NCBI GenBank assembly: GCA_017881265.1
Contig: JADGRA010000024.1
Span: 1 to 64,000 of the forward strand
DNA: 64,000 nucleotides
Direction: 5' to 3'
Origin: Myxococcaceae bacterium
Lineage (GTDB): Bacteria > Myxococcota > Myxococcia > Myxococcales > Myxococcaceae
Shown here: piece after piece, positions 1 to 64,000 of the stretch
How positions within the stretch are numbered: position 1 is the stretch's first letter
How the letters are laid out: every line of letters begins with the position of its first letter
The notes under the pieces: model-generated
Database searches by the model: none
What the model saw: only the letters and a program-made list of their open reading frames with translations
Told to the model about the DNA's origin: nothing
Program-made: the position numbers and the translations under genes

Positions 1-30
1 GACCCGACGAAGAAGAACGACCTGTTGTAA
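1..30 (+). CDS. Possible C-terminal end of a gene entering from the left edge
   Basis: Reading frame 1 is open from the first base and ends at a TAA at 28-30, giving the tail DPTKKNDLL. A lysine-rich tail before a stop is compatible with a real C-terminus, but nine codons cannot identify a product. A weak inverted repeat (CACCT/AGGTG, 31-46) follows the stop. It may be chance. Confidence 0.3.
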   Translation, partial: DPTKKNDLL

Positions 31-182
31 CACCTCAAGCCAGGTGGGCGCGCGCTGGGGAAGAACTCCACGCTCTGGGCGGTTCGCGTCGACCCCACTC
101 AGAGGACATCGACGGCACCCATTGACCCCGAGCACCTACGTCTTAACCCTGGCGCTCGAGCGCCGCTAACTCGCTACCGCAG

Positions 183-208
183 GGCCCACGCTCCGTCGTC
201 CGTGGGCC
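183..208. terminator. Hairpin without a T-run, possible terminator
   Basis: GGCCCACG (183-190) and CGTGGGCC (201-208) are perfect 8-base arms around a 10-base loop. The hairpin lies between the partial plus-strand frame ending at 30 and the minus-strand gene ending at 270, where a bidirectional terminator would fit. There is no U-tract, so only structure supports it. Confidence 0.45.
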
Positions 209-269
209 GGCATCGCAAACTCGGCGGGCCGTGCCGTCAGCCGTATGCTCGTTGCGTGAAACGCCTCCT

Positions 270-650
270 TCAGGGGGCTGCGGACTCCGGAAGCTTCTTC
301 ACCGCCTGCGTCTTTAAGTCGATGCAGAAGGTCTCTCGGCGCTCGGTCGTCACAAGCAGACAACGGTCCTGGATGGCGAGTTTCTTGATGAAGACGTCCT
401 GGACGTCCGATTCGAGGTTCTTCTCGTAGGCAATCTCGTACACGGTGACCCTCCAGAGACGCTTGCCGGTATTGACGTCCACCGCTTCGACGGTGCCCCG
501 GTTGCCATTCTCGTCGGCGGAGTGTCCTGCCCGAAACGAGACACCTCCCTGGACGAGGGGCTTCACCTCTGCCGGGGCGGCGCGCTTTGCGGTCGACGCG
601 GTGGCGAGGAGGAACGTGACTGCGAAGCCCAGCGACGCGGCGTGGTTCAA
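270..650 (-). CDS. Small secreted protein with PQQ-like repeat character
   Basis: A 126-residue protein of unknown function. It begins at a TTG; a GGAGG Shine-Dalgarno sequence sits 6 bases upstream, which decides this start. Residues 1 to about 20 form a signal peptide (hydrophobic core AVTFLLATAST). The mature part contains AVDVNTGKRLW (about 57-66) and DVQDVFIKKL (about 82-91), a pattern seen in small secreted proteins that describe a recorded property alongside a 'TGK-LW' motif reminiscent of PQQ beta-propeller blades. One such unit is too short for a propeller. It probably acts outside the cytoplasm. Function is not recognised. Confidence 0.7.
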   Translation of the reverse strand: MNHAASLGFAVTFLLATASTAKRAAPAEVKPLVQGGVSFRAGHSADENGNRGTVEAVDVNTGKRLWRVTVYEIAYEKNLESDVQDVFIKKLAIQDRCLLVTTERRETFCIDLKTQAVKKLPESAAP

Positions 651-752
651 GCGCGACCTCCGAGAAGGCCTCCAGCCTAACCGACTGGGTGCACCACAAG
701 TGACGCCCGTTGAAGTTCGGGCGTAGTGCCTTGGACGTCGGACGACGCCGGG

Positions 753-1381
753 CTACCCAGGTGTGAAGATGGTGCCCGGCACAGCAGCGCAGGCCGCCTG
801 GGCGGTCTCCAGCGTGTACTTGGGCGGGTAGTAGTGTTCGACAATGACGCCATTGGGAGAGCAGTTGACGCCGGTGTTCGGACTTGCCGGGGGCACATTG
901 CAGGTCCCGATGCGGGATGCGGTGGTACAGGGGCCGAACCGAACTGTCCGCCGAAGCCCGCGCATTCGGCCGGCAGCGAAGCCAGGTCGACCGAGGAGAG
1001 CTGGGAGAAGTCCACGCACTGACCGGCCGAGGGGACATTGCAGGTCGCACTTAGCGTCCCCGGGCTGGGATTGCACGCGACCGTCACGTTGGCGGTCGCC
1101 GTGGAGGTGTCCCGGGCCCACGGCCATGAGCGCAAACAGGTCGTGGCGGCCACGGTGGCCTCCATGGTGCCCGACGCCACCGGGCTGACAGCGCGTACGC
1201 CATGGTCGATGGTGAGGCTGGTGGCGTTCGAGACGTCCCAGCTGAAGGTGACCGTTCCTCCGTCGGTTGGCAGTGAGGAGGGTGCTGGAGAGAAGTGCGC
1301 GATGTCCAGGGCGGACATCGCACTGCCTCCAGAGGAAGCGCAACCGAGCGAAACAAGCAGAAACGCGAAGAGGACCTTCAC
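753..1381 (-). pseudogene. Frameshifted Cys-rich lipoprotein
   Basis: Starts at GTG 1381 behind a GGGAGGGAG ribosome site and opens with a lipoprotein signal (LVSLGC, Cys14). An Ig-like 'SWDVSNATSLTIDHG' segment follows, then Cys-rich motifs (TCNVPSAGQC, ECAGFGG). At about 925-935 the reading frame is lost in a run of four C. If one base is added there, the protein continues as APCTTASRIGTCNVPP and ends GTIFTPG at the stop 753-755. That tail (a Cys-rich unit, then HYYPP, then AQAAC) is a type I associate with myxobacterial secreted proteins, which argues that the shifted frame is the original one. Either a homopolymer sequencing error or a recent one-base deletion would explain it. Without correction the frame runs to 677 with an Arg/Pro-rich tail that looks non-coding. 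Confidence 0.65.
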
Positions 1382-1687
1382 AGACTCCCTCCCAGTTTGC
1401 TGGTGGGCCTCGAGGGAACTCTCGTCGCGCGCGCGTTCATCTTAGGCCGAAGCGTCCGCTGAGCAGGCCGCCTCCAACGGTGTCGATGCTGGCAACGCCC
1501 TCGGCCGTGCAGCGAACGGCTTCAGGAAGGCCGGGCGCGGCCCGCTGGTCTAGAGGAAGCGAAGGGTCGCCGAAGAGCCCTCGGGGCCAGCTTGGGGCAA
1601 AGCGCGAGGGGCGACATTCAACGTTTTACCGTCGACCACTTCCGAGGCGTTCGACGATGATGCGCGGCGAGGGACCTACGCACCCCG
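1382..1687. other. Intergenic, divergent promoter region; no gene seen
   Basis: About 300 bases between the GTG start of the frameshifted lipoprotein (minus) and the ATG of the TfoX-like gene (plus). It should hold both promoters. I see no convincing coding frame and no clear repeat. Confidence 0.5.
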
Positions 1688-2047
1688 ATGGCCGCCCGGA
1701 AGAAGAAAGCCGACGAGTTAGGCCGAGGTCCCGTTGACCCGGACTTGGCTCGGGTGGTCGCGGCCTTCGCGAAGGACCGAAAGGTGACCTACGGCGGCCG
1801 AGGCTTCGGGTCTTCAGCGCTGAAGGTTGGTGGGAAAATCTTTGCGATGCTGGCGTCCAAGGGGAGGTTCGTCGTCAAGCTTCCCAAGGAGCGCGTCGAT
1901 GAACTCGTGCGGCTTGGAGCCGGGGAGCGCTTCGACCCCGGACATGGACGGCTCATGACGGAATGGGTCGTCCTCGGCGGCGCGACGAAACTCTGGGTGC
2001 AAGCCGCTCAGGAAGCCCGCCGCTTTGTCGGTCGAAACAACGCCTGA
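1688..2047 (+). CDS. TfoX/Sxy N-terminal-like or YjbR-like small protein
   Basis: A 119-residue cytoplasmic protein with no signal peptide. The core GGRGFGSSALKVGGKIFAML, then FVVKLPKERVDEL, then GERFDPGHGRLMTEWVVL is a compact alpha/beta domain of the kind annotated as TfoX-N or YjbR/MmcQ-like. Family members are often encoded alone and most have no known activity; a role in DNA binding is assumed by analogy. It starts with an Arg/Lys-rich stretch (MAARKKKADE). The ATG start has no well-spaced Shine-Dalgarno sequence (a GAGGGA lies about 14 bases upstream). It converges with the DUF1059 gene and shares a terminator with it. Confidence 0.75.
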   Translation: MAARKKKADELGRGPVDPDLARVVAAFAKDRKVTYGGRGFGSSALKVGGKIFAMLASKGRFVVKLPKERVDELVRLGAGERFDPGHGRLMTEWVVLGGATKLWVQAAQEARRFVGRNNA

Positions 2048-2068
2048 CGCGCGGAATGCTCTAACGAC

Positions 2069-2088
2069 GCCGGGCAGCCAGGCCCGGC
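2069..2088. terminator. Bidirectional hairpin terminator candidate
   Basis: Perfect 7-base arms GCCGGGC (2069-2075) and GCCCGGC (2082-2088) around AGCCAG. It lies between the convergent TfoX-like and DUF1059 genes, and its right arm touches the stop codon of the latter. No T-run. Confidence 0.55.
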
Positions 2089-2264
2089 TAGACGTGCTTG
2101 ATGAGCTTCTTCAGCGCGTCCGGTGGGGGTGGGTTCTTCATCATCTCGGGATGCGAAGCACCCATGTGGAGCTTCACGTGGTCGAGCAATTCCTTCTCGG
2201 TCTCGGTCACGAACTTCCCCGGGCACTTCGCACCGCTGTCAGCACATGCAAGCGAATAAGCCAT
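2088..2264 (-). CDS. DUF1059 small protein
   Basis: A 58-residue protein starting at ATG 2264, with AGGAG 7 bases upstream on the coding strand. The pattern MAYSLACADSGAKCPGKF, then a Glu-rich turn and DHVKLHMG, then HPEM is typical of DUF1059, a family of tiny proteins with a conserved CxD-CP-F motif and a histidine-containing helix. The paired Cys and His residues suggest a small metal-binding fold, but no biochemical role is established. The gene lies just downstream of the secreted beta-helix gene start-to-end order is opposite (that gene ends at 2338 on the same strand), so the two could be co-transcribed across a 73-base gap. Confidence 0.8.
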   Translation of the reverse strand: MAYSLACADSGAKCPGKFVTETEKELLDHVKLHMGASHPEMMKNPPPPDALKKLIKHV

Positions 2265-2337
2265 GATGCTACTCCTGAGGATTGGATGACGGCACCCCGA
2301 GCGTTTCCGAGTCCGGACGACCTGGATGCCAAGGAGG

Positions 2338-4005
2338 TCAGTCGTCGTCCTCCTCGTCGTCGTCTCGGCCGTGGCCCTTGCACCACGAGTTGCTCGGAAC
2401 GCCTTTGCAAGGATTGCGCATTCCCTGCTCCTGCGGAATCGGCAGGAGGGAGACCTGCGTCGGCTGTGGATACCCCGGCTCTGCCGGATTGCAGGCGCCC
2501 GAGCCAGGCCCAAAGCTCGCGCACAGCAGTTCCAGGAAGAGCGGGGCCACTTGTGCCGTGTCCCCGGCCCAGGGCGCGCCGCAGGTGCCAAGCACGGAGC
2601 TGTCCTGGATGTTTACCGGCGTACTGGTGACTTTTCCATGGTGGGCCGCATGGTTGTCGTGGAAACAATTGTTGGTGGGCGTGGGCAGCGTGGCATTGGC
2701 GAGGTCCGCGTTGGTCGCGTTGGAGAAGAAGCCGTTGCCTTTGAAGTGGTTGCCGCTCACCTCGCTACCAAACGCGTCGTAGTAGCAGGGGATGACCGGT
2801 CCGAGGATTTGGTCAAATGGAGGCGGTGGATTGAACAGTGGATTGCCGCCTTCGCACCATGGGGCAGGAGCCGGTGGTGACGTGTCTGGATAGTCATTGA
2901 CCACGACGCCCCACGCCCCATTATGGACAATCAGGTTGTCGCGCACGGTGTCGTTCCGTCCGCCAGAAATGATGACGCCGGTTCCCGTCGGGACGGTGGC
3001 CGCGATGCCCGCTCCGGGCGTGTTGGGGTTGTTGTTGTCGTGAATGTAGTTGCGGCGGACGATGGTGCACGACTTGCTGGGGTCGTCCGGGCAAGCACCG
3101 TTTTGTGGCGACGGCTCATCATCGGCAGCGAGGGTGGTGTGCGCAATGCCGACCCGGTTCTGGTCCCATTCTGAGTCTTCGAGGACGAGGTGGCCGCCGG
3201 CATTGGTTCCGGAAAACCCTTGGGGGCTGTTCTGTGCATGCACTTGTCGCAGTACCGAGTTGCAGTCTGGGCATGCGCCTACGTAGAAGCTCGAGTCGGA
3301 CATGTTGCTTGCGTACGAGCGTTCGATGACGCCCGGCCCACGGCTGTTGCTCACGAAAATGCCGTAGGAGCCGGAGAAGGCGGTTGAGGTGAAGGTCGAG
3401 CTCGCGGTGAGGTAGGCGCCGTGATAGCCGCCCATTCCAATCTGTCCGCTCCCGTCGCCGCCATTCCACCAGATTTGGTTGCCGTTGTTTCCGGAGTCCG
3501 CAAGGAAGTTGCAGGCGGTCAGGTTCTCGATGGTGACGTTATCGACCTTGAGAGCTTCGATGCCATTGCGGCCACCCGCCGTCTTCACCTGCGCTGCATC
3601 CGCAGGATTGCAGGGCGTCGCGTCCCCTCCCACGACCTGCGTTCCATCGACGATGACCCCGTTCCTATCCATTCCGCGGATGTGGATGCCCGGAGTCGTG
3701 ATGAAGACCCCCGCGATGGCGGAACCGGTCTCTCGGTAGTCGCCCGGTGCGACCAGAACCCAGTCACCCGGAGAGGCAGCATTCACAGCCGCTTGGATGG
3801 ACGAGAACGCGCCCACGCGACCTTTCCAGGTGCCGACCTGCAGGACCTTGTTTTTCGGACGGCACGACTCGGTGCTGGTCGCGCTTGAGTGCGTCGCGCT
3901 GAGACCGCCCGAGTTCACCGAAGTCACTGCATCCGTCGGCATCGCTTGGCCGCACGACCAAAACAGCAGCGCAGCTGCTGCCACTAACAATGAGCGAAAA
4001 CGCAT
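2338..4005 (-). CDS. Secreted right-handed beta-helix lipoprotein
   Basis: 555 residues, ATG start behind AAGGGGGGCG. The lipoprotein signal is LLFWSC with Cys18. After a short linker, 'QVGTWKGRVGAFSSIQAAVN' and 'GDWVLVAPGDY' begin a pectate-lyase/NosD-like parallel beta-helix. Repeated rungs follow with N-rich turns (IENLTACNF, GIFVSNSRGPGVIERS, RRNYIHDNNNPNTP, NDTVRDNLIVHNGAWGVVVNDY). Such folds bind or cleave polysaccharides or serve as surface scaffolds; I see no clear pectate-lyase catalytic signature. The chain ends in an unusual acidic tail, GHGRDDDEEDDD, which may bind calcium. It would be anchored to a membrane, likely the outer one. Confidence 0.8.
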   Translation of the reverse strand: MRFRSLLVAAAALLFWSCGQAMPTDAVTSVNSGGLSATHSSATSTESCRPKNKVLQVGTWKGRVGAFSSIQAAVNAASPGDWVLVAPGDYRETGSAIAGVFITTPGIHIRGMDRNGVIVDGTQVVGGDATPCNPADAAQVKTAGGRNGIEALKVDNVTIENLTACNFLADSGNNGNQIWWNGGDGSGQIGMGGYHGAYLTASSTFTSTAFSGSYGIFVSNSRGPGVIERSYASNMSDSSFYVGACPDCNSVLRQVHAQNSPQGFSGTNAGGHLVLEDSEWDQNRVGIAHTTLAADDEPSPQNGACPDDPSKSCTIVRRNYIHDNNNPNTPGAGIAATVPTGTGVIISGGRNDTVRDNLIVHNGAWGVVVNDYPDTSPPAPAPWCEGGNPLFNPPPPFDQILGPVIPCYYDAFGSEVSGNHFKGNGFFSNATNADLANATLPTPTNNCFHDNHAAHHGKVTSTPVNIQDSSVLGTCGAPWAGDTAQVAPLFLELLCASFGPGSGACNPAEPGYPQPTQVSLLPIPQEQGMRNPCKGVPSNSWCKGHGRDDDEEDDD

Positions 4006-4640
4006 GGACCGCCCCCCTTATTCGGGTGTCAGAGCACCGCCTCCAAGCCAGTTCAAGGAGCACCGCGGCATCGGCTTGAAGGCGTCGACGGTCCTCCTTT
4101 CCACGGTGCTGTGCCCGGCGAGTGGATGCCGGGAGCCGAAGAGGACACACCGCGCGCGCTCTCGCGCACTCCCCGTGCGAGCCGGTGCGAGGGGACGGGC
4201 CACCGGTTGGGAGGGAGCCGGGCGGATGCCGGGCGTTGCGGCAGGTCGCTATCTCCAGGGTCCGAAGGATGCTCGGGCGCTTACTCGCCGCCACCTTGCG
4301 CATCCGGTTGGATTCGAAGTCTTGCCGCCGCTTCGCATAGGTGCGGGCGTCGTCGAGCAACTCGCTGAGGCGCTCAACGGCGTACCCTCTGGGCCCCTGA
4401 ACAGCGGCCCCACCCGGGCCTCCCAGGTGCGCGTCCACCCCGCGGGAGACTTTCGAACGGAGCCGTCGGTTGCCGCCCCCCAGAAGGCATGAACACCCCC
4501 CAGCTCGCATGCGCTTCCGCGGCGCAGACGTCCCATCCTGTTTGTTCCCGCGGCGTCTCGAAGGTGCCCCCATTCACCGAGACGTCGTAGATTCCTCGGG
4601 GGGCGTGCGCGACTCTCAGGGGGAGGGCAGGGTCCGGGCC
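4006..4640. other. 635-base stretch with no confident gene
   Basis: Between the beta-helix gene (minus) and the ornithine cyclodeaminase-like gene (plus). On the minus strand a frame through about 4380-4250 reads VERLSELLDDARTYAKRRQ followed by a basic helix-like stretch, which looks more protein-like than random DNA. It lacks a good start and degrades into Pro/Arg-rich sequence. It may be a decayed gene or mobile-element remnant. The right end (4600-4640) holds the ribosome site of the next gene. Confidence 0.4.
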
Positions 4641-5642
4641 GTGAGGGTTCTCATCGTCAACGAAGTGCTGGTGCATGAGCTGTTGCCGATGGATGCGTGC
4701 ATCCGACTGATGCGCGAAGCGCTCGCGACCTTTTCGCGCGGCGACGCGGTACAGCCTCTTCGCACCCTGGTGCGCTTGCCCGACGGCTCCGGCGTCTTAG
4801 GCCTGATGCCCGGCTATCTGGGTGAGCCGCGCAGTTTTGGCCTCAAGGTCGTGAGCGTCATGCCGGGCAATCAGGGGACGGCGTACGAATCCCACCAAGG
4901 GGTGGTCCTCCTCTTCGGGGTCATACATGGCGAGCCACTCGCGATGCTCGATGCCACCGCCATCACCGCCATTCGCACGGCCGCCGCTTCGGCCGCGGCG
5001 ACCGATGCCCTGGCGCGCGCGGATGCCGGCGACCTGGCGCTTCTTGGATGTGGCACCCAAGGCCGCTTCCACTTGACTGCGATGGCAGCCGTGCGACGCC
5101 TGCGGCGGGTGCGCGTGTGGAGTCGGACACGGGCCAACGCAGAACGTTTCGCCCGCGAGGCGCCCGTGCCCGCGAGGCTCAAGATTGAAGTGATGGCGAC
5201 CGCCGAGGAGGCCGTGCGTGGCGCGGACTTGGTCTGCACGGTTACCTCCGCCCGGGAGCCCATCCTCCGGGGGGCCTGGCTCGCGCCGGGCGCTCACGTG
5301 AATGCGGCGGGGGCCTGCTTTGCGACGCACCGCGAACTCGACACGGATGCGGTACGGCGCGCGCTCCTCTACACCGACTGTCGGGAGTCCTGTCTCAACG
5401 AGTCCGGAGACTTCCGGATTGCCCGCGGCGAGGGCGCCATCTCGGACAAGCATCTCCTGGGCGAATTGGGCGAGGTTCTCAACGGCAAGGTGCAGGGGCG
5501 CCTCTCGAACCAGGACGTCACGGTGTACGAGTCCCTCGGCATCGCCATCGAGGACCTCGCTGCCGCTCACGCCATCCACCAGCGGGCGCTCGCCACGGGG
5601 AAGGGCGCTTGGGTCGAGTGGAGCGGCGCGCCGAGTGCGTGA
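4641..5642 (+). CDS. Ornithine cyclodeaminase / mu-crystallin family protein
   Basis: 333 residues from GTG 4641, chosen because GGGGGAGGGCAGG lies just upstream and VRVLIVNEVLVHELL matches the family N-terminus. The family has two domains: an N-terminal substrate domain (FGLKVVSVMPGN, about 67-78; AITAIRTAAASAAA, about 107-120) and a Rossmann NAD(P)-binding domain (LALLGCGTQGRFHLTAM, 132-148; ADLVCTVTSAREPIL; GAHVNAAGA). Members include ornithine cyclodeaminase, alanine dehydrogenase, ketimine reductase and the SbnB-type synthases of siderophore precursors. No pathway genes lie beside it, so the substrate cannot be set. It converges with the desaturase gene 21 bases downstream. Confidence 0.88.
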   Translation: MRVLIVNEVLVHELLPMDACIRLMREALATFSRGDAVQPLRTLVRLPDGSGVLGLMPGYLGEPRSFGLKVVSVMPGNQGTAYESHQGVVLLFGVIHGEPLAMLDATAITAIRTAAASAAATDALARADAGDLALLGCGTQGRFHLTAMAAVRRLRRVRVWSRTRANAERFAREAPVPARLKIEVMATAEEAVRGADLVCTVTSAREPILRGAWLAPGAHVNAAGACFATHRELDTDAVRRALLYTDCRESCLNESGDFRIARGEGAISDKHLLGELGEVLNGKVQGRLSNQDVTVYESLGIAIEDLAAAHAIHQRALATGKGAWVEWSGAPSA

Positions 5643-5663
5643 GCGGCGTCGCGCGGAAGGGCT

Positions 5664-6704
5664 CTACACGAACGACGGAGGCAGCATGCCGCCGGTGCTT
5701 CCACCGTCCGGCGAGGGTGGCCCGCTTTGTCTGTCCGGGGGGCACGGCGTCTTCCGGGCCGGACAAGGCCCCGCCGGGCTGGTCCCGAGAATTGCTCCGA
5801 AGCCGGTGTAGTGCTCGACCCGGTAGCGCCGGTCGAAGAAGTGAGCGAGGAGCAGGCGCGTCCAGGACTGAAAGGCGAAGAGGCCGCCATACTCTTCAGC
5901 GGCGAGTTTCCGAAGGGCGCGTAGCCTCGGCCACGCAATGGCTGGAAAGTCATGGTGCTCGACGTGGTAGCCGACGTCGAACGACACGCGGTTGAGCGGC
6001 CCGTAGTAGGACACGGTTGGTTGGTCCGCTCGCATCGCGAAATGTTCGGACAGCCGCCGCGCACCCAAGGGGTGCGGCCCGAAGGCGAGCAGCCCGCTGA
6101 CGGCCAAAAAGCAAATCCCCTTGCCGCCGACGAGCCACAACAGCACCGCAGTGGCGAGGGTTTGGAGACACCAATTCAGCAACAGAAAGCCATCCCGCGG
6201 TACGTGGTTCGCTGAACGTGCGGGGTAGAAGAAACGACCCAGGCTGAAGGATGCGAACTTGCGGAGGGGACTTGCACCGACGAATGCGATTTCCGCCCGT
6301 GGCGGGGCCTGGGTGTCGCGGCCGTCCACCTCTCCAAGAAACTTGTGGTGCAGCAGGTGTTGCACTCGGAATTCAATGGCCACGGGGGCGAGGAGGGGCA
6401 GGTTTGCGACCAACATCCACAGCCTGTTGGCACGCGAGCCGCGGGCAACCAGATTGTGGGTTCCCTCGTGGATGAGGACGCCGAGCGCGTGGCCGACGAA
6501 CGCGCCCACGCCAAACGCGACTGCGAGCAGGGTCAACCAGGTGGTGTGGCGGACTGCCCAGGCCAGCGCCACGTCGGCCGCGACCAGGGCGACGATGAAA
6601 GCCTGCGACAGGGGATACGTCCCCTGAAGAGCGCGTACTTCGGGGTGGCTTGCGAGGATGTGCTTGTGCCGCTCGATGTGCCATCGCACTGGTGTGGCCG
6701 GCAT
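5664..6704 (-). CDS. DES1/DEGS-type sphingolipid desaturase homologue
   Basis: 346 residues from ATG 6704, with GGGAGGGA 8 bases upstream. It is an integral membrane di-iron desaturase with three histidine clusters: HEGTH (79-83), HLLHH (116-120) and HVEHH (247-251), plus HPLGARRLSEHF (211-222). Beyond the motifs it aligns by eye along its length with eukaryotic dihydroceramide delta-4 desaturase: the N-terminal 'H..IL..HPEV..L' segment, HHKFLGEVDGRDT (119-131) and SYYGPLNRVSFDVGYHVEHH (232-251). DEGS proteins introduce the 4,5 double bond or hydroxylate the sphingoid base. Transmembrane segments lie at about 35-50, 58-78, 95-112, 172-192 and 195-212. The last 40 residues are a Pro/Gly-rich tail not expected in the family. 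No sphingolipid synthase gene is adjacent. Acting on a sphingoid base is inference; another acyl substrate is possible. Confidence 0.85.
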   Translation of the reverse strand: MPATPVRWHIERHKHILASHPEVRALQGTYPLSQAFIVALVAADVALAWAVRHTTWLTLLAVAFGVGAFVGHALGVLIHEGTHNLVARGSRANRLWMLVANLPLLAPVAIEFRVQHLLHHKFLGEVDGRDTQAPPRAEIAFVGASPLRKFASFSLGRFFYPARSANHVPRDGFLLLNWCLQTLATAVLLWLVGGKGICFLAVSGLLAFGPHPLGARRLSEHFAMRADQPTVSYYGPLNRVSFDVGYHVEHHDFPAIAWPRLRALRKLAAEEYGGLFAFQSWTRLLLAHFFDRRYRVEHYTGFGAILGTSPAGPCPARKTPCPPDRQSGPPSPDGGSTGGMLPPSFV

Positions 6705-7024
6705 CGCCGCATCCCTCCCGAAGAGAACCCGGGCCCTCCGAGGGTAAACGCTAACCATTCTGCCTGAGGCATCGCAACCCAAAACAAAGGTGACCGCGCG
6801 GCCAGCCCTGGTAGTCACAGCGGCCTTCGGGTGTAACCGGGGCGAGAACCGAGCGTTCGCGTGGAGAGTGGCTCTCCAGCCGCGCAAGGGTCACCGGTGC
6901 GGGAGCAGGCGGAGGGCCTGCACGCAAACTACTCGACGGCGCAAAGATGGCCTTCTGCAGTCGCCCGGGGCGCCATGATCAAGTTCACGCATTTGTCACC
7001 CCGAACTGTCAGCGTGTACTCGCC
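6705..7024. other. Divergent promoter region between desaturase and pyruvate kinase genes
   Basis: About 320 bases with no supported gene. A small inverted repeat CCCTCCGAGGG (6734-6744) lies 30 bases upstream of the desaturase start and could be a regulatory site. Nothing else stands out. Confidence 0.45.
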
Positions 7025-8878
7025 ATGTCTCCACAGCCGTCCGTCGCAGAAGCTCGCTCTCAGGTGGAAGCGCTTCTGGGCGAGGTTGGGCGGGCGACGC
7101 CGACCGAAGGCGAGCTCGCCGCCATTGCCGCCGTACACCGGAAGGGCGCGGTGAACCTACGGCACTACCTCGCGCTCCGCGCTCATGACGTCCGGAGACT
7201 GCAGAACTCGCTCGCCGAATTGGGGTTATCGTCTCTTGGCCGTGCGGAGGGGCATGTGCAGGCGACTCTCCTCGCCGTCCATCGCGCGCTCACTCGCCTT
7301 CAGGGCGGGTCGGACGGCACGTACGCGCTTGTCGGGCCCAACTTCCAGGAAGCGCGTGCTGCGCTCGGCTCAAACGCCGATGCGCTTCTCGGACCGGCGC
7401 CGGAGGGACGGGCCGTCCGCGTCATGGTCACTGCGGACGCAAGCCTGGCGCAGAATGCCGACTCGGTCCGTGCGCTGGTGGAGCGCGGAATGACCTGCCT
7501 GCGCATCAACTGCGCTCACGACAGCGCCGAAGTCTGGACGCGAATCGCCGGACACCTCAGGAGTGCCGAGCAGCAACTCGGCGTGTCCTGTCGACTCCTC
7601 ATGGACCTCTGCGGGCCGAAGATTCGGACCGGCCCGCTCGAGCCCGGGCACGCCGTCGTGACGTGGAAGGTGCGACGCGACGGGTGCGGGCGGACGGAGG
7701 CTCCCACCCGGGTGTGGCTGGCGCCTCCGGGGGAGGAGGTAGTGCGGCCCGCGCCAGTCCTCACGTTCCCTCGGGTGTGGCTCGCGTCGCTTCGCGTCGG
7801 GGACGTCCTGCAGTTTCGGGACACACGCGGGCTCCGGCGTGAGCTTCGCATCCAAGAACAGGACGGGGACTCATTCCAGTCTGAAGCCGAGCGGCGTGCT
7901 TTCGTGGTGGAGAGTTGCGAGTTTCATCGCGCTGGCGTCGAAGAGGCAGTCTGTCCGGTGGGGCTCCCGCGTGCCAACGCGCCGCTTCAGCTCGCCATCG
8001 GCGATTCGCTCATCCTGACGCGGTCCCTCTCGCCCGGACACCCTGCGGTCGTCGATGCAGCCGGGCGGGTGCTCACCCCTGCTCGCATCGGTTGCACTGA
8101 GCCGGCCGTGTTTTCCTCGGTGAAACCGGGTCACCGTGTCCTCCTGGATGACGGAAAATTTGAGGCCGAGACGCTGCGGGTCGATCCGGAACAACTGGAG
8201 CTCCGCATCACCCGAGGCCCACGGCCCTCCGGAAAGCTGTCGAGCGAGAAGGGTGTCAACGTACCCGACACGCATCTGCACCTGCCATCGCTCGGGGAGG
8301 ACGACCGGCGCGACCTCGCGGTTGTCGTGAAGTTGGCGGACCTCGTTGGCATGTCCTTTGTGCAGAGTCCGGAAGATGTCCAGTGCCTACGCAAGGAAAT
8401 GGAGCGGCTTGGACGGCCCGACCTCGGCATCATCCTCAAGATTGAAACGGCTCACGCCTTTGCCTCGATGCCCTCGCTTCTCTGGGCAGCCATGGGGCAC
8501 GAGCGCGTCGGTGTGATGATTGCTCGCGGAGACCTTGCCGTGGAGTGCGGCTACCAGCGGCTGGCCGAGGTGCAGGAGGAGCTGCTCTGGATTTGCGAGG
8601 CGGCTCACCTTCCAGCGGTGTGGGCCACCCAGGTTTTGGAAGGCCTCGCCAAGACAGGCGTCCCCAGCAGAGCCGAAGTCACGGACGCCGCGATGGGAGA
8701 ACGTGCCGAGTGCGTCATGCTCAACAAGGGGCCACACATCCTCGATGCGGTCAGCGTCCTTGATGACATTCTGCGCCGCATGGAGGAGCACCAGTCGAAG
8801 AAGACGGCCCAGCTGCGGGCCCTCAAGTCCTGGCAGGTGAAGCCGGCCAGCCGGCCGCAGAGACCGCCATCGCCCTAG
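7025..8878 (+). CDS. Atypical pyruvate kinase-like protein
   Basis: 617 residues from ATG 7025. Pyruvate kinase transfers phosphate from phosphoenolpyruvate to ADP. The catalytic core is recognisable but displaced: RINCAHD (160-166, canonical RINFSHG), MDLCGPKIRTG (193-203), KGVNVPDTHLHLPSL (about 417-431), GMSFVQSPEDV, LKIETAHAF with the catalytic lysine (about 471), MIARGDLAVECG (about 497-508) and PSRAEVTDAAMGERAECVML. It differs from standard PykF/PykA (about 470 residues) in three ways: an N-terminal helical extension of about 130 residues, an enlarged and interrupted B domain (about 205-410), and no C-terminal allosteric domain. Activity is plausible because the core lysine and the ARGD loop remain, but the enzyme may lack allosteric control. 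A strong hairpin follows the stop. Confidence 0.82.
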   Translation: MSPQPSVAEARSQVEALLGEVGRATPTEGELAAIAAVHRKGAVNLRHYLALRAHDVRRLQNSLAELGLSSLGRAEGHVQATLLAVHRALTRLQGGSDGTYALVGPNFQEARAALGSNADALLGPAPEGRAVRVMVTADASLAQNADSVRALVERGMTCLRINCAHDSAEVWTRIAGHLRSAEQQLGVSCRLLMDLCGPKIRTGPLEPGHAVVTWKVRRDGCGRTEAPTRVWLAPPGEEVVRPAPVLTFPRVWLASLRVGDVLQFRDTRGLRRELRIQEQDGDSFQSEAERRAFVVESCEFHRAGVEEAVCPVGLPRANAPLQLAIGDSLILTRSLSPGHPAVVDAAGRVLTPARIGCTEPAVFSSVKPGHRVLLDDGKFEAETLRVDPEQLELRITRGPRPSGKLSSEKGVNVPDTHLHLPSLGEDDRRDLAVVVKLADLVGMSFVQSPEDVQCLRKEMERLGRPDLGIILKIETAHAFASMPSLLWAAMGHERVGVMIARGDLAVECGYQRLAEVQEELLWICEAAHLPAVWATQVLEGLAKTGVPSRAEVTDAAMGERAECVMLNKGPHILDAVSVLDDILRRMEEHQSKKTAQLRALKSWQVKPASRPQRPPSP

Positions 8879-8889
8879 AGGAAGCCAAG

Positions 8890-8906
8890 GGGGGATGAAA
8901 TCCCCC
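8890..8906 (+). terminator. Hairpin terminator candidate after the pyruvate kinase-like gene
   Basis: GGGGGAT (8890-8896), loop GAA, ATCCCCC (8900-8906): a perfect 7-base stem 11 bases after the stop codon. There is no T-run after it. Confidence 0.55.
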
Positions 8907-9113
8907 GCGTGACGCACGTGGTTCTGTCCGGCGAGGGAAAGTCCGAGACCATCGCCGATGATGAGGACATGCCGTCCGGGCATGGCAACCGCTAGGGCAA
9001 CGCCCGGTTCAGGACGAGGTCGCTGTACCGAGAGGTTGAGTTCCCGCGTCTTCAGCGCATCAGCTGCGGCGCGATGGACATACTTCTCCGCCCCATCGCA
9101 CGCGGCACTTCGC

Positions 9114-10772
9114 TCAGTGGTCTCGTGCGGCTTCGGTACCCCGAGTCCCACTGGGCGTGCTGGTGGGGGTCGCCTCCGGGAAGGTGAGCGTCCCGAGCAT
9201 GGCCGGACAGGAGTCTCCCACGGAGAAGCGACGCACGAGACGTCGCTCGCCCAGCGTGATGGTGACCTCGTAATCGCCCCTGGTGAGCTGCTCCAGGATG
9301 AAGCCGCCCTTCGGTCCTGTTTGACCGGATTGCAAGAGGCGCGTTCCCAGCAACTGGGCCACCAGGTGCGCGCCGGCAGCGGGTTGCCGCGGGGCGTTGA
9401 AGACCCGTCCGACGGCCGTGCAGGCCTTGTCGACCCGGACGGTGGTGTCGACGTTTCCGACAGCCGGGACCTCGATGAGGGCGGTGCCGACTCGTCCGTC
9501 ATCCGTCACCACGCGTACCGAGGTTTTGCCCTTGGGCTGGTCGATTGCCTTGAAACGGTCGCCGGCGAAATGAATGGGAGGTCCCGGGGGAAGCTGGCCA
9601 TTGAAGGGAAACGTCTGCAGTTGAAAACCGTTTGGCGGAGGCTGGCCGAGCACGCGCCCGGACACTTGGCCCTGCGCCTTGGCCGGCGTCACCGCTCCAG
9701 CGGGAGTGCCCGCGCGCCTCAGCACCTCCACTGAAGCCCCAGCGTGGTCGGTGGCGGCCCACTCAGCCAGAGCGCCGAGGGCATCCGTTTCAGGTGCCCC
9801 GGACGCGACTGCGGACCGTGCTTGCCGCAGCACCGTCCCTGTGGCGTCGACTTCCTCGACCATCACCCAGCGACGGTTTGCGGACGACTCGGTCTGGAGG
9901 GTGAAGAGGCGGCCCGCGCCGAAGAGTTTGGCGACCCGGGCGAGGTTGGCCGAGCGCTCGACGCCCGGCTCGACGCACGGTCCGCCGTCGGGGAGGAGGG
10001 AGCCCTCCACGCCGCTGGCGAACTCCACGGGAGCCACCAGCGCGGGCGGAGCTGGAATCCGCACGGTGCGGGCAAGGCTCCGGTGGCCAAAGTCGGCCTC
10101 GACTCGGTAGTCGCCTGCCGGAAAGTGATGGGACAGGGGCGCGCTTCCGACTGGGCACCCTCCGAGGTACACCTCAGCTCCGGCGGGGACGACCGCGATG
10201 TCGAGCCGGTTGGTGGGCACCTGAGCTTCTCTTACGCGGAGGCCGTCCACGAACTTCCGGAAGGTTGGCGGGTAGAGCCCTGTGTCGGGCTGGTACGTGG
10301 GTTCGACGCGCAGGATGGACACCAGGGCTGCTTCGGCAGCCGGCCCATCACTTGGAAGTTGCGCCTGCGCAAGCAGCGTCAGCAACTCGCGCTCTGCCTT
10401 CCAGCGCTCGTGCGACGGCGCGAGGCGCGTGACGTCGACCGCCAGTGCCTTGAGTTGTGACACTGCGGCGTCAACGTGGTGCGCGTAGAAATCCGTTCGA
10501 GCAGCCGTCAAAGCGCGCGACACCTCCTCCAGCGTTCGTTCGGAAAGACCGCCCAACGGCCGCGCGGTTTCCGCTTCGCTCTGGAGGGTGGGGCCCAGCT
10601 TCGGCTGGAGAAGCGCCCGAAACGCGCGCGCCGAGATGGCACTCGCCGCTGTCTCGCAGTGACCGGCGGCAATGACTGCCGCCCGGGTTGGCTTGGGCGC
10701 CTCGGGGCCGGGCGACGCCACCGACGGCAGCGCGCACGCTAACAGGGCTGCCATGGACCGAATGGGACGCAC
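9114..10772 (-). CDS. Secreted PEGA-domain protein
   Basis: 552 residues with an N-terminal signal (LLACALPSVAS, about 9-20). Residues about 30-185 are helical and TPR-like: LSERTLEEVSRALTAARTDFY, then repeated 'L..LA' helices and VEPTYQPDTGLYPPTFRKFV, a form common before PEGA domains. Residues about 195-250 form a PEGA unit (NRLDIAVVPAGAEVYLGGCP, then SHHFPAGDYRVEADFGHRS). Two Ig-like segments follow near the C-terminus (KTSVRVVTDDGRVGTALI; GGFILEQLTRGDYEVTITLG, carboxypeptidase-regulatory-like). PEGA proteins are surface or periplasmic and often accompany signalling or cell-envelope systems. Nothing here states a specific role. It converges with the pyruvate kinase-like gene 235 bases away. 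Confidence 0.75.
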   Translation of the reverse strand: MRPIRSMAALLACALPSVASPGPEAPKPTRAAVIAAGHCETAASAISARAFRALLQPKLGPTLQSEAETARPLGGLSERTLEEVSRALTAARTDFYAHHVDAAVSQLKALAVDVTRLAPSHERWKAERELLTLLAQAQLPSDGPAAEAALVSILRVEPTYQPDTGLYPPTFRKFVDGLRVREAQVPTNRLDIAVVPAGAEVYLGGCPVGSAPLSHHFPAGDYRVEADFGHRSLARTVRIPAPPALVAPVEFASGVEGSLLPDGGPCVEPGVERSANLARVAKLFGAGRLFTLQTESSANRRWVMVEEVDATGTVLRQARSAVASGAPETDALGALAEWAATDHAGASVEVLRRAGTPAGAVTPAKAQGQVSGRVLGQPPPNGFQLQTFPFNGQLPPGPPIHFAGDRFKAIDQPKGKTSVRVVTDDGRVGTALIEVPAVGNVDTTVRVDKACTAVGRVFNAPRQPAAGAHLVAQLLGTRLLQSGQTGPKGGFILEQLTRGDYEVTITLGERRLVRRFSVGDSCPAMLGTLTFPEATPTSTPSGTRGTEAARDH

Positions 10773-10913
10773 CGACAGCCTCCTGAAAGCAGGCTTCGTC
10801 AGCGTACTTCACCGGGCGTCACTTCGGGCCGACTCTCCCCCGAGGGCGACCCCGGGGCCGGCGCGGACCCGTCGCTGGAGCGCCCATGGCTGCGGGTGGT
10901 CTGGCCCAGAGGC

Positions 10914-10949
10914 TTGACTTCGATGGCCCAGTTTCTACAAAGTAGAAAC
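10914..10949 (+). promoter_or_regulatory. PadR operon promoter with a perfect palindrome touching the start codon
   Basis: GTTTCTACAAAGTAGAAAC (10931-10949) is a perfect 8-3-8 inverted repeat that ends at the base before the ATG (10950). TTGACT (10914-10919) is a good -35 box; 16 bases later TACAAA (10936-10941), inside the palindrome, can serve as the -10 box. Transcription would then begin at or within a few bases of the ATG, which also has no Shine-Dalgarno sequence. I infer an autoregulatory PadR operator on a leaderless transcript. Confidence 0.65.
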
Positions 10950-11282
10950 ATGGGGAAGAGGGAGACGCTGGGGGAGTTCGAGCACCTGGTGATGCTTGCG
11001 CTGGTGCGCCTTGGCAAAGACGCCTACGGGCTGGCTGTCCGACAGGAAATCGCCAAGCGAGCGGAGCGGCAGGTCTCCATTGGAGCCGTGTATGCGACTC
11101 TGGACCGGCTGGAACTCAAGGGGCTGGTTCGCTCGAGCGAGTCCTCGCCAGCGCCGGCGCGCGGCGGTCGCCGGCGTCGCTTCTTCGAGTTGACGGCGGA
11201 CGGGCAGGGCGCCCTTCAGCGGACGCACCGGTCCCTCCTGCGGATGACGCTGGGGCTGGGCCTCGGCTTTGGACTCAAATGA
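10950..11282 (+). CDS. PadR family transcriptional regulator
   Basis: 110 residues from ATG 10950. It is a winged-helix repressor of the short PadR type: LGEFEHLVMLALVRLGKDAYGLAVR (helices 1-2), QVSIGAVYATLDRLELKGLV (recognition helix and wing start), RRRFFELTADGQGAL (wing), then a short C-terminal dimerisation helix. The frame is open further upstream to 10896, but the palindrome and family N-terminus argue for 10950. Its TGA overlaps the ATG of the next gene (ATGA, 11279-11282), so the regulator leads a translationally coupled operon. PadR proteins usually sense small molecules or pair with a membrane protein they control. The palindrome overlapping its promoter suggests autoregulation. Confidence 0.9.
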   Translation: MGKRETLGEFEHLVMLALVRLGKDAYGLAVRQEIAKRAERQVSIGAVYATLDRLELKGLVRSSESSPAPARGGRRRRFFELTADGQGALQRTHRSLLRMTLGLGLGFGLK

Positions 11283-11878
11283 GAATCCGCCCCCCACGGA
11301 TTGGCGCCTGGCTTCTCGGCCCGCTGCTGCCGGGGGGAACCGGTCATCCGTTGCTGGGACACCTCGAGGAGGAATTCACAACCGAGGCCGTCCCGAGGTT
11401 GGGAGCGTCCGCCGCGCGTCGCCGGTACCTCTGGGAGTGCCTGATGGCTGCAGGGCCGCTTCTGTCGACTGGCCTCGCTCCCAGGGGAGCGGCCATCCTC
11501 GCCAGTCTCCTTCTGGTGGCGCTGCCGCTGGTAGTTATGGAGGTCGCCCGGAGTTTCGTCCTGAGCCAGATTCCGCTCAAGGAGGGGCGCGCGTACGGCG
11601 GGGACTTTCTCTGCCTGCAGCTGGTCGCAGTCGCCTTGCTCTGCGCCGGCGCCGCTCGGCTGCTGCGGGCTAGCCCGCCTCGTGACGCGGCTCCGGCCGG
11701 GGGCACTGTTCTCCTCATCGTGGCCTCTGCCCTCGCTATGTTGACTGCCGTTGGCCCGTCGCGCCCGGCCGGGTTCTGGGCGCTCGGGCTGCCGGTCGTG
11801 GTGTTCTCAGCCGCCGTCGGCTCGCTGAATTCGCGCCGGCGAAACGCTTCGCTCGAGGAAGCCAGGGAGGCCAGATGA
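11279..11878 (+). CDS. PadR-linked membrane protein with a permease-prefix N-terminus
   Basis: 199 residues, starting at the ATG that overlaps the PadR stop. The N-terminal 60 residues (LLPGGTGHPLLGHLEEEFTT, then RRRYLWECL) match the soluble prefix found in front of MacB-like permeases that sit beside PadR regulators: a 'LGDLEEEY..R' helix followed by a 'W..Q' helix. About four transmembrane segments follow (about 63-82, 100-117, 131-148, 153-170). The large permease domains expected after such a prefix are missing, so this is either a stand-alone small membrane partner or the remains of a permease gene. It ends ATGA-overlapped with the SRPBCC gene. Specific function unknown. Confidence 0.65.
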   Translation: MRIRPPRIGAWLLGPLLPGGTGHPLLGHLEEEFTTEAVPRLGASAARRRYLWECLMAAGPLLSTGLAPRGAAILASLLLVALPLVVMEVARSFVLSQIPLKEGRAYGGDFLCLQLVAVALLCAGAARLLRASPPRDAAPAGGTVLLIVASALAMLTAVGPSRPAGFWALGLPVVVFSAAVGSLNSRRRNASLEEAREAR

Positions 11879-12456
11879 AGTGGATTGCGGTTGCAGTTCT
11901 GGGGCTGGTGGGTCTGTTCGTCGTTGCCGCGGTCGTCCTTCTGGCCTTGGGGCGCCGGGCGGATGCTGGGCGCTTGGTAACGTCCATCGAGGTCAATCGC
12001 CCTCCGGCCGAGGTCTGGCTGTGGATTACCGAGCCCGACAAGCTCAAGGGATGGGTGACCTGGCTCGTGGAAGTCCGTCAGCTGACGGACGGCCCGGTGC
12101 GCCCTGGGTCTCGCGTGGAATGGGTGATGCAGGATGCGAACAACGGAAACCGTCCGATGGTCATCACGAGCGAAACCCTCGCCTTCGAGGTGGGGCGGCG
12201 CCTCGAGCTGAAGCTGTCGGCTCCGGGAGCGTTCTCCGGAGTGGCCACCTACGCGCTCGTCGACCTCGGCGGCGGCCGGACCCGGCTCGCCACGGATGCG
12301 CACTACCGCTACGACTCGGCCTTTGCACGGCTGATGGAGCCGCTCATTACCCCGGCGGCGGCGAAGAAATTTGACGGAGACATGGCCCGTCTCAAGGCGC
12401 TCGCTGAAGCGGCCCCGCGGGCCGAGCATTCGGCTGCGGAGGCCCACGCCCAGTGA
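11875..12456 (+). CDS. Membrane-anchored SRPBCC (polyketide cyclase/START-like) protein
   Basis: 193 residues. One N-terminal transmembrane helix (about 3-25, AVLGLVGLFVVAAVVLLAL) is followed by an SRPBCC lipid- or ligand-binding domain: TSIEVNRPPAEVWLWITEPD, KLKGWVTWLVEVRQL, RVEWVMQD and a long C-terminal helix from AFARLMEPLIT. The domain has a deep hydrophobic pocket and members bind lipids, polyketides or hydrophobic small molecules. The ATG overlaps the stop of the previous gene (ATGA), so it is third in the PadR operon. The operon may sense and handle a hydrophobic compound at the membrane; that is inference. Confidence 0.82.
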   Translation: MKWIAVAVLGLVGLFVVAAVVLLALGRRADAGRLVTSIEVNRPPAEVWLWITEPDKLKGWVTWLVEVRQLTDGPVRPGSRVEWVMQDANNGNRPMVITSETLAFEVGRRLELKLSAPGAFSGVATYALVDLGGGRTRLATDAHYRYDSAFARLMEPLITPAAAKKFDGDMARLKALAEAAPRAEHSAAEAHAQ

Positions 12457-12482
12457 CGGGTTGACGTAAGCTGCCGCATAGA

Positions 12483-13166
12483 GTGCCGCTCCACGCCTGC
12501 CGAGGCAAGAGTCTCCCGTCGGGCCTGCTCGTGGCGGCCCTTGTCCTTGCGGTGCTCCCATTCGCCGCGATTGCGCAGTCGGTGGAAGAGACAGGGACAG
12601 TCAGGCTCATCGGCTGGGCGGGCTTCCAATTCACGACGCCCGTCACCACGACGAGTGGAACCATCAGCGTCGACGCGGCCCCCAGCTACGGTGCAGCGTT
12701 CAACCTCGCCTTTGGCCCGGAGCTTGACCTCGAGCTGCTCTGGACGCTTTCGCCGACGCACGCGCATTACCTCTCGACGGCCGGGGTCGCCACCAGCGGC
12801 ACCAACCATCTCAACATCAGCTACTTCCAGCTGGGGTTAACCAAGAGCATCCGCTGTGGGGACTTCGAATGCTTCGGCGACTTCACGCTAGGGGCGGTGC
12901 TTCTGTCGCCCGGGGCCATCCTCCTCAGCTCGGGCGAGCGGCTGAACGTCCAAGACACCTGGCAAGCCGCTTTTACCTTTGGCGCAGGAATCAGGTTCTT
13001 TCTCGTCCAGCAGCTTGCAGTCGTGCTGCAGGCGCGGCTCCTCGTGCCGGTCTACATCACGGGCGGTGGTTTCTATGCCGGCAGCGGCGGGACGGTGCTC
13101 GTCATCGGTGCCGGCGTCCCCTGCGTCGAGGGCGCCTTCACCGCAGGACTGGTGCTCGCGCTCTGA
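12483..13166 (+). CDS. Predicted outer-membrane or secreted beta-rich protein
   Basis: 227 residues from a GTG. The signal peptide is about residues 13-33 (LLVAALVLAVLPFAAIAQS). The mature chain alternates short amphipathic strands, for example VRLIGWAGFQFTTPV, GAAFNLAFGPELDLELLWTL, ISYFQLGLTKSI and FTFGAGIRFFLVQQLAVVLQ, and ends in GLVLAL; this is the look of an 8-stranded outer-membrane barrel. A Cys pair lies mid-chain (RCGDFECFGDF). It follows the SRPBCC gene by 26 bases and may belong to the same transcript. No specific function is recognised. A strong hairpin lies directly behind the stop codon. Confidence 0.7.
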   Translation: MPLHACRGKSLPSGLLVAALVLAVLPFAAIAQSVEETGTVRLIGWAGFQFTTPVTTTSGTISVDAAPSYGAAFNLAFGPELDLELLWTLSPTHAHYLSTAGVATSGTNHLNISYFQLGLTKSIRCGDFECFGDFTLGAVLLSPGAILLSSGERLNVQDTWQAAFTFGAGIRFFLVQQLAVVLQARLLVPVYITGGGFYAGSGGTVLVIGAGVPCVEGAFTAGLVLAL

Positions 13167-13167
13167 C

Positions 13168-13192
13168 GGCGTTCCCCCCGGCGGGGGACGCC
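13168..13192 (+). terminator. Hairpin terminator candidate
   Basis: GGCGTTCCCCC pairs with GGGGGACGCC with one bulged T. It starts 2 bases after the TGA of the barrel-like gene. It has no T-run, but stability and position support a terminator. Confidence 0.55.
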
Positions 13193-13443
13193 TGGCGCGG
13201 CGCGAAGCACTTTGACCTCGTCATACGGGGCCAAGGCACGTCCCAGCGATGAAGCGACGGCGGCACCGTGCCGTTCAACGCGGACGGCAGAGACGGGACG
13301 CCCGCGGGGAAACCAGTGCGCTTCGTCGACGCACGAAAAGCACCCTGCAGGCCGACGTGCGCAAAGTGTGCGGCCGTTGTCACGGCGTCACACGTTCAAG
13401 GGATGCGTCGGTGCGGGGTAGGCGAGGGCCGCGACGAAGGGCC
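13193..13443. other. Intergenic stretch before the rubrerythrin promoter; no convincing gene
   Basis: A plus-strand frame from 13249 contains KVCGRCHG, a CxxCH haem-type motif, but the surrounding residues are Arg-rich and there is no signal peptide or ribosome site. I see no supported gene here. Confidence 0.4.
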
Positions 13444-13477
13444 TTGACTGTCCCATAGTTGGAGAATAATTCTCGAA
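13444..13477 (+). promoter_or_regulatory. Rubrerythrin operon promoter with a PerR-like box
   Basis: TTGGAGAATAATTCTCGAA (13459-13477) is a near-perfect inverted repeat with a single central A (8 of 9 positions pair). It has the 7-1-7 GAGAAT-A-ATTCTC layout of Fur/PerR operators. A TTGACT -35 box lies at 13444-13449, and the -10 region (TAATTC, 17 bases on) is inside the repeat, so bound repressor would block RNA polymerase. A PerR-type regulator gene closes this same operon. Confidence 0.7.
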
Positions 13478-13510
13478 CTCGTCGAACACCGCAGCACGGA
13501 GGAGACCCCG

Positions 13511-13939
13511 ATGGCCAGTCTCAAGGGAAGCAAGACGCACGACAACCTGAAGACGGCCTTCGCCGGCGAGAGCCAGGCGAACCGCCGCTATCTCTATTTC
13601 GCGAAGGAAGCGGACGTGGAAGGTCGCCCGGACATCGCCGGCCTCTTCCGCGACACCGCGGAGGGGGAGACGGGTCATGCGCACGGCCACCTCGACTTCC
13701 TGAAGCAGGTGGGTGACCCGGTCACCGGGGAGCCCATCGGGGACTCGGCCAAGAATCTCAAGTCCGCCGTCGTGGGCGAGACCTACGAGTACACGCAGAT
13801 GTACCCGGGCTTCGCCAAGCAAGCCCGCGAGGACGGCCTCGCCGAGATTGCGGAGTGGTTCGAGACGCTGGCCAAGGCCGAGAAGTCCCACGCTGGCCGC
13901 TTCGCAAAAGGTCTGCAGCAGGTGCAAGCCGAGGGCTGA
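13511..13939 (+). CDS. rbr: Rubrerythrin (erythrin-type, no rubredoxin domain)
   Basis: 142 residues, ATG behind ACGGAGGAG. It is a four-helix ferritin-like di-iron protein: [19 protein letters not shown] (helix 1 with the first Glu ligand), [16 protein letters not shown] (ExxH), [14 protein letters not shown] (Glu pair) and [13 protein letters not shown] (ExxH). Rubrerythrins reduce hydrogen peroxide. The usual C-terminal rubredoxin domain is absent, as in the single-domain members, so an external electron donor is required. The next gene is a candidate for supplying electrons or handling redox partners. Promoter and PerR-like box lie 34-70 bases upstream. Confidence 0.95.
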
Positions 13940-14019
13940 GCGTCGTCTTCGCGGAAGGACCCGCCGGCTTAGCCGGGCGGGTCGCCAGCACCCGCGTCAC
14001 GGAGTTCCAGGAGGTGTCG

Positions 14020-15480
14020 GTGAAACTTCCCGCCGCTGGAGAAATCACCGCAGCTCAGGACCCGCATGGACTGCGGTACGACGGACCTCTGTTCTTCGAC
14101 AAGGCCAACCTCAAAGCTGAGCTGCACCGCGTCTTCGAGATTTGCAACGGTTGCCGCCTCTGCTTCAACCTGTGCCCGTCCTTCGCGGTGATGCTCAACA
14201 CCATCGACGAGCGGGACCCGCACCGGGCCGAGGCCGAGGGGAAGTACCTGGGCGAGGCCGTCATTGAGGAACACGAGGCTGCCGAGAAGCTCAAGGACGT
14301 CAAGGTCGGCACTGAGAGCCCGGTCGACCTGTTGACCGAGGCAGACTTCAAGCAGGTGGTCGACCTCTGTTACGAGTGCAAGCTCTGCTACCCGAAGTGC
14401 CCGTACGTGCCGCCGCACGAGTTCGCGGTCGACTTCCCGCGGCTCATGGCTAGGTCCAAAATCATCGAGGTGCAGGACGAAGGCGTGGGGTTTCGGGAGA
14501 AGTTCCTTGGTGCCACCGACTTCATGGGCAAGCTGATGACGAAAGTGGCCCCGCTGGCCAATGCGGCGGCCCACAACGCCTTCAACCGCCTGCTGATGCA
14601 CAACACCATCGGCATCCATAAGGACCGGCAGCTGCCGGACTACGCTTCGCAGAGCCTCCTCAGGTGGTGGGGCCGGCGGGCGAAGGCCGCGCCGCCTGCA
14701 GAGCCGACGGCAGACGTCGCCCTCTTCGCCACCTGCTTCGTCAACTACAACGACCCGGACATCGGCAAGGCCGCCGTCGAGGTGCTCGAGCACGCTGGCT
14801 GCAAGGTGGACTGCCCCGAGCAGCTGTGCTGCGGGATGCCGAAGCTGGATGGCGGCGACCTGGAGGGCGCTCGGGAGCTCGCCCGGAAGAACATCGCCCT
14901 CCTCGGCGATTCGGTCCGCGCCGGAAAGAAAGTCCTCTCCCCCGGTCCGAGCTGCACGCTGATGCTGAAGACGGAGTACCCGGAACTAGTTCCCGGGCCG
15001 GAGGCGGACGCACTGGCCGCCGCGGTGATGGACTTGAGCGACTTCCTTCTACAGCAGGCTCGCGCCAAGAAGCTTCCCAAGGATTTCAAGAGGCCCCTTG
15101 GCAAAGTGGCATTTCACGTTGCCTGCCACAACCGGGTGCAGAACTTCGGGTACCGGGGCCGTGACCTTCTCAAGTGGGCGGGCGCCGACGTGACGCTGGT
15201 CGACCGCTGCTGTGGAATGGATGGCACCTGGGGGATGAAGGCTGAGTACTTCGAGGAATCGCTCAAGGTGGCCGAGAAGGCGGCGCAGGCGGTCGAGGGT
15301 GCGGCTCCAGACGACGTGTCGAGCGACTGTCCGCTGGCGGGCCTCCAGCTGACCCAGAAGACGGGCCGGCGCTCCTTTCACCCCGTCCGTCTTCTCCACC
15401 GGGCGTACTTTGGGGACCCACAGGCGTCCTCAGCGCCCTCCACGGACTCGAAGGACAAAGATTCGCAGGAGGCGCCGTGA
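14020..15480 (+). CDS. HdrD/GlpC-like Fe-S oxidoreductase of the rubrerythrin operon
   Basis: 486 residues from GTG 14020, chosen because AGGAGG lies 5 bases upstream and the family N-terminus follows (the frame is open earlier). It has two 4Fe-4S ferredoxin motifs (CNGCRLCFNLCP at 42-53, CYECKLCYPKCP at 117-128). Two CCG domains follow (CPEQLCCGMPKLDGGD; HVACHNRVQNFGYR then VDRCCGMDGTWG), which bind non-cubane 4Fe-4S clusters as in heterodisulfide reductase HdrB/D and GlpC. In many aerobes this gene sits between rubrerythrin and DUF3501, as here, so I infer it serves electron transfer in the peroxide-defence module. It is soluble. The stop overlaps the next start region (GTGATG). Confidence 0.9.
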   Translation: MKLPAAGEITAAQDPHGLRYDGPLFFDKANLKAELHRVFEICNGCRLCFNLCPSFAVMLNTIDERDPHRAEAEGKYLGEAVIEEHEAAEKLKDVKVGTESPVDLLTEADFKQVVDLCYECKLCYPKCPYVPPHEFAVDFPRLMARSKIIEVQDEGVGFREKFLGATDFMGKLMTKVAPLANAAAHNAFNRLLMHNTIGIHKDRQLPDYASQSLLRWWGRRAKAAPPAEPTADVALFATCFVNYNDPDIGKAAVEVLEHAGCKVDCPEQLCCGMPKLDGGDLEGARELARKNIALLGDSVRAGKKVLSPGPSCTLMLKTEYPELVPGPEADALAAAVMDLSDFLLQQARAKKLPKDFKRPLGKVAFHVACHNRVQNFGYRGRDLLKWAGADVTLVDRCCGMDGTWGMKAEYFEESLKVAEKAAQAVEGAAPDDVSSDCPLAGLQLTQKTGRRSFHPVRLLHRAYFGDPQASSAPSTDSKDKDSQEAP

Positions 15481-16064
15481 TGCAGCCGTTGACCACCCAG
15501 GACCTCTGGCCACTCACCGTCTATGAAGGGGTCCGAGACCAGTTTCGCCGTGAAGTCATCGCCGCCAAGCAGCACCGGCGCGTGCATGTCGGACCGGTGA
15601 TGACGCTGATTTTCGAGAACCGGCTGACGGTGAAGTTCCAGGTGCAGGAGATTCTGCGCGCCGAGCGAGTGACGAAGCCAGAGGCCGTCGCCGAGGAGCT
15701 GGAGGGCTTCAACGCCATGCTACCGGCCGCGGATGAGCTGTCAGCGACGCTGATGATTGAGCTCATCGGCGTCGAGGCCGAGGTCGCCGCAGAGCTCCGA
15801 AAGCTGACCGGGCTGTCGCAGCATCTCTTCCTGGAGCTGGGCGGAACGCGCCGGGCGGCGAGCTTTGACGAGGGTCGCGACGACGGAAGGCGCGTTTCTG
15901 CAGTGCAGTACGTTCGCTTCCCGATGGGGGGGGCCGCTCGCCTCCTCGCGGATGTGTCCGTGCCCGCCCATCTGGTGATTGACCACCCGCACTACCAACA
16001 CCGAACGGCACTTGCAGAAGGTGTGCGCCGGTCGCTGGCAGGCGACCTCGACGACAGGGTCTGA
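15480..16064 (+). CDS. DUF3501 protein
   Basis: 194 residues. ATG 15480 is preferred over the overlapping GTG 15477 because AGGAGG ends 7 bases upstream of the ATG; it shares the A of the preceding stop. The sequence (LTTQDLWPLTVYEGVRDQFR, then HVGPVMTLIFENRLTVKFQV, then AELRKLTGLSQHLFLELGG) matches DUF3501, a family of unknown function that almost always follows the rubrerythrin and HdrD-like genes. It has no signal peptide, membrane helix or Cys motif. Its strict neighbourhood suggests a structural or assembly role in the same complex or pathway. Confidence 0.88.
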   Translation: MQPLTTQDLWPLTVYEGVRDQFRREVIAAKQHRRVHVGPVMTLIFENRLTVKFQVQEILRAERVTKPEAVAEELEGFNAMLPAADELSATLMIELIGVEAEVAAELRKLTGLSQHLFLELGGTRRAASFDEGRDDGRRVSAVQYVRFPMGGAARLLADVSVPAHLVIDHPHYQHRTALAEGVRRSLAGDLDDRV

Positions 16065-16065
16065 C

Positions 16066-16572
16066 GTGAAACCTCCCCGTCGAATGGCTCCTCGCCCGCA
16101 GGCAGCCGTTGACGCGGCCTTCGTCGCCCACTGCCGGGCGCGGGGGCTGCTGGTCACCGAGCAGCGGCGGGCCATCTACGCGGTGCTGGCCGCCTCACGC
16201 GAGCACCCGAGCGCCGAGCAGATTCACCGCGCCGTCCGGGCTCGGCTTCCGCGCCTCTCGCTGGCGACGGTGTACAAGAACCTGGAGGCGCTGCGTGCCA
16301 TTGGCGCGGTCAGCGACGTGAATAGCCTCCACGAGCACGGGCGTTACGAGGCCGCCCTTCCCGGGACGGGCGTAGGCCAACCCCATCACCACCTGGTGTG
16401 CATCCGCTGCAAGCGCGTGCTGGACCTCCACGACCGACGCCTGGACGCTTTCCGCCTCGGCGCCGCCCAGGCCCATGGCTTTGAGGTCCGCGCCATCCGG
16501 GTCCAGGTGGAGGGCCTCTGCCCCAGCTGCCAGATGGCACGGCCCTCCGCCGCAGTCCGCCGCTCCGTGTAG
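16066..16572 (+). CDS. perR: Fur family regulator, PerR-type
   Basis: 168 residues from GTG 16066, one base after the DUF3501 stop; ATG 16084 is an alternative. The DNA-binding half is LLVTEQRRAIYAVLAASREH and RLSLATVYKNLEALRAIGAV. The sensor half has HHHLVCIRCKRVLDLHDRRL and C-terminal CPSCQ, the two CxxC zinc-site pairs of Fur proteins. By eye alignment with Bacillus PerR, the His of 'HPSAEQ' matches H37, 'HHH' covers H91/H93, and an Asp (RRLD) falls where PerR has Asp104 and Fur has Glu. That favours peroxide sensing. The D85 position appears to be Glu (RYE), an oddity. The operon carries a PerR-like box, so feedback control is likely. Confidence 0.85.
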   Translation: MKPPRRMAPRPQAAVDAAFVAHCRARGLLVTEQRRAIYAVLAASREHPSAEQIHRAVRARLPRLSLATVYKNLEALRAIGAVSDVNSLHEHGRYEAALPGTGVGQPHHHLVCIRCKRVLDLHDRRLDAFRLGAAQAHGFEVRAIRVQVEGLCPSCQMARPSAAVRRSV

Positions 16573-16596
16573 CTCAGGCTCCGGAAGGGCGGGCCT
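16573..16596. terminator. Weak hairpin between convergent perR and formate dehydrogenase genes
   Basis: GAAGG-GCGGG-CCTTC gives a 5-base stem in the 24 bases separating two convergent stop codons. A shared terminator is expected here, but the stem is short. Confidence 0.3.
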
Positions 16597-17448
16597 TCAC
16601 GGCTTGTGCTGGCCGCTGTGCTCGACGAACGAAAAGCCGAAGCGGCCCTTCACACAGAGGTGCCCCTGCGTGACGCTCGAGTCGCTGGGGGAGGTGACCC
16701 GCACGATGGTGTTGTCCTGGACCCGCAGCGACAGCGTGCAACCGACGCCGCAGTAGGGGCAGATGGTGTCGGTGACTGTCTGCTCCGACTCGCGCCATTC
16801 TCCAGCAGCTCGCAGCGCGTGCTCGGTCTTGAAGACGAGCGCGCCCGTGGGGCAAACCCCGACGCAGTTGCCGCAGAAGACGCAGGCCGAGTCCGGAAGG
16901 GCAACATCGTGCTCGGTGGCAATGCGTGCCTCGAAGCCACGACCTGCCAGGGCGATGGCGAAGGTATTCTGCGCATCCGTCCCGCACGCCTCGACGCATT
17001 TGTAGCAGAGCATGCAGCGGGCGAAGTCGCGGACGAAGAGCTCATTGTCCAGCTTGACGGGCTGCGCCACTGTCAGTGCCTTTGGCCCAAAGCGCTCCGG
17101 CTGGGCCCCGTAGCGTGAGACCAAGCGCGAGAACTCGGCCGAGCGCGACATGTCGACTGACGAGCCGAGCAGCTCGACCACCAGCTTGCGGCTCAAGCGG
17201 ACCCGGGGGCTGTCGGTGAGGACTGTCATGCCTGGTTCCGCGACGCGGGAGCAGGCTGGCACCAGCGTGCGTGCACCCTCCACCTCGACGACGCAGATGC
17301 GGCACGCGTTCACCGGCGTGAGGTTCTCCGCCCAGCACAACGTGGGGGTATCGACGCCGGCGGCCTGGCAGGCCCTCAGCAGCGTGGCGCCCGCTGGAAC
17401 CGTCACCGACGCCCCGTCGACACTGAGCTCCACGGCTGGCTGGGTCAC
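16597..17448 (-). CDS. Formate dehydrogenase Fe-S subunit carrying the N-terminal part of FdhA
   Basis: 283 residues from GTG 17448, whose codon overlaps the TGA of the NuoEF-like gene (GTGA). Domains: a NuoG-like [2Fe-2S] domain (about 1-75; LCWAENLTPVNACRICVVEV and LVPAC), two 4Fe-4S ferredoxin motifs (CMLCYKCVEACG; CVFCGNCVGVCP), then the 4Fe-4S molybdopterin domain (CPYCGVGCTLSL, then GHLCVKGRFG). It ends soon after, at FVEHSGQHKP. In FdsA/FdhA-type alpha subunits these domains form the first 250-280 residues of one polypeptide and continue into the catalytic part. Here that part is a separate gene upstream in the operon (19327-21252). The protein would relay electrons from the molybdenum or tungsten centre to the NuoEF-like subunit. 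Confidence 0.88.
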   Translation of the reverse strand: MTQPAVELSVDGASVTVPAGATLLRACQAAGVDTPTLCWAENLTPVNACRICVVEVEGARTLVPACSRVAEPGMTVLTDSPRVRLSRKLVVELLGSSVDMSRSAEFSRLVSRYGAQPERFGPKALTVAQPVKLDNELFVRDFARCMLCYKCVEACGTDAQNTFAIALAGRGFEARIATEHDVALPDSACVFCGNCVGVCPTGALVFKTEHALRAAGEWRESEQTVTDTICPYCGVGCTLSLRVQDNTIVRVTSPSDSSVTQGHLCVKGRFGFSFVEHSGQHKP

Positions 17449-19283
17449 GGTTTGGCCCCCGAATGCGGTCTGAACTTGGCGAGCGCCGACTGGATGGCGA
17501 GCGTCGCCGTCTGGCCCAGTCCACAGATGGAGGCGTCCCGCATTGCCTGGCCGAGCTCATCCAGCAGGGCAAGCTCGGCGTTGCGCGACTCGAAAGACCC
17601 GCCGGTCGCGAGCCGGGCGAGCAGCTCCTCCTGCCGAACGGTGCCCACGCGACAGGGGACGCACTGGCCGCAGGACTCGTCCCGGAAGAACGCGGCCAGG
17701 CGGCGCAACAGCGGGCTCAGGGCCACCGTGTCATCAATCACGAAGACGACGCCCGAGCCCAGCGAGGCGCCCCGCTTCCGCGTGTCCTCGAAGGAGAGGG
17801 GGACGGTCAGCTCATCGGGCGTGAGGAAGGTTCCAGCCGCCCCGCCGAGCAGGACGGTTTGGAGGCGTCGCCCCGGGGCGACGCCCCCGGCCAGTTGGAT
17901 GAGTGCGTCCAGGCGCGTCCCGAAAGGCACCTCGTACACGCCCGGTCGCCCTACCCGGCCAGAGACGCAGAAGAGCTTGGTGCCCGGTGAGGCAGCCGTG
18001 CCCACCGAGGCGTAGTGCGCTGCCCCGTCGCGGATGACGTCCAGGACGGCCACCAGCGTCTCGACGTTGTTGACGGCGGTGGGTTTGCGAAAGAGGCCGG
18101 ACTGCACCGGGAAGGGGGGCTTGTTGCGGGGCTCGCCGCGAAACCCCTCGATGGAATTGAAGAGGGCTGTCTCCTCGCCGCAGATGTAGGCGCCCGCCCC
18201 GCTGCGAAGCTCGATGTCGAAGGCGAAGCCACTGCGGAGCACGTCGGGCCCGAGGAGGCCCTCGCCGCGGAGGAGACGGATGGCGTGCGCCAGCCGGCCC
18301 GTCGCCAGCGGGTACTCGCCGCGGATATAGAGGTAGCCCCGCTCAGCGCCCGTCGCGAAGCCGGCGATGGTCATCGCCTCCAGGACGGCGAACGGGTCGC
18401 TCTCCATCAGCACGCGGTCCTTAAAGGTACCCGGTTCGGACTCGTCGGCGTTGCAAACGACGTAGTGGGGCTGCTCGGGCGCCCGCGCTACGGCCTCCCA
18501 CTTCCGGCCCGTGGGAAAGGCGGCGCCGCCCCGACCGACCAGCTTGGCGTCGGTGATTTCGCGAAGCACGGCCGCCGGGCCAAGCTCCAGGGCGCAGCGA
18601 AGCGCACGCTGGCCACCGTGCGCTTGGTAATCCGTGAGGCTGGAAGGGTCGACGGCCCCGGCGCGGGCCAGCAGGCGTCGGGGGCCCTCGCCACCCAGCA
18701 AGGTCTCCGGTGTGTCGGGGCGGGCACCGAGAAGCGCCGCTTCGATGCGGGCCACGCTCGCCCGCCCAAAAGCGCAAGCCCGGGGCTCCGGACCCGCCAC
18801 GGACACCAGCGCTGCCGGGGCATGCTCGCAGAGGCCGAGGCACGGGCTGCGCATCCAGCGGGCCGCGGTGCGCGTGGCTGACGTGGGCGCGTCGGCCCGG
18901 TGAGGCAGGTGTTCCGCTGGCCCGAGGCGCGCGGTGAGTTCGGCGCACAGCTGTTCGGCGCCTGCCACCTGGCAGGCGATGTCGTCACAGACGTGCGCGA
19001 ACGCAGCCGGTCGCTCCCTCAGCGACAGCAGGCCGTAGAAGCTGGCCACGCCGTACCCTTCGGCCGGTGGGACGCCCAACCGTCCGCACAGGTAGCCCAG
19101 CCCGCCGGGACTCACCCAGCCGAGGCGGGCCTGCAGCGCGTGGAGGCCGGGCAAGAGCAGAGTCCTGTGCGTCTTCGCCGCACGGAGCCCGGTCGGGAGG
19201 TCTTCCCCGGCGGGCCCAAGCACGCCGTCGACTGCCTCGCGCTCGGCGTCGGTGGGCATCGCGGCGATGGCGCGCAAGTCCAT
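17445..19283 (-). CDS. Fused NuoE-NuoF-like NAD-reducing subunit of formate dehydrogenase
   Basis: 612 residues. Residues about 1-190 are NuoE-like (thioredoxin-like [2Fe-2S]: FYGLLSLRERPAAF, CDDIACQ and SPCLGLCEHAPA, four Cys ligands). Residues about 195-612 are NuoF-like: KLVGRGGAAFPTGRKWE (NAD site), NADESEPGTFKDR (FMN), GAGAYICGEETALFNSIEG, and the 4Fe-4S ligands CGQCVPCRVGT plus ICGLGQTA. It passes electrons from formate to NAD+ or the reverse. In FdsABG these are two genes (fdsG, fdsB); here they are fused in the order E-F. It lies between the two halves of the alpha subunit, 43 bases after the catalytic gene and overlapping the Fe-S gene by GTGA. Confidence 0.93.
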   Translation of the reverse strand: MDLRAIAAMPTDAEREAVDGVLGPAGEDLPTGLRAAKTHRTLLLPGLHALQARLGWVSPGGLGYLCGRLGVPPAEGYGVASFYGLLSLRERPAAFAHVCDDIACQVAGAEQLCAELTARLGPAEHLPHRADAPTSATRTAARWMRSPCLGLCEHAPAALVSVAGPEPRACAFGRASVARIEAALLGARPDTPETLLGGEGPRRLLARAGAVDPSSLTDYQAHGGQRALRCALELGPAAVLREITDAKLVGRGGAAFPTGRKWEAVARAPEQPHYVVCNADESEPGTFKDRVLMESDPFAVLEAMTIAGFATGAERGYLYIRGEYPLATGRLAHAIRLLRGEGLLGPDVLRSGFAFDIELRSGAGAYICGEETALFNSIEGFRGEPRNKPPFPVQSGLFRKPTAVNNVETLVAVLDVIRDGAAHYASVGTAASPGTKLFCVSGRVGRPGVYEVPFGTRLDALIQLAGGVAPGRRLQTVLLGGAAGTFLTPDELTVPLSFEDTRKRGASLGSGVVFVIDDTVALSPLLRRLAAFFRDESCGQCVPCRVGTVRQEELLARLATGGSFESRNAELALLDELGQAMRDASICGLGQTATLAIQSALAKFRPHSGAKP

Positions 19284-19326
19284 CGCCTTCGCAGACTACC
19301 AGAAGCCTAGGGGACGCCAGTCTTCC

Positions 19327-21252
19327 TTACGGCAGCGCGACGCCGCGCCCAGCCGAATCCGGGGGTTGGAGAAGCTTCTCGATGCGGACGGCGGCCGCCT
19401 TGAAAGCAGCCGTCCCGGACTTCGGGTCGGTGACGTTGATGGTGAGGATGTTGGTGTCCACCTGGTCCGGGAAGTGAAGGCTCATGAAGGCCAGACCCGG
19501 GCGCAAGCGCGCATCCAGCCTGACCGGCGCTTCCACTGCGCCGCGCCGTGACACCACCCGGACTTGCTCGCCCTCCCCGACACCGAGGCGCGCTGCGTCG
19601 TGGGGGCTCAAGTCCAGGGTCGTCTTGCGCGGGTGCGGCCAGACGTAGGCGCTGCTCTGAACGCCGGTATTGAAGGACTCGAGGTGACGGCCGGTGGTGA
19701 GCCGCAGGGGGAAGGACGCATCCAGCGTGTCGAACGGTTCCACCTGCTCGGTCGGGATGAAGGGAGCCCGCGGCCCGAGAAGGGGCTCGCTCCACAGGCG
19801 CGCGTGCAAGAACGGCGAGCCGGGATGCTGCTCATCCGGGCACGGCCACTGGATGCCGTGGAGCTCCTCGAGGCGGGCGTAGCTCATGCCGGCGTGCATC
19901 GGGCTGAGCGAGCGCAGCTCATCCCAGGCTGCCTGAGGGCTGGGCGTGGCGAGGTCATAGCCGAGCCGGAGGGAGAGCTCGCCGAGGATGGCGATGTCGT
20001 CGCGTGCCTGACCGGGTGGCGACAGCGCCGGACGACAACGCTGCACCCGCCGTTCGCTGTTGGTGACCGTGCCCTCCGCCTCGCACCAGCTGGCCGATGC
20101 TGGCAGCACCACGTCCGCCAGCTCGGCCGTCCGCGTCAGCACAATGTCCTGGACCACCAGGTGCTCCAGCCCGCGGAGGAGCTCCAGGGTGTGCTGAGAG
20201 TCAGCCTCGGACTGCGCCGGGTTTTCGCCGATGACGTACAGCGCAGTGAGAGCCTTGCGCTCCATGGCCTCAAACATCTCGGTCAGGGTCCAACCATTGC
20301 GTGCCGGGAGGGGACGGCCCCAGCGAGCTTCGAAGCGGGCGCGGACCGCCGGGTCCTCGACATCCTGGAAGCCGGGGAACTTGTTGGGGAGCGCGCCCAT
20401 GTCGCCGCCCCCCTGGACGTTGTTCTGCCCGCGCAGGGGGTTTAGCCCAGAGCCCCAGCGCCCGACATGGCCGGTGAGGAGCGCGAGGTTGATGAGGGCC
20501 AGGACGTTGTCCACGGCGTTGTGGTGCTCGGTGATGCCCAGCGTCCAGCAAATCATCGCGCGGTCGGCGCGGGCGTAGTCCTCCGCTAGACGGCGGATCA
20601 GCCCGGGTTCAACCCCGGTTTCCCGCGAGGCCCGGTCGACGTCGTACCGCGCGACCGTCCGTGCGTAGGCATCGAAGCCCTCGGTGGCGCGGTGGATGAA
20701 CGCCCGGTGCTCGAGGCCAGCATCGAGGATGCAGTGGGCGACGCTGTTGGCCAGGGCGATGTCGGTTCCCACTTGCACGGGAAGCCAGCCGTCCGCCCAG
20801 GCGGCTGTCGACGTTCGCCGCGGGTCGACGACGTAGAGCTTCGCGCCGCGATGGACGGCTTTGAGGACGTGGTGAAAGAAGATGGGGTGTGTCTCGCGGG
20901 CGTTGCTTCCCCAGAGCACCAGGACGTCCGCTTCCTCGACTTCGCGGTAGGACGAGGTGCCCCCGCCGGCGCCGAAGACCGTCGCCAGACCGGCGACGCT
21001 CGGCGCGTGTCAGGTTCTGTTGCAGCTGTCGATGTTGTTGCTTCCGACCGCGGCGCGAATGAATTTCTGCGCCGCGAAGTTCACCTCGTTGGTGGCCTTC
21101 GAGCAGCTGAAGATGCCAAACGACGTCGGTCCGTGACGCTCGACTGAACTGCGGATGCCTGCCGCCGCACGCCCCAGCGCGATCTCCCACGTCGTCGCTC
21201 GCAGCGTGCCGTTTTCACGGACCAAGGGCTGGGTCAGCCGGGGCAGGAACAT
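19327..21252 (-). CDS. fdhA: Formate dehydrogenase catalytic subunit, selenocysteine-containing, lacking the Fe-S N-terminus
   Basis: 641 residues if the in-frame UGA at 21012-21010 is read as selenocysteine (U81). The context is NNIDSCNRT-U-HAPSVAGL, matching E. coli FdhF (NNVDCCARV-U-HGPSVAGL). A SECIS hairpin follows. Read as a stop, the gene would break into 21252-21010 and a headless 530-residue frame. Catalytic motifs downstream include VLVLWGSNARETHP, TGHVGRWGSGLNPLRGQNNV, GGGDMGALPNKFPGF and a C-terminal molybdopterin domain (RLTTGRHLESFNTGVQS). The usual N-terminal 4Fe-4S domain is absent; the protein starts directly at FLPRLTQPLVRENG, and the missing piece is encoded by 16597-17448. 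Start chosen at ATG 21252 (an upstream ATG at 21297 is also in frame). The reaction is formate oxidation to CO2 or its reverse. Confidence 0.9.
20980..21012 (-). promoter_or_regulatory. SECIS element with its UGA selenocysteine codon
   Basis: On the coding strand the UGA (21012-21010) is followed 11 bases later by the hairpin CGTCGCCGGTCTGGCGACG (20998-20980): a perfect 7-base stem with a GGUCU loop. The loop begins 18 bases after the UGA, as in the E. coli fdhF SECIS, and has the same GGUCU sequence. This is the signal recognised by SelB. The element lies inside the coding sequence, so its sequence is also constrained by the protein. Confidence 0.85.
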
Positions 21253-21382
21253 GGCCCACAAGTCTACCGCCCGGTCGGCTGGCTTCAAGGCGAGCACACA
21301 CTCTGCGTGCCCCTTCCGGGGGCGGAAGACGCTACAGTCTGCCGCCCTTCAGCTTCCCCTTTCACCTCTCAAGAGGACTTGC

Positions 21383-22237
21383 ATGCGCCTTTCGCCTCGC
21401 GTTGCCTTTGCCGTCGCTGTCGGTGCCACTTTGCTGACGGGCCCGGCTCAGGCCCAGGAGCCCGCCAAGCTGGAATTGCCCCGCCCCAGCCCGTACGCCA
21501 CCTTCAAGCAGACGGTCGGCCTCACCGACGTCACCGTCGCGTACGCGAGCCCAGCCGTCCACGGCCGCAAAATCTGGGGCACCGTCGTGCCGTATGACGA
21601 GTTGTGGAGAGCCGGCGCCAACGAGTGCACCAAGCTCACGCTGAGTACCCAAGCGACCATTGAAGGCAAGTCGGTGCCGGCCGGGGCGTACTGCCTCTTC
21701 CTGCTGCCCACCAAGGCCGGATGGACCTTCATCCTCAACAAGGACACCAGCTTGTGGGGCACGGACAAGTACAAGGCCTCCGACGACGTGCTGCGTGTCC
21801 CGGCGACGGCCAGCACCATCCCCCTGCGCGAGAGGCTTGCCTTCAGCGTGCTCGACTTCAGCGACACGGGCGGCACCCTGGCCATGGAGTGGGACACCGT
21901 CCGCGTCGGCGTGAAATTCGAGCTCCCCACCCGGGCCAACGTGCTGGCGGAAATCCGTAAGCTGAAGACAGACGACTGGGCCCCGTACAACCGTGCCGCG
22001 CGGTACCTTTTGGAGGCCAAGGCGGAGCCGGCCTACGCCATGGAACTGGTCGACAAGTCCATCAAGTTAAAGGAGGACTGGTTCAACGACTGGACCAAAG
22101 CGCAGCTGCTGGCGGCGTCTGGCAACACCAAGCAAGCCCTGGCCATTGCACAGCGGGCGCAGGAGCTAGGCAAGCAGTCGAGCAACTTCTTCTACGCGGA
22201 CGAGGTGGCCAAGGCCATCTCCGACTGGAAGAAGTAG
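21383..22237 (+). CDS. DUF2911 protein, secreted
   Basis: 284 residues from ATG 21383 behind AAGAGGAC. Residues 1-24 form a signal peptide (VAFAVAVGATLLTGPAQAQ). The body is the DUF2911 beta-sandwich: TVAYASPAVHGRKIWGTVVP, WRAGANECTKLTLSTQATIE, GKSVPAGAYCLFLLP, WTFILNKDTSLWGTD, LRERLAFSVLDFSDTGGTLA and EWDTVRVGVKFEL. The C-terminal 70 residues are a TPR-like helical tail (AYAMELVDKSIKLKEDWFND; KQALAIAQRAQELG). The family is common in Bacteroidota and Myxococcota and has no assigned activity. It is likely periplasmic. It diverges from the formate dehydrogenase operon with a 130-base shared promoter region, and it converges with bshA 4 bases downstream. Confidence 0.87.
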   Translation: MRLSPRVAFAVAVGATLLTGPAQAQEPAKLELPRPSPYATFKQTVGLTDVTVAYASPAVHGRKIWGTVVPYDELWRAGANECTKLTLSTQATIEGKSVPAGAYCLFLLPTKAGWTFILNKDTSLWGTDKYKASDDVLRVPATASTIPLRERLAFSVLDFSDTGGTLAMEWDTVRVGVKFELPTRANVLAEIRKLKTDDWAPYNRAARYLLEAKAEPAYAMELVDKSIKLKEDWFNDWTKAQLLAASGNTKQALAIAQRAQELGKQSSNFFYADEVAKAISDWKK

Positions 22238-22241
22238 GCCC

Positions 22242-23414
22242 TCAGGCCGGAGCGGCCAGAAGCCGGCGGTACAGCGCTTCGATGCGCTCCACCACCGGTT
22301 CCGGCCGGAAGCGCGCCAGCGCATCGGCCCGCGCCGCCCGCCCCATGGCGGCGCGCCGGGCCTCCTCGGAGAGGAGCTCCACGACGGCGGCGGCAAGCGC
22401 CGGTGCGTCGCGCACCGGTACCAGCAGGCCCGTTTCCCCGTGTCGGACGACTTCCGGAAGTCCGCCCACGCGCGTGGCCACCACCGGGACGCCCGAGGCG
22501 AGGGCCTCGAGCGCAGCTAGCCCGAAGCTTTCCTGCTCGCTTGGCAGCACAAACACGTCCGCCTGGGCGAGCAGCGGCCCCATCTGCACCTGTTCGCCGA
22601 GGAAGGCCACCTGGCGGGTGAGGCCGAGGGAGGCGGTTAGCTTCTCGACGGCCGGCCGCTCCGGGCCATCCCCCACTAGGACCAGCGCCGCCGGCCGGCT
22701 GCGCAGCACCTGGGCGAACGCAAGCACGGCATCGCCCACCCGTTTCACCGCCCGGAAGTTGGAGGCGTGCAGCAGAAGGCCGGCCCTTCCTGGCCCTTCC
22801 CAGGGGAGGTTCGGAAACAGTCCGCGCAGCGCCGGCGTGTCCTCGCCCGGGTGAAACTCCACCGGGTCCACGAAGTTGGGAAGCACCTCGACGGCCGTCG
22901 CCTCGGGCAGCGACAGGTTCTCGAAGGCGGCGTGGCGCAGCCACACCGAGGGCGTCGTCACCGCGTCGCTCCGCAGGACGGCGTGGCGGGTGACGGCGGT
23001 GAGTGCCCGGTCGCCGACGATGCCGGTGACGTCGGTTCCATGAAGCGTCGTCACCAGCCGCGGGGGTCGCCCGCCCTGGCGTGCCACCATGTCCTGGGCA
23101 AGCAGCGCGCTGGCCGCGTGGGGGAGCGCGTAGTGGACGTGGAAAAGGTCGAGGCGCTCCCGCAGGGCGACGGCCGCCATTTCTCCGGCGAGCGCCAGGG
23201 CGTACACCCCGTTCTCGAGCGGCGGGCGGGTGACTGGCGCGATGCGGTGCAGCACGCACGCCCCCTTCGTGCTCGACAAACGCACCGGCAGCCCGGAGGA
23301 AAAGACGTGCACCGCGTGCCCCTGTCCGGCCAGCTTCAGGGCGAGTTGGGAGGCGGCGACGCCACTGCCGCCCACCGTCGGAAAGCAGGCGATGCCCACC
23401 GCCAGAGGCTTCAC
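22242..23414 (-). CDS. bshA: N-acetyl-alpha-D-glucosaminyl L-malate synthase (bacillithiol biosynthesis)
   Basis: 390 residues from GTG 23414, which overlaps the bshC stop (GTGA). It is a GT4 glycosyltransferase that joins UDP-GlcNAc to L-malate. BshA hallmarks: GIACFPTVGGSGVAASQLAL (N-terminal donor-fold loop), DLFHVHYALPHAASALLAQD, TTLHGTDVTGIVGD, SNFRAVKRVGD, and the C-terminal donor motif EQESFGLAALEALASGVPVV with VGGLPEVV. Length is normal for the family. The pairing with bshC supports a bacillithiol role rather than another GT4. BshB is not in this window as a small deacetylase; a large PIG-L protein lies divergent (25060-27531). Confidence 0.92.
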   Translation of the reverse strand: MKPLAVGIACFPTVGGSGVAASQLALKLAGQGHAVHVFSSGLPVRLSSTKGACVLHRIAPVTRPPLENGVYALALAGEMAAVALRERLDLFHVHYALPHAASALLAQDMVARQGGRPPRLVTTLHGTDVTGIVGDRALTAVTRHAVLRSDAVTTPSVWLRHAAFENLSLPEATAVEVLPNFVDPVEFHPGEDTPALRGLFPNLPWEGPGRAGLLLHASNFRAVKRVGDAVLAFAQVLRSRPAALVLVGDGPERPAVEKLTASLGLTRQVAFLGEQVQMGPLLAQADVFVLPSEQESFGLAALEALASGVPVVATRVGGLPEVVRHGETGLLVPVRDAPALAAAVVELLSEEARRAAMGRAARADALARFRPEPVVERIEALYRRLLAAPA

Positions 23415-25015
23415 AGCTGAAGGCTCCGGACCTCGGGTGAAAGCGGCCGCGCTGCCTCGACCAGCGCCTTCACCAGCGCGCGGGGGCCCACCGAGGCTGC
23501 CACCGACGGGAAGGCGTAGACGCGTTCCTGCGGCAGGCCGCCGGGGCGAAGGGCGGTGAAGAGGTGCTCGAGGCGCTCGGCCGCAACCCGGTCCTGGGCG
23601 TGCGCCGCACGCTCGAGCTTGCTCACCAGCTTGTCGATGCCGTGAGCGACGTGGGCCCGTGTCTTCCGGACGTTCCTCTCCAACCTCGGCTCGAGGCGGA
23701 CGGCATGGGGGAGCAGCGCCTCCAGCTCGCGTTCGACTGGCCCCAGCAGTCGTGCGCGGAGCCACTCAGCCGGTGGCAGCCAGGCCGGACGGACCTGTAC
23801 CTGCGCCGAGACCTCCTCGCGCGGACGGTCGGCGTCCTCCGGGCGCAGGCCGAGACCTGCGAGCAGTCCCCGCACCCGCTCGTCGACCAGCCGGAGCCGG
23901 GCCCGGGGCGCCACCATCGGCATCCTCAGCCCGAACAGCGAGTAGAGGGGCGGCAGCTGCGCGAAATACGCGCACTCGGCCGGTCCGCCAATGTACGCGG
24001 CCGTGGGCAAGAGCGTATCCTGGACGAGCGGGCGCAGCAGGGCAGAGGTGCTGAAGCAGAGCGGGTCTTGCTCGAGGCAGGCGAAGAGTTCGGCCCGGCT
24101 GACAGGGCCGGCCGGGGTGGCGAAGCCCGCGCCGGCCGCGGCCAGGCGGTAGCGGGGGCCGGCGGGACCGCGGGGATGGAAGAAGGCAAGCGCAGCGTCG
24201 GGCCGGGTGTGCACCTGTTCGGTGAAGCCCTGTTCGCCCAGGGCGTGGGCTCTCTCCAGGAGGGCCGCTGCGATGGGCTCGTGCTCAGCGATGGCGCGCC
24301 GCAGCACGGGGGCGGCCAGCCGGGCCATGGCCGGGGTGCGCGGGTCGAGGAGGACGAGTCCGTCGGCGGCGAAGAGCTCCGCAAGCACCCCGGCGAAGGC
24401 CACCCCCGGAGGGCTACCGGCCCGGTAGTGGCGCGCCAGCAGGGCGGACACCTCGGAGCCGTGGGGGAGGGCCTGGAGCACGTCGTCGAGGGCCGAGGTG
24501 AGGCTCGCCACCTCCTTGGGCAAGGTCCGCTGCGCCAGCGAGAGGCGAGCCTGCTCGGGGGTCTCGGCCGGGAGTTCGAAGGAAGCCCGGCGCCCGGAGG
24601 GCAGAAGCACCTCCGCCCGGGCGATTTCCGCCCAGTCGTGGTCCTCGGTTTGCAGCCAGAAGAGGGGGACACAGGGCCGCCCGTGCCGCTCCGACAGCCA
24701 GCGGGCCCGGGCCACCGCCGTGGCGGCCTTGTACAGGGTGTAGAGCGGTCCGAGGAAGAGGCCCATCTGCTGGCCGGTGACGACGACGGTGGTCCCGGTG
24801 CGCCCCAGCAGCTCCACGTTTCGGTCACGCGAGGGGGACGCCGGGAGCTCGGCTGCTTGCCGGCTTAGCTCCTCGAGGAGCCCGTCCGCAGGGCGCCGTT
24901 GCGCGGCGTGCCCGACGGCAGCATCCCAGGCCTCCTCGTCCAGGGGACGCACGGGCAGCAGCGCCCGGGCCGGCGGCTCCCCGGCAATGAAGGAGGCGAA
25001 AAAGTCAGAAGCCAT
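23411..25015 (-). CDS. bshC: Bacillithiol synthase, cysteine-adding enzyme
   Basis: 534 residues from ATG 25015 (an in-frame TTG at 25027 is possible). BshC adds cysteine to GlcN-malate. Motifs in order: TVVVTGQQMGLFLGPLYTLYK (about 76-96), PLFWLQTEDHDWAEI (about 117-131), HTRPDAALAFFHPRG, CFSTSALLRPLVQDTLLPTA and AAYIGGPAECAYFAQLPPLY (about 340-360), then a long helical C-terminus with coiled-coil character (LERNVRKTRAHVAHGIDKLV). The Rossmann-like core with the family 'GQQ' and 'GGP.E.AY' signatures is clear. It overlaps bshA by GTGA. The divergent gene starts only 45 bases away, so the two promoters must overlap. Confidence 0.92.
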   Translation of the reverse strand: MASDFFASFIAGEPPARALLPVRPLDEEAWDAAVGHAAQRRPADGLLEELSRQAAELPASPSRDRNVELLGRTGTTVVVTGQQMGLFLGPLYTLYKAATAVARARWLSERHGRPCVPLFWLQTEDHDWAEIARAEVLLPSGRRASFELPAETPEQARLSLAQRTLPKEVASLTSALDDVLQALPHGSEVSALLARHYRAGSPPGVAFAGVLAELFAADGLVLLDPRTPAMARLAAPVLRRAIAEHEPIAAALLERAHALGEQGFTEQVHTRPDAALAFFHPRGPAGPRYRLAAAGAGFATPAGPVSRAELFACLEQDPLCFSTSALLRPLVQDTLLPTAAYIGGPAECAYFAQLPPLYSLFGLRMPMVAPRARLRLVDERVRGLLAGLGLRPEDADRPREEVSAQVQVRPAWLPPAEWLRARLLGPVERELEALLPHAVRLEPRLERNVRKTRAHVAHGIDKLVSKLERAAHAQDRVAAERLEHLFTALRPGGLPQERVYAFPSVAASVGPRALVKALVEAARPLSPEVRSLQL

Positions 25016-25059
25016 GCGAAGGTCCAACGTAACAGTGCCCGCGGAGAACGTCCTACTGC

Positions 25060-27531
25060 ATGCATCGACTTCCTGGTGTCACCTTGGCCCTCACCTTGCT
25101 GCTGTCCACCGCGTCCGCCGAGCCTGGGTTACGCCCGGCGCAGCCGGACATTGCGCACCTGGAGCGCCTGCTGGACCGGCTGCTCGTCGTCGGAAATGTC
25201 CTCTATGTCGCCGCCCACCCCGACGACGAGAACACCCGGCTGCTCGCTTTCCTTTCCAACGGGATGCTGCTGCGTGCCGGTTACCTCTCCGTGACGCGCG
25301 GCGACGGCGGACAGAATCTCATCGGCCCTGAGCTAGCCCCCGGACTGGGCCTCATCCGCACCCAGGAGCTCCTCGCCGCGCGCGCCCTGGACGGCGCCGA
25401 GCAGCTCTTCACGCGGGCCAGAGACTTCGGCTACTCGAAGAGCCCGGAGGAAACGCTCGGCATCTGGGGCCATGAGGCGGTACTGGCGGACGTGGTGTTG
25501 GCCATCCGCCGTTTCCGCCCCGACGTCGTCATGACGCGCTTTCCCACCGGTGGAGTCGAAACCCACGGTCAGCACACGGCGTCGGCGCAGCTGGCGGTGG
25601 AGGCCGTCGCGCGGGCCGCGGACCCCGCCTACCTGCCCGACGCCGAGCACCGACGCCTGGGGCCTTGGAAGGTGACGCGGGTGGTGTGGAACCAGTTCAC
25701 CGGCTTCGGCGCCCCGGAGCAGGAGCTATCAGGCTCTGCGAGCCTGGACGCAGGGGGGTATGACCCATGGCTGGGCCTTTCCTATGGCGAGCTTGCTGCC
25801 GACAGCCGCAGCAACCACAAGAGCCAGGGCTTTGGAGCCGCGCGCCGGCGCGGCCCGATTCCCGAATACTTCAAGCTGCTGGCCGGCGAGCCGATGAAGA
25901 ATTCCCCGTTTGACGGGGTGGTATTCGACTGGTCGCGCGTCCCGGGCAGCGAGAAGCTGGTGGCCGAGCTCAAGCGCGCGCGCGCCGCCTTCCGGACGGC
26001 CACGCCCGAGGCGGCCCTTCCGGGCCTGCTGGCGGCGAGGGCGGAGCTCAGCCGACTTCCGGACAACCCGTGGAAGGCGCAGAAGCTGGCCGAGCTGGAG
26101 CAGGCGATTTTCGCCTGCAGTGGCCTGTTCGCCGAAGTGGTGGCGGACCGGCCCAGCACCTCCCCGGGGGCCACCGTGCCTGTCGTCGTAACGGCCCTGC
26201 TCCGCCGCCCGGCCAAGGTGACCCTGAACGAGGTGCGCTTGGCGGGACACGCCCTCAAGACCAACCGGGCACTCGAGGCGGGCCAGCCCTTCGAAGTCAA
26301 GGAGGCGCTGTCGGTGCCGAGCGACACGCGGCTGAGCAACCCGGTGTGGCTGGAGTTGCCGCCGACGGCTGGCCAGTACCCGGTTTCGGACCCAGGCCTG
26401 GTCGGCCTTCCCGAAGAGCCGGCACCGCTGCAGGCGGAGTTTCTGTTTGGGTTTGGCGAGCAGTCCGTGGCGGTGAGGCGGCCCGTCGTCTTCAAGTGGG
26501 TGGACCCGGTCCTCGGGGAACGCTACCGGCGCCTCGAAGTGCTCCCGGCGGTGACGGTGGACCCTGACGGGCCGCTGCTGGTTTTTCCTGATGCGCGTGA
26601 AAAGCAGCTGACGGTCACCGTGCGCAGCGTGGCCGGTGCGTCCGGGACGCTCGCGCTCGACCTGCCGCCGGGCTTTACCGTCACCCCGAAAAGCGTGCCC
26701 TTCGTCCTGGAGAAGGGCGCGGAGGCCACGCTGGCCTTCCGGGTGACGCCGCCAAAGGCGGCTGCCACCGGCGTGTTGCGTGCGGTGGCGACCGTGGCTG
26801 GCAGGACGTACGACCGTGGCCTCCGGCGCATCGAGTACGCGCACATCCCCATCCAGACGTGGCTCCCGCCGGCCGAGGTGCGGCTGACGCGCGTGGACGT
26901 GGCCCACGTCCGCCACCGCATCGGCTACGTCCCGGGCCCGGGCGACGAGGTGCCGCAAGCGCTGCGGCAGGTCGGCTACGAGGTGACTCCGCTGACGCTG
27001 ACCGAGCTCCGGGAGCAGCCGCTCGGCGGCTTCCAGGCCATCGTTTTCGGTGTCCGTGCCTTCAACGTCGAGCCTCGGCTGTCGACGCTCCACGACAAGC
27101 TCATGGGCTACGTCCAGGCGGGCGGGACGGTCGTCCTGCAGTACAACACCACCAGCTGGCCGTCCTCCGGCCCACCCCCGCTCGGGCCGTTTCCTTTCAC
27201 CATCGGTCATGGGCGTGTCACGGATGAAGGAGCAGCGGTGACGTCGGCTCCGCACCCGGTCCTCACCAACCCCAACCCCATTGGCCCGTCGGACTGGAAT
27301 GCCTGGGTGCAGGAGCGAGGCCTCTACTTCGCCGAGACGTGGGACGAGCGCTATGCAGTCCCGCTGTCGATGCACGACCCCGGAGAGCAGCCGCTGCGTG
27401 GTGCGCTGCTCATCGCCCAGCTGGGCAAGGGCTCCTTCATCTACACCGGCCTATCCTTCTTCCGGCAGCTGCCCGCCGGCGTCCCGGGCGCGTTCCGCCT
27501 CTTCGCCAATCTCGTCGACCATGGCGGCTGA
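25060..27531 (+). CDS. Large exported PIG-L/LmbE family deacetylase
   Basis: 823 residues with a signal peptide (about 1-20, ALTLLLSTASA). The PIG-L domain (about 40-260) has the zinc motif AHPDDE (52-57), the later HGQH motif and VVMTRFPTGG. PIG-L enzymes remove N-acetyl groups from GlcNAc conjugates, as BshB and MshB do. Residues about 300-640 form Ig-like beta domains (TVSPGATVPVV-type strands; KQLTVTVRSVAGASGTLALD). About 650-823 resembles a GATase1/ThuA-like fold (FQAIVFGVRAFNVEPRLSTL; YVQAGGTVVLQYNTT). This long form differs from cytoplasmic BshB (about 230 residues) and acts outside the cytoplasm. It is followed by a small membrane protein and a symporter (stop overlaps the next start). 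It diverges from bshC. Confidence 0.87.
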   Translation: MHRLPGVTLALTLLLSTASAEPGLRPAQPDIAHLERLLDRLLVVGNVLYVAAHPDDENTRLLAFLSNGMLLRAGYLSVTRGDGGQNLIGPELAPGLGLIRTQELLAARALDGAEQLFTRARDFGYSKSPEETLGIWGHEAVLADVVLAIRRFRPDVVMTRFPTGGVETHGQHTASAQLAVEAVARAADPAYLPDAEHRRLGPWKVTRVVWNQFTGFGAPEQELSGSASLDAGGYDPWLGLSYGELAADSRSNHKSQGFGAARRRGPIPEYFKLLAGEPMKNSPFDGVVFDWSRVPGSEKLVAELKRARAAFRTATPEAALPGLLAARAELSRLPDNPWKAQKLAELEQAIFACSGLFAEVVADRPSTSPGATVPVVVTALLRRPAKVTLNEVRLAGHALKTNRALEAGQPFEVKEALSVPSDTRLSNPVWLELPPTAGQYPVSDPGLVGLPEEPAPLQAEFLFGFGEQSVAVRRPVVFKWVDPVLGERYRRLEVLPAVTVDPDGPLLVFPDAREKQLTVTVRSVAGASGTLALDLPPGFTVTPKSVPFVLEKGAEATLAFRVTPPKAAATGVLRAVATVAGRTYDRGLRRIEYAHIPIQTWLPPAEVRLTRVDVAHVRHRIGYVPGPGDEVPQALRQVGYEVTPLTLTELREQPLGGFQAIVFGVRAFNVEPRLSTLHDKLMGYVQAGGTVVLQYNTTSWPSSGPPPLGPFPFTIGHGRVTDEGAAVTSAPHPVLTNPNPIGPSDWNAWVQERGLYFAETWDERYAVPLSMHDPGEQPLRGALLIAQLGKGSFIYTGLSFFRQLPAGVPGAFRLFANLVDHGG

Positions 27532-27670
27532 GAAGCCCGCCGACGCGGCAGTCCCCGAAACGGACATCCGTCCGCCGCTCGGCACCTGGCGGCGGCTGTA
27601 CGCGCTCGTCCTGGGGGTGCTGGCGGCGGAGATTGTCCTGCTGGCGCTCCTGGCGAGGGCCTTCGGGTGA
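27521..27670 (+). CDS. Small single-pass membrane protein between PIG-L and symporter genes
   Basis: 49 residues, ATG 27521 inside the 3' end of the deacetylase gene. The N-terminal half is soluble and acidic; residues about 26-46 (LYALVLGVLAAEIVLLALLA) form one transmembrane helix. Its TGA overlaps the GTG of the symporter gene (GTGA). Small one-helix proteins in this position before SSS-family symporters are often subunits of the transporter. The overlaps on both sides argue that it is translated and coupled. Confidence 0.72.
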   Translation: MAAEKPADAAVPETDIRPPLGTWRRLYALVLGVLAAEIVLLALLARAFG

Positions 27671-29373
27671 GCGGGCTCGACTGGGGTGTGCTAGGGGCGA
27701 CGCTGGCGGCGATTGTCCTCTACGGCTCTTGGAAGAGCCGCGGCGTGCACACCACCGAGTCCTTTCTGCGTGCCGGAAAGGACATCCGTTGGTGGACCAT
27801 CGGACTGTCGGTCATCGCCACGCAGGCCAGCGCCATCACCTTCCTGTCCGTCCCCGGCCAGGCCTACCAGGACGGGCTCGGCTTCGTTCAGTTCTACTTC
27901 GGCTTGCCGATAGCGATGGTCATCCTCTCGGCCATCATCGTTCCCATCTACCACCGGCTCCGCCTCTACACGGCGTACGAGTACCTCGAGCAGCGCTTCG
28001 ACCGTAGAACGCGCCAATTCACGGCCCTGCTCTTTCTGGTGTCTCGGGGGCTGGCCTCGGGGCTCGCCATCTATGCGCCGGCGCTCGTCCTTTCCGCCGT
28101 TCTCGGCTGGCCGGCGCTGTGGACCAACTTCGTCCTCGGCGCGACCACCATACTCTACACGGTGCTGGGCGGAAGCCGCGCGGTGAGTCGCACCCAGTCC
28201 GCGCAGATGGCGCTCATCTCGGTGGGCCTGGTGGCTGCGCTGGTCATCGCCCTGGTGCGCCTCCCCCCTGGGGTGTCCGTGGGGCAGGGAGTCGCCCTGG
28301 CGGGGGCGCTCGGGAAACTCGAAGGCGTCGACTTTTCACTCCGCTTCGACACCCGCTACACGCTCTGGTCCGGGCTTCTCGGCGGCCTCTTCGTCCAGTT
28401 GGCGTACTTCGGAACGGACCAGTCGCAGGTGCAACGCTACCTCGCCGGTGGGCCGCTGGCCGAGAGCCGGCTCGGACTGTTGATGAACGGGCTCCTCAAG
28501 GTCCCGATGCAGCTCTTCATTCTCTTCATCGGGGTGATGGTCTTCGTCTATTACCAGCTCAGTCCGGCGCCGCTCTTCTTCAACCGGACCGAGTGGGAGA
28601 GGGCGCGCTCGCGGGATGGCGTGGCGGTGGCTCAGCTCGAGCAAGCGCATGCCGAGGCGTTTGCTGAGCAGCGCGCCGCCATCGACCGCTTCCTGGCACC
28701 GGGGACGGCTCCGGCGGTGGTGGCCGCGGCACGCTCGGAGTTACGGGCGGACCAGGCGCGCCTGGCCGGCCTGCGAAAACAGGCGGGGACGCTGGTCGCC
28801 AGGACGTTGCCTGGCGCGGACCCGAAGGACTCGGACTTCATCTTCCTGCGCTTTGTCCTCGACCACTTCCCACGCGGTCTCATCGGGTTGCTCGTGGCCG
28901 TCATTCTTTCGGCCGCCATGTCCGCCAACTCGGCCGCCCTGTCCTCCCTCGGCGCGACGACGGTGGTGGACTTCTTCCGTCCACGCTTCCCCGGAGCGAG
29001 CGACCGCCAAACCCTGCTCGTGGCGCGGCTGGCGACCGCGGGCTGGGGCCTGCTGGCCGTGGGCTTCGCCGCCTTCGCTTCGCTCCTCGACAACCTCATC
29101 CAGGCCGTCAACATCCTCGGCTCTCTCTTCTACGGGCCCATGCTGGGCGTCTTCCTGGTGGGCTTCTTCCTGCGGCGGGTGCGCGGTCCTGCGGCCTTCT
29201 GGGCCACTGTCCTGGGGGAGGCGCTGGTGCTCGCGGCGGCGGCGTTCGGGAAGGTGGGTTTCCTCTGGTACTCCGTCCTCGGGTGCCTGGTGGTGGTGGG
29301 CCTGGCTCCGCTGCTGCAAGCGGTCATGCCCGCCGGGCCAGGACGCCCGAGTCCCACGCCATCCGGCGCTTAG
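27667..29373 (+). CDS. Sodium:solute symporter (SSS family)
   Basis: 568 residues, GTG start overlapping the small gene. An LeuT-fold transporter with 13-14 transmembrane helices. Family marks: SFLRAGKDIRWWTIGLSVIATQASAITFLSVPG (helix 1 region, read in parts), GLGFVQFYFGLPIAM, YTAYEYLEQRF, ILYTVLGGSRAVSRTQSAQM and AVILSAAMSANSAALSSLGA with the conserved Ser pair of the sodium site. An insertion of about 90 residues (about 300-390, helical and Ala/Arg/Glu-rich, TEWERARSRDGVAVAQLEQA) sits between helices; such inserts occur in the symporters that accompany PIG-L genes. The substrate is unknown; the operon suggests a sugar or glycoconjugate released by the deacetylase. Confidence 0.88.
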   Translation: MSGLDWGVLGATLAAIVLYGSWKSRGVHTTESFLRAGKDIRWWTIGLSVIATQASAITFLSVPGQAYQDGLGFVQFYFGLPIAMVILSAIIVPIYHRLRLYTAYEYLEQRFDRRTRQFTALLFLVSRGLASGLAIYAPALVLSAVLGWPALWTNFVLGATTILYTVLGGSRAVSRTQSAQMALISVGLVAALVIALVRLPPGVSVGQGVALAGALGKLEGVDFSLRFDTRYTLWSGLLGGLFVQLAYFGTDQSQVQRYLAGGPLAESRLGLLMNGLLKVPMQLFILFIGVMVFVYYQLSPAPLFFNRTEWERARSRDGVAVAQLEQAHAEAFAEQRAAIDRFLAPGTAPAVVAAARSELRADQARLAGLRKQAGTLVARTLPGADPKDSDFIFLRFVLDHFPRGLIGLLVAVILSAAMSANSAALSSLGATTVVDFFRPRFPGASDRQTLLVARLATAGWGLLAVGFAAFASLLDNLIQAVNILGSLFYGPMLGVFLVGFFLRRVRGPAAFWATVLGEALVLAAAAFGKVGFLWYSVLGCLVVVGLAPLLQAVMPAGPGRPSPTPSGA

Positions 29374-29421
29374 CGACGCGCCAGGCGTGACGCTTAGGCA
29401 CACCCCGGAAGCTGGCAGTGG

Positions 29422-29444
29422 CCAGGCCCCCGGGAAGGGCCTGG
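29422..29444. terminator. Hairpin terminator candidate between convergent genes
   Basis: CCAGGCCC (29422-29429) and GGGCCTGG (29437-29444) are perfect 8-base arms around CCGGGAA. It lies between the symporter stop (29373) and the stop of the minus-strand DUF4388 fusion gene (29447). No T-run. Confidence 0.6.
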
Positions 29445-29446
29445 AG

Positions 29447-31432
29447 TCACTCCAGCTCGAGTTGCTGGAAGGTCCCGTTGCCGTCGATGACGGTGCCCCA
29501 CACCTTGTGGGACGCTTGGTGCTCTGAGAGGCCAAAGCTGAGGGGAACCCCCAGGCCGAGGTCGAGCCCGTGGATGCTTTCCAGCGCGTCCACCAGGCCA
29601 TCCACCGTCACGTTGCGGCCGGCGAGCTTGAGGCCCTCCAGCAGCAGGTTGCCGGTGACGTAGCCCTCCAGCGAGATGAAGTTAGGCCTCTCCTCGGGGG
29701 CGAAGCTGGCCAGCGCTTCACGGTACCGCATGCCGACGGTGGACTGACCGGTGGGGAGCGGCACCACTTGGGTGATGATGACGCCTTGGGCGTACTGGGG
29801 CCCGAGCTGCAGCAGTTCCTCGGCCAGTGCCTGGCTGCCGACGAAGGAGACGTTGGTGAAAATCATCTCCGGGCGCTGCTCGCGGACCTTCTCGATGAAG
29901 CGGGCGGCCGGACGGTAGGTGGCGACCATCACCACCGCGGCCACGTTCGCCTTCTTGTCGACGATGCGGGCGACGGCGTCGGAGACATCCGCGGTGTTGC
30001 GCGTGTAGGTCGCCTTGAGAATGGGCGTGGAGGTCCGCTTTACCTGGCGCAGACCCTTGGTGACGCCCTGGAAGCCGGCATCCCCGTAGCTGTCATCCTG
30101 GGCGAAGACGGCAATCTGCTCGGGCTTGATGTGCCGGACCTCGACCAGGTAGCGGACGATGGCTGCCGTCTCCTCGGTGTAGCTGGCCCGGTAGTTGAAG
30201 ACGTACCGGTCGGGCGGCTCCTTGCGCAGGAGCGAGGCGCCGGTGAAGGGGCCGAAGAAGAGCATCTTGCGCTCGAGTGCGTAGGGGACGGCCACGGCCG
30301 CGGTGGGTGTCCCGACGTTGCCGACGAAGCTGAAGACGCCGCGCTGATCGACCAGCTCTCGCATGACGTCCTTGGTGCGCGAGGGCTCATACCCGTCGTC
30401 CAGGGCGAGCAGCTTCACCTTGCGGCCGTTGACGCCACCGTTGGCGTTGGCCCGGGCGAAGGCCACATCCAGGCCGAGTCGCATCTGCCGACCGAGCTCC
30501 TTAGAGACGCCCGTCAGCGGCGCCGCCATGCCGAGGGAAATCTCGGTGTCGCTGATGCCCGCCACGGCCGACGCCGTTGCCGCCGGCGCAACGGCAGGTT
30601 TGGCGGCGACGGGAACCTCGGCCGCCGCTTGGTTGCGCAGGTACGCGACCCCGACGGCCAGGCCGATGCCCAGGACGAAGACGGCGGCGATGGCTAGCAG
30701 GGCTCCCGGTGGAAGCAGCAGGCTCTTACGCTCCCGGCGGACGCTGGAGAAGGGGGCGGTCCCCGCGGCCGGCTGGCCACGGGCCGGGGGGGTGTGCGGG
30801 CTACTGAAGGGCGAGGTGGTGGGCCCGGAGGTGTGCAGCGGGCGTGGGCCGGAACTGGTTGCGCTAGCGGCCGGGGGCAGCGGCGGCGGGGGTGCCACCG
30901 CGGCAGCAACGGCGACGCCCGGGCCGGTGGTCGCCCGCATGCCGAGGTCTTTGGGGGGACTGCGGTGCGCTCCACTCTGTGGAGAGGGGACGCTGGCCGG
31001 CGCGGCACTCGCTGCCACCGCCCGGTGCGTCGTCAGCCGGGGCAGGGGGGCCGGGGGCGGCGTCGGGCGCGCGCCGCCGTCCACGGTGTAGAGCCGGGGT
31101 GGGGGTGGCCTCTCGGGAGCGGCGGCCGAGGCGGAGAGCGCCACCCAGGGCTCGTTGATGGTGTGGCGCGCGCTCCGCGAGCCGAGCTCCACCTGGTACT
31201 TGCCGGCCCGGACCCGCAGCGCCTGGCGCACGGCGTCCGGTCCCTCGCGCCCGTCGAAGAGCGCGTCCACCACCGCGCCGGCCTCGATGAAGAAGGCGCC
31301 GGAGGCCTCCCCGCCCGACGCTCGAGGAATGCTGACGGAGACGGCCGCGGTCTGGCCGCTGCGTGCGTAGTAGTCGAGGACCTCGACGAGAGAGACTTCG
31401 GTAAACTCACCAATGCGAGGTGGAGTCTTCAT
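29447..31432 (-). CDS. DUF4388 domain fused to a LivK-type periplasmic binding protein
   Basis: 661 residues. Order: DUF4388 domain (about 1-100; GEFTEVSLVEVLDYYARSGQ, then GAFFIEAGAVVDALFDGREG), a Pro/Ala/Ser-rich linker (about 105-235), one transmembrane helix (about 241-265), and a type-1 periplasmic binding domain (about 293-655; EISLGMAAPLTGVSKELGRQ, VDQRGVFSFVGNVGTPTA, QIAVFAQDDSYGDAGFQGV). The cytoplasmic DUF4388 part and the external branched-chain-amino-acid-type binding part are joined by a single membrane pass, so the protein looks like a receptor rather than an ABC-transporter component. No permease or ATPase gene is near. DUF4388 is frequent in myxobacterial signalling proteins. 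ATG start at 31432. Confidence 0.86.
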   Translation of the reverse strand: MKTPPRIGEFTEVSLVEVLDYYARSGQTAAVSVSIPRASGGEASGAFFIEAGAVVDALFDGREGPDAVRQALRVRAGKYQVELGSRSARHTINEPWVALSASAAAPERPPPPRLYTVDGGARPTPPPAPLPRLTTHRAVAASAAPASVPSPQSGAHRSPPKDLGMRATTGPGVAVAAAVAPPPPLPPAASATSSGPRPLHTSGPTTSPFSSPHTPPARGQPAAGTAPFSSVRRERKSLLLPPGALLAIAAVFVLGIGLAVGVAYLRNQAAAEVPVAAKPAVAPAATASAVAGISDTEISLGMAAPLTGVSKELGRQMRLGLDVAFARANANGGVNGRKVKLLALDDGYEPSRTKDVMRELVDQRGVFSFVGNVGTPTAAVAVPYALERKMLFFGPFTGASLLRKEPPDRYVFNYRASYTEETAAIVRYLVEVRHIKPEQIAVFAQDDSYGDAGFQGVTKGLRQVKRTSTPILKATYTRNTADVSDAVARIVDKKANVAAVVMVATYRPAARFIEKVREQRPEMIFTNVSFVGSQALAEELLQLGPQYAQGVIITQVVPLPTGQSTVGMRYREALASFAPEERPNFISLEGYVTGNLLLEGLKLAGRNVTVDGLVDALESIHGLDLGLGVPLSFGLSEHQASHKVWGTVIDGNGTFQQLELE

Positions 31433-31659
31433 TCGGGGGGCGGAGCGTCACGCGCTGGCTGTCGACCAACCGTCAGGGAAGTCTATGAGACAGCTCAGCG
31501 GTGTTCGCAAAGGCGACACTTTCGCGCCGAGGTGGTTTCGCTTCCCACCTTCGCCGCGCACGTGCGCTCCGCGCCTGCAACCAGCTTCCCTAGACGCACA
31601 CGCGGGCAAGCGCCGCGCGACGCGTCACACTGCGGGACGAAGCCACCCCGGGCGATTCC
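31433..31659. other. Intergenic 227 bases between the fusion gene and the SYLF gene
   Basis: Upstream of the DUF4388 fusion start and downstream of the SYLF stop. It presumably contains the promoter of the former. No coding frame or strong repeat is seen. Confidence 0.35.
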
Positions 31660-32211
31660 TCAGCCGCCGTCTTTGGAGAAGGGCTTGTAGCCGAATTTCT
31701 GGCCGCCGACGCTGGCCTCGTACATCAGCCCCGTCTTGGTGGCGGTGAAGACGGCGACGCCGCTTGCGTACTTGGCATTGGCCGAGGCGCCGGCCGAGAG
31801 GGCCACCGCGCTCACTTGCGCCGCGAAGGCGAAGTTGCCCTTTTTGAAATCCGTGAGCGTTGCCGCGTTCTCGAAGAAGACAATCTCAGAGTACGCCTGT
31901 CCCCCCAGCTGCAGCCCGACGGTGACTTGCGCCAGGGAGCTCTTGCCGACGGCCTTCCCCTTCTCGAAGAGAATGCCGGACCCCCCAGCCCCCCCGATGC
32001 CGATGGCGCCCTTGCCGATGGTGGGGAAGACGACGTACCCGGCCGCGTCCTTGAAGAAATGTTCGATGCCGGGGTCGGTCTTCTTGAAAACTGCCACCGT
32101 GTCGCGTGCCTCGGTGACGAAGTCGTCCCCCCGGACGGTGGAGGACAGGACCAGGCACAGCAGCAAGGCGACGGCGCGTGGAACCGAGCGAGTGGCGAGG
32201 GCGTTCAGCAT
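31660..32211 (-). CDS. SYLF/YSC84-type lipid-binding protein
   Basis: 183 residues from ATG 32211. The signal peptide is about 1-25 (VALLLCLVLSSTVRG). The mature chain is the SYLF/Ysc84 domain (DUF500): AVFKKTDPGIEHFFKDAAGY, VVFPTIGKGAIGIGGAGGSG, ILFEKGKAVGKSSLAQVTVG, QLGGQAYSEIVFFENAATL and a Gly/Ser-rich C-terminus. The domain binds phosphoinositides in eukaryotic homologues and is found in many bacterial periplasmic proteins of unknown role. A frame upstream to 32265 is open, but the signal peptide fits the downstream ATG better. It is a single gene. Confidence 0.85.
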   Translation of the reverse strand: MLNALATRSVPRAVALLLCLVLSSTVRGDDFVTEARDTVAVFKKTDPGIEHFFKDAAGYVVFPTIGKGAIGIGGAGGSGILFEKGKAVGKSSLAQVTVGLQLGGQAYSEIVFFENAATLTDFKKGNFAFAAQVSAVALSAGASANAKYASGVAVFTATKTGLMYEASVGGQKFGYKPFSKDGG

Positions 32212-32336
32212 GGGGCACGCTTTCTGGTTGACCCGCGGGGGCGGACGGGGAGGGACGCTCGGCAAGGGGGCCCGCTCGGGGGGCCCTGCAGTCCAGGGTC
32301 CCCGGTGGAAGAAGGGGGACGCGCAGGAACCCTAGT

Positions 32337-32355
32337 GCCGCCGGAGGCCGGCGGC
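32337..32355 (-). terminator. Hairpin terminator candidate after the RND efflux operon
   Basis: GCCGCCGG and CCGGCGGC (32337-32344, 32348-32355) form a perfect 8-base stem with an AGG loop, just beyond the end of the MFP gene at 32390. No T-run. Confidence 0.55.
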
Positions 32356-32389
32356 CAGTGCCCCCTGGGAAGTGTGCTGGAAGGGGGGG

Positions 32390-33628
32390 TCAGCGCGCCG
32401 CCGGGAGGCCGGCCCCGGGCGCGGCGGCCTTGGTGGCAGCGGCGGCTTGCGCGGGCGGGGTACCCGCTACGGGCGCTACCGGCGGCTTGTCCGCCACCTG
32501 CACCGGCTCGCCGTTGGACAGTTCGGGGCTCGGGTTGAGGATGACGGTCTCTCCTCCTTGCAACCCGGTGAGGATTTGCACCGTGCGCCCGCTGTCATCG
32601 CCCGTCTGCACCTGCTGGAGCCGCACCTTCGCGTCCTCGACCACGGCCACGAAGAGCTTGTCGCCACGCCACACGAGCGCCTCGCCGGGAACCAGCGGCG
32701 AACGGGCGCCGCGCAGCAGCAAGGTCGCCTTGACGAACTGGCCGGGGAATAGCCGCGGCGGGCGGTTGTCCACGTCCATCTCGCACAGCATGGTTCTCGT
32801 CTTGGGGTCGAGCCCCATGGACATGCGGCTCACCGTCGCCTCGATGGGATGGGACGGGTCGCTGTCCGTGGTGAGGGTCACCCGGTCGCCGATTTGAAGC
32901 CGGGAGGCGTCCGACTGGCCGACGTAGACTTGTACCCGGAGCCGGTCGACGTCTGCCAAGTCCACCACCGGCTGCACCGCGGACGTGTTGCCGGTGCCGG
33001 ACGGGACCAGCGCGCCCACGTCGACGTAGCGGGCGGTGACGAAGCCGCTGAAGGGTGCGCGGATGACCTCATAGGACTGTTGCGCGAGCGCCTGGTGCAG
33101 CGTCGCCTCGGCCACCCGGACGCCCGCGGTGGCGTTGTCCAGGTCCTGCTGGGAGACGACCCCGTCAGGGCGCAAGCCCGCCGTCCGCGCCAGCACCTGC
33201 CGCTTCAGCGCGAGGTCCGCCTGGGCCCCGGCCACCGCCTGGTCCGTCTCCGGCGACTCGAGCCGGACCAGCAGGTCGCCCTTCTTGACGCGGGTTCCCT
33301 TGTCCACCGGGATGTCCACGACGTAGCCGGCCACCTTGGAGTAGAGCGTGACCTGCGCCCAGCCGCGCACCTCGGCCGGCAGGGTGAGGCTCTGTTCCGA
33401 CGGGGACACCGACACCTGGACCACCTGCACCGTGTTCCCCTTGGTGATGGCCACGTTGCGGTTGCGGACCTCGGCGGCCTCGGCGTTGTGACGTCGCCAG
33501 GCCAAGAGGACAACGCCGAGGACGGCCACCAGCACCACCGCGACCGACACCAGGGTGAGCGCGCGGGGCCGGCGGCCGGGGGGGGTCGAGTCGCTGGACA
33601 CGTTCGTCTCGTCGGCTTTCATGCTCAT
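32390..33628 (-). CDS. RND efflux membrane fusion protein
   Basis: 412 residues, ATG 33628 overlapping the permease stop by four bases (ATGA). One N-terminal transmembrane anchor (about 24-43, LVSVAVVLVAVLGVVLLAW), then the MFP fold: SEQSLTLPAEVRGWAQVTLY, SKVAGYVVDIPVDKGTRVKK (lipoyl half 1), a helical hairpin (about 130-180), VIRAPFSGFVTARYVDVGAL (lipoyl half 2), then beta-barrel and C-terminal domains. The C-terminus is Pro/Ala-rich. It bridges the inner-membrane pump and an outer-membrane channel. No outer-membrane factor is encoded next to it, so a channel encoded elsewhere is needed. Confidence 0.92.
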   Translation of the reverse strand: MSMKADETNVSSDSTPPGRRPRALTLVSVAVVLVAVLGVVLLAWRRHNAEAAEVRNRNVAITKGNTVQVVQVSVSPSEQSLTLPAEVRGWAQVTLYSKVAGYVVDIPVDKGTRVKKGDLLVRLESPETDQAVAGAQADLALKRQVLARTAGLRPDGVVSQQDLDNATAGVRVAEATLHQALAQQSYEVIRAPFSGFVTARYVDVGALVPSGTGNTSAVQPVVDLADVDRLRVQVYVGQSDASRLQIGDRVTLTTDSDPSHPIEATVSRMSMGLDPKTRTMLCEMDVDNRPPRLFPGQFVKATLLLRGARSPLVPGEALVWRGDKLFVAVVEDAKVRLQQVQTGDDSGRTVQILTGLQGGETVILNPSPELSNGEPVQVADKPPVAPVAGTPPAQAAAATKAAAPGAGLPAAR

Positions 33629-36600
33629 CCTCGGGCTCCGGCGCTCGCGCCCGCGCTCTCGGCGGTGAATTGCTGGTCCAGTTGGTGGGCGCTCGGCGGG
33701 GCTTTGCGAAGGACGGTGTAAACGAGCGGCACCAGGAAGAGGGTCACGACGGTGGCCATCAACAGCCCCCCGATGACGGCGCGGCCGAGGGGGGCATTCT
33801 GCTCGCCGCCCTCGCCCAGCGCGAAGGCCATCGGCAGCATGCCCAGTATCATCGCCAACGCAGTCATCAGCACCGGCCGCAGGCGAGTCCTCCCCGCCTC
33901 GAGGGCCCCTTCCAGGGCGCCGAGGTTCCGCTCGACCCGAATCTCATTGGCGAAGTTGACCAGCAGGATGCTGTTCGAGACGGCGATGCCCACCGCCATG
34001 ATGGTGCCCATGAAGGACTCGACGTTGAGGGTGGTGCCGGTGAGGGCCAGCATCCACAGCACCCCGACCAGCGCGCCCGGGACGGCCACCATGATGATGA
34101 GCGGGTCGAGCCAGGATTGAAAGAGCACCACCATGAGCAGGTAGACGAGCACGATGGCCAGCAAGAGTCCGCCGGCCAGGCTGGAGAAGGAGCTGTTCAT
34201 GCTCTCAATCTGGCCCCGCAGGGTGATGCGCATGGTGGGGGGGACACCCTGGAGGCCAGCAATGGCCTTCTGGATGTCGGCGCCAATGGCGCCGAGGTCT
34301 CGACCATCGGCATTGCCCTGCACGTTGATGACGCGCTGGATGGTGGAATGGTTGACGCTTCCCAGCGTCCGTCCCGGGCCAATCCGCGAGATGGTGCCCA
34401 GGTAGGCCGCCCCGGATGTCGTCGCAGCGTCGGTGGGGGAGCGGGCAATGTTCTGATTGATGGACTGACCAGCCGTGGTGATGGGCGTGGCAAGCAGGTC
34501 CCCGGTGCTTTCCATCCGGTCGATGGGTGTCTGCACCACCACCAGGTAGTTCACGTTGTTCTTGGGGTTGAGCCAGAACGAGGGGTTCACCAGCGTGCTG
34601 CTGGCCAGCGTGGTCAGCAGGTCATTGGCCACGTCCTTTTGTGAGAGGCCGACGCGTGCCGCCTCGTCGCGGTTCACGTCGAGCTTCAGCGTCGGGTAGT
34701 CCAGAATCTGCGCGATGCGGACGTCGGCCAGGCCAGGAATGTGGCGCATGCGCGCCGCAAGCTGCCGTCCCACCTCGTACCCCTGGTCCAGGTCATTGGC
34801 CTGGATTTGCACGTCGATGGGGGCGGACAGGCCGAAGTTGAGCACCTGGCTGACGATGTCCGCTGGCTGGAAGTAGAGGGTGCTGCCGGGGAAGTCCCGC
34901 GGCAGCTCCTCGCGAATCCTTCGCATGTACTGCTCGGTCGGTCGGTGCCCCGGCCTCAGGGAGATGAGGATTTCTGCGTCCTGGGGGCCGATGTTGTCGG
35001 TGGCGACGAAGGCCAGGTTGTAGGAGAGCGGGATGCCGATGTTGTCGTTGAGTGCGGTGAGCTCCTCGGCCGGGATGATGGCGCGGATTTTCTGCTCCGC
35101 CGCGAGCACCAGTCGCTCCGTCTCGCTGAGCCGGGTGCCGATGGGGGCCCGGAAGTGCAGCTTCATGAGTCCGGCATCCACCGGCGGGAAGAAGTCCAGA
35201 CCGACGACGAAGGGAAGTCCCAGGGACACGGCCAGGACGACGCCTGCGGTCCCCAACACCCAGCCTCGGTGCTGCAGCACCTCCACCAGGGCAGCGGCGT
35301 AGCGGCTGCGGAACTTCTCGAAGCCCCCGTCGCGCCAGCGATTGAAGCGGGCCCAGCGGTTTGTGCCATCGCCGAGGTCGACCGCCTCCTTCTCCATCAG
35401 CATGCGGGCGAGCACCGGGACCAGCGTCCGGCTCAGCAGGTAGGAGGCGAGCATCGAGATGACCACCGCCAGCGCCAGCGGCGTGAAGAGGAAGCGCGCC
35501 GGGCCGGTGAGCAGCACCACCGGGAAGAAGACGATGCAGATGGTGAGGGTGGCGGCGATGGCCGGGGTCGCCACCTGGTGGGCGCTGTCCAGAATGGCGA
35601 CCATCAGCTTCGGCTCGTGGTGGCGGTTGCGATGGATGTTCTCCACCTCCACGGTGGCGTCGTCGACCAGCATCCCGATGGCGAGCGCCAGGCCGCCCAG
35701 GGTCATGATGTTGAAGGTCTGGTCGGACAGGAACAGGCCACTCACGCCCACCAGGAGCGCCAGCGGGATGGAGCTCGAGACGATGAGCACGCTGCGCCAG
35801 CTCCCGAGGAAGAAGAGAATCATCAGCGAGACCAGGATGGAGCTGGCGACGGCCTCGTGGAGCACGTTGCTGAGCGCCGCTCGCACGAAGACCGACTGGT
35901 CGAAGTCGATTTTCAGCTCCATGCCCTGCGGTGCCGCGGCCTGGATTTGCGGGAGCAACTCCCGAACGCCATCCACCACGGCCAGCGTCGAGGCATCGCT
36001 GTGCTTCAGGATGGCCAGGTAGCTGGCCCGCTTGCCGGCGATGTGGACCTGGTTGTACTGGACGGCGTAGCCGTCACGCACACGGGCCACGTCCCCCAGA
36101 CGCACGGTGGCGCCATTCACCACCTTCACCGGGAGCTCGTTGAATTGCTCCACCGTCTCGGGGCTCGAGTTGAGCTTGACGTTGTACTCGGTGTTGCCGA
36201 TTTGCGCCGTCCCGGCTGGGACGATGACGTTGGAGGCGAGCAGCGCGGTGACGACGTCCTGCGGAGAAAGTCCCTTGGCAGAGGTCGCCGCCGGATTCAC
36301 GTCGACCATGATTTGACGCTGCTTGCCGCCGTAGGGGCCCGGGATGGACGTCCCTGGGATGGTGAAGAGCCGGATGCGCAGGAAGTTGAGGCTGTAGTCG
36401 AACAGCTGCTGCTCGGACAGCGTCGGGCTGCTGGTGGTGAGCTGGGCCACCGGGACGTTTCCGGCGTTGTAGCGCAGCACGTTCGGGGGCTGAATCCCGG
36501 GCGGCATGATGCGGCTGGCCGTCTGCGACACCGAGCTGATTTGGGCGATGGCCGTCCCGAGGTCCGCGCCAGGCTGGAAGTAGATTTTCAGCAGGCCGAT

Positions 36601-36864
36601 GCCGGCGATGGACTGGGACTCGATGTGCTGAATCCCGTCGATGGTGGTGGAATAGGCCCGCTCGCTGATGAGGACGATGCGGCGCTCCATGTCCTCCGCC
36701 GACAAGCCCGGGTAATTCCACACCACCACCACCACCGGGATGTCGATGCTGGGGAAGATGTCCTTGTTCATCCGCACCGCGGACATGACCCCGAAGATGA
36801 AGATGAGGGCCGACAACACGGCGACGGTGTAGGGGCGCCGAAGCGCTAGCCGGACAATCCACAT
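33625..36864 (-). CDS. RND efflux permease (HAE1 family)
   Basis: 1079 residues with the RND plan: TM1 (about 12-30), a large periplasmic loop, TM2-6, then TM7, a second loop and TM8-12. TM4 carries the proton-relay Asp pair in LAIGMLVDDATVEVENIHRN. Other markers: SSSIPLALLVGVSGLFLSDQ and the TM11/12 stretch MAVGIAVSNSILLVNFANEI. It is the multidrug (HAE1-type) rather than the metal (CzcA) version, judged by the Asp-Asp motif. It is first in the operon with the MFP gene overlapping by ATGA. It exports small hydrophobic compounds; the actual substrates cannot be told from sequence. Confidence 0.93.
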   Translation of the reverse strand: MWIVRLALRRPYTVAVLSALIFIFGVMSAVRMNKDIFPSIDIPVVVVVWNYPGLSAEDMERRIVLISERAYSTTIDGIQHIESQSIAGIGLLKIYFQPGADLGTAIAQISSVSQTASRIMPPGIQPPNVLRYNAGNVPVAQLTTSSPTLSEQQLFDYSLNFLRIRLFTIPGTSIPGPYGGKQRQIMVDVNPAATSAKGLSPQDVVTALLASNVIVPAGTAQIGNTEYNVKLNSSPETVEQFNELPVKVVNGATVRLGDVARVRDGYAVQYNQVHIAGKRASYLAILKHSDASTLAVVDGVRELLPQIQAAAPQGMELKIDFDQSVFVRAALSNVLHEAVASSILVSLMILFFLGSWRSVLIVSSSIPLALLVGVSGLFLSDQTFNIMTLGGLALAIGMLVDDATVEVENIHRNRHHEPKLMVAILDSAHQVATPAIAATLTICIVFFPVVLLTGPARFLFTPLALAVVISMLASYLLSRTLVPVLARMLMEKEAVDLGDGTNRWARFNRWRDGGFEKFRSRYAAALVEVLQHRGWVLGTAGVVLAVSLGLPFVVGLDFFPPVDAGLMKLHFRAPIGTRLSETERLVLAAEQKIRAIIPAEELTALNDNIGIPLSYNLAFVATDNIGPQDAEILISLRPGHRPTEQYMRRIREELPRDFPGSTLYFQPADIVSQVLNFGLSAPIDVQIQANDLDQGYEVGRQLAARMRHIPGLADVRIAQILDYPTLKLDVNRDEAARVGLSQKDVANDLLTTLASSTLVNPSFWLNPKNNVNYLVVVQTPIDRMESTGDLLATPITTAGQSINQNIARSPTDAATTSGAAYLGTISRIGPGRTLGSVNHSTIQRVINVQGNADGRDLGAIGADIQKAIAGLQGVPPTMRITLRGQIESMNSSFSSLAGGLLLAIVLVYLLMVVLFQSWLDPLIIMVAVPGALVGVLWMLALTGTTLNVESFMGTIMAVGIAVSNSILLVNFANEIRVERNLGALEGALEAGRTRLRPVLMTALAMILGMLPMAFALGEGGEQNAPLGRAVIGGLLMATVVTLFLVPLVYTVLRKAPPSAHQLDQQFTAESAGASAGARG

Positions 36865-37183
36865 CGCTTGCCCATCCTCCGGGGCCAGGCTTCCACGGCC
36901 AGGCGAGAATTCCTAACGTAGCCTTCTGGCCAAGTCGATGCGTTCGCAACGAAATGTCCTGTAAAGCGCGCAACGGCTCCATGCGCCCAAAGCACGGGAG
37001 ACGTTGGCCCCCCCGGCCACGCTGGCTCCCCGCGGGGCACGGGCGTGGACGGCCGGCCCCCGGGGGGGGAAGCACCGTCCGGCCGCGGGACGTTTTGGGA
37101 TGCCGCGCGCGCTGGCGGGCCCCCGGGGCGGCCCGGGGTGGCAGTAACCCTCCGTGGCAGTGCAGCGTACGCAGGGGCGGGTT
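36865..37183. other. G/C-homopolymer-rich divergent intergenic stretch
   Basis: About 320 bases between the RND permease (minus) and the MsrB gene (plus). It contains long G and C runs (for example 37060-37070 and 37120-37135) and no supported gene. It must carry promoters for both sides; I see no clear operator. Confidence 0.4.
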
Positions 37184-37693
37184 ATGCAACGCAGCACTAA
37201 TCCTCGGCGCGTGCTTCTCCTCGCGGCCGCCACACTCGGCGGCGCGGCGGTGGTACGCGCCCTGCGTGGGAGTCCCGCCGTGGCGAAGCCTGTCCAGGAA
37301 ACCTTTGAAGTGGTGAAGACAGACGAAGAGTGGAAGGCGCAGCTGTCGCCTGCCGCCTACCGCGTCCTGCGCCAGCACGGGACGGAGCGCGCCGGGACGA
37401 GTCCGCTCGACCACGAGAAGCGTCCCGGCACCTTCCTCTGCGGAGCCTGCGCGTTGCCGCTGTTCTCCTCGGAGAAGAAATTCGACAGCGGCACGGGCTG
37501 GCCCAGCTTCTTCGCACCCATCGAGGGTGCGGTGGGCACCACCGAGGACCGCGGCTTTTTCATGGTGCGCACCGAGGTGCACTGCCATCGCTGCGGAGGC
37601 CACTTGGGCCACGTCTTCGACGACGGGCCGGCGCCGACGGGCAAACGCTACTGCATGAATGGCGCGGCCCTGGCGTTCGAGGCCAAGGGCTAA
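37184..37693 (+). CDS. msrB: Exported methionine-R-sulfoxide reductase B
   Basis: 169 residues from ATG 37184. The N-terminus (NPRRVLLLAAATLGGAAVV) has paired Arg before a hydrophobic core, a Tat-like signal, then the MsrB domain from about 40: DEEWKAQLSPAAYRVLRQHG, FLCGACALPLFSSEKKFDSG, TGWPSFFAPI, CHRCGGHLGHVFDDGP and the catalytic Cys in KRYCMNGAALAF. The zinc site is formed by the two CxxC pairs (CGAC, CHRC). MsrB reduces methionine-R-sulfoxide in proteins. The signal sequence implies repair of envelope proteins; Tat export is inference and a Sec route remains possible. The GTG at 37154 is an alternative start. Confidence 0.92.
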   Translation: MQRSTNPRRVLLLAAATLGGAAVVRALRGSPAVAKPVQETFEVVKTDEEWKAQLSPAAYRVLRQHGTERAGTSPLDHEKRPGTFLCGACALPLFSSEKKFDSGTGWPSFFAPIEGAVGTTEDRGFFMVRTEVHCHRCGGHLGHVFDDGPAPTGKRYCMNGAALAFEAKG

Positions 37694-37703
37694 ACGCGCT
37701 GTG

Positions 37704-38027
37704 TCAACGCGAGCGGGGAATGAGTCCGGGTAGCGGGGCGGGCGCCTCGTTGCGACGGCGGTCCGTGGAGCGGCGCTCGCCCATCTTCTCCAGGGGAATT
37801 TCCTTCATCGGCTCGGTGAGTCGGCGCGCTGTGACCAGCACGTCGTCCACCTGGCGGATGAATGGGTCGACCGACGGTCCGTAGAATTTACGCAGCCCCT
37901 TGGCCATGGCTTCCAAGCGCTGGGCATGCTCCGACACCACCGGGGCCACCAGCCGCTGCGCGCGCTCGAAGACTTCGCGGAAGCGGTTGAGCTCGTCGAA
38001 GATGTCAAGGAGGGGTTCTCTGTCCAT
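37704..38027 (-). CDS. Small hypothetical helical protein
   Basis: 107 residues from ATG 38027. It is helical and charged (EPLLDIFDELNRFREVFERA, then QRLVAPVVSEHAQRLEAMAK), followed by a stretch ending in an Arg-rich tail (RRSTDRRRNEAPAPLPGL). No signal peptide or known domain is recognised. It converges with MsrB (11 bases apart) and lies downstream of the DUF2252 gene on the same strand. The high share of coding-type codons and the amphipathic pattern support a real gene. Function unknown. Confidence 0.65.
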   Translation of the reverse strand: MDREPLLDIFDELNRFREVFERAQRLVAPVVSEHAQRLEAMAKGLRKFYGPSVDPFIRQVDDVLVTARRLTEPMKEIPLEKMGERRSTDRRRNEAPAPLPGLIPRSR

Positions 38028-38116
38028 GCGGGAGTCCACCCGGGGGGGAGCCTGTTGCAGGAGGCGTACAGTCCTGTAGCGGAAAGGCTAGCCGGTGCCG
38101 GTGACACCGCCAGTTT

Positions 38117-39331
38117 TCAACCGGCCGTCTCGCGCGCAAGCGCCGCGTAGTGGAGGGCCGCCGCCTCGTATAGGCCCGCCAGCGTCACGGCGTTGTGCAG
38201 CAGCACCGACGCCTCGGCTGCCTTCCAGCGGGGCGCCCGCTTCGCGCCCCGGCGGTGCAGCGCCCCGCTGAGGGCGCCAAGGTAACGCAACACCGGCGCG
38301 CGCTGGCTTGCCGGAAGCTGGTCCAGCGACAGCCGGTCCTCCTGCGGCATGAGGCGCCGAACCAGCAGCGACCGCCCGGCCAACTCCGTCCTGCCGGCCA
38401 TGCGCGGTGGACTGGCCAGGCACTTGCGCAGCGCCTTCAGGACACGGCCGGCGCCCGGGCCGGCGTTGCCCATGGCAAAGGCCCGGCCGGACGGCTCGTC
38501 CTCCTCCTTCATGTCGAAAATCCAGCCTCCGTCCGGGCCGCCCTTGCCCGCCACGAGGACGGCAATGCGTAGCACGCCGAGGCTGCCCGTCCCCGCCACG
38601 TGAAAGGCGACGTCCACCACGTCCCAGGCCTCGCCGTGGTGGCCGCGCACGCCGCGCGGAAGCTCGGCGACGTACCGGGCGAAGGCCGCCACCGCCCGGC
38701 GGTGCAGCGCCCGGCTGAGGGGACGGTACCGCGGCCCGCGACTGAAGCGCCGCCCCTGGGCGGTGTGCTCGGTGCGCGCATCCAGTAGCTGCCGGCGCGT
38801 GCGCGTCGCTGCGCGCTCGAGCAGCGCAACCACCGCCTCGGGTGCGCGCCCGGCCCTGCCCGTCGCCCGGCCCACCAGCACCCCGTCGAGGACGGCCTCG
38901 GCAGCCGCGCGGACGCCCAGCGCGGGCAGCCCCCACGTGCGGGCGGCCAGCAGCGTGCTGGTCAGCAGGCGCAGGACGTCCAGGCGCTGGGGGCCGAAAA
39001 ACGCGTCGTCGAAGTCGTTGACATCGAAGGCGACGGCCTCGGACTTCGACTCGTCGAGGAGGGACTGCGGGCGGTAGACGCCAAAATTCTCAAGGTGCAG
39101 GTCGCCCGTCAGCCACCCGTCTCCCTCCGGGCCGACGGCGAGTTCCGGGACCTTGCGCAGGGCGGCATAGAACAGCGGGGCGGAACCGCGCAGAAAGTCG
39201 AAGGGCGAGGCGGCCATCCGCTCGCACTTGTGCTGCCAGAGCCAGCGCGAGCTGACCTCTCGCAGGTCCCGGGCCAGCTGCTTTTGCGCGAGCTGCGCCG
39301 GGTCGAGAAAATCGCGCCTGGAAGGCCCCAT
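38117..39331 (-). CDS. DUF2252 kinase-like protein
   Basis: 404 residues. DUF2252 proteins have a protein-kinase/aminoglycoside-phosphotransferase-like fold. Here the family signatures are KCERMAASPFDFLRGSAPLF, GDGWLTGDLHLENFGVYRPQ (catalytic-loop-like, with the Asp of GDLH), and AVAFDVNDFDDAFFGPQRLD (metal-binding Asp cluster), then LDVLRLLTSTLLAA. Substrates are unknown; the family is assumed to be a phosphotransferase by fold. It is cytoplasmic. The neighbours on either side are not obviously related. Confidence 0.88.
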   Translation of the reverse strand: MGPSRRDFLDPAQLAQKQLARDLREVSSRWLWQHKCERMAASPFDFLRGSAPLFYAALRKVPELAVGPEGDGWLTGDLHLENFGVYRPQSLLDESKSEAVAFDVNDFDDAFFGPQRLDVLRLLTSTLLAARTWGLPALGVRAAAEAVLDGVLVGRATGRAGRAPEAVVALLERAATRTRRQLLDARTEHTAQGRRFSRGPRYRPLSRALHRRAVAAFARYVAELPRGVRGHHGEAWDVVDVAFHVAGTGSLGVLRIAVLVAGKGGPDGGWIFDMKEEDEPSGRAFAMGNAGPGAGRVLKALRKCLASPPRMAGRTELAGRSLLVRRLMPQEDRLSLDQLPASQRAPVLRYLGALSGALHRRGAKRAPRWKAAEASVLLHNAVTLAGLYEAAALHYAALARETAG

Positions 39332-39437
39332 GTCCCTGGCCCTCTCCCTAGCACGGAGGGGCGAGGCACTGCCCCTGGCCCAAGCCCGGCCTCTGCCCCT
39401 CGACTGTGCTGGTGCGGCTGAGGGAACCTGCTAGGCC

Positions 39438-40838
39438 ATGTCCACCAGCCCGCTGCTCTCGGATGCCTTCGAGTACGCCCGCCGCTTTCAGGCCTCGCTC
39501 CCGAGCCGCCCGGTCGGCGCGCGGGCCTCGGCCAGCGACCTGCACCGCGTCTTCGACGTGCCGCTTTCCGAAGGGGGGGAGGACGCCCGGGCCGTGCTGC
39601 GCACCCTGGCCGAGCAGGGAGAGCCGGGCGTGGTGGCCTCGGCGGGCCCGCGCTTCTTCGGCTTTGTCATCGGCGGCAGCCACCCGGTGGCCCTGGCCGC
39701 CGACTGGCTGACCTCCAGCTGGGACCAGAACACCGGCCTCTACGTCACCTCGCCGCTGACCGCCGTGCTCGAGGGGACCGCGGGCCGCTGGCTGTGCGAG
39801 ATTTTTGGGCTGCCGCCGGAGTGTGGCGTCGGCTTCGTCACCGGGACGCAGCTCGCCAACCTCGTCGGGCTGGCCTGCGCCCGGCATGCCTTGCTGGCCC
39901 GGGCCGGCTGGGACGTCGAGGCGAAGGGGCTGCTCGGCGCCCCGGCCATGCCCATCGTGGTCGGCGAGGAAGTCCACGTCACCGTGCTGCGCGCCCTTCG
40001 CTTTTTGGGCCTCGGCGCGGAGACGGCAATTCGGGTGGCTGTGGACGCCGAGGGACGCATGCGCCCGGAGGCGCTGGCGCGCACCCTGGCGGGGCTTGGC
40101 CGTCCAGCCCTGGTGTGCGCCCAGGCCGGCAACGTCAACACCGGCGCCGTGGACCCGCTGGGCGCGGTGGCCGACGCCGTCGCGGCCCACCAGGGTTGGC
40201 TCCATGTCGACGGTGCCTTCGGCCTCTTTGCCCGCGTCGCCCCAAGCCGGCGCCACCTGGTGGAGGGCATGGAGCGGGCCGACTCCTGGGCGGTGGACAT
40301 GCACAAGTGGCTGAACGTGCCCTACGACGCCGGTGTGGCCATCGTCCGGGACGCCGCCCTCCTCAGGGCCAGCATGGGAAGCGACGCGGCGTACCTGGTG
40401 AAGTCTGCGCAGGAGCGGGACGGCGTGAATTTCGGACCGGAATTCTCCCGGCGTGCGCGCGGCATCCCCACCTACGCCACCCTGCGCACCCTCGGGCGCC
40501 AGGGCGTGGCCGAGCTGGTGGAGCGCTGCTGCGCCCTGGCCCTGCGCATGGCGGAGCGCCTCGGCGCGGCGCCGCACGTCCGGATTCTCAACGAGGTGGT
40601 CCTCAACCAGGTGCTGGTGCGCTTCGAATCGCCCCGGGGCGCCGACGCCGACGCCCTCACCCGAGAGGTGGTGGCCCGGGTGCAGGCGGAGGGCACCTGC
40701 TGGCTCGGGGGCACGGTGTGGCGGGGGCTGGCGGCGATGCGCGTCAGCGTCAGCGGATGGGCCACCACCGAGGCGGACATCGACCGCTCGGCGGAGGCCA
40801 TCCTGGGCTGCGCGCGTGCCGCCGAAAGTTCTCGCTAG
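39438..40838 (+). CDS. PLP-dependent amino acid decarboxylase family protein
   Basis: 466 residues. Fold-type I pyridoxal enzyme of the group II decarboxylase family (aromatic amino acid, glutamate or tyrosine/aspartate decarboxylases). Motifs: LTSSWDQNTGLYVTSPLTAV, GFVTGTQLANLVGLACARHA, VCAQAGNVNTGAVDPLGAVA, HVDGAFGLFARVAP and the PLP-lysine region SWAVDMHKWLNVPYDAG. Substrate specificity cannot be read by eye. It starts at ATG 39438, 12 bases after a TGA-free stretch; a strong hairpin follows the stop. The gene starts 106 bases from the divergent DUF2252 start. Confidence 0.9.
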   Translation: MSTSPLLSDAFEYARRFQASLPSRPVGARASASDLHRVFDVPLSEGGEDARAVLRTLAEQGEPGVVASAGPRFFGFVIGGSHPVALAADWLTSSWDQNTGLYVTSPLTAVLEGTAGRWLCEIFGLPPECGVGFVTGTQLANLVGLACARHALLARAGWDVEAKGLLGAPAMPIVVGEEVHVTVLRALRFLGLGAETAIRVAVDAEGRMRPEALARTLAGLGRPALVCAQAGNVNTGAVDPLGAVADAVAAHQGWLHVDGAFGLFARVAPSRRHLVEGMERADSWAVDMHKWLNVPYDAGVAIVRDAALLRASMGSDAAYLVKSAQERDGVNFGPEFSRRARGIPTYATLRTLGRQGVAELVERCCALALRMAERLGAAPHVRILNEVVLNQVLVRFESPRGADADALTREVVARVQAEGTCWLGGTVWRGLAAMRVSVSGWATTEADIDRSAEAILGCARAAESSR

Positions 40839-40857
40839 CCGCCCGTTTGCCGGGCGG
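40839..40857 (+). terminator. Hairpin terminator candidate
   Basis: CCGCCCG and CGGGCGG (40839-40845, 40851-40857) with loop TTTGC form a perfect 7-base stem immediately after the decarboxylase stop. It has no T-run after it. Confidence 0.6.
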
Positions 40858-40925
40858 GCGACGCGTCGGGGCTGCCGTGGACGCGGAGGCCACGGCGGTG
40901 GCAAGTTTTTCCCGAGGGACTGCCC

Positions 40926-41507
40926 ATGCACGTCGAGATTCGCGACCTCTCGCCGGAACTCTGGCCCGCGGTGGAGAGGCTGTTCGGCAAGAGCGGCGCC
41001 AGCAGCGGCTGCTGGTGCATGTTTTGGCGGCTGCAGGCGGGCGAGCCGTACGCCGCGCTCAAGGGGCCGGCGCTCAAGCGTCGCTTCCGGGCCCGCGTCG
41101 CGCGGGGCGACATCCAGGGGGCGCTGGCCTTCGCCGATGGGGAGCCGGTGGGCTGGGTCACCTACGGGCCGAGGACCGCCTTTCCACGCCTCGAACGGTC
41201 GCGAGGCCTGGCCTGTGAAGACGTCGGACAGGTGTGGAGCGTGCCCTGCTTCTTCATCAAGGCCGGTTTCCGCAAGCAGGGCCTCGCCTCGCGGCTTCTG
41301 GGCCACGCGGTCGAGAGGATGCGAGCGCAGGGGGCGCCTTGGGCTGAGGGGTACCCCGTCCAGCCGAAGCCGGGTGGCGCGATGCACCCGGCAGGCTTCA
41401 GCTACACCGGCACCGTGGCCATGTTCCAGAAAGCTGGCTTCGTCGTGGCCGCGCCGCCCGTGCATGCCAAGGTGCGCATGCGTCGTGCGTTGAGGTCCGG
41501 CCGCTGA
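40926..41507 (+). CDS. GNAT family N-acetyltransferase with a Cys-rich front motif
   Basis: 193 residues. The front carries SSGCWCMFWRLQAGEPY, a Cys/Trp motif found in a subgroup of GNAT proteins; acetyl-CoA motif A is FFIKAGFRKQGLASRLLGHA (about 116-135). The centre has LAFADGEPVGWVTYGPRTAF. GNAT enzymes acetylate amines; the acceptor is unknown. Start ATG 40926 without a strong ribosome site. It lies 87 bases after the decarboxylase stop and converges with a minus-strand protease-like gene. Confidence 0.87.
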   Translation: MHVEIRDLSPELWPAVERLFGKSGASSGCWCMFWRLQAGEPYAALKGPALKRRFRARVARGDIQGALAFADGEPVGWVTYGPRTAFPRLERSRGLACEDVGQVWSVPCFFIKAGFRKQGLASRLLGHAVERMRAQGAPWAEGYPVQPKPGGAMHPAGFSYTGTVAMFQKAGFVVAAPPVHAKVRMRRALRSGR

Positions 41508-41527
41508 CGGAGAGGACCCCGGGGCGT

Positions 41528-42367
41528 TCAGGGTGGGGAGTTCTCGTCCGGCTTGGTGGGAGCCTTCATGTCTCGCGCCTGTGCCGCCAGTTCCAGCACC
41601 TTGTCCACCGGCCGGAGCACCGTCAGCACCGCCTCCGAGGCGCTACGGCCAAAGGCCCCGTCGAACATGCCCCCGCCCCGGACGTCCGGCGAGGCGCTGA
41701 AGCGGTTGACGAAGACGCCCAAGGGAATGCCGTCGGCGGTGTAGGCGAGCGAGCCGGTGAAGCTCGCCGTCTCACCGTCGCTGACGTAGTAGGGGGCGGG
41801 CCCGCGCACGCAGGCGCGAATCTCGCCGGTGGCGACGGCGAGCGCCCGGCTGGTGAGCTTGCCGAGGCGGGCGACCACGAAGATGGGGGTCAGCAGCGGC
41901 ACCGTCTCCTTGCGGGCGCGGAGGGTGACGGCGTCGAAGCGTCGGCCAGCCTCGCGCGGCTTGAGGAAGGCGAGGTCCAGGTCCGTGTCCTTGAGGACGA
42001 CGTCCGCCTCCACTTCCGTCCCGTCCTCCAGCAGCAGCGTGGTCTCCTTCACCTCGGCCTCCACCTTCACCCGGGAGGCCTGGCCCCCGGCCATCTTCCG
42101 CAGCGCCCCCGACGGGTCGATGCTGGCAGCGCTGGCCAGGGTGAGGCCGGAGGGGTCAATCACCACGCCGGCCACCTCCACCTTCTGCTCCTGGTCCTGC
42201 GCCTGGCCCCCGAAACCGATTTTCAGCTTGAGGACAATGCGGATGGTGACGACGGCGCGGCGGACGCGCTCGGCCGTGGCGCGGCCCACGCTGCGGAGGT
42301 CCGCGGCCGGGGCGGGCAGCGATGCGAGGAGTGCGCCGGACAGCAAGAGGGCAGGAGCGAGCTTCAC
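41528..42367 (-). CDS. Catalytically dead HtrA-like trypsin-fold protein
   Basis: 279 residues, signal peptide about 1-21. By length and strand pattern it is the trypsin-like domain of the HtrA family (RAVVTIRIVLKLKIGFGG; GVVIDPSGLTLASAASIDPS; DVVLKDTDLDLAFLKPREAG). The catalytic residues are missing: where HtrA has TNHHV this protein has ASAAS, and where HtrA has GNSGGPL it has a divergent GSLAYTADG; only the Asp (DLDLAFL) is kept. There are no PDZ domains. It overlaps the start of the upstream active HtrA gene by ATGA (42364-42367) and so is co-expressed with it. A pseudoprotease partner or regulator is the likely role. Confidence 0.83.
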   Translation of the reverse strand: MKLAPALLLSGALLASLPAPAADLRSVGRATAERVRRAVVTIRIVLKLKIGFGGQAQDQEQKVEVAGVVIDPSGLTLASAASIDPSGALRKMAGGQASRVKVEAEVKETTLLLEDGTEVEADVVLKDTDLDLAFLKPREAGRRFDAVTLRARKETVPLLTPIFVVARLGKLTSRALAVATGEIRACVRGPAPYYVSDGETASFTGSLAYTADGIPLGVFVNRFSASPDVRGGGMFDGAFGRSASEAVLTVLRPVDKVLELAAQARDMKAPTKPDENSPP

Positions 42368-44397
42368 TTGGAGGCCTCGCGGATGTCGCCCCAGGTGGGC
42401 TGGAGCTCCAGGAAGAGCGTCTGGACCCCGCGCTTGACGAAGAAGGTGAGGTGGTGAGGCTTCTTCTCCTTCACCGGGCGCAGCACTGCCTCCAGCTCGA
42501 GCACCGTGTGGACGGGCTTATTGTCCACCGAGACGATGAGGTCGTCGGTGCGCAGTCCGCCCACTGCCGCCCAGCCGCCGGTGTCCACCTGACTCACCAG
42601 GGCACCCGTCTCGTCCTTGGGCCAGCGGCGCTTCACCCGGTCGAGGTAGGAGATGTCCCGGGCGCGAAACTCGAGGACGACGTCCTCGTACAGGCGCAAT
42701 TCGTTTTCCTGGCGCGGCCCTTCGCGCAGGGTGATGGTGAGCGTCAGGGGCTTGCCGTCCCGGAGGACGGCGACGGCAGCCTTGCTTCCGGGCTTGTAGG
42801 CGCGCACCAGCGCGTCGAAGACGTCGGCGTCCTGCGGCTCGCTCGCCTCCACCAGCGCGTCGTCCACCTTGGTGATGACGTCACCGACCCGGAGGGCGGT
42901 GGAGTCGCCGTCCGGGTACACCTGGGTGACCCGCACGCCCTTGCGCCCCTTGTAACCGAGGGCGGTGGCCAGCTTGGGCGAGAGCACCTGGGTGGCGATG
43001 GGGAGCCAGCCGCGCCGGGCCTCGGCCGGCGGCTCCTGCGGCGGCCGGATGCCGACCTCCACCAGGGTGAGCAGCTTCTCGGCGCCGCGCTCGAAGCCCA
43101 CCACGGTTGGCACCGGAGCGCGCGCCCCCTTGAGGAGGTCGGCGGTGGCCTTGAGGAGGGTCTCGGGCGAGTCGACGGGCTTGCCGGCCACCTCGGTCAG
43201 GACGTCCTCCCGCCGGAGCGCCGGCACGGCCTTGTCCGACGGCCCTCCGGGCAGAAGGGTGCTCACCAGCACCCCCTTGGTGTTGGGCCGCTGCAAGTCG
43301 ATGGACTCCACCCGGGTGAGGCGCCGGACGGTGAGTCCCCACTCCTTGAGTTCCACCTCCTTCGCCCGGGCCTCGTCCCGCAGCAGCGGGGTGAGCGTCA
43401 CCTTCATCTCCTGCGAGCCGCGGGCCAGCGTCAGGACGAGGGGGGCCCCCGGCGTGCGCTGGAGCAACTCATTGGTGAAGGCGGGCAGCTGCGTGTCGAA
43501 GCGGACGTCCACCGGCCGGCCCTCGACGGCCAGCACGCGGTCGCCGGGCTTCACCCCGGCGGCGGCGGCGGGCGCACCGGGAAGGACGGCCGACACCAGC
43601 ACGCCCGTCATGCTGGGCGGCGAATCCTTCAAGAGCGGCTGGAAAACCATCCCGGTCCAGGCGCGGTCCACCCGGCCCTTAGCGATGAGCTGCCCGGCCA
43701 CCGCGCGCGCCAGGTCCGAGGGGATGGCGCCCGCCAGGCCGATGCCGAGTTCATTGATGCCGACAATCTCGCCGTCGAGGTTGACCAGCGGTCCGCCTGA
43801 GTTGCCTGGGAAAATCTGCGCATCGTGCCCAATCCACTTCACCACGGACCCGACATTCTCCCCGTCCAACTCGAGCGCCCGGGGAATGCGCAGGTTGGTG
43901 TTGGCGACGATGCCGCGCGTGACGGACTGCGAGAGGGCCAGCGGGCACCCCATCGCGAGCACCGTGTCTCCCACCTTCAACGAGGAAGATTCGCCGAAGT
44001 GCGCGACCGGCAGCGGTGGGGCGCCGGCCGGGCGCGGGGAGAGGTCGAGCTGGATGACGGCGATGTCCGCTAGCGGGTCGGTCCCCACCAGCTTCGCCTC
44101 CAGCTCCTCGAAGGTGGGGAGGATGACGCGGATGGAGGTCGCCTTGCCGACGACGTGGTGGTTGGTGATGACGTAACCGTCGGCGGAGATGATGGCGCCG
44201 CTTCCGGAGGCCTGGAACTTCCGTTCGCGGCCGCCCTCGCTGTAGGCCGACAGCACGTGGATTTGAACCAGCGACGGGTAGACGCGGGAAATGGCGCGCT
44301 CCAGCACCGGGTCGCTGTGGGGAAGCACCGCTGCCTGCTCGGTGGAGGACGCAAGCGCCAAGAAGGCGGGGACGAGGAAGTTCCAGCCAATGGACAT
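42364..44397 (-). CDS. HtrA/DegP-like serine protease with several PDZ domains
   Basis: 677 residues, signal-like N-terminus about 1-22. The protease domain has an intact triad: His81 in TNHHVVGKA, Asp111 in DIAVIQLDL, Ser200 in FPGNSGGPLV. Three or four PDZ units follow: SMTGVLVSAVLPGAPAAAAG then VKPGDRVLAV (about 265-340), the KGVLVSTLLPGGPSDKAVPA region (about 370-430), KGVRVTQVYPDGDSTALRVG (about 500-570) and GALVSQVDTGGWAAVGG (about 600-660). Periplasmic quality-control protease or regulated protease. It precedes the dead paralogue by ATGA and follows the methyltransferase gene by 19 bases, all on one strand. Confidence 0.93.
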   Translation of the reverse strand: MSIGWNFLVPAFLALASSTEQAAVLPHSDPVLERAISRVYPSLVQIHVLSAYSEGGRERKFQASGSGAIISADGYVITNHHVVGKATSIRVILPTFEELEAKLVGTDPLADIAVIQLDLSPRPAGAPPLPVAHFGESSSLKVGDTVLAMGCPLALSQSVTRGIVANTNLRIPRALELDGENVGSVVKWIGHDAQIFPGNSGGPLVNLDGEIVGINELGIGLAGAIPSDLARAVAGQLIAKGRVDRAWTGMVFQPLLKDSPPSMTGVLVSAVLPGAPAAAAGVKPGDRVLAVEGRPVDVRFDTQLPAFTNELLQRTPGAPLVLTLARGSQEMKVTLTPLLRDEARAKEVELKEWGLTVRRLTRVESIDLQRPNTKGVLVSTLLPGGPSDKAVPALRREDVLTEVAGKPVDSPETLLKATADLLKGARAPVPTVVGFERGAEKLLTLVEVGIRPPQEPPAEARRGWLPIATQVLSPKLATALGYKGRKGVRVTQVYPDGDSTALRVGDVITKVDDALVEASEPQDADVFDALVRAYKPGSKAAVAVLRDGKPLTLTITLREGPRQENELRLYEDVVLEFRARDISYLDRVKRRWPKDETGALVSQVDTGGWAAVGGLRTDDLIVSVDNKPVHTVLELEAVLRPVKEKKPHHLTFFVKRGVQTLFLELQPTWGDIREASK

Positions 44398-44416
44398 TGC
44401 GCGACGCTACTACGGC

Positions 44417-45139
44417 TCAGCGCACCGGAACGAAGAGGAGAAGGTGTTGCCAGGGAAGAAATTCGTGACGCTCCGCCAGGCGAAAGCCGCCCTGCGCCAG
44501 CTCGGCGATGACTTGGTCTGCCGTCATCTTGTGCTCGGCGCGGATGGGCACCTCCGGGTCCTCGGCACGAAACTCGACCAGGGCCAGCCGCCCGGTGGGC
44601 CTAAGCGCCCGGCGCAGCTGGCCGAGGAAGGCCTGGGGGTCCGGGGCCTCGTGGTACACGTCCACCAGAAGCAGAAGGTCCATGCTCGCCTCCGGGAGCC
44701 CGGTGCTGTCGCGCGTGGCGAGGACGGGGACGACGTTGCGCACGTCGCGCTCGGCCATGTTGGCCCGTAGGAGCGCCAGCATCTCCGGCTGCACGTCGGT
44801 GGCGTACACGGTGCCGGTGGGGCCGACGCGCGCCGAGAGGCGCCAGGCGTGGTAGCCGACGCCCGCGCCGACGTCGGCCACCGTCTGTCCCGGCCGAAGG
44901 CCGAGTGCGTCCAGCATCCGCTCGGGCTGCTCCTGCTCCTCGCGCTCGGGCCGGGTGAGCCAGCTCGCCCCCCGGAAACTCATCGGCCGGGCGGGCGTCC
45001 GCGGCGCGACGCCCGGCTGCCCGGCGTCCGGAAGGACGGAGGCGCCCGGACGCACGGCGGGCGCGTCGGCCGTGGCCAGCCCTGGCCAGGCGCACAGCCC
45101 GAAGGCCAGGGCCAGCAGCCGCTGCGTGCGGCCCCGCAC
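44417..45139 (-). CDS. Exported class I SAM-dependent methyltransferase
   Basis: 240 residues from GTG 45139. Residues 1-24 look like a signal peptide (LLALAFGLCAWPGLATA), which is unusual for a methyltransferase. The Rossmann domain begins with the SAM motif VADVGAGVGYHAWRLSA, then YATDVQPEMLALLRANMAE, VLATRDSTGLPEASMDLLLL and VDVYHEAPDPQAFLGQLRRA. Substrate unknown. SAM is cytoplasmic, so either the signal is not cleaved or the activity is exported with a bound cofactor; alternatively the N-terminus is misread. It starts 2 bases after the beta-propeller lipoprotein gene and precedes the HtrA gene: one operon. Confidence 0.85.
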   Translation of the reverse strand: MRGRTQRLLALAFGLCAWPGLATADAPAVRPGASVLPDAGQPGVAPRTPARPMSFRGASWLTRPEREEQEQPERMLDALGLRPGQTVADVGAGVGYHAWRLSARVGPTGTVYATDVQPEMLALLRANMAERDVRNVVPVLATRDSTGLPEASMDLLLLVDVYHEAPDPQAFLGQLRRALRPTGRLALVEFRAEDPEVPIRAEHKMTADQVIAELAQGGFRLAERHEFLPWQHLLLFVPVR

Positions 45140-45141
45140 GG

Positions 45142-46659
45142 CTAATGCTTGATGGGAAGGTTGGCGGGTGTGGGGTTGAAGGCCAGCCCGCCCACGCCGA
45201 CGGCGATGTTGGGCAGAAAAAGCAGCGGCGCGGCCGCACCGCCGGTGGCCATGTCGGAGGCAGCAAACCAGGAGAGGGTCCCGCTAGCGCCCGCCGGGCC
45301 CGTGTTGGCGACGAAGAGTTCCCCGCTGTTGTCCAGGGCGAGCGCCACCGGGCAGTCCAGGCTGGGTGGAGTCCCGGATGGTGTCAGCGTCGCCGCCGGC
45401 GTGGTGCTGACGCTGCCGGTGCTACTGGCATAGCGCGCGACGGCGGAGCCGCCGCAGAAGGCCACCCAGACGTTGCCGTGGGCGTCGAGGGCCATCGCGG
45501 AAGGCTGGGTGGCGCCCGTCGGTGGCGTCAGCGTGGTGTCCGGGTTGGCTGTCGCATTGCTTCCAAGTTGGCTACTGGGCACGCGCACGGCCGCGCCGCC
45601 GCCGTTGGCCACCCAGAGGTTTCCGGCGGCGTCGAAGGCGAGGCCTCGCGGACACGCGAAGGCGCCGCCGCTAAGCGTCACCGTCGCCGCTCCGCCGCTC
45701 AGCGCGTAGGCGGCGACGGTGCTGCCTGTGCAGTTGGCCACCCACACGCGGCCGTCCGGCCCGATGGCGACGCCCTCGGGGCTGGAGACCCCGCTCAGCG
45801 TCACGGCCGGAGACAGCGCCGCGTTGCCGGCCAGCCCTGTAGCCGCGTAACTCACCACCGCGTCCGGTGCGCCCTGCGCCGTCCACACCGCTCCTGTGCT
45901 GTCAAAGGCAAGGCCCTGCACGCGGCCGGCCGTGGTGGGGGTGAGGCTGGGCGAGTGGTCCACCTGGAGGTCGCCGGGAGTGAAGCCGTCGAGGGCCGCC
46001 CCGTTGGCCACCCACAGTCGCCCGTAGCCGGGCAGGGAGGCATAGGTCACCGTGACGCTAACCACGGCGTTGGCCGCCACCGTCGCCGGCACGGCCGGCG
46101 CCGTCCACTTGCCATTCACGACGGCGTTGGTGCTATCCACGATGTCGGCGCCCGTCACAGTGTACGCGCCCGGTGCGAGGCCCGTCAGCGTCGTGCTCGT
46201 CGCCGTGGACAGCGTCTGCGAGTAGTTGTTGGGGCCGGTGACGGTGAGGCTTGCTGGCGCCACTGTTGGCAGGCCGGTGACGGCAATGGTGAGGTTTCCG
46301 GTGCGGGCGGTGTTGACGGTGATGGTGGCGGTATTGCCAATGCTGCCGCACCCGGTGCCGCACCCCGCGGTTGCCCTCAGCATGGCCGACCCGCCACTGC
46401 CTCCCAGCGCCGGGGGCTGGTAGGCGGTCTGGTCCCCGGACGTCGTGGAGATGGTGCCCGGCCCGCTGAGCGACCACGTCACCGGCCCAACCGCGCCATT
46501 ACTGAGGACGGCGGCGAAGGTGGTGGCCCCATCTCCGGTGGTGACGATGAGTGTCGCTGGGGAGACAGTCACCACTGGGCCTGACGCCGGACTGTTGCCG
46601 CAGCCGAGGGTCCAGACACTGAGGAGGGTGCAGCAGAGGACGACAACCGACGCGCGCAT
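45142..46659 (-). CDS. Beta-propeller lipoprotein (NHL/SMP-30-like) with Ig-like front
   Basis: 505 residues, ATG 46659 behind GAGGAG. Lipoprotein signal LSVWTLGCG (Cys about 20). The first 200 residues are Thr/Ser-rich Ig-like domains (VVTVSPATLIVTTGDGATTF; TGNLTIAVTGLPTVAPASLT). From about 210 it has six-blade-type repeats: 'GYGRLWVANGAALDGFTPGD', 'PEGVAIGPDGRVWVANCTGS', 'CPRGLAFDAAGNLWVANGGG', 'QPSAMALDAHGNVWVAFCGG' and 'CPVALALDNSGELFVANTGP'. NHL-like propellers are ligand-binding or surface scaffolds. It starts the operon with the methyltransferase and HtrA genes. The lipoprotein would be anchored to a membrane facing outward. Confidence 0.83.
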   Translation of the reverse strand: MRASVVVLCCTLLSVWTLGCGNSPASGPVVTVSPATLIVTTGDGATTFAAVLSNGAVGPVTWSLSGPGTISTTSGDQTAYQPPALGGSGGSAMLRATAGCGTGCGSIGNTATITVNTARTGNLTIAVTGLPTVAPASLTVTGPNNYSQTLSTATSTTLTGLAPGAYTVTGADIVDSTNAVVNGKWTAPAVPATVAANAVVSVTVTYASLPGYGRLWVANGAALDGFTPGDLQVDHSPSLTPTTAGRVQGLAFDSTGAVWTAQGAPDAVVSYAATGLAGNAALSPAVTLSGVSSPEGVAIGPDGRVWVANCTGSTVAAYALSGGAATVTLSGGAFACPRGLAFDAAGNLWVANGGGAAVRVPSSQLGSNATANPDTTLTPPTGATQPSAMALDAHGNVWVAFCGGSAVARYASSTGSVSTTPAATLTPSGTPPSLDCPVALALDNSGELFVANTGPAGASGTLSWFAASDMATGGAAAPLLFLPNIAVGVGGLAFNPTPANLPIKH

Positions 46660-46824
46660 GCGGACTCCTCGAGAGGTGGGAGAGCCAAGCGGCCCTCCCA
46701 GGAGGGCGAACGACAGCCTGATTTCCGCCGGCCCGTCAAACCTACACCGGGGTGTGCGCAGCATGCGAAGGCTGGGATGGACAAAGCGTCCGGCCAGAAA
46801 CCCGCAGTTGGTCCACGTCCCCCG

Positions 46825-48039
46825 TCACTGGGCAGAACGTACCGCGGGGACGACGGCGGGCTGGGTGCGTCCGGAGACGCGCGACAGCGCCCACGCCGAC
46901 AGTCCGCCCAGTGGCAGGCAGAGTGCCCACAGCGTCACGGGGCCCCACCGCTCGAAGACGAGCGTTCCGAGCCAGGGCCCGACGCTGAAGGCGAGGCCGA
47001 AGGCCATCGTGTAAAAGCCCAGGTACTCGCCCCGGCGGGAGGGCGGCGAAATCTCCGAGATGTACGCCGATGCGGTGGGGAACAGCACCATCTCCCCGGC
47101 TGTCCACAGCAGTACGGTGCCCACGACCGCCGGCAGTGACCGGGCCACGGCCAGCCCGGCGAAGCCCAGCGTCGCCAGAAGCGCGCCCATGGCCAGCGAG
47201 CGGGAAAAGGGCCAGTGCGCGGTCAGGGTGTTGAGCCGCACCTCCGTGAGGACGATGACCAGCGTGTTGACGAAGAACAGTCCGCCGTACACCGACGGCC
47301 GGAAGCCCAGCGTGTCCACCAGGTAGAGAGCCATGGTGGACACGTGCTGGAAGAAGACGAGTAGCACCGGCAGCAGGGCCGCCAGCACGTACAGCAGCCT
47401 TCGGTCGGACAGTGCCGAAGCTGCCGGGGCTGCAGAGGGGTCGTGGAAGTGTCGCGGCGCCCGGAAGGGGACCAGCACCAGCACCAGGCCGGCCAGCAGT
47501 GACGTCGCGGCGTCCACCCAGAACAGCGAACGGAAGGACGCCTCGGCGAGGAAGCCGCCCACGGTGGGGCCGATGCTCATGCCGAGGTTGACCGCCAGCC
47601 GGTTGAGCGCGAAGGCCTGGCGACGGCGGTGGACCGGAGCCAGGTGGCTCACCAGCGCCATGGTGGCCGGCCGGACCGGCTCCGAGACGAGGGCGAGCAG
47701 GACCATACCCAGCAGGATGGACAGGTAGGAGTGGAAGAGGGGGATGGCGAGCAGTACGCCCGCGGTGCAGAAGAGGGACGCCTTCACCATGCGGAGCTGC
47801 CCCCAGGCGTCCCCCCACCTCCCGGCCAGGGGCGACCACAGCAGCGCCACCACGCCGTACACGGCAATGGCCAAACCGGCCCTCGTCGGGGCGAGCCCGC
47901 GGTCCCGGGTGAGGAACAGCACCAGGAAGGGCATCACCATGGTGCCCGCGCGGTTCACCAGCGTCGCCAGCGCGATGAGCCAGGACTCGCGCGGGAGGCC
48001 AGCGAGGTCCTTCCAGGGGTTGAGGGTCGACCAGCGCAT
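46825..48039 (-). CDS. MFS transporter
   Basis: 404 residues, about 12 transmembrane helices. The signature loop between TM2 and TM3 is WSPLAGRWGDAWGQLRMV (family pattern G..aDr.Gr). TM1 is LPRESWLIALATLVNRAGTM with a conserved Arg; TM4-5 region VRPATMALVSHLAPVHRRRQ; TM7 onward FFQHVSTMALYLVDTLGFRP. This resembles the MdtH/YajR-like drug-export branch of the MFS. The substrate cannot be called. It stands alone, 166 bases before the lipoprotein operon start. Confidence 0.88.
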   Translation of the reverse strand: MRWSTLNPWKDLAGLPRESWLIALATLVNRAGTMVMPFLVLFLTRDRGLAPTRAGLAIAVYGVVALLWSPLAGRWGDAWGQLRMVKASLFCTAGVLLAIPLFHSYLSILLGMVLLALVSEPVRPATMALVSHLAPVHRRRQAFALNRLAVNLGMSIGPTVGGFLAEASFRSLFWVDAATSLLAGLVLVLVPFRAPRHFHDPSAAPAASALSDRRLLYVLAALLPVLLVFFQHVSTMALYLVDTLGFRPSVYGGLFFVNTLVIVLTEVRLNTLTAHWPFSRSLAMGALLATLGFAGLAVARSLPAVVGTVLLWTAGEMVLFPTASAYISEISPPSRRGEYLGFYTMAFGLAFSVGPWLGTLVFERWGPVTLWALCLPLGGLSAWALSRVSGRTQPAVVPAVRSAQ

Positions 48040-48135
48040 GGGGCGGCTCGCTGGCTACCCTTGCGGAGGGTGTGCTGTCGAGCACAGTCCCTGTCCCAGC
48101 CAGCCGCACAGCTGGGCTAGCCTGCCGGGGCGCAC

Positions 48136-49728
48136 GTGAGCGAGCTCGACGTCAAGGCGACGCTGATGCTGATGGTGGGCCTGCTTTTGGTGGTGGTCCT
48201 GCTGGCGACCCTGGCCCGGCGCCTGGCCGTGCCGTACCCCATTCTCCTCGTCCTCGGCGGGCTGGGACTGGCGCTGGTCCCCCAGGTCCCGCAGGTGCAG
48301 CTCGACCCGGACCTCGTGTTGCTGCTCTTCCTGCCCCCGCTTTTGTACGCCGCCGCCTACGACATGTCCTGGCGGGACTTCCGCGTCCACAAGCGCGCCA
48401 TTGGCCAGCTCGCTATCGGGCTGGTGTTGGGGACTGTGCTCGCGGTCGGCTTCACCGTCCACGCGCTGGTGCCGGGCATGCCCATCGCGGTGGCCTTCGT
48501 GCTCGGGGCGGTGCTGTCGCCCACCGACGCCGTGGCCGTCGCGGCCATCGCCAGCCAGGTGGGGCTGCCGCGTCGCGTGGTGGCCATTCTCGAGGGCGAG
48601 AGCCTGGTGAATGACGCGTCCGCCCTGGTGGCCTACCGCTTCGCCGTCGCGGCGGTGTGCACCGGGGCCTTCTCGGTCGGACAGGCCGCCATCGCCTTCG
48701 TCTGGGTGTCGGTGGCCGGCGTCGCGGTGGGACTGGCCGGGGGCTGGGTCATCCTCCAGCTCACCCGCTTCATCCGGGACCCCTTCATCCTCATCCTCTT
48801 TTCCCTGGTGTGCCCGTACCTGGTGTGGTTGCCAGCGGAGGCCCTCGGCGTGTCGGGCGTCCTTGCCGCCGTGACGGCCGGGCTGTACTCCGGCTACCAC
48901 GCGCCCACGGTGCTGCGGGCCGAGGCGCGCCTGCCCGGCTATGCGGTGTGGGAAACCTGGGTGCTGCTGCTCAACGGGCTCGCCTTCATCCTGCTCGGGC
49001 TGCAGCTGCGCACCGTCGTGGCGGGTTTCGTCGGACACCAGCTGCTGTCGGTGGTGGCGCTCGCTCTCCCCATCGCGCTGGTGGTGATGGTGGTGCGCAT
49101 CGTCTGGATTTTTCCCACCGCCTACCTGCCGCGCGTCCTCATTCCCAGCATCGGCAAGAAGGACCCGATGCCGCCCACGTCCCAGCTGTTCATCATCGGC
49201 TGGGCGGGCATGCGCGGGGTGGTGTCATTGGCCACCGCGCTGGCCCTACCGTTCGAGAGTCGTCCCGGGGTGCCCTTCCCGTACCGGGCGGAAGTCATCT
49301 TCCTGGCCTTCGTGGTGGTGCTGATGACGCTGGTGGTGGAGGGCTTCAGTCTCGGGCCGCTCATCCGCGCCCTGCACGTGACGGACGGCGGGCGCCGGGA
49401 ACGCGAGGAACAGGAGGCCCGGTTGGCGACGGTGAAGGCGGGGCAAGCCCGGGTGCGCGCGCTCTTGGACGAACCGTGGCTGCCCCGCGCGCGCGCGGAG
49501 GCCCTGGAACAGTCACTCGAGGAGCGGCGACAGCGCCTCGAATCCAAGCTGGCCCGCGGCCCCGGCTCGGACGGGCGCAGTGGCGACGGCTACCGCCGGC
49601 TCATGCGCGAGCTGATTGAGGCGCAGCGCAGCGAGCTGGTGCGGCTCCGCAACGAGGGCCTTATTGGGGATGACGTGATGCACCGCATCGAGTCACAGCT
49701 GGACATGGAGGAGGCCCGCATCGCCTGA
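48136..49728 (+). CDS. CPA1-type Na+/H+ antiporter
   Basis: 530 residues from GTG 48136 (divergent from the MFS gene, 96 bases). About 12 transmembrane helices with the NhaP/CPA1 marks: LVLGGLGLALVPQVPQVQLD, LPPLLYAAAYDMSWRDFRVH, VLGAVLSPTDAVAVAAIASQ (the Asp of the ion site), ILEGESLVNDASALVAYRFA (Glu-Ser-Asn-Asp motif) and IIGWAGMRGVVSLATALALP. The cytoplasmic C-terminus (about 430-530) is a charged coiled-coil-like tail (ERRQRLESKLARGPGSDGRS). It exchanges sodium or potassium for protons. Confidence 0.92.
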   Translation: MSELDVKATLMLMVGLLLVVVLLATLARRLAVPYPILLVLGGLGLALVPQVPQVQLDPDLVLLLFLPPLLYAAAYDMSWRDFRVHKRAIGQLAIGLVLGTVLAVGFTVHALVPGMPIAVAFVLGAVLSPTDAVAVAAIASQVGLPRRVVAILEGESLVNDASALVAYRFAVAAVCTGAFSVGQAAIAFVWVSVAGVAVGLAGGWVILQLTRFIRDPFILILFSLVCPYLVWLPAEALGVSGVLAAVTAGLYSGYHAPTVLRAEARLPGYAVWETWVLLLNGLAFILLGLQLRTVVAGFVGHQLLSVVALALPIALVVMVVRIVWIFPTAYLPRVLIPSIGKKDPMPPTSQLFIIGWAGMRGVVSLATALALPFESRPGVPFPYRAEVIFLAFVVVLMTLVVEGFSLGPLIRALHVTDGGRREREEQEARLATVKAGQARVRALLDEPWLPRARAEALEQSLEERRQRLESKLARGPGSDGRSGDGYRRLMRELIEAQRSELVRLRNEGLIGDDVMHRIESQLDMEEARIA

Positions 49729-49740
49729 CGGCGCGGCGCG

Positions 49741-50940
49741 GTGGAACCCCTGCTCGTGGCGCGCACTGCTCGCTTCATTGTTTGGGGCCTTCTTCTGCTG
49801 GGGCTGGCCATGGGCTGCCGCAAGACGGAAGCGCCGCCGCCGACGGCGCGGCCCGTGGCGCGGCCCTTGACGCTGGAGGAGGTGAAGGGCCTGCTACCGG
49901 CGGACGTGCCTGACGCCGACGGCTGGGCCCGCGACCTCCGGGCCGCCTTGCTGCAAGCCGGGTTGCCGGCGGACGTGGAGCGCGTGTGCGGCGCGGTGGC
50001 CATCCTGCAGCAGGAGTCGGGCTTCCAGGTGGACCCGCCCGTGCCAGGCCTGGCCGACATGGTGCGCACGCGTCTGGATGAACTCGCCAGTAGCCTCGGG
50101 CCGCCGGGGAAGTCCGCGGTGCAGGCGCTTTTGGCAGAGCGCAAACCAGGGGACCGCCGCACCTTCGCCCAGCGGCTGCGGGGCCTGCGCACCGAACGGG
50201 ACCTCGACTTGCTCTTCCGGGACATGCTGGCTGCGGCCCATGCCAAGCACCCGGTGGCGTACCGGGCCGCGGCCCTCCTCGACGGCGTCTTTCGCAAGGC
50301 GCGGCTGGAGGACTTGAACCCGGTCGGTACCGCCGGGTCGATGCAGGTGGGGGCCCGCTGGGTGCTGACCCACGCCCCTGGCCAGTACGCGGACGCGGAC
50401 GCCGTCCGCGATGCGCTCTTCACCCGGGAGGGCGGGCTGCGCTGGGGCGTGCGGCGGCTCTGGGGGTACGAGGCCAACTACCCGCGGCCGCTGTTTCGTT
50501 TCGCCGACTACAACGCTGGCGAGTACGCCTCGCGCAACGCCGCCGTCCAGCGCGCCCTAGGCCGCCTCACCGGCCGCGTGCTGGCGGCGGATGGAGACCT
50601 GCTGGCCTACGACGCGCACGGCGAGCCCCGGGGGGAGGAGAGCGAGTCGCTGCGGGCGCTGTTGGCCTTCGCCCAGGCCACCCCGGACCTCAGCCTGGCC
50701 GACGTCCGGCGCGACGTGCGCCTCGAGAAGACGGCCGCCTTTGACAGCACGCCCACCTACCGCGCCCTGCAGCATGTCTACCAGGCCCGCTTTAGGACGG
50801 CGCTTCCTGTGGCCGAGCTCCCGGATGTCGAGCTGTCGAGCCCGAAGCTGAAGAGCCACTACACCACCGCGCGGTACGCGCGGGCGGTGAATGGGCACTT
50901 CCGGGAGTGCCTCGGCCGCAGCGAACCGCCGCCGCCGTGA
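49741..50940 (+). CDS. DUF1615 lipoprotein
   Basis: 399 residues from GTG 49741, 12 bases after the antiporter stop, so likely the same operon. Lipoprotein signal LLLGLAMGC (Cys about 25). The body matches DUF1615: LLPADVPDADGWARDLRAAL, ERVCGAVAILQQESGFQVDP and VPGLADMVRTRLDELASSLG, then NPVGTAGSMQVGARWVLTHA (a soluble-lytic-transglycosylase-like 'GSMQV' stretch) and RFADYNAGEYASRNAAVQRA. The QQESGFQ and YNAGEYASRN motifs recall the lysozyme-like SLT fold, so a peptidoglycan-acting role is possible; the family is unassigned. Confidence 0.85.
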   Translation: MEPLLVARTARFIVWGLLLLGLAMGCRKTEAPPPTARPVARPLTLEEVKGLLPADVPDADGWARDLRAALLQAGLPADVERVCGAVAILQQESGFQVDPPVPGLADMVRTRLDELASSLGPPGKSAVQALLAERKPGDRRTFAQRLRGLRTERDLDLLFRDMLAAAHAKHPVAYRAAALLDGVFRKARLEDLNPVGTAGSMQVGARWVLTHAPGQYADADAVRDALFTREGGLRWGVRRLWGYEANYPRPLFRFADYNAGEYASRNAAVQRALGRLTGRVLAADGDLLAYDAHGEPRGEESESLRALLAFAQATPDLSLADVRRDVRLEKTAAFDSTPTYRALQHVYQARFRTALPVAELPDVELSSPKLKSHYTTARYARAVNGHFRECLGRSEPPPP

Positions 50941-51011
50941 GGCGCCGTCTTCCCCCGCCGCAGGGAAGGCAGGCACTGCCGCCGAGGTGGTGTAGGGTGG
51001 ACGGCAAAGGT

Positions 51012-52268
51012 ATGCCCAGCGAGAGCGGTGTTTCAGCCTTCCGCGCGGTGCCGCGCACCGGCGTCATCTTCGTCACCACCGAGGCCCAGAAGCGTGGCTT
51101 CACCCTAGGCGACCCGTCCTGGTGCAACCTCGGCCAGGGGCAGCCGGACACCGGAGAGCTGCCCGGTGCGCCCCCGCGGGTCGGCAGCGTGTCCATTGAC
51201 CCAGGCGACCAGGAGTACGCCCCGGTGGCTGGCCTGTGGGAGCTCCGGGAAACCATCGCCACGCACTACAACCGTCTGTACCGGCGGGGACTGCCGTCGC
51301 AGTACTCGGCGGAAAATGTCAGCGTCTGCGGCGGGGGCCGGGCCGCGCTCACCCGGGCCGCGGCCAGCCTCGCCCCGGTCAACCTCGGGCACTTCCTACC
51401 CGACTACACCGCCTATGAGGAGCTGCTGGACGCCTTTAAGGGCTTCATCTCCATCCCCATCCTGCTAGACGCCGAGCGCGGGTATGAGTTCTCGGTGGAG
51501 GAGCTGCGCAAGGAGGTGCTGGGACGCGGGCTGTCCGCCCTCCTCTTCTCCAACCCCGCCAACCCCACCGGCAAGGTGGTGGGCGGCAGCGCCCTGGAGG
51601 CCTGGGTGCAGATGGCGCGCTCGCTGGACTGCGCGCTCCTCATCGACGAATTCTACGCGCACTACGTCTGGACCACCCCGGTGGCACCGCAGAGCGCCGC
51701 CGCGTACGTGCGGGACGTCAACCGCGACCCGGTGGTCCTCTTCGACGGCCTCACCAAGAATTGGCGCTACCCGGGCTGGCGCGTCACCTGGACGGTGGGC
51801 CCCAAGTCCGTCATCGACGCCGTGGCCAGCGCGGGCTCCTTCCTCGACGGCGGTGGCAGCAAGCCGCTGCAGCGCGCGGCCATCGCCCTCTTCGAGAAGG
51901 ACCACGTGGAGCATGAGTTGCAGGCCATCCACAGCGCCTTCCGGCCCAAGCGGGAGCGCCTTCTCGAAGGCCTCCGGGCCCTGGGGGTGGGGGTCCACCC
52001 GCCTCCCGAGGGCACCTTTTACGTCTGGGGGGACTTGTCCGGGCTTCCGCCCCCCCTGGCGGAGGGCATGGCACTCTTCCGTGCGGCGCTCGAGCACCAA
52101 GTCATCACCGTCCCCGGGGAGTTTTTCGACGTCAACCCGGGCAAGCGCCGCCGCGGGCGCGCCTCGCGCTTCCGCAACCATGCGCGCTTCAGCTTCGGCC
52201 CACCCATGGACGTGCTGGAGCGCGCCCTGGAGCGTCTCGGGGCGCTGGTGCGAGCGCGGGCGGCCTAG
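51012..52268 (+). CDS. Class I/II aminotransferase
   Basis: 418 residues from ATG 51012 with AAAGG upstream. A fold-type I PLP enzyme: NLGQGQPDTGELPG (N-terminal), GGGRAALTRAAASLAPVNLG, LLFSNPANPTGKVVGG, LIDEFYAHYVWT, the PLP-lysine in DGLTKNWRYPGWRVTW and the C-terminal RNHARFSFGPP with the substrate Arg. Substrate is unknown; it is similar to aspartate-aminotransferase-like proteins of the pyridoxal class I family. It follows the DUF1615 gene by 71 bases. The frame is open to 50907, inside the preceding gene, which argues for the downstream ATG. Confidence 0.9.
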   Translation: MPSESGVSAFRAVPRTGVIFVTTEAQKRGFTLGDPSWCNLGQGQPDTGELPGAPPRVGSVSIDPGDQEYAPVAGLWELRETIATHYNRLYRRGLPSQYSAENVSVCGGGRAALTRAAASLAPVNLGHFLPDYTAYEELLDAFKGFISIPILLDAERGYEFSVEELRKEVLGRGLSALLFSNPANPTGKVVGGSALEAWVQMARSLDCALLIDEFYAHYVWTTPVAPQSAAAYVRDVNRDPVVLFDGLTKNWRYPGWRVTWTVGPKSVIDAVASAGSFLDGGGSKPLQRAAIALFEKDHVEHELQAIHSAFRPKRERLLEGLRALGVGVHPPPEGTFYVWGDLSGLPPPLAEGMALFRAALEHQVITVPGEFFDVNPGKRRRGRASRFRNHARFSFGPPMDVLERALERLGALVRARAA

Positions 52269-52376
52269 CGGCGCACGTCCCCGGGGGACGGCGGGAGGTG
52301 TCCCGGCCCCCGGCTGGCCCCAGGGAAGGGTTAACGGCGGTTGACAGCGTCGGCCCGGCGGTGGGAAGGGGCAGCC

Positions 52377-52805
52377 ATGGGCGACCAGGACCTGCCAGTG
52401 ACGGTGGAGGTGACGCGGTCCGACGGCAGCGTGGAGCAGGTGCGCGTCGGGACGGCCGTTCGCCAGGGAGAAGGCTTCAGCCTCCACCTCGGGGAGATGG
52501 AGATTGGCGGCGCGGCCAGGGCAGAACCCCGCCGGCGCGCGCCCGCCAGCGCGCCGGGGGAGGGGCCCACCGTCTTCCCTCCCTACGGACGGAGCAAGGG
52601 GGCCCCCATCCACGGGGCCAGCATCCCGGACCTCGAGTTCTACGCCAACGGAGCCCGGCGCACCCTGAGTGACGCGAGCAAGGCCCGCTTCCACGAAAAG
52701 GAACGGGTGCTGCTGGCCGTCATCGAGGCCGAGCTCGCGCGTCAGCGCGACGAGCCGACGGCCGACGGCGGCATTCCCCCGCACGGCGACGACGACGCGC
52801 CCTGA
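52377..52805 (+). CDS. Hypothetical protein
   Basis: 142 residues from ATG 52377 behind GGGAAGGGG. The first 45 residues (DLPVTVEVTRSDGSVEQVRV, then GEGFSLHLGEMEIGG) look like a small beta domain; the rest is Arg/Ala-rich with a helical end (SDASKARFHEKERVLLAVIE, AELARQRDE) and an acidic tail. No signal peptide and no recognised domain. The stop codon lies within a perfect hairpin shared with the convergent gene. Confidence 0.7.
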   Translation: MGDQDLPVTVEVTRSDGSVEQVRVGTAVRQGEGFSLHLGEMEIGGAARAEPRRRAPASAPGEGPTVFPPYGRSKGAPIHGASIPDLEFYANGARRTLSDASKARFHEKERVLLAVIEAELARQRDEPTADGGIPPHGDDDAP

Positions 52806-52832
52806 CGGGGGCCCAGGGGGGGCGCCCCGTCA
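52803..52832. terminator. Bidirectional hairpin overlapping two convergent stop codons
   Basis: TGACGGGG (52803-52810) pairs with CCCCGTCA (52825-52832) around a 14-base loop. The TGA of the hypothetical gene is in the left arm and the stop of the glutathione-transferase gene (52830-52832) in the right arm. No T-run, but the geometry is that of a shared terminator. Confidence 0.5.
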
Positions 52833-53477
52833 GTAGGGGACGTAGGGCGGCCGCTTCTGCTCCACCCACGCCCGCACCGACGGGCGGGCCCACTGCGCCT
52901 CGACGTAGGCCTGGACTTTCTTCGGGGCTGGGTGCGCATTCCACAGAAGCCGCAGCAGCATGAGTGCGAAGTCCGCGTCGGCGATGCAGAAGCTTGCAAA
53001 CAAGGTGGTCCGCCCGGACGCAATCAGCGCGTCCGCCACCCCCAGAAGGCGCGCGGCCGAGCCCTGCGCGGCGGTGGAGAGCGGCTGGACGTCCATGTTT
53101 TCGTAGAAAAGCGTCGTCGTCGGCCGCTCCAGGCGGATGGGCATCAAGTCGCTGCGCACCCAAGCCATGAGCTGCCGGGCCCGCGCCCGCTCGCGGGCGT
53201 CCTCCGGAAACAGGCGCGGGTAACCCGGGGGAGCAAACGCGTCGTCCAGGTACTCGTCGATGGCGCTGCTCTCCGACAGCGCCCAGCCGTCGTGCCAGAG
53301 GACGGGGACGCGGCCGGTGAGGGAGGCGGCCAGGGCGTCCGGGTGTTTGTGTTCCCCCAGGTGCAGCGCCACCGGGTGGACGCTAAAGGGATGCCCCTTT
53401 TCCTTCAGCGCGACGAAGGCGCTGAAGGCATAGGGGCTGGTCCAGTAGGTGTCGACGGAGAGGCGAAGGTTGGCCAT
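52830..53477 (-). CDS. Glutathione S-transferase-like protein (YfcF-type)
   Basis: 215 residues. N-terminal thioredoxin-like domain: LRLSVDTYWTSPYAFSAFVA, KGHPFSVHPVALHLGEHKHP, ASLTGRVPVLWHDGWALSES (the VP-cis-Pro and SES glutathione-binding turn), then a helical C-terminal domain (ARQLMAWVRSDLMPIRLERP; IADADFALMLLRLLWNAH). It resembles E. coli YfcF in its N-terminus. Bacillithiol genes are present in the same window; whether this enzyme uses glutathione or another thiol is not settled by sequence. It follows the RND permease by 16 bases on the same strand and may be co-transcribed. Confidence 0.88.
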   Translation of the reverse strand: MANLRLSVDTYWTSPYAFSAFVALKEKGHPFSVHPVALHLGEHKHPDALAASLTGRVPVLWHDGWALSESSAIDEYLDDAFAPPGYPRLFPEDARERARARQLMAWVRSDLMPIRLERPTTTLFYENMDVQPLSTAAQGSAARLLGVADALIASGRTTLFASFCIADADFALMLLRLLWNAHPAPKKVQAYVEAQWARPSVRAWVEQKRPPYVPY

Positions 53478-53493
53478 GTCGGCTGCAAGCGTC

Positions 53494-56400
53494 TCACGCC
53501 GCCGGAGCGAGTTCCACGGCTGGCGCCAGCAGCTTGTACACCACCGGCGTCACCACCCGGGTGAGGAGGGTGGACGTCACCAGGCCGCCGATGATGACGA
53601 GCGCCAGGGGCGAGTACAGCGAGCTGCCCTCCAGGGCGAGCGGGATGAGGCCCCCCAGGGCGGTGAGGGTGGTGAGGAGGATGGGCACGAAGCGCGTCTC
53701 GCCGGCTGCTTCGATGGCCTGGTCCACCGGGACGCCCTTGGCCCGCAGCTGGTTGGTAAAGTCCACTAGCAGGATGGAGTTCTTCACCTCGATGCCCAAG
53801 AGAGCGACGAAGCCGATGGTGGCGGTGAAGGAGAAGGTGTTGCCGGAGAGGTAGAGCGCCAGCACGCCGCCGATGATGCCGAGCGGGATGACGGAGGCGA
53901 CGATGAGGGTGCTCTTGAAGGTCCGGAACTCGAGGACGAGCACCGCCAGGACGCCGAAGGCGGCGACGATGATGGCCGACCCAAGGCCCCCGAAGCTCTC
54001 CTGCCGGCTTTCGATTTCGCCCGCCGCGGCGATGCGGTACCCGGGGGGCAGCTTGAGCTCGGCGAGGCGGGCCAGCACTGCGCGCGTCACCCGGTCGGTG
54101 TTGTAGCCGGTGAGGACGTCCGCGGTGACGGTGACGCTGCGCTCCTTGTTGAAGTGGTTGATGGTGGCCGGCGACGCTTCGAATTCGAGCGCACTCAGCT
54201 GCCCCAGGGGCACCTGCGCACCCGAGTTGGTGGGCACGTAGACCCGCGTCAGCGCGTCCAGCGACTGCTTCTGGGAGGCCCGGGGAAGCGCCACATTGAC
54301 GTTGAAGGCGTCCTCCACCTGCCCGTCGGCGCGGTAGCGTCCCACCTGGATGCCCGCCAGGCCCATGCGCACGCTTCGGTCCACGTCCACCAACTGCACC
54401 CCGTAGAGGCCTGCCTTGTCGCGGTCGATGTTGACCCGCAGGTCCGTCTTCCGGTCCCGGGACGGGTTGCGGACGTAGGCCGTGCCCGGCGTCTTCAGCA
54501 TGACGGCTTCTACCGCGGCGGCCACCTGGTCCAGGACGTCCAGCCGCTCGCCGATGACGCGCATGGCGATGGGGGCGTCCAGCGGCGGGCCCTGCTCGAA
54601 TTCCCGCAATTCAATCTTCGCATTGGGGTACCCGTCGAAGTCGTGCCGGAGCCGGTCGAAGAGTTCGCTCGTGTGCTTGGCCTCGAAGCGGTGCAGCTGC
54701 ACGAAGAGTTCGCCGAAGTTGTTCTTCTCGTTCTTCGACGGGACGTTGTAATAGACGCGCGGGTTGCCGTGGCCGACGTTGGCCATGACGCTCTTCACCT
54801 CGGGCACCCGGGTCAGCACCCCCTCCACGAAGCGGACGGCGCGGTCGGTCTCGGCAAGGCTGCTTCCGTCGGGCGTCTCCACCGTCACCCGGAACTGCGG
54901 GAGGCCCGCCTTCGGGAAGAGGCTGAAGCCCACCGCCGGGATGAGGGCCAGGCTGCCGACGAAGAGCGCTGCGGCCACCGCCAGCGTGGTGCGGGGGCGC
55001 GCCAGGGCGGTGTGCAGCACCCGCCGGTAGCTGCCATCCACCAGCCGCATCAGGGCGCGCATGAAGACGTTGCCTTGCGCGTCATGCGTCTCTGTCAGAA
55101 GGAGGCTGGCCAGGAAGGGGATGATGGTGAGCGAGACGACGAGCGAGGCGAGGATGGTGAACACCACCGCCACCGGCATGCTCCGGATGAAAAGCCCCGG
55201 GGCGCCCGGAAGGAAGAGCAGCGGCAGGAAGGCGAAGATGAGGGTGGCGGTGCAGCCGATGACGCTGACGCCAATCTGCCGGGTGGCCAGGACGGCGGCC
55301 TCGCGCCGGGTGTGGCCCATGCACAGAAAGCGGCTGATGTTCTCCACCACCACGATGGAGTCGTCCACCAGGAGCCCGAGGGCGATGACGAAGCCGACAA
55401 TACTCAGCTGGTTGATGGTGAAGCCCGTCAGGTGAAGCATTGCCACGCCGATGGCCAAACTCAACGGGATGGAAATCATCACCACCGCCGAGGCCCGCAG
55501 GCCCAAGGGCAGAAGCGTGAGCAGCACCAGCACGATGGCGATGGCGAAGTCCCGGGTGAAGCCGCTCAGCCGCTCGGAGACGTTGCGCGACTGGTCGAAG
55601 CCGCGCTCGAGTCGCACGCCACCGGGGAGCTCCCTCTCGAAGCCGTCGAGCTCCTTCCACAGGGCCTCGTGGACCTGAAAAATATTCTGCCGCTCCTTCA
55701 TGTTGGCGGTGACGAAGACGGCGCGCTGCCCGTTGAAGCGCCCGAGGTAGTTGACGTCCTCGTCCTGCACCGCCACCTCGGCCACGTCGCGCAGGTGGAC
55801 CAGCCTTCCCTTGGCGGCCGCCACCACCGTGTCCTCCACCTGGGCGAGCGAGCTGTAGTCGCCGCTGGTCTTGACGTTGAACTTCCGCCGGCCGATGTCG
55901 ACGCTGCCGGCGGGGATGTTGACGTTGGTGCTCTGGATGGCCGAGATGACCTGCAGCGGCGTCACGCCGAGGGCAGCCAGCCGTTCCAGGTCGAGCGAGA
56001 CGCGCACTTCCTGGGAGGGGAAGGCCGAGCGCTTGGCCTCCTTCACTCCGGGCTGGTTCTCCAGCCGCTTGCGGAGGCGGTCCGCTCGCTCGGCCAGCTC
56101 CCGGTGGGAGGCCGTCTCGGACACCAGTGCCAGTTGGAGGATGTTGACGTCGGCGGCGTTGAATTTCTCGACCTTCAGCGACTGCAGGTCGGCCGGGAGG
56201 TCGGCGCGCAGGGCGTTGAGCTCGCGCAGCACGTCGTCGTACTTCTTGTCGGCGTCGGTGCCGGCGGTGAATTCAATGGCGATGACGGCCAGGCCGTCGG
56301 AGATTTCCGTCTTGAGGGTCTTCACGTCGTCCAGCGCCTTCAGCTTGGACTCGACCGGGTCGACGATGAGTTTCTCGATGTCCGCTGGACTGGACCCCGG

Positions 56401-56553
56401 GTAGACGGCGACGACGGTGAAGTTGGGGTAGGGGAACGTCGGGTCCTCGGCCTTGGGGATGGCGACCAGGGAGCTCACCCCGAGGGCCACCAGCATGAGG
56501 AAGACGACGATGGTGAACTGGTAGCGCTTGACGCTGAATTCGATGAGGTCCAT
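53494..56553 (-). CDS. RND efflux permease (second system)
   Basis: 1019 residues with the 12-helix RND plan. TM4 has FVIALGLLVDDSIVVVENIS with the Asp pair; the second half has LLGIEVKNSILLVDFTNQLR. Periplasmic regions include LESPNVNIPAGSVDIGRRK-type beta strands and 'RGFDQSRNVSERL' before the TM2 region. The variant is the short HAE1/heavy-metal-independent type common with single MFP partners. It is encoded 14 bases after the MFP gene. No outer-membrane channel gene is present nearby. Confidence 0.92.
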   Translation of the reverse strand: MDLIEFSVKRYQFTIVVFLMLVALGVSSLVAIPKAEDPTFPYPNFTVVAVYPGSSPADIEKLIVDPVESKLKALDDVKTLKTEISDGLAVIAIEFTAGTDADKKYDDVLRELNALRADLPADLQSLKVEKFNAADVNILQLALVSETASHRELAERADRLRKRLENQPGVKEAKRSAFPSQEVRVSLDLERLAALGVTPLQVISAIQSTNVNIPAGSVDIGRRKFNVKTSGDYSSLAQVEDTVVAAAKGRLVHLRDVAEVAVQDEDVNYLGRFNGQRAVFVTANMKERQNIFQVHEALWKELDGFERELPGGVRLERGFDQSRNVSERLSGFTRDFAIAIVLVLLTLLPLGLRASAVVMISIPLSLAIGVAMLHLTGFTINQLSIVGFVIALGLLVDDSIVVVENISRFLCMGHTRREAAVLATRQIGVSVIGCTATLIFAFLPLLFLPGAPGLFIRSMPVAVVFTILASLVVSLTIIPFLASLLLTETHDAQGNVFMRALMRLVDGSYRRVLHTALARPRTTLAVAAALFVGSLALIPAVGFSLFPKAGLPQFRVTVETPDGSSLAETDRAVRFVEGVLTRVPEVKSVMANVGHGNPRVYYNVPSKNEKNNFGELFVQLHRFEAKHTSELFDRLRHDFDGYPNAKIELREFEQGPPLDAPIAMRVIGERLDVLDQVAAAVEAVMLKTPGTAYVRNPSRDRKTDLRVNIDRDKAGLYGVQLVDVDRSVRMGLAGIQVGRYRADGQVEDAFNVNVALPRASQKQSLDALTRVYVPTNSGAQVPLGQLSALEFEASPATINHFNKERSVTVTADVLTGYNTDRVTRAVLARLAELKLPPGYRIAAAGEIESRQESFGGLGSAIIVAAFGVLAVLVLEFRTFKSTLIVASVIPLGIIGGVLALYLSGNTFSFTATIGFVALLGIEVKNSILLVDFTNQLRAKGVPVDQAIEAAGETRFVPILLTTLTALGGLIPLALEGSSLYSPLALVIIGGLVTSTLLTRVVTPVVYKLLAPAVELAPAA

Positions 56554-56567
56554 GGGGGCCGGTCTCC

Positions 56568-57620
56568 CTAGCGAACGCGGCGCACCGGAGTTCCGGGCGC
56601 GAGGTACGAGGCGCCCTCGGTGACCACTTCCGTCACCGCTTCCAGCCCGCTGGCCACCGCCACCTGATTGCCCTCGATGAAGGCCACGCGGATGGGCACC
56701 TTGCGCGCTGTGGCGTCGGGCTGGGGGACGAAGACGGCGGCCGACAGCCCGTTGCCTTCCACCACCGCCTCGATGGGCACGGCGCGCAGCCGCGGCACCG
56801 CGGAGGGGGAGATGTCCACCTTCGCGACGAGGCCGGACAACAGGGGCACCTCGCCTTGGTCCACCGCGACTTCCGCTTCATAGGTGCCGGTGGCTGGGTT
56901 CGGGGCGCCGGCAATCTCCGTCACCCGGCCCGGGAAGCTGACGCCGGGGAAGGCGTCGAAGCGCACCTGTGCGGCGTCGCCCAGCCGCACCTGGACGGCC
57001 TCTCGGTCGATGAGGCCCACCCGCGTCACCCACCCGCGGCCGGCCGCCCGCAGGGTGAGGACGGGCTGGCCCGAGGCCACCTCTTCATGCGCTTCCACCA
57101 GGCGCCGCTGCACCTGGCCGTCGTCCGGCGCCCGCAGCACACTCACCTCGTCGACGTAGCGCGCCGCCCGCAGCGCGGCCTCGGCCTGAGCTACGGCGGT
57201 GTGGGCGTTCTGGTACTCCTGGACGGAGATGGCGCCGCCGGCCCGCTGCTGCTCGGCACGGGCCACGTCCCGCTGCGCCTTCTCAAACGCGGCCTCTGCC
57301 TGAGTGAGGTGCGCGCCGGACTCGGTGCGGTTGAGGGTGGCCAACAGCTGCCCCCGGTGCACTGGCGCGCCGCTCTCCACCAGAATCCGCTGCACCGTCC
57401 CGCCATTGCGGAAGGACAGCGCCATCTCCTGCTTCCCCTGCAGCCGGCCGGAACCCCGCACGTGGCGGACTATGCGTTCTTCCACCACCGGTGCCGTGCG
57501 GATGGCCACCCCCGCGGGCTCCGGCGGCGGGGCGCCCGGGCTGGCCGAGGAACGACTGCAGCCAGCGAGGAGGAGGCCCCCCCCGAGGAGAAGCGACGGG
57601 GCGACGCGCGTGGACACCAT
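56568..57620 (-). CDS. RND efflux membrane fusion protein (second system)
   Basis: 350 residues from ATG 57620 behind GGAGGTG. Lipoprotein signal LLAGCSRSS (Cys about 21). MFP domains: VVEERIVRHVRGSGRLQGKQ, SGAPVHRGQLLATLNRTESG (lipoyl half 1), a helical hairpin (QAEAAFEKAQRDVARAEQQR; EYQNAHTAVAQAEAALRA), VLRAPDDGQVQRRLVEAHEE (lipoyl half 2) and a beta-barrel (RLGDAAQVRFDAFPGVSFPG). A palindrome upstream of its start suggests local repression. It leads the operon MFP, permease, glutathione-transferase-like gene. Confidence 0.9.
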   Translation of the reverse strand: MVSTRVAPSLLLGGGLLLAGCSRSSASPGAPPPEPAGVAIRTAPVVEERIVRHVRGSGRLQGKQEMALSFRNGGTVQRILVESGAPVHRGQLLATLNRTESGAHLTQAEAAFEKAQRDVARAEQQRAGGAISVQEYQNAHTAVAQAEAALRAARYVDEVSVLRAPDDGQVQRRLVEAHEEVASGQPVLTLRAAGRGWVTRVGLIDREAVQVRLGDAAQVRFDAFPGVSFPGRVTEIAGAPNPATGTYEAEVAVDQGEVPLLSGLVAKVDISPSAVPRLRAVPIEAVVEGNGLSAAVFVPQPDATARKVPIRVAFIEGNQVAVASGLEAVTEVVTEGASYLAPGTPVRRVR

Positions 57621-57980
57621 GGGGGCACACCTCCGGATGGATGCTTAATGTTAACGATGACAACATCCAATGTTGCCACTGGTAACGGGAAGTCCAAGGG
57701 CCGTCAAGCGACTTTGGCGTGGGAGGCGTGGCCTTTGGCCGGTGTTGGCCAGAAGACGCTGGGGCCGAGGGAGCCGATTCGAGAGGCCGGGAAGCGTTGT
57801 GGCACTCCCGAGCGGCGTCAGCCCGGCCGGGCGGTCCCGTGCACCGGGCGCAGCAACGTCGGCCTCACTTGCACGACCAGGACAACGTGGTGCGCGACTC
57901 GCGCAGGGTGGCGCAACCAGCTGACACGCGCTGCCGCTGCCGCTTCCGCCGCTGGAGCGCCTCGGGCCCCTGGGGTGGCC
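57621..57980. other. Promoter region of the second RND operon; no gene
   Basis: 360 bases between the MFP start (minus) and the end of the GreA/B-like gene (also minus, ends at 57981). Both genes read the same way, so this is the leader region of the RND operon. It carries the palindrome listed next. No regulator gene is found. Confidence 0.45.
57658..57678. promoter_or_regulatory. Palindromic operator candidate upstream of the second RND operon
   Basis: CAACATCCAATGTTG (57661-57675) is a perfect 6-3-6 inverted repeat and extends to 9-3-9 with one mismatch across 57658-57678. It lies about 40-60 bases upstream of the MFP start codon, where a TetR- or MarR-type repressor would bind. A second AATGTT/AACAT pair overlaps it on the left. 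Which regulator acts is not visible. Confidence 0.55.
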
Positions 57981-58484
57981 TCAGGTGCCCGCCCCGCCGT
58001 GGAACCGGACGGCCACCACCTGGAGCTCGGTCGGGCCCCGCGGCCGCTCGACCAGGGCAGTGTCGCCGGGCCGCCGTCCCAGCAGTGCCCGCCCCACCGG
58101 GGAGGCGACGCTGACAAGGCCCTGGCGGGGGTCGGCCTCGTCCGGCCCGACCAGGCGCACGGTGCCGCGCTGACCGGCCTCATCCAGGGTTGTGACCCAG
58201 GCCCCGAAGGCAGCCGACCCGCCCTCCGTCGCTGCCTCCACCACCTCGGCCACCTCCAACAGCGAGGTGAGTTCCCGGAGCCGGCTGTCCAGGGCGCGCA
58301 GCTGGTCGCGGCCGCCGGGCGAAGGGTCCCGCAGCAGCCGGGGGCGCTCCTGCTCGCGCAGGCGTGCGACTTCACCCAGCGCGCGGGCGTGGCCCTCGGG
58401 GGTGAGGGGGCGGCGGCCCTCGGGGCGCGCCCGGGCCAGGGGGGCTTCCTCGCCTGCGTCCTCCTTGGTGAAGGCCTTGCTCAC
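57981..58484 (-). CDS. GreA/GreB-like transcription elongation factor
   Basis: 167 residues from GTG 58484. The N-terminal coiled-coil part (PLTPEGHARALGEVARLREQ, then DQLRALDSRLRELTSLLEVA) and the C-terminal FKBP-like domain (TVRLVGPDEADPRQGLVSVA, SPVGRALLGRRPGDTALVER) match GreA/GreB. The usual acidic tip residues at the hairpin turn are not clear here (the turn is around 70-90), so transcript cleavage may be weak; it could act as a Gfh-like relative. It diverges from the sterol-desaturase-type gene by 55 bases. Confidence 0.85.
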   Translation of the reverse strand: MSKAFTKEDAGEEAPLARARPEGRRPLTPEGHARALGEVARLREQERPRLLRDPSPGGRDQLRALDSRLRELTSLLEVAEVVEAATEGGSAAFGAWVTTLDEAGQRGTVRLVGPDEADPRQGLVSVASPVGRALLGRRPGDTALVERPRGPTELQVVAVRFHGGAGT

Positions 58485-58539
58485 GGGGGCGCCATTCTCC
58501 CCCGGCATCCCCAGGCGGGTACACTGCCATCCACGTCCC

Positions 58540-59664
58540 GTGGGTCCGAACCTCATCGCCCTGGCCATCCCGGCCTTCTTCGTCTTCATCGGCCTGGAGC
58601 TGCTCGTCTCCTGGCGCCGCGGCGTCCGGGTGTACCGGCTGGCCGACGCGCTGGCCGACCTGGGCTGTGGCATCGGCCAGCGCGCGGTGCTGGTGCTTGG
58701 CGCGGCAGCGGTGTTAGGCGTCTACGCCTTCGTCTACCAGCACGCCCGGCTCGTCACCTTCCCAACGGGAAGCCTCTGGCCGTGGGCCTTTGCCGTCGTT
58801 GGGGTGGAACTCGGCTACTACTGGTGGCACCGGCTCTCCCACGAGGTCAATTTCCTGTGGGCGGTGCACGTCGTGCACCACCAGAGCGAGGACTACAACC
58901 TGGCCGTGGCGCTGCGGCAGGCCATTCTCTCGCCCGTCACCGTGCTGCCCTTCTACCTGCCGCTCGCGGTGCTGGGGGTCCCGGTGGTGCCCTTCGCGGT
59001 GGTGGACGCGCTGGTGACGCTGTACCAGTTCTGGATTCACACCGAACTCATCCGGCGCTGTGGCGTGCTGGAAGCGGTGCTGAACACCCCCTCGCACCAC
59101 CGCGTCCACCATGCGGTGAATCCGCAGTACCTGGACAAGAATTACGGCGGCACCTTCATCGTCTGGGACCGCTTCTTCGGCAGCTTCGCCCCCGAGCGCG
59201 AACCCTGCATCTACGGCGTCAGTCACCCGCTGCGCAGCTTCAACAGTCTCTGGGCTCAGGTGCAGCCCGTCGTGGCGCTGGTGGGGGAGGCCGCCCGGGC
59301 GCCCTCCCTCGGCGCCGCTCTCAGGCTCCTCACCGCTTCGCCGGCCTGGCGCCCGGCGTGGCTTGGCCCGACGGGAGAGCTGCGGGGCCTGCCCGGCGCC
59401 CTCCTGGCGAAGTATGACGTCCACCCGGGGGGCGCGCGCAGCGTCTACGTCCTCCTCAACTTCGCGGTCGTCATCGTCTGGGCCTTCAGCCTCGTCATGT
59501 GGGGGGAGCTTCTGCCTCTGCCCTGGCGGCTGGGGGCGGTGGCGCTGCTCCTGGTGAGCCTGGCCAGCCTCGGCGGCCTGCTCGAGCTGCGGCGCTGGGC
59601 GGTCCCGCTCGAGGTCGGCCGCTGGGTGGCGCTGGCCGCCGGCGGCGCGTTTGTGGTGCTGTAG
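58540..59664 (+). CDS. Fatty acid hydroxylase / sterol desaturase superfamily protein
   Basis: 374 residues from GTG 58540. An integral membrane di-iron oxygenase: HRLSHE (HX3H), HVVHHQSEDYN (HX2HH), and HHRVHHAVNPQYLDKNYGGT (HX2HH), with four or five transmembrane helices around them (VLVLGAAAVLGVYAFVYQHA; WPWAFAVVGVELGYYWWHRL). The family hydroxylates or desaturates lipids and sterols. Bacterial members of this length (about 370, with a C-terminal membrane block) often act on alkyl glycerol or fatty acyl substrates. The C-terminal part has two further membrane segments. Its stop precedes the next gene by 56 bases. Confidence 0.88.
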   Translation: MGPNLIALAIPAFFVFIGLELLVSWRRGVRVYRLADALADLGCGIGQRAVLVLGAAAVLGVYAFVYQHARLVTFPTGSLWPWAFAVVGVELGYYWWHRLSHEVNFLWAVHVVHHQSEDYNLAVALRQAILSPVTVLPFYLPLAVLGVPVVPFAVVDALVTLYQFWIHTELIRRCGVLEAVLNTPSHHRVHHAVNPQYLDKNYGGTFIVWDRFFGSFAPEREPCIYGVSHPLRSFNSLWAQVQPVVALVGEAARAPSLGAALRLLTASPAWRPAWLGPTGELRGLPGALLAKYDVHPGGARSVYVLLNFAVVIVWAFSLVMWGELLPLPWRLGAVALLLVSLASLGGLLELRRWAVPLEVGRWVALAAGGAFVVL

Positions 59665-59720
59665 GGCCGGCTCGCGTAGAAGCGAGGCGTGCCGCACAGC
59701 CACCGACAAGAGGGGAAGAT

Positions 59721-60776
59721 GTGACGACGACAACGCCGCCGCCACAGGGGTCGCGCCTCTTCTACCTCTTCCTCGTCCTCGTCTCGCTGTTGCTCTTGGG
59801 AAGCATGCTGCTGCCGTTCGCCTCCGCGCTCTTCCTGGCGGCGGTGCTGGCCGGCTCCTTCTTCGGGCTGCAGGAACGGCTGTCCCGGCGGCTGGGCGGG
59901 CGCCCGGGGCTGGCTGCCGGGCTGCTCACCCTATGTTTGGTGCTGGCGGTGGCGGGTCCCCTGGCCAGCCTGGGCGCGGTGGCCATCAGCGAGGCTAGCC
60001 AGGGGGTGAGCTTCCTCAAGGAGGCGCTCTCCGAGGGGCCGCAGGGGCTGTCGCGCAACCTCCCGGACGGGTTGCACCAGTGGGCCGACCGGATGCTGGC
60101 CTCGCTCCCCGACCCGAAGCAGCTCTTCGACACCCTGTCGGCGACTGGCAAGAGCGCGGCGGCTGCCTTTGGCGGTGTGCTCACCGCGACGGGCCGGCTC
60201 CTCTTCATGGTCCTTCTAATGCTGGTTGGCTTCTTCTTCTTTCTCACCAGCGGACGAGACCTCGTGCTCTGGCTGGAGAGCGTGGTGCCGCTCGCCCCGG
60301 GGCAGTTCCGCTCGCTCATGGTGGAATTCCGAAAAGTCACCCGGGCCCTGCTCATCTCCACCGTGCTCACCGCCGCCGTTCAGTCGGTGGCGGCCCTGTT
60401 GGGCTTCCTCATCGCCCGGCTGCCCAACGCGCTCTTCTTCTGCATGGTGACGTTCATCGCCGCGCTCATCCCCATCGGCGCTGCCGGCATGGTGTCCATC
60501 ATCCTCGCCCTCACGCTGCTTCTCAGTGGTCGCACTGGCGCCGGGATTTTCCTTCTGTGCTGGGGTGCGCTGGTCGTGAGCACCATCGACAGCTTTGCCA
60601 AGCCCTTCTTCATCCGCGGCGGCGTGCAGCTGCACGGCGCCGTCGTCTTCTTTGCGCTGCTGGGCGGGCTGGCCGCCTTCGGGCCGGTCGGCATCATCGC
60701 CGGACCGCTGGTGGTCGCCTTCTTCGTCGCCCTGACGCGGATGAAGCGACCCCTGGGCGAAGCCCACCTCGGCTGA
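59721..60776 (+). CDS. AI-2E transporter/PerM family membrane protein
   Basis: 351 residues from GTG 59721 behind AGAGGGGAAGAT. Seven or eight transmembrane helices in the PerM arrangement: FLVLVSLLLLGSMLLPFASA and ALFLAAVLAGSFFGLQERLS, a long periplasmic-type loop, VLLMLVGFFFFLTSGRDLVL, then TFIAALIPIGAAGMVSIILA and a C-terminal pair ending LVVAFFVALTRM. PerM proteins include AI-2 exporters and sodium/proton antiporters; the substrate is not decided. The following gene starts 48 bases downstream. Confidence 0.86.
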   Translation: MTTTTPPPQGSRLFYLFLVLVSLLLLGSMLLPFASALFLAAVLAGSFFGLQERLSRRLGGRPGLAAGLLTLCLVLAVAGPLASLGAVAISEASQGVSFLKEALSEGPQGLSRNLPDGLHQWADRMLASLPDPKQLFDTLSATGKSAAAAFGGVLTATGRLLFMVLLMLVGFFFFLTSGRDLVLWLESVVPLAPGQFRSLMVEFRKVTRALLISTVLTAAVQSVAALLGFLIARLPNALFFCMVTFIAALIPIGAAGMVSIILALTLLLSGRTGAGIFLLCWGALVVSTIDSFAKPFFIRGGVQLHGAVVFFALLGGLAAFGPVGIIAGPLVVAFFVALTRMKRPLGEAHLG

Positions 60777-60823
60777 ATAGCTTGGTGGGGTAGCCGTCAG
60801 ACGCTGCTGTCAGGAGAAACGCC

Positions 60824-61930
60824 TTGAAACGACTCCTTGCCCTCACCGCCCTGTTGAGCCTCGTTGGATGTGTCGTCGCCGAGACCCCGCCTCCCACGGT
60901 GGTGTACCAGACCCCTCCGCCCCCGCCGCCGGAGCCCCAGGTGGTGGAGGTGACGGTGTCGGAGTACGTGGAGCCACCGGTGGGCCAGCCGCCGCCGGTG
61001 GCCATCGAGTACGCACCCCCGCCGATGGTGTACGACCCGCCACCGCCGGCGCCCTTCTACGGTGCGGTGTGGGTGGGCGGCTACTGGCACTGGTGGGATG
61101 GCCAGTGGGTGTGGGCGCGCGGGCGCTGGGTAGCGCCGCCCAACGGCGGGTACGTCTACACGCAGCCCTATTATGAGTTGCGCGGGGGCAACGTCATCTA
61201 CGTCAGCGGCTTCTGGCGGCCGCAGATGGTGGTCTTCGTCCCGCCGCCACAGAACGTCTACATCCAGGTGCAGCAGCCTCGCCCGGAAGTGGTGGTGCAC
61301 TACGCCCGTCCGGTGGGACAGCCGGGCGTCTTCGTCCCGCCGCCCCCCGGTTCGCAGCGGGGCATCATCATCCCCGCCCCGGTGGGCACGCCGCCCTCGG
61401 TGACGGTGACCGCGCCGCCGGTGGTTCGCCCGGGCATGGTGGTGCACCCGGGGGCGACGGGCGTCGAGGTGGTGGCCCCGGCCGGTGTCACCCGGGCTGG
61501 AACGCCGGTGCAGAGGCCGATGTCGGTGGACCCGCACGTCTCCAACGGCCAGCCGGTGGTGGCGACACCGCCGCCGCCGTTGCGCACGGTTTCCACGCCC
61601 CCGCCGCGGCCGACGTCGCCGTCCACGGCGCAGCCCGCCCCGGCCGCCGTGACCCCCCATGCGCAGCCCGTGCCGCAGACGCCGCCGCCAAGCGTGGAAG
61701 CACACCCACCGCCTGCCAACACCTTCAACCAGCCGCCGGCGCAGCCGCACCCCCAAGCCATGCCCCCGCCGCCGCACCCCCAGGCAGCACCCCCGTCGGT
61801 GCAGCCGCACCCCCAGGCAGCACCGCCGCCTCCGCCGCCCGCGGCCAAGCCCGCGGCCAAGCCGCCGCCCCCGCCGCCCCCGGCGAAGAAGCCGCCGCCA
61901 CCGCCGCCTCCCCAGGAGAAGAAGGACTGA
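60824..61930 (+). CDS. YXWGXW-type lipoprotein with a long Pro-rich tail
   Basis: 368 residues from TTG 60824, selected because CAGGAG sits just upstream and the lipobox LVGCVV (Cys about 16) follows. After a Pro/Val-rich segment the YXWGXW-like repeat region is GGYWHWWDGQWVWARGRWV. The remaining 250 residues are low-complexity Pro/Val/Ala/Gln repeats (QPHPQAMPPPPHPQAAPPSV and similar). It is probably an envelope lipoprotein. The family has no assigned function; the Trp repeats suggest carbohydrate or surface binding. Confidence 0.8.
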   Translation: MKRLLALTALLSLVGCVVAETPPPTVVYQTPPPPPPEPQVVEVTVSEYVEPPVGQPPPVAIEYAPPPMVYDPPPPAPFYGAVWVGGYWHWWDGQWVWARGRWVAPPNGGYVYTQPYYELRGGNVIYVSGFWRPQMVVFVPPPQNVYIQVQQPRPEVVVHYARPVGQPGVFVPPPPGSQRGIIIPAPVGTPPSVTVTAPPVVRPGMVVHPGATGVEVVAPAGVTRAGTPVQRPMSVDPHVSNGQPVVATPPPPLRTVSTPPPRPTSPSTAQPAPAAVTPHAQPVPQTPPPSVEAHPPPANTFNQPPAQPHPQAMPPPPHPQAAPPSVQPHPQAAPPPPPPAAKPAAKPPPPPPPAKKPPPPPPPQEKKD

Positions 61931-61997
61931 GCAAAAGGGGCCGCGCGGGCGGACGCCGCGCACGTGCCCGGGGTTGGGCTACGCTGCACGGCGACCC

Positions 61998-62609
61998 GTG
62001 TACCCAGACCGCTTCCGGTTGCCCTTCCTCGCCGGCGTCCTCATCGCCGCCGCCGAGCGCGTCCGGCCAGGCCTCGGCCCCTGGTCGCCCAAGGTGGAGT
62101 CGCGCCTCCGGGACGTCTTCGCCACCGAGCTGGCGGACGTCCGAGCGCGCTTCTTGGAACTCTTCGACGACCACGCCTACTTCGACCGGCTGCAGGAGAC
62201 GCTGCTTGGCGTGGCCGTGCCGCGGTACCTCACCGCGGCGCAGAAGCAGACGGCCCTCGAGCAGCGGGACTACGGCCTGTGGCGGGGCGGAGACCTGCTG
62301 GCCCGCGCCGTCTACGGCGCGGTGGGCTTCGCCGTCGGCCTCTTCCTGGTGAAGGCGCCCTTCATCCCAATTCCCACCACCTGGGACTTGTTCGCCTTCG
62401 CCTGCCTCCTCGGCGCGCCCTTCATCCCCGACGCCCAGGTGTGGTTGCTCAAACGCAAGCACCGCAACGCGCTGCGCGCCATCGTCGAGGACTTGCGCGA
62501 TGCGGAAGTCCACCAGGAACTCTACCAGCCACTCGCCGCCCCCGGGCCGCTGGACGAGTTACCCTCCGGCGTCACGCGGCCTGCAGACCGGACGCCTTCC
62601 AGGGAGTAG
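61998..62609 (+). CDS. Hypothetical protein with a central membrane segment
   Basis: 203 residues from GTG 61998 (the frame is open further upstream inside the previous gene). An N-terminal helical region (RFRLPFLAGVLIAAAERVRP; FLELFDDHAYFDRLQETLLG), then a two-helix hydrophobic segment (about 110-150: VYGAVGFAVGLFLVKAPFIP, WDLFAFACLLGAPFIPDA) and a soluble C-terminus. No family is recognised. It stands 12 bases upstream of the SPFH gene and is likely in its operon. Confidence 0.72.
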   Translation: MYPDRFRLPFLAGVLIAAAERVRPGLGPWSPKVESRLRDVFATELADVRARFLELFDDHAYFDRLQETLLGVAVPRYLTAAQKQTALEQRDYGLWRGGDLLARAVYGAVGFAVGLFLVKAPFIPIPTTWDLFAFACLLGAPFIPDAQVWLLKRKHRNALRAIVEDLRDAEVHQELYQPLAAPGPLDELPSGVTRPADRTPSRE

Positions 62610-62621
62610 GGTGGCAGCCCC

Positions 62622-63689
62622 ATGGCCGACCCCCGCATCCCCATCGACCTGCGCGCTGCGAGCCAGCGCATCTTCGGCACGCCGCGCGGCCGCGTCTTGT
62701 ACTTCCTCCTCGGTGCACTGGTGCTGGTGGTGGTGGCTTATGGCTTCTGCACCGTCTACGTGCGCCCCAATGAATTAGGGGTGAAGCAGGTCATCGTCGG
62801 AAGCACCAAAGGCATCCTCCCCGAGGTGTACTTCCCGGGGGTGCACTGGGTGAGTCCGGGGACGGAGCGGATGTACCTGTTCCCGACGGACATCCAGCTC
62901 TTCAACCTCACCAACGACGCCAGCGAGCGCGGCAAGGCCGAGCAGACCTTCCGCCCAGCCCTCAACATCCAGACGTCCGAGGGGTACACGGTGACGGTGG
63001 ACGTCTCGGTGGCGTTTCGAATCGAGGACCCCTACCGCGTCATCACCGTGGCCGGGCCGGGGAAGCTGTACGAGGAGTCGCTCGTCTTCCCGCGCGCCGA
63101 GCAGATTCTACGCAAGCGGCTGGGCGAGCTGGACGCCGAGCAATTCTACGACGTGAAGCTGCGGACGAAGACAGTGCAGACGGCGCTCGACGACTTGAAT
63201 ACCGAGCTGCTCCCGAGTGGCGTGCGGGTGGTGCAGGTGTTTGTCCGCCGCTACGCGTACGACGCGCGGTACCAGCAGGCCATCGAGCAACGGAAAATTC
63301 AGGACCAGACGGTCTTCAAGAACCAGGCCGAGGCCGAGCTGGCGACGGCCACTGCCGAGAAGGACCGGATTGCCGCCGTGGGCGCGGCGTCGGTGAAGGT
63401 GGAGCTGGCCCGAGGGGAGGGCGAGAAGAAGAAGCTGGAGGCCGAGGCGGACCTCTACACCCGGAAGCGCCATGCGGCCGGAGAGCTGGCGGTCCAGCTG
63501 GCCGAGGCGGAGGGCACGCGGCTGGAGAATGCCGCGCTGCAAGGCGTCGGCGCGGAAAACCTGGTGGGTCTCAAGATGGCGGACGTGCTGAAGGGGACGC
63601 GCATCATCATCGTCCCCACGGACGGTGAGTCCGGCACCAACCCGCTGGACCTCAAGAGCGCGCTGAAGCGCTTCGACGTGAAGGAGTGA
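62622..63689 (+). CDS. SPFH (band 7/prohibitin) domain protein
   Basis: 355 residues. One N-terminal transmembrane helix (about 23-44, VLYFLLGALVLVVVAYGFCT), then an SPFH domain: VRPNELGVKQVIVGSTKGIL, PEVYFPGVHWVSPGTERMYL, LNIQTSEGYTVTVDVSVAFR, then a long coiled-coil (about 220-300, QAEAELATATAEKDRIAAVG; EAEADLYTRKRHAAGELAVQ). SPFH proteins form membrane microdomain scaffolds and can modulate FtsH-type proteases. It is followed by a second SPFH-like lipoprotein starting 6 bases after its stop. Confidence 0.9.
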   Translation: MADPRIPIDLRAASQRIFGTPRGRVLYFLLGALVLVVVAYGFCTVYVRPNELGVKQVIVGSTKGILPEVYFPGVHWVSPGTERMYLFPTDIQLFNLTNDASERGKAEQTFRPALNIQTSEGYTVTVDVSVAFRIEDPYRVITVAGPGKLYEESLVFPRAEQILRKRLGELDAEQFYDVKLRTKTVQTALDDLNTELLPSGVRVVQVFVRRYAYDARYQQAIEQRKIQDQTVFKNQAEAELATATAEKDRIAAVGAASVKVELARGEGEKKKLEAEADLYTRKRHAAGELAVQLAEAEGTRLENAALQGVGAENLVGLKMADVLKGTRIIIVPTDGESGTNPLDLKSALKRFDVKE

Positions 63690-63694
63690 ACGGC

Positions 63695-64000
63695 ATGGCG
63701 CACCGTCCGTTGTACCTCCTCTGGCTGCTGGCGATGCCGCTGTCCGGATGCACCTGCCACTCCACCGGAAGCACCGAGGTGGGGGTCCTCACCCGCAAGC
63801 TGGCCTTCGGTGGCCTGCTCGGAAAGCCCGGCATCCAGCCCGAAATCTACGCCCCCGGGGCCACCTACCTCTTCCCGGCCTTCGTCACCGACTGGAACAC
63901 CTTCGACGTCTCCATGCAGAATCTGTCCATGGTGAAGGACCCCCGTCGGGGGGACCGAAACGCCGAGGACGACCTCAACTTCAAGACGGTGGACGGCAAC
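63695..64000 (+). CDS. Lipoprotein with SPFH-like front, truncated at the window edge
   Basis: 102 codons to the end of the window with no stop. Lipobox MPLSGCTC (Cys about 19). The next stretch, TEVGVLTRKLAFGGLLGKPG, then ATYLFPAFVTDWNTFDVSM, resembles the first strands of an SPFH domain (compare 'NELGV...G...PEVYFPG' in the preceding gene). The partner gene is 6 bases upstream. Its full length and domain content are not visible here. Confidence 0.75.
   Translation, partial: MAHRPLYLLWLLAMPLSGCTCHSTGSTEVGVLTRKLAFGGLLGKPGIQPEIYAPGATYLFPAFVTDWNTFDVSMQNLSMVKDPRRGDRNAEDDLNFKTVDGN

Follow-up and report, generated by a model that had tools for sequence, protein, structure and literature searches.

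A DES-like membrane oxygenase gene of a Myxococcaceae bacterium belongs to a bacterial family linked to ceramide synthesis, within a rare and altered branch

Bacterial ceramide synthesis has been worked out only recently, and the later modification of the ceramide backbone in bacteria is little explored. Abstraction of hydrogen at a diiron center is an established step for the desaturase/hydroxylase superfamily. Of the eukaryotic enzymes, DEGS1 forms ceramide and DEGS2 additionally hydroxylates dihydroceramide at position 4 (PMC10499023); PMC5037126 sets the delta4 sphingolipid desaturases apart in a class of their own, without further analysis. For bacteria, the published trio consists of serine palmitoyltransferase (SPT), the acyltransferase bCerS (ceramide synthase) and the reductase CerR (PMC11087976 and PMC11324152). 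Another protein of the desaturase superfamily, Caulobacter CC_0202, is reported to act on bacterial sphingolipids (PMC11324152). No bacterial sphingoid desaturase appears in the available portions of PMC11334938 and PMC11765627, and our literature search, whose coverage was partial with most subscription journals outside it, gave no characterized bacterial DES/DEGS enzyme among the entries listed.

We analyzed a stretch of 64,000 nucleotides of contig JADGRA010000024.1 (the window) from a Myxococcota genome of the same family as Archangium. This placement, beside Archangium lansinium, comes from genome identity: genomes G104, classed as same family, and G196, which contains L059 of A. lansinium, give one and the same match at identical coordinates. 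The gene of interest is an open reading frame for 346 residues on the minus strand, with its ATG at 6704 and its stop at 5664, at the positions given in a preliminary description made from the letters alone. An ornithine cyclodeaminase family gene lies on one side and a pyruvate kinase gene on the other; no sphingolipid gene adjoins it, and a link to lipids is not visible in these neighbors. A gene of FA_hydroxylase type (PF04116, 105.7 bits) is located elsewhere in the window, at 58783-59184. The features of the gene are as follows.

5664..6704, minus strand: DES-like membrane diiron oxygenase/desaturase gene of the lineage named C below, 346 aa, stop codon included (ORF, Pfam, profile, trees, model)
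6713..6719, minus strand: GGGAGGG, 8 nt before the ATG, by its sequence a possible ribosome-binding site
6612..6680, minus strand: N-terminal Lipid_DES-like segment, residues 9-30 (Pfam, just below cut-off)
6456..6470, minus strand: histidine box 1, HEGTH, residues 79-83 (H79 and H83 in 68/68 aligned sequences)
6345..6359, minus strand: histidine box 2, HLLHH, residues 116-120 (H116, H119 and H120 in 68/68)
6303..6326, minus strand: lineage C signature DGRDTQAP, residues 127-134, with a one-residue insertion and D132Q, common to P0001 (the window protein), L197 and L202
6072..6074, minus strand: His 211, an additional conserved histidine (67/68)
6042..6044, minus strand: His 221, an additional conserved histidine (68/68)
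5967..6011, minus strand: SYYGPLNRVSFDVGY motif, residues 232-246, preceded by E229P and containing N243D
5952..5966, minus strand: histidine box 3, HVEHH, residues 247-251, with N248V (H247, H250 and H251 in 68/68)
5667..5798, minus strand: C-terminal tail, residues 303-346, rich in Pro, Gly and Ser, unconserved and predicted disordered

The window protein scores 76.9 bits against the Pfam family FA_desaturase (PF00487), above the curated cut-off of 29.7, and has all three histidine boxes of that superfamily; the ten histidines conserved in our 68-row alignment (A3) are all kept. Its score against Lipid_DES (PF08557) is 18.7 bits, or 22 bits (E 6.8e-4) in a search of the whole genome, below the cut-off of 23, and of its two lineage relatives L197 lies over that cut-off (29.4 bits) and L202 under it (19.5 bits). 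The sole match over the cut-off in the whole-genome search is a gene on contig 47 (38.8 bits), and the third-best place reaches 10 bits. Of the nine FA_desaturase loci in this genome, just two match our DES-like profile A1 at E <=1e-30, namely the window gene and the one on contig 47. Two pairs of FA_desaturase genes on contig 39 of the same genome (G000), at about 48,958-51,286 and 78,043-79,919, are not DES-like.

The proteins for the profiles were gathered from related genomes, of which 22 out of 60 had a match at E <=0.001; 19 proteins were aligned. Profile A1 includes the window protein, and the fair score is that from the 18-row profile made without it, which gives 286.9 bits for the window protein as against at most 37.1 for the desaturases of the same set that lie outside the family. 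Human and Arabidopsis DES (both typed-in sequences, not database records) reach 354 and 382 bits with this profile, and the contig 47 paralogue 548. Judged by these scores, the window protein belongs to the DES-like family in the wide sense. The outcome that the preliminary description had named as speaking against its view, a place among ordinary acyl-lipid desaturases, is excluded by the gap in profile scores (287 versus <=37 bits). A carotene ketolase or hydroxylase was likewise considered and rejected, with matches that are weak and far below the cut-offs.

The preliminary description had also claimed a likeness to DES1/DEGS that runs the length of the protein and not just through the histidine boxes, and this is what we find: residues 9-291 align with human DEGS1 (typed-in sequence) at 32.8% identity, and both motifs that it quoted are present, SYYGPLNRVSFDVGY at residues 232-246 and HHKFLG..VDG at 119-128. 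With the typed-in human and Arabidopsis DES sequences the identity is 33% over 285-287 residues. The window protein resembles eukaryotic DEGS1, DEGS2 and plant DES in the FA_desaturase fold, the three histidine boxes with two extra conserved histidines, the N-terminal Lipid_DES-like segment and the SYYGPLN core. However, the eukaryotic D-x-D after box 2 reads D-T-Q in the window protein, E229P and N248V are further exchanges, the conserved SR..R tail of eukaryotic DEGS is missing, the Lipid_DES score is under the cut-off, and the protein falls outside the eukaryotic clade. Because Lipid_DES stays under its curated cut-off and four canonical residues are missing, we do not file the protein as a dihydroceramide desaturase or a DEGS orthologue; by sequence it is a divergent relative that probably works alike.

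An AlphaFold model of the window protein was made from the 68-row alignment, with a mean pLDDT of 85.2, values above 90 in most of the core and values below 50 in the tail. The best solved relatives in a fold search with this predicted model are chains of the membrane desaturase fold, namely 8xks_K (Z 19.4), the alkane monooxygenase AlkB (8f6t, Z 16.5, 3.7 A over 251 residues) and, with a weaker likeness, the stearoyl-CoA desaturase SCD1 (4ymk, Z 7.2). DEGS is not among the fold-search matches listed, which excludes nothing. A sequence search of the PDB with the window protein, at E up to 1, returned no match, so that it differs from AlkB and SCD1 in sequence.

Canonical DES proteins of the two other clades described below, A and B, carry D132, E229, N243 and N248, and the window protein has Q, P, D and V at these places. 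In alignment A3, from which several long or fused members were left out, three lineage C members can be set against 65 other proteins. Q132, P229 and D243 are found in all three, where the others have D, E and N, respectively, in 65/65; V248 is likewise found in all three, with N in 63/65 others, and is not unique to the lineage since the clade B protein L022 and the fusion protein L187 also have it. The insertion of G128 is common to the three as well. L202 is 58% identical to L197 and 44% to the window protein (the two relatives are 44-47% identical to it), and the patterns DG-x-DTQAP and QPTVSYYGPLN..SFDVG.HVEHHD are kept across this range of 44-58% identity. Because two relatives at 44-47% identity carry them too, the altered residues appear to be under constraint and not decaying; to judge from the alignment, lineage C looks like a group with a constrained, altered active site and not like a dying gene. 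What makes the window gene of interest is that its branch is distinct and conserved and that the active site has changed there. To judge by where they stand, beside histidine boxes 2 and 3, our guess is that residues 132, 229, 243 and 248 line the polar end of the substrate.

The C-terminal tail, which the preliminary description had called unusual, is indeed so: it has no counterpart in L197 or L202, the two closest relatives, and is predicted to be disordered (pLDDT <50). Inspection by eye of the two remaining frames showed no homologous continuation. A frameshift or decay behind the odd tail is unlikely, given no continuation in other frames and altered residues common to two relatives.

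Two maximum-likelihood trees were made, one of 82 rows with four outgroup rows and one of 78 rows without an outgroup; the eukaryotic DEGS rows in them are typed-in sequences and not database records. Clade A is large and bacterial and holds the contig 47 paralogue with proteins of Bacteroidota, Bdellovibrionota, Ignavibacteriota, Gemmatimonadota, Acidobacteriota and Myxococcota. Clade B unites eukaryotic DEGS and myxobacterial proteins that are nearly identical to one another (support 100/97 and 100/96) with a divergent set from myxobacteria and bdellovibrios. The window protein and L197 of genome G110 form lineage C (100/97 and 100/100), and L202 of genome G107, which is outside both trees, is its third member by sequence. 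The depth at which lineage C joins the others is uncertain because its branches are long. Forcing the window protein and L197 in with eukaryotic DEGS and the myxobacterial proteins of the 319-residue ORF changed the log-likelihood by -20.35 (p-AU 0.0104). The label 'eukaryote-type' given in the preliminary description must therefore be dropped, since eukaryotic DEGS pairs with other myxobacterial proteins and the window gene is rejected there by this test. In the phylogenetic check that it had proposed, the protein falls neither among ordinary desaturases nor in the eukaryotic DEGS clade, and its interpretation is supported in part. The gene is not of eukaryotic type; it represents a rare and altered branch within a ceramide-linked family of bacteria. 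Lineage C was recognized in at least three of the 195 Myxococcota genomes searched (G000, G107 and G110). The position of DEGS beside myxobacterial proteins in our trees bears on the origin of the eukaryotic enzyme; the Asgard, not myxococcal, signal for eukaryotic sphingolipid metabolism that is described in PMC12872458 argues against deriving a simple myxococcal origin of eukaryotic DEGS from these trees.

The clade A paralogue on contig 47 is the more canonical of the two DES-like genes of the host and the window gene the less canonical one. The two proteins are of the same family, with 42% identity; unlike the window protein, clade A proteins keep the four residues, and the three members scored pass Lipid_DES (35.2, 41.1 and 50.8 bits). 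Contig 36 of the same genome has four genes on one strand, in the order SPT-like, GNAT-type, NAD-epimerase-type and a second GNAT-type. The best PDB matches of the SPT-like protein are the Sphingobacterium-type SPTs 3a2b and 8guh (7e-119), and its best NCBIfam model is SPT NF047600, at 508 bits under a cut-off of 640. The two GNAT-type proteins (bCerS-like) and the NAD-epimerase-type protein (CerR-like) have a homologous set in the Saprospiraceae clusters considered below, and the run matches the trio of PMC11087976 and PMC11324152. The search for spt and ceramide synthase genes that the preliminary description had advised was thus answered by an SPT-like gene, two bCerS-like genes and a CerR-like gene in one putative operon, and the absence of sphingolipid synthesis genes, which it had named as contrary evidence, would not apply. 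The genome also carries an FA2H-like gene, on contig 63, with 38-42% identity to its counterparts in the Saprospiraceae clusters. A bCerS match occurs in each of the three lineage C genomes, and in G107 and G110 the 1e-30 threshold brings up no second DES-like gene. No sphingolipid gene adjoins L197 or L202 within the stretches read.

Links of the wider family to ceramide were sought at the best 80 of 577 loci, the relatives being ordered by their similarity to the paralogue on contig 47, so that the sampling leans to clade A. In two Saprospiraceae among them, read with flanks of 8 kb, FA2H-like, SPT, bCerS and CerR genes form one run that includes the DES-like gene. One of these runs (L088) has overlapping gene ends, with bCerS at 6857-7999, DES at 7968-8993 and CerR at 8990-9982. 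The other (L134, 3777-14846) has FA2H-like, SPT, bCerS, CerR and DES genes, followed by one for myo-inositol-phosphate synthase and, at a greater distance, one for a CDP-alcohol phosphotransferase, a gene content that suggests inositol-phosphate ceramides. At a third locus (L093) a CerR-like ORF is just upstream of the DES-like gene, and at the other 77 of the best 80 of 577 loci SPT, bCerS and CerR are all absent within the 8 kb flanks. Ceramide synthase was queried for 50 of the best 80 loci, hand-picked to thin near-duplicates and including L088 and L134, which supplied rows of the query alignment itself, and matched in 50/50 at <=1e-30; nine of these matches, all Bacteroidota, are weak (1e-48 to 1e-71). 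Among 20 further regions, the bdellovibrio loci L178 and L179 have bCerS within about 1-7 kb, an adjacency that is not an unbiased count as both were picked since DES and bCerS already shared a contig, and at the Myxococcota loci L190 and L192 an FA2H-like gene adjoins DES.

A fusion was found in genome G072 (L187, 5858-8125), where one frame of 756 residues combines a Glyco_transf_21 domain (127 bits) with FA_desaturase and with Lipid_DES, which at 43.9 bits passes its cut-off. Its first part matches a solved ceramide glucosyltransferase over residues 27-388 (6.7e-37); it also matches the hopanoid glycosyltransferase model HpnI at 192 bits, under the cut-off of 310, and could be of HpnI type. 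In a bdellovibrio (L063), a homologue of this glycosyltransferase is encoded some 2 kb downstream of the DES gene, with both on one strand. At two other loci (L025, 1447-3204; L186, 5314-7236), DES-like domains stand behind an N-terminal stretch with weak, below-cut-off matches to ferritin-like or AurF/DUF455 families.

Co-occurrence was counted at thresholds of 1e-30 for both genes in Myxococcota and of 1e-60 and 1e-80 in Bdellovibrionota and Bacteroidota, with Fisher tests that ignore relatedness. In Myxococcota, bCerS is present in 36/38 genomes with DES versus 137/195 overall (p = 1.1e-4), in 28/28 versus 114/149 when good-quality genomes are taken, and in 18/19 versus 57/90 by genus (p = 0.001). 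The corresponding counts are 39/40 versus 99/191 for Bdellovibrionota (p = 3.9e-12), while Bacteroidota show no significant co-occurrence (19/22 versus 148/198, p = 0.30); the pooled figures are 94/100 versus 384/584 (p = 6.5e-13). The six genomes with DES and without bCerS are G024 and G160, both <90% complete, and G277, G388, G392 and G467. Operon, fusion and co-occurrence thus tie a widespread bacterial DES branch to ceramide genes, and these links, as read from gene content, point to ceramide as the substrate of the bacterial DES relatives.

For the window enzyme we propose the following. It would be a diiron oxygenase rich in histidine and seated in the inner membrane, divergent from its relatives of the bacterial DES/DEGS branch. 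It would take in O2 and electrons and abstract hydrogen from a methylene that is saturated, with either a double bond or a hydroxyl group as the result. Its substrate would be the cell's own (dihydro)ceramide-type lipids from the SPT, bCerS and CerR set of contig 36, and the site of abstraction the sphingoid base near C4. The four residues exchanged together would probably make the form of the substrate, the position or the outcome unlike that of the contig 47 enzyme. Because of its kinship and of bCerS in all three genomes we infer a ceramide substrate for lineage C, and the position and type of reaction are similarly proposed from the family. To this reading, an inner-membrane oxygenase that desaturates or hydroxylates the cell's own ceramides near C4 with altered specificity, we would give a probability of roughly 0.55. 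A homologue acting on the organism's own sphingoid bases, as the preliminary description suggested, is likewise plausible. The gene stands on a rare branch whose active site has changed, and its enzyme therefore probably modifies the sphingolipids of the cell itself in a manner that has yet to be described. Going further, and tentatively, lineage C as a whole may be a DES subfamily that has been neofunctionalized, with its active site re-tuned (DTQAP, QPTVSYYGPLN, SFDVG, HVEHHD) and with a ceramide modification undescribed in bacteria or eukaryotes, standing beside a canonical DES in the genome of the window and being the sole DES-like gene found in the two others. Bacterial sphingoid-base desaturation or 4-hydroxylation becomes directly testable with these genes, and natural variants are available for asking which residues decide the outcome of the reaction.

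What counts against a ceramide substrate is that the window gene has no sphingolipid neighbor, that its Lipid_DES score is below the cut-off, and that it is lineages A and B, not C, which supply the evidence from operons and fusion. Together with the changed signature, the first two of these would fit an enzyme that has left sphingolipids for another lipid, for example a sulfonolipid, a glycerolipid or a carotenoid, as would a weak local match to the carotene ketolase CrtW. However, the CrtW score of 18 bits is far under the cut-off of 350, L197 passes Lipid_DES, bCerS occurs in all three lineage C genomes and two of these lack another DES-like gene at the threshold used, and we consider such a departure unlikely. 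It is unlikely too that the window gene codes for an ordinary dihydroceramide delta4-desaturase, one whose four changed residues are immaterial and which is redundant with the copy on contig 47. The fold, the histidines and the SYYGPLN core are all the same, as that reading expects, but the residues exchanged are invariant or nearly so among the 65 other proteins, and the joint exchange of the four is confined to lineage C.

Quite improbable, in our estimate, is hydroxylation of the N-acyl chain of ceramide in place of the sphingoid base, in the manner of Caulobacter CC_0202. PMC11324152 does describe a PF00487-type 'DesA family' protein that hydroxylates the amide-linked acyl chain of Caulobacter sphingolipids; on the other hand, our Caulobacter control genome has no Lipid_DES match even at E 10, and on that ground CC_0202 is probably of another subfamily. 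Moreover, DES-like genes adjoin an FA2H-like hydroxylase, which is the enzyme expected to do acyl 2-hydroxylation. A recent acquisition of the window gene from a eukaryote, which its general similarity to DEGS might bring to mind, is hardly credible, as its nearest relatives are myxobacterial and placement with the eukaryotic proteins is rejected.

A separate observation concerns five other myxobacterial loci (L021, L023, L024, L032 and L033, of genomes G014, G029, G015, G007 and G028, respectively). Their DES protein, 314 aa long from its ATG, groups with eukaryotic DEGS and is 46-50% identical to the typed-in human and Arabidopsis sequences. It is 95-98% identical across genera, as compared with 84-89% for the other DES-like genes of such genomes, and in the one locus checked the GC content of the gene is below that of its surroundings. 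Transfer of this gene between domains, or among myxobacteria, is possible.

Follow-up and report, generated by a model that had tools for sequence, protein, structure and literature searches.

In the glutathione cycling of Escherichia coli, the thiol is cut by a periplasmic gamma-glutamyltransferase. This bacterium both secretes and imports glutathione (PMC11719327). N-acylglucosamine cores are what LmbE enzymes work on, and one of these enzymes, Mca, frees GlcN-Ins for reuse (PMC4101496, PMC4360819); Mca and Bca cleave thiol S-conjugates at the same type of bond, leaving a glucosaminyl product that can be reused (PMC4101496). The bacillithiol pathway was already known from gene content in Myxococcota and Acidobacteriota. 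Our literature search, which left most subscription journals and preprints outside its scope, found no report joining bacillithiol, PIG-L and a symporter, and none on an exported PIG-L protein, a symporter or the small protein described below in the bacillithiol pathway.

We analyzed the first 64,000 nucleotides of contig JADGRA010000024.1 from a Myxococcaceae bacterium, hereafter the window. The first-pass annotation had described a bshC-bshA pair on the minus strand facing plus-strand genes for an exported PIG-L protein, a 49-residue membrane protein and an SSS-family symporter, and every one of these genes was confirmed in its place. bshA (22242 to 23414, minus strand) encodes a GlcNAc-malate synthase of 390 amino acids, reaches 383.7 bits against the TIGR03999 equivalog model (cut-off, 273.7), and likely starts at the GTG at 23414, giving a 4-nt overlap with the stop of bshC. 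The gene for the cysteine-adding enzyme, bshC (23411 to 25027, minus strand; TIGR03998 equivalog, 378.6 bits; cut-off, 265.8), spans 538 codons if read from the TTG at 25027 that begins its longest frame, the likelier start being the ATG at 25015 (534 amino acids). On the plus strand, the long PIG-L/LmbE protein (25060 to 27531, 823 amino acids, ATG start at 25060) is followed with an 11-nt overlap by the gene for the single-transmembrane protein (27521 to 27670, 49 amino acids), which in turn overlaps by 4 nt the sodium:solute symporter gene (27667 to 29373, 568 amino acids, GTG start; PF00474, 1.4e-34; TIGR00813, 228.9 bits; cut-off, 184). The facing starts, thought to lie about 45 bases apart, are separated by a 44-bp intergenic region (25016 to 25059) when counted from the bshC ATG and by 32 bases when counted from the TTG. 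A simple scan of this divergent region revealed no sigma-70-type site, and neither a terminator nor an Rfam family was found there. A sixth member of the gene set, absent from the earlier description, lies directly downstream of bshA in convergent orientation and encodes a 284-amino-acid DUF2911 protein (21383 to 22237, plus strand; PF11138, 2.9e-47). Beyond the symporter, on the minus strand (29447 to 31432), the window encodes a 661-amino-acid protein with a Peripla_BP_6 substrate-binding domain after a weak DUF4388-like N-terminal region.

The exported PIG-L protein clearly passes PF02585 (54.9 bits; gathering score, 28.2), as do all 60 homologues collected, and matches PF10633 in its middle part. 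It consists of a signal peptide, an LmbE catalytic domain (residues ~42 to 290), an Ig/NEW3-like middle part and a C-terminal ThuA-like GATase1 fold (~617 to 823). That the enzyme acts outside the cytoplasm, as had been proposed, is supported by a predicted N-terminal hydrophobic signal, which was judged by hydropathy and inspection rather than by a dedicated predictor and was clear in 58 of the 60 homologues and borderline in the other 2. H53, D55, D56, R100, H169 and H172 are invariant in the 60 homologues and represent the HxDD motif, the distal metal histidine and the substrate arginine and histidine, with counterparts by alignment in MshB and also in BshB. The charged residues R80, R108, K127 and R160 are invariant as well, and R119 is present in 58 of 60. 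In an AlphaFold2 model (pLDDT, 90.7), residues 42 to 290 had their closest fold in MshB (4ewl; Z, 21.4; rmsd, 3.4; 233 residues aligned), followed by chitobiose deacetylases (Z, ~19) and BshB (6ull; Z, 18.2), while residues 617 to 823 matched ThuA-like GATase1 folds (Z, 14.7). The best NCBIfam match was a weak one to Mca (TIGR03446, 36.1 bits; cut-off, 277.15); BshB2 (TIGR04000) scored 24.8 bits, below its cut-off of 195.25, and no match to BshB1 (TIGR04001) was listed in the curated-model search. The family as a whole lies far under the Mca, MshB and BshB2 cut-offs. A shorter, divergent PIG-L branch (~550 to 840 amino acids) with an LmbE and a C-terminal domain occurs in Bacteroidota; one example (locus L191, G434:C122) had neither an SSS nor a bsh neighbor within the stretch read.

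Among the window genome and 25 relatives, bshC was detected in 10 of 26, in each case with a long PIG-L gene close by (one copy, in G012, is cut by a contig end). A sample of 156 Myxococcota genomes at least 90% complete gave the same picture: 61 carried bshC and the long PIG-L gene, none carried bshC alone, 1 carried PIG-L alone and 94 carried neither. In the single PIG-L-only genome (G001), the contig starts at bshA, which adjoins the PIG-L gene. In each of the 61 genomes with both, the two genes share a contig and are at most 2.1 kb apart, in divergent or co-directional orientation, and no bshC-bearing myxococcote searched lacked the exported PIG-L gene. Since the genomes are not independent, the Fisher value of 4e-43 cannot be read as a probability, and the weight of the co-occurrence rests instead on two patterns: within one genus (g29), some species carry both genes and others neither, and in five families (f1, f6, f7, f14 and f16) the pair has stayed together although strand and order changed. 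In 217 Acidobacteriota genomes, both genes were present in 117, bshC only in 35, PIG-L only in 3 and neither in 62, the PIG-L counts being lower bounds because the first-look step scored few candidates per genome. Of the three genomes with PIG-L only, two (G661 and G518) have bshA immediately ahead of the PIG-L gene.

Gene order in relatives points the same way. Three Acidobacteriota (G677, G605 and G629) have the one-strand order DUF2911-bshC-bshB1-bshA-PIG-L-SSS, the distant myxococcote G039 has DUF2911-bshC-bshB1-bshA-PIG-L up to a contig end at PIG-L, and in G013 the genes run bshC-bshA-PIG-L-small-SSS with overlaps at all junctions. Because relatives keep such co-directional single operons, the divergent layout of the window is a rearranged form. 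That the two gene groups might be unrelated neighbors brought together by chance, the other reading offered in the first-pass annotation, draws on nothing besides this divergent arrangement; it is refuted by the far from random co-occurrence in Myxococcota and Acidobacteriota, by the close spacing of 61 of 61 pairs and by the overlapping single operons, and we give it next to no credence. Nor does the window genome, which is 95.7% complete, hold a second bshC, as a separate complete bsh operon with its own deacetylase would entail; no protein in it exceeds the BshB1 cut-off. We are thus highly confident that the PIG-L/SSS set is functionally linked to bacillithiol.

An alternative is that the enzyme and the symporter handle a different GlcNAc compound, from cell wall or glycan, and are tied to the bsh genes through shared regulation or ancestry only. 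This would fit the chitobiose deacetylases among the solved relatives of the fold and the sugar carriers among those of the symporter, which comprise multivitamin, iodide, monocarboxylate and sugar symporters, and it would also fit the Bacteroidota loci read, in which the pair has no bsh genes within 10 kb. Against it, PIG-L was gained or lost together with bshC inside a single genus, and the two were kept together through rearrangements in several families and in a second phylum, which makes this explanation rather improbable. The broader distribution was assessed in 80 loci from a contig scan, which came from Myxococcota, Bacteroidota, Ignavibacteria, Acidobacteriota and an Eisenbacteria bin. 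An SSS gene lay near PIG-L in 55 of these and a DUF2911 gene in 34, with bsh genes within 10 kb of PIG-L at the myxococcal loci only. At the genome level, bshC was present in 48 of 50 genomes picked for carrying the long PIG-L gene. In Bacteroidota, bshC was found in 291 of 296 genomes sampled, so that this sample cannot test whether PIG-L depends on bshC. The long PIG-L gene was detected in 27 of 75 Bacteroidota genomes with bshC, which makes the proposed outer arm optional in this phylum, and in 1 of 5 without it, that one being divergent.

Many of the Myxococcota, Bacteroidota and Acidobacteriota that carry the set are predatory or polymer degrading, and scavenging modules are usually built from an exported enzyme and an importer. 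Both observations would suit a role in salvaging bacillithiol from lysed prey or neighbors, as a nutrient or as a ready-made thiol precursor. We nevertheless regard such a role as quite improbable, the PIG-L/SSS genes being tied to the carrier's own bshA and bshC, even in one operon; pure scavengers, which would be expected to lack bsh genes, are rare (1 of 62 Myxococcota and 3 of 120 Acidobacteriota, most with bshA adjacent). One acidobacterial locus (L190, G561:C93) holds the full PIG-L-small-SSS-DUF2911 set, with no bshC detected and no bshA in the stretch read. This genome is the only such one in the Acidobacteriota sample and may represent a scavenger or simply an incomplete genome.

The 49-amino-acid protein of the window had no Pfam match. 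We built a profile from 13 myxococcal copies and searched loci of other phyla with it; of their 38,513 stop-to-stop frames, 52 matched (E, 5e-14 to 0.05). Every match is upstream of an SSS gene and on its strand, 50 of the 52 within 120 nt; the remaining two lie at 177 nt and at 682 nt, the latter where unread bases break the symporter gene. PIG-L is located upstream of 48 of the 52, and in four Acidobacteriota loci where it follows the SSS gene, the small gene still precedes SSS. The small protein thus accompanies the symporter as a conserved partner in several phyla, and since the profile matches sit upstream of SSS even where the order of PIG-L differs, it is probably a symporter subunit.

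The DUF2911 protein has a predicted signal peptide (MRLSPRVAFAVAVGATLLTGPAQA), a beta part at its N terminus and TPR-like helices at its C terminus; in its structure model (pLDDT, 91.8), the C-terminal part was no more than TPR-like, which pointed to no function. In the literature searched, DUF2911 is mentioned by one paper. The gene is part of the set in most relatives, and many related loci from several phyla have it beside bsh genes, the PIG-L/SSS pair or both; such loci include L055, L056, L073, L075, L165 to L167, L173 to L175 and L177 to L180. Within several kb of PIG-L/SSS in Mucilaginibacter and a relative, seven matches (L071, L081, L087, L090, L093, L101 and L105), plus one weak match elsewhere, were found to a protein that, from its sequence, we take to be DinB-superfamily-like. 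The DinB superfamily includes bacillithiol S-transferases. This neighbor likely reflects local synteny and was set aside as a member of the set.

The deacetylase of the pathway proved less constant than the exported PIG-L protein, a second point that goes beyond the first-pass annotation. BshB1 was surveyed in 63 myxococcotes with the gene set (62 from the Myxococcota searches plus G003) and scored above the cut-off in 46. The other 17 keep the exported PIG-L and bshC genes, except that no bshC was detected in G001. When the BshA, BshC and PIG-L sequences of 30 loci were concatenated for a tree, BshB1 came out as lost about six times. Myxococcus xanthus strain AM003 (locus L075) carries the complete set together with bshB1. 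The gene is cleanly absent from between bshC and bshA in G063 (on one contig), G064, G066 and G097, and in G001, G013, G045, G136 and G038 (92 to 98% complete) no PF02585 protein besides the exported enzyme was found. The window genome itself has no recognizable BshB: besides the exported enzyme, its one other PF02585 protein is a 233-amino-acid PIG-L protein on contig C59, and both fall below the BshB cut-offs. The C59 protein (L002:1405-2106, plus strand) is encoded between sugar-1-phosphate nucleotidyltransferase-like and aminotransferase-like genes. With 56.6 bits against the BshB1 cut-off of 182.5 and a polysaccharide-type cluster around it, it was rejected as the BshB1 of this genome; it looks like a surface-polysaccharide deacetylase, and it may serve as a substitute deacetylase.

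As BshB1 was repeatedly lost and the exported PIG-L protein kept, the latter may also supply the deacetylase step. Taken furthest, lineages without BshB1 would rely mainly on the exported enzyme to deacetylate GlcNAc-malate, with this compound passing out and GlcN-malate returning through the symporter. The 17 genomes, the roughly six losses on the tree, the clean gaps and the five genomes lacking another PF02585 protein all favor this periplasmic step. Yet BshB1 and the exported enzyme coexist in most myxococcotes and in the acidobacterial operons, exporting an intermediate would be costly and has no known exporter, and the step could fall to a cytoplasmic deacetylase from a different family. 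In addition, G063, G064 and G097 have other short PIG-L proteins, and many of the BshB1-less genomes represent one lineage. We judge it unlikely that the exported enzyme is the main deacetylase of these lineages, and slightly less likely still that bacillithiol synthesis in BshB1-less bacteria runs through the periplasm by export of GlcNAc-malate, deacetylation by PIG-L and reimport by the symporter. In BshB1-less species, the step may be carried out either by the exported PIG-L protein or by an unrelated cytoplasmic enzyme.

The reading we prefer, to which we give about even chances, is that the exported PIG-L protein is an extracytoplasmic amidase of bacillithiol or its conjugates and that the symporter reimports GlcN-malate. 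On the outer side of the inner membrane, the zinc-dependent LmbE/PIG-L enzyme would attack bacillithiol, its disulfides or its S-conjugates at the N-acyl-glucosamine bond. The products would be GlcN-malate and either cysteine or a cysteine S-conjugate. GlcN-malate would then be carried back to the cytoplasm by the SSS symporter and its single-helix partner, and there BshC could add cysteine again; where BshB1 has been lost, the exported enzyme may deacetylate GlcNAc-malate too. The recycling or import of glucosaminyl conjugates suggested in the first-pass annotation survives in this form: it fits all findings and is the most economical reading. The sequences themselves show a conserved gene set with its co-occurrence and linkage, the export signal, intact catalytic residues, the LmbE fold, the family of the symporter and its conserved small partner; which substrate is cut, which way transport runs and that GlcN-malate is reused are what we infer. 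Several points count against it. No bacillithiol exporter was identified, and the literature searched held no description of bacillithiol export in Myxococcota, Acidobacteriota or Bacteroidota. The C-terminal GATase-like domain plays no part in the model, most of the sampled Bacteroidota genomes with bshC have no detectable long PIG-L gene, and the scores of the family fall far short of the cut-offs for Mca, MshB and BshB2.

Should the amidase and reimport reading be true, an outer bacillithiol cycle resembling that of glutathione would operate in many diderm bacteria; should the periplasmic step of synthesis be real, one step in making a central cytoplasmic thiol would take place beyond the cell membrane. 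The PIG-L/SSS/microprotein set, which goes with bsh genes in Myxococcota and Acidobacteriota and also occurs in Bacteroidota that carry bshC, offers candidates for genes of bacillithiol turnover and for the deacetylase that BshB1-less species are missing. With the cytoplasmic amidases Mca and Bca, the exported enzyme shares the LmbE fold, the catalytic residues and presumably the cleavage of an N-acyl-glucosamine amide that leaves a reusable glucosaminyl product (PMC4101496). It differs from them in being exported, about three times longer, equipped with Ig-like and ThuA-like domains and paired with a symporter, and it scores 36 bits against the 277 required for Mca. With BshB1 and BshB2 it has in common the LmbE domain, the neighborhood in relatives and R100, the equivalent of BshB Arg53 and MshB Arg68; in contrast to them, it has no arginine at the position of BshB Arg109 (T168 in the window, G in most homologues), is exported, stays under the TIGR04001 and TIGR04000 cut-offs and coexists with a true BshB1 in many genomes. 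The pairing of an SSS/SLC5 symporter with a small single-span protein recalls human SGLT2-MAP17 (PMC10803289), without homology of the small proteins being claimed, the bacterial partner being about 35 to 60 amino acids long and encoded directly upstream of its symporter. The proposed cycle would follow the same logic as the periplasmic glutathione cycling of E. coli, with the thiol going out, being cut outside and its parts coming back, although the enzyme and transporter families are unrelated and the thiol is glutathione there and bacillithiol here.
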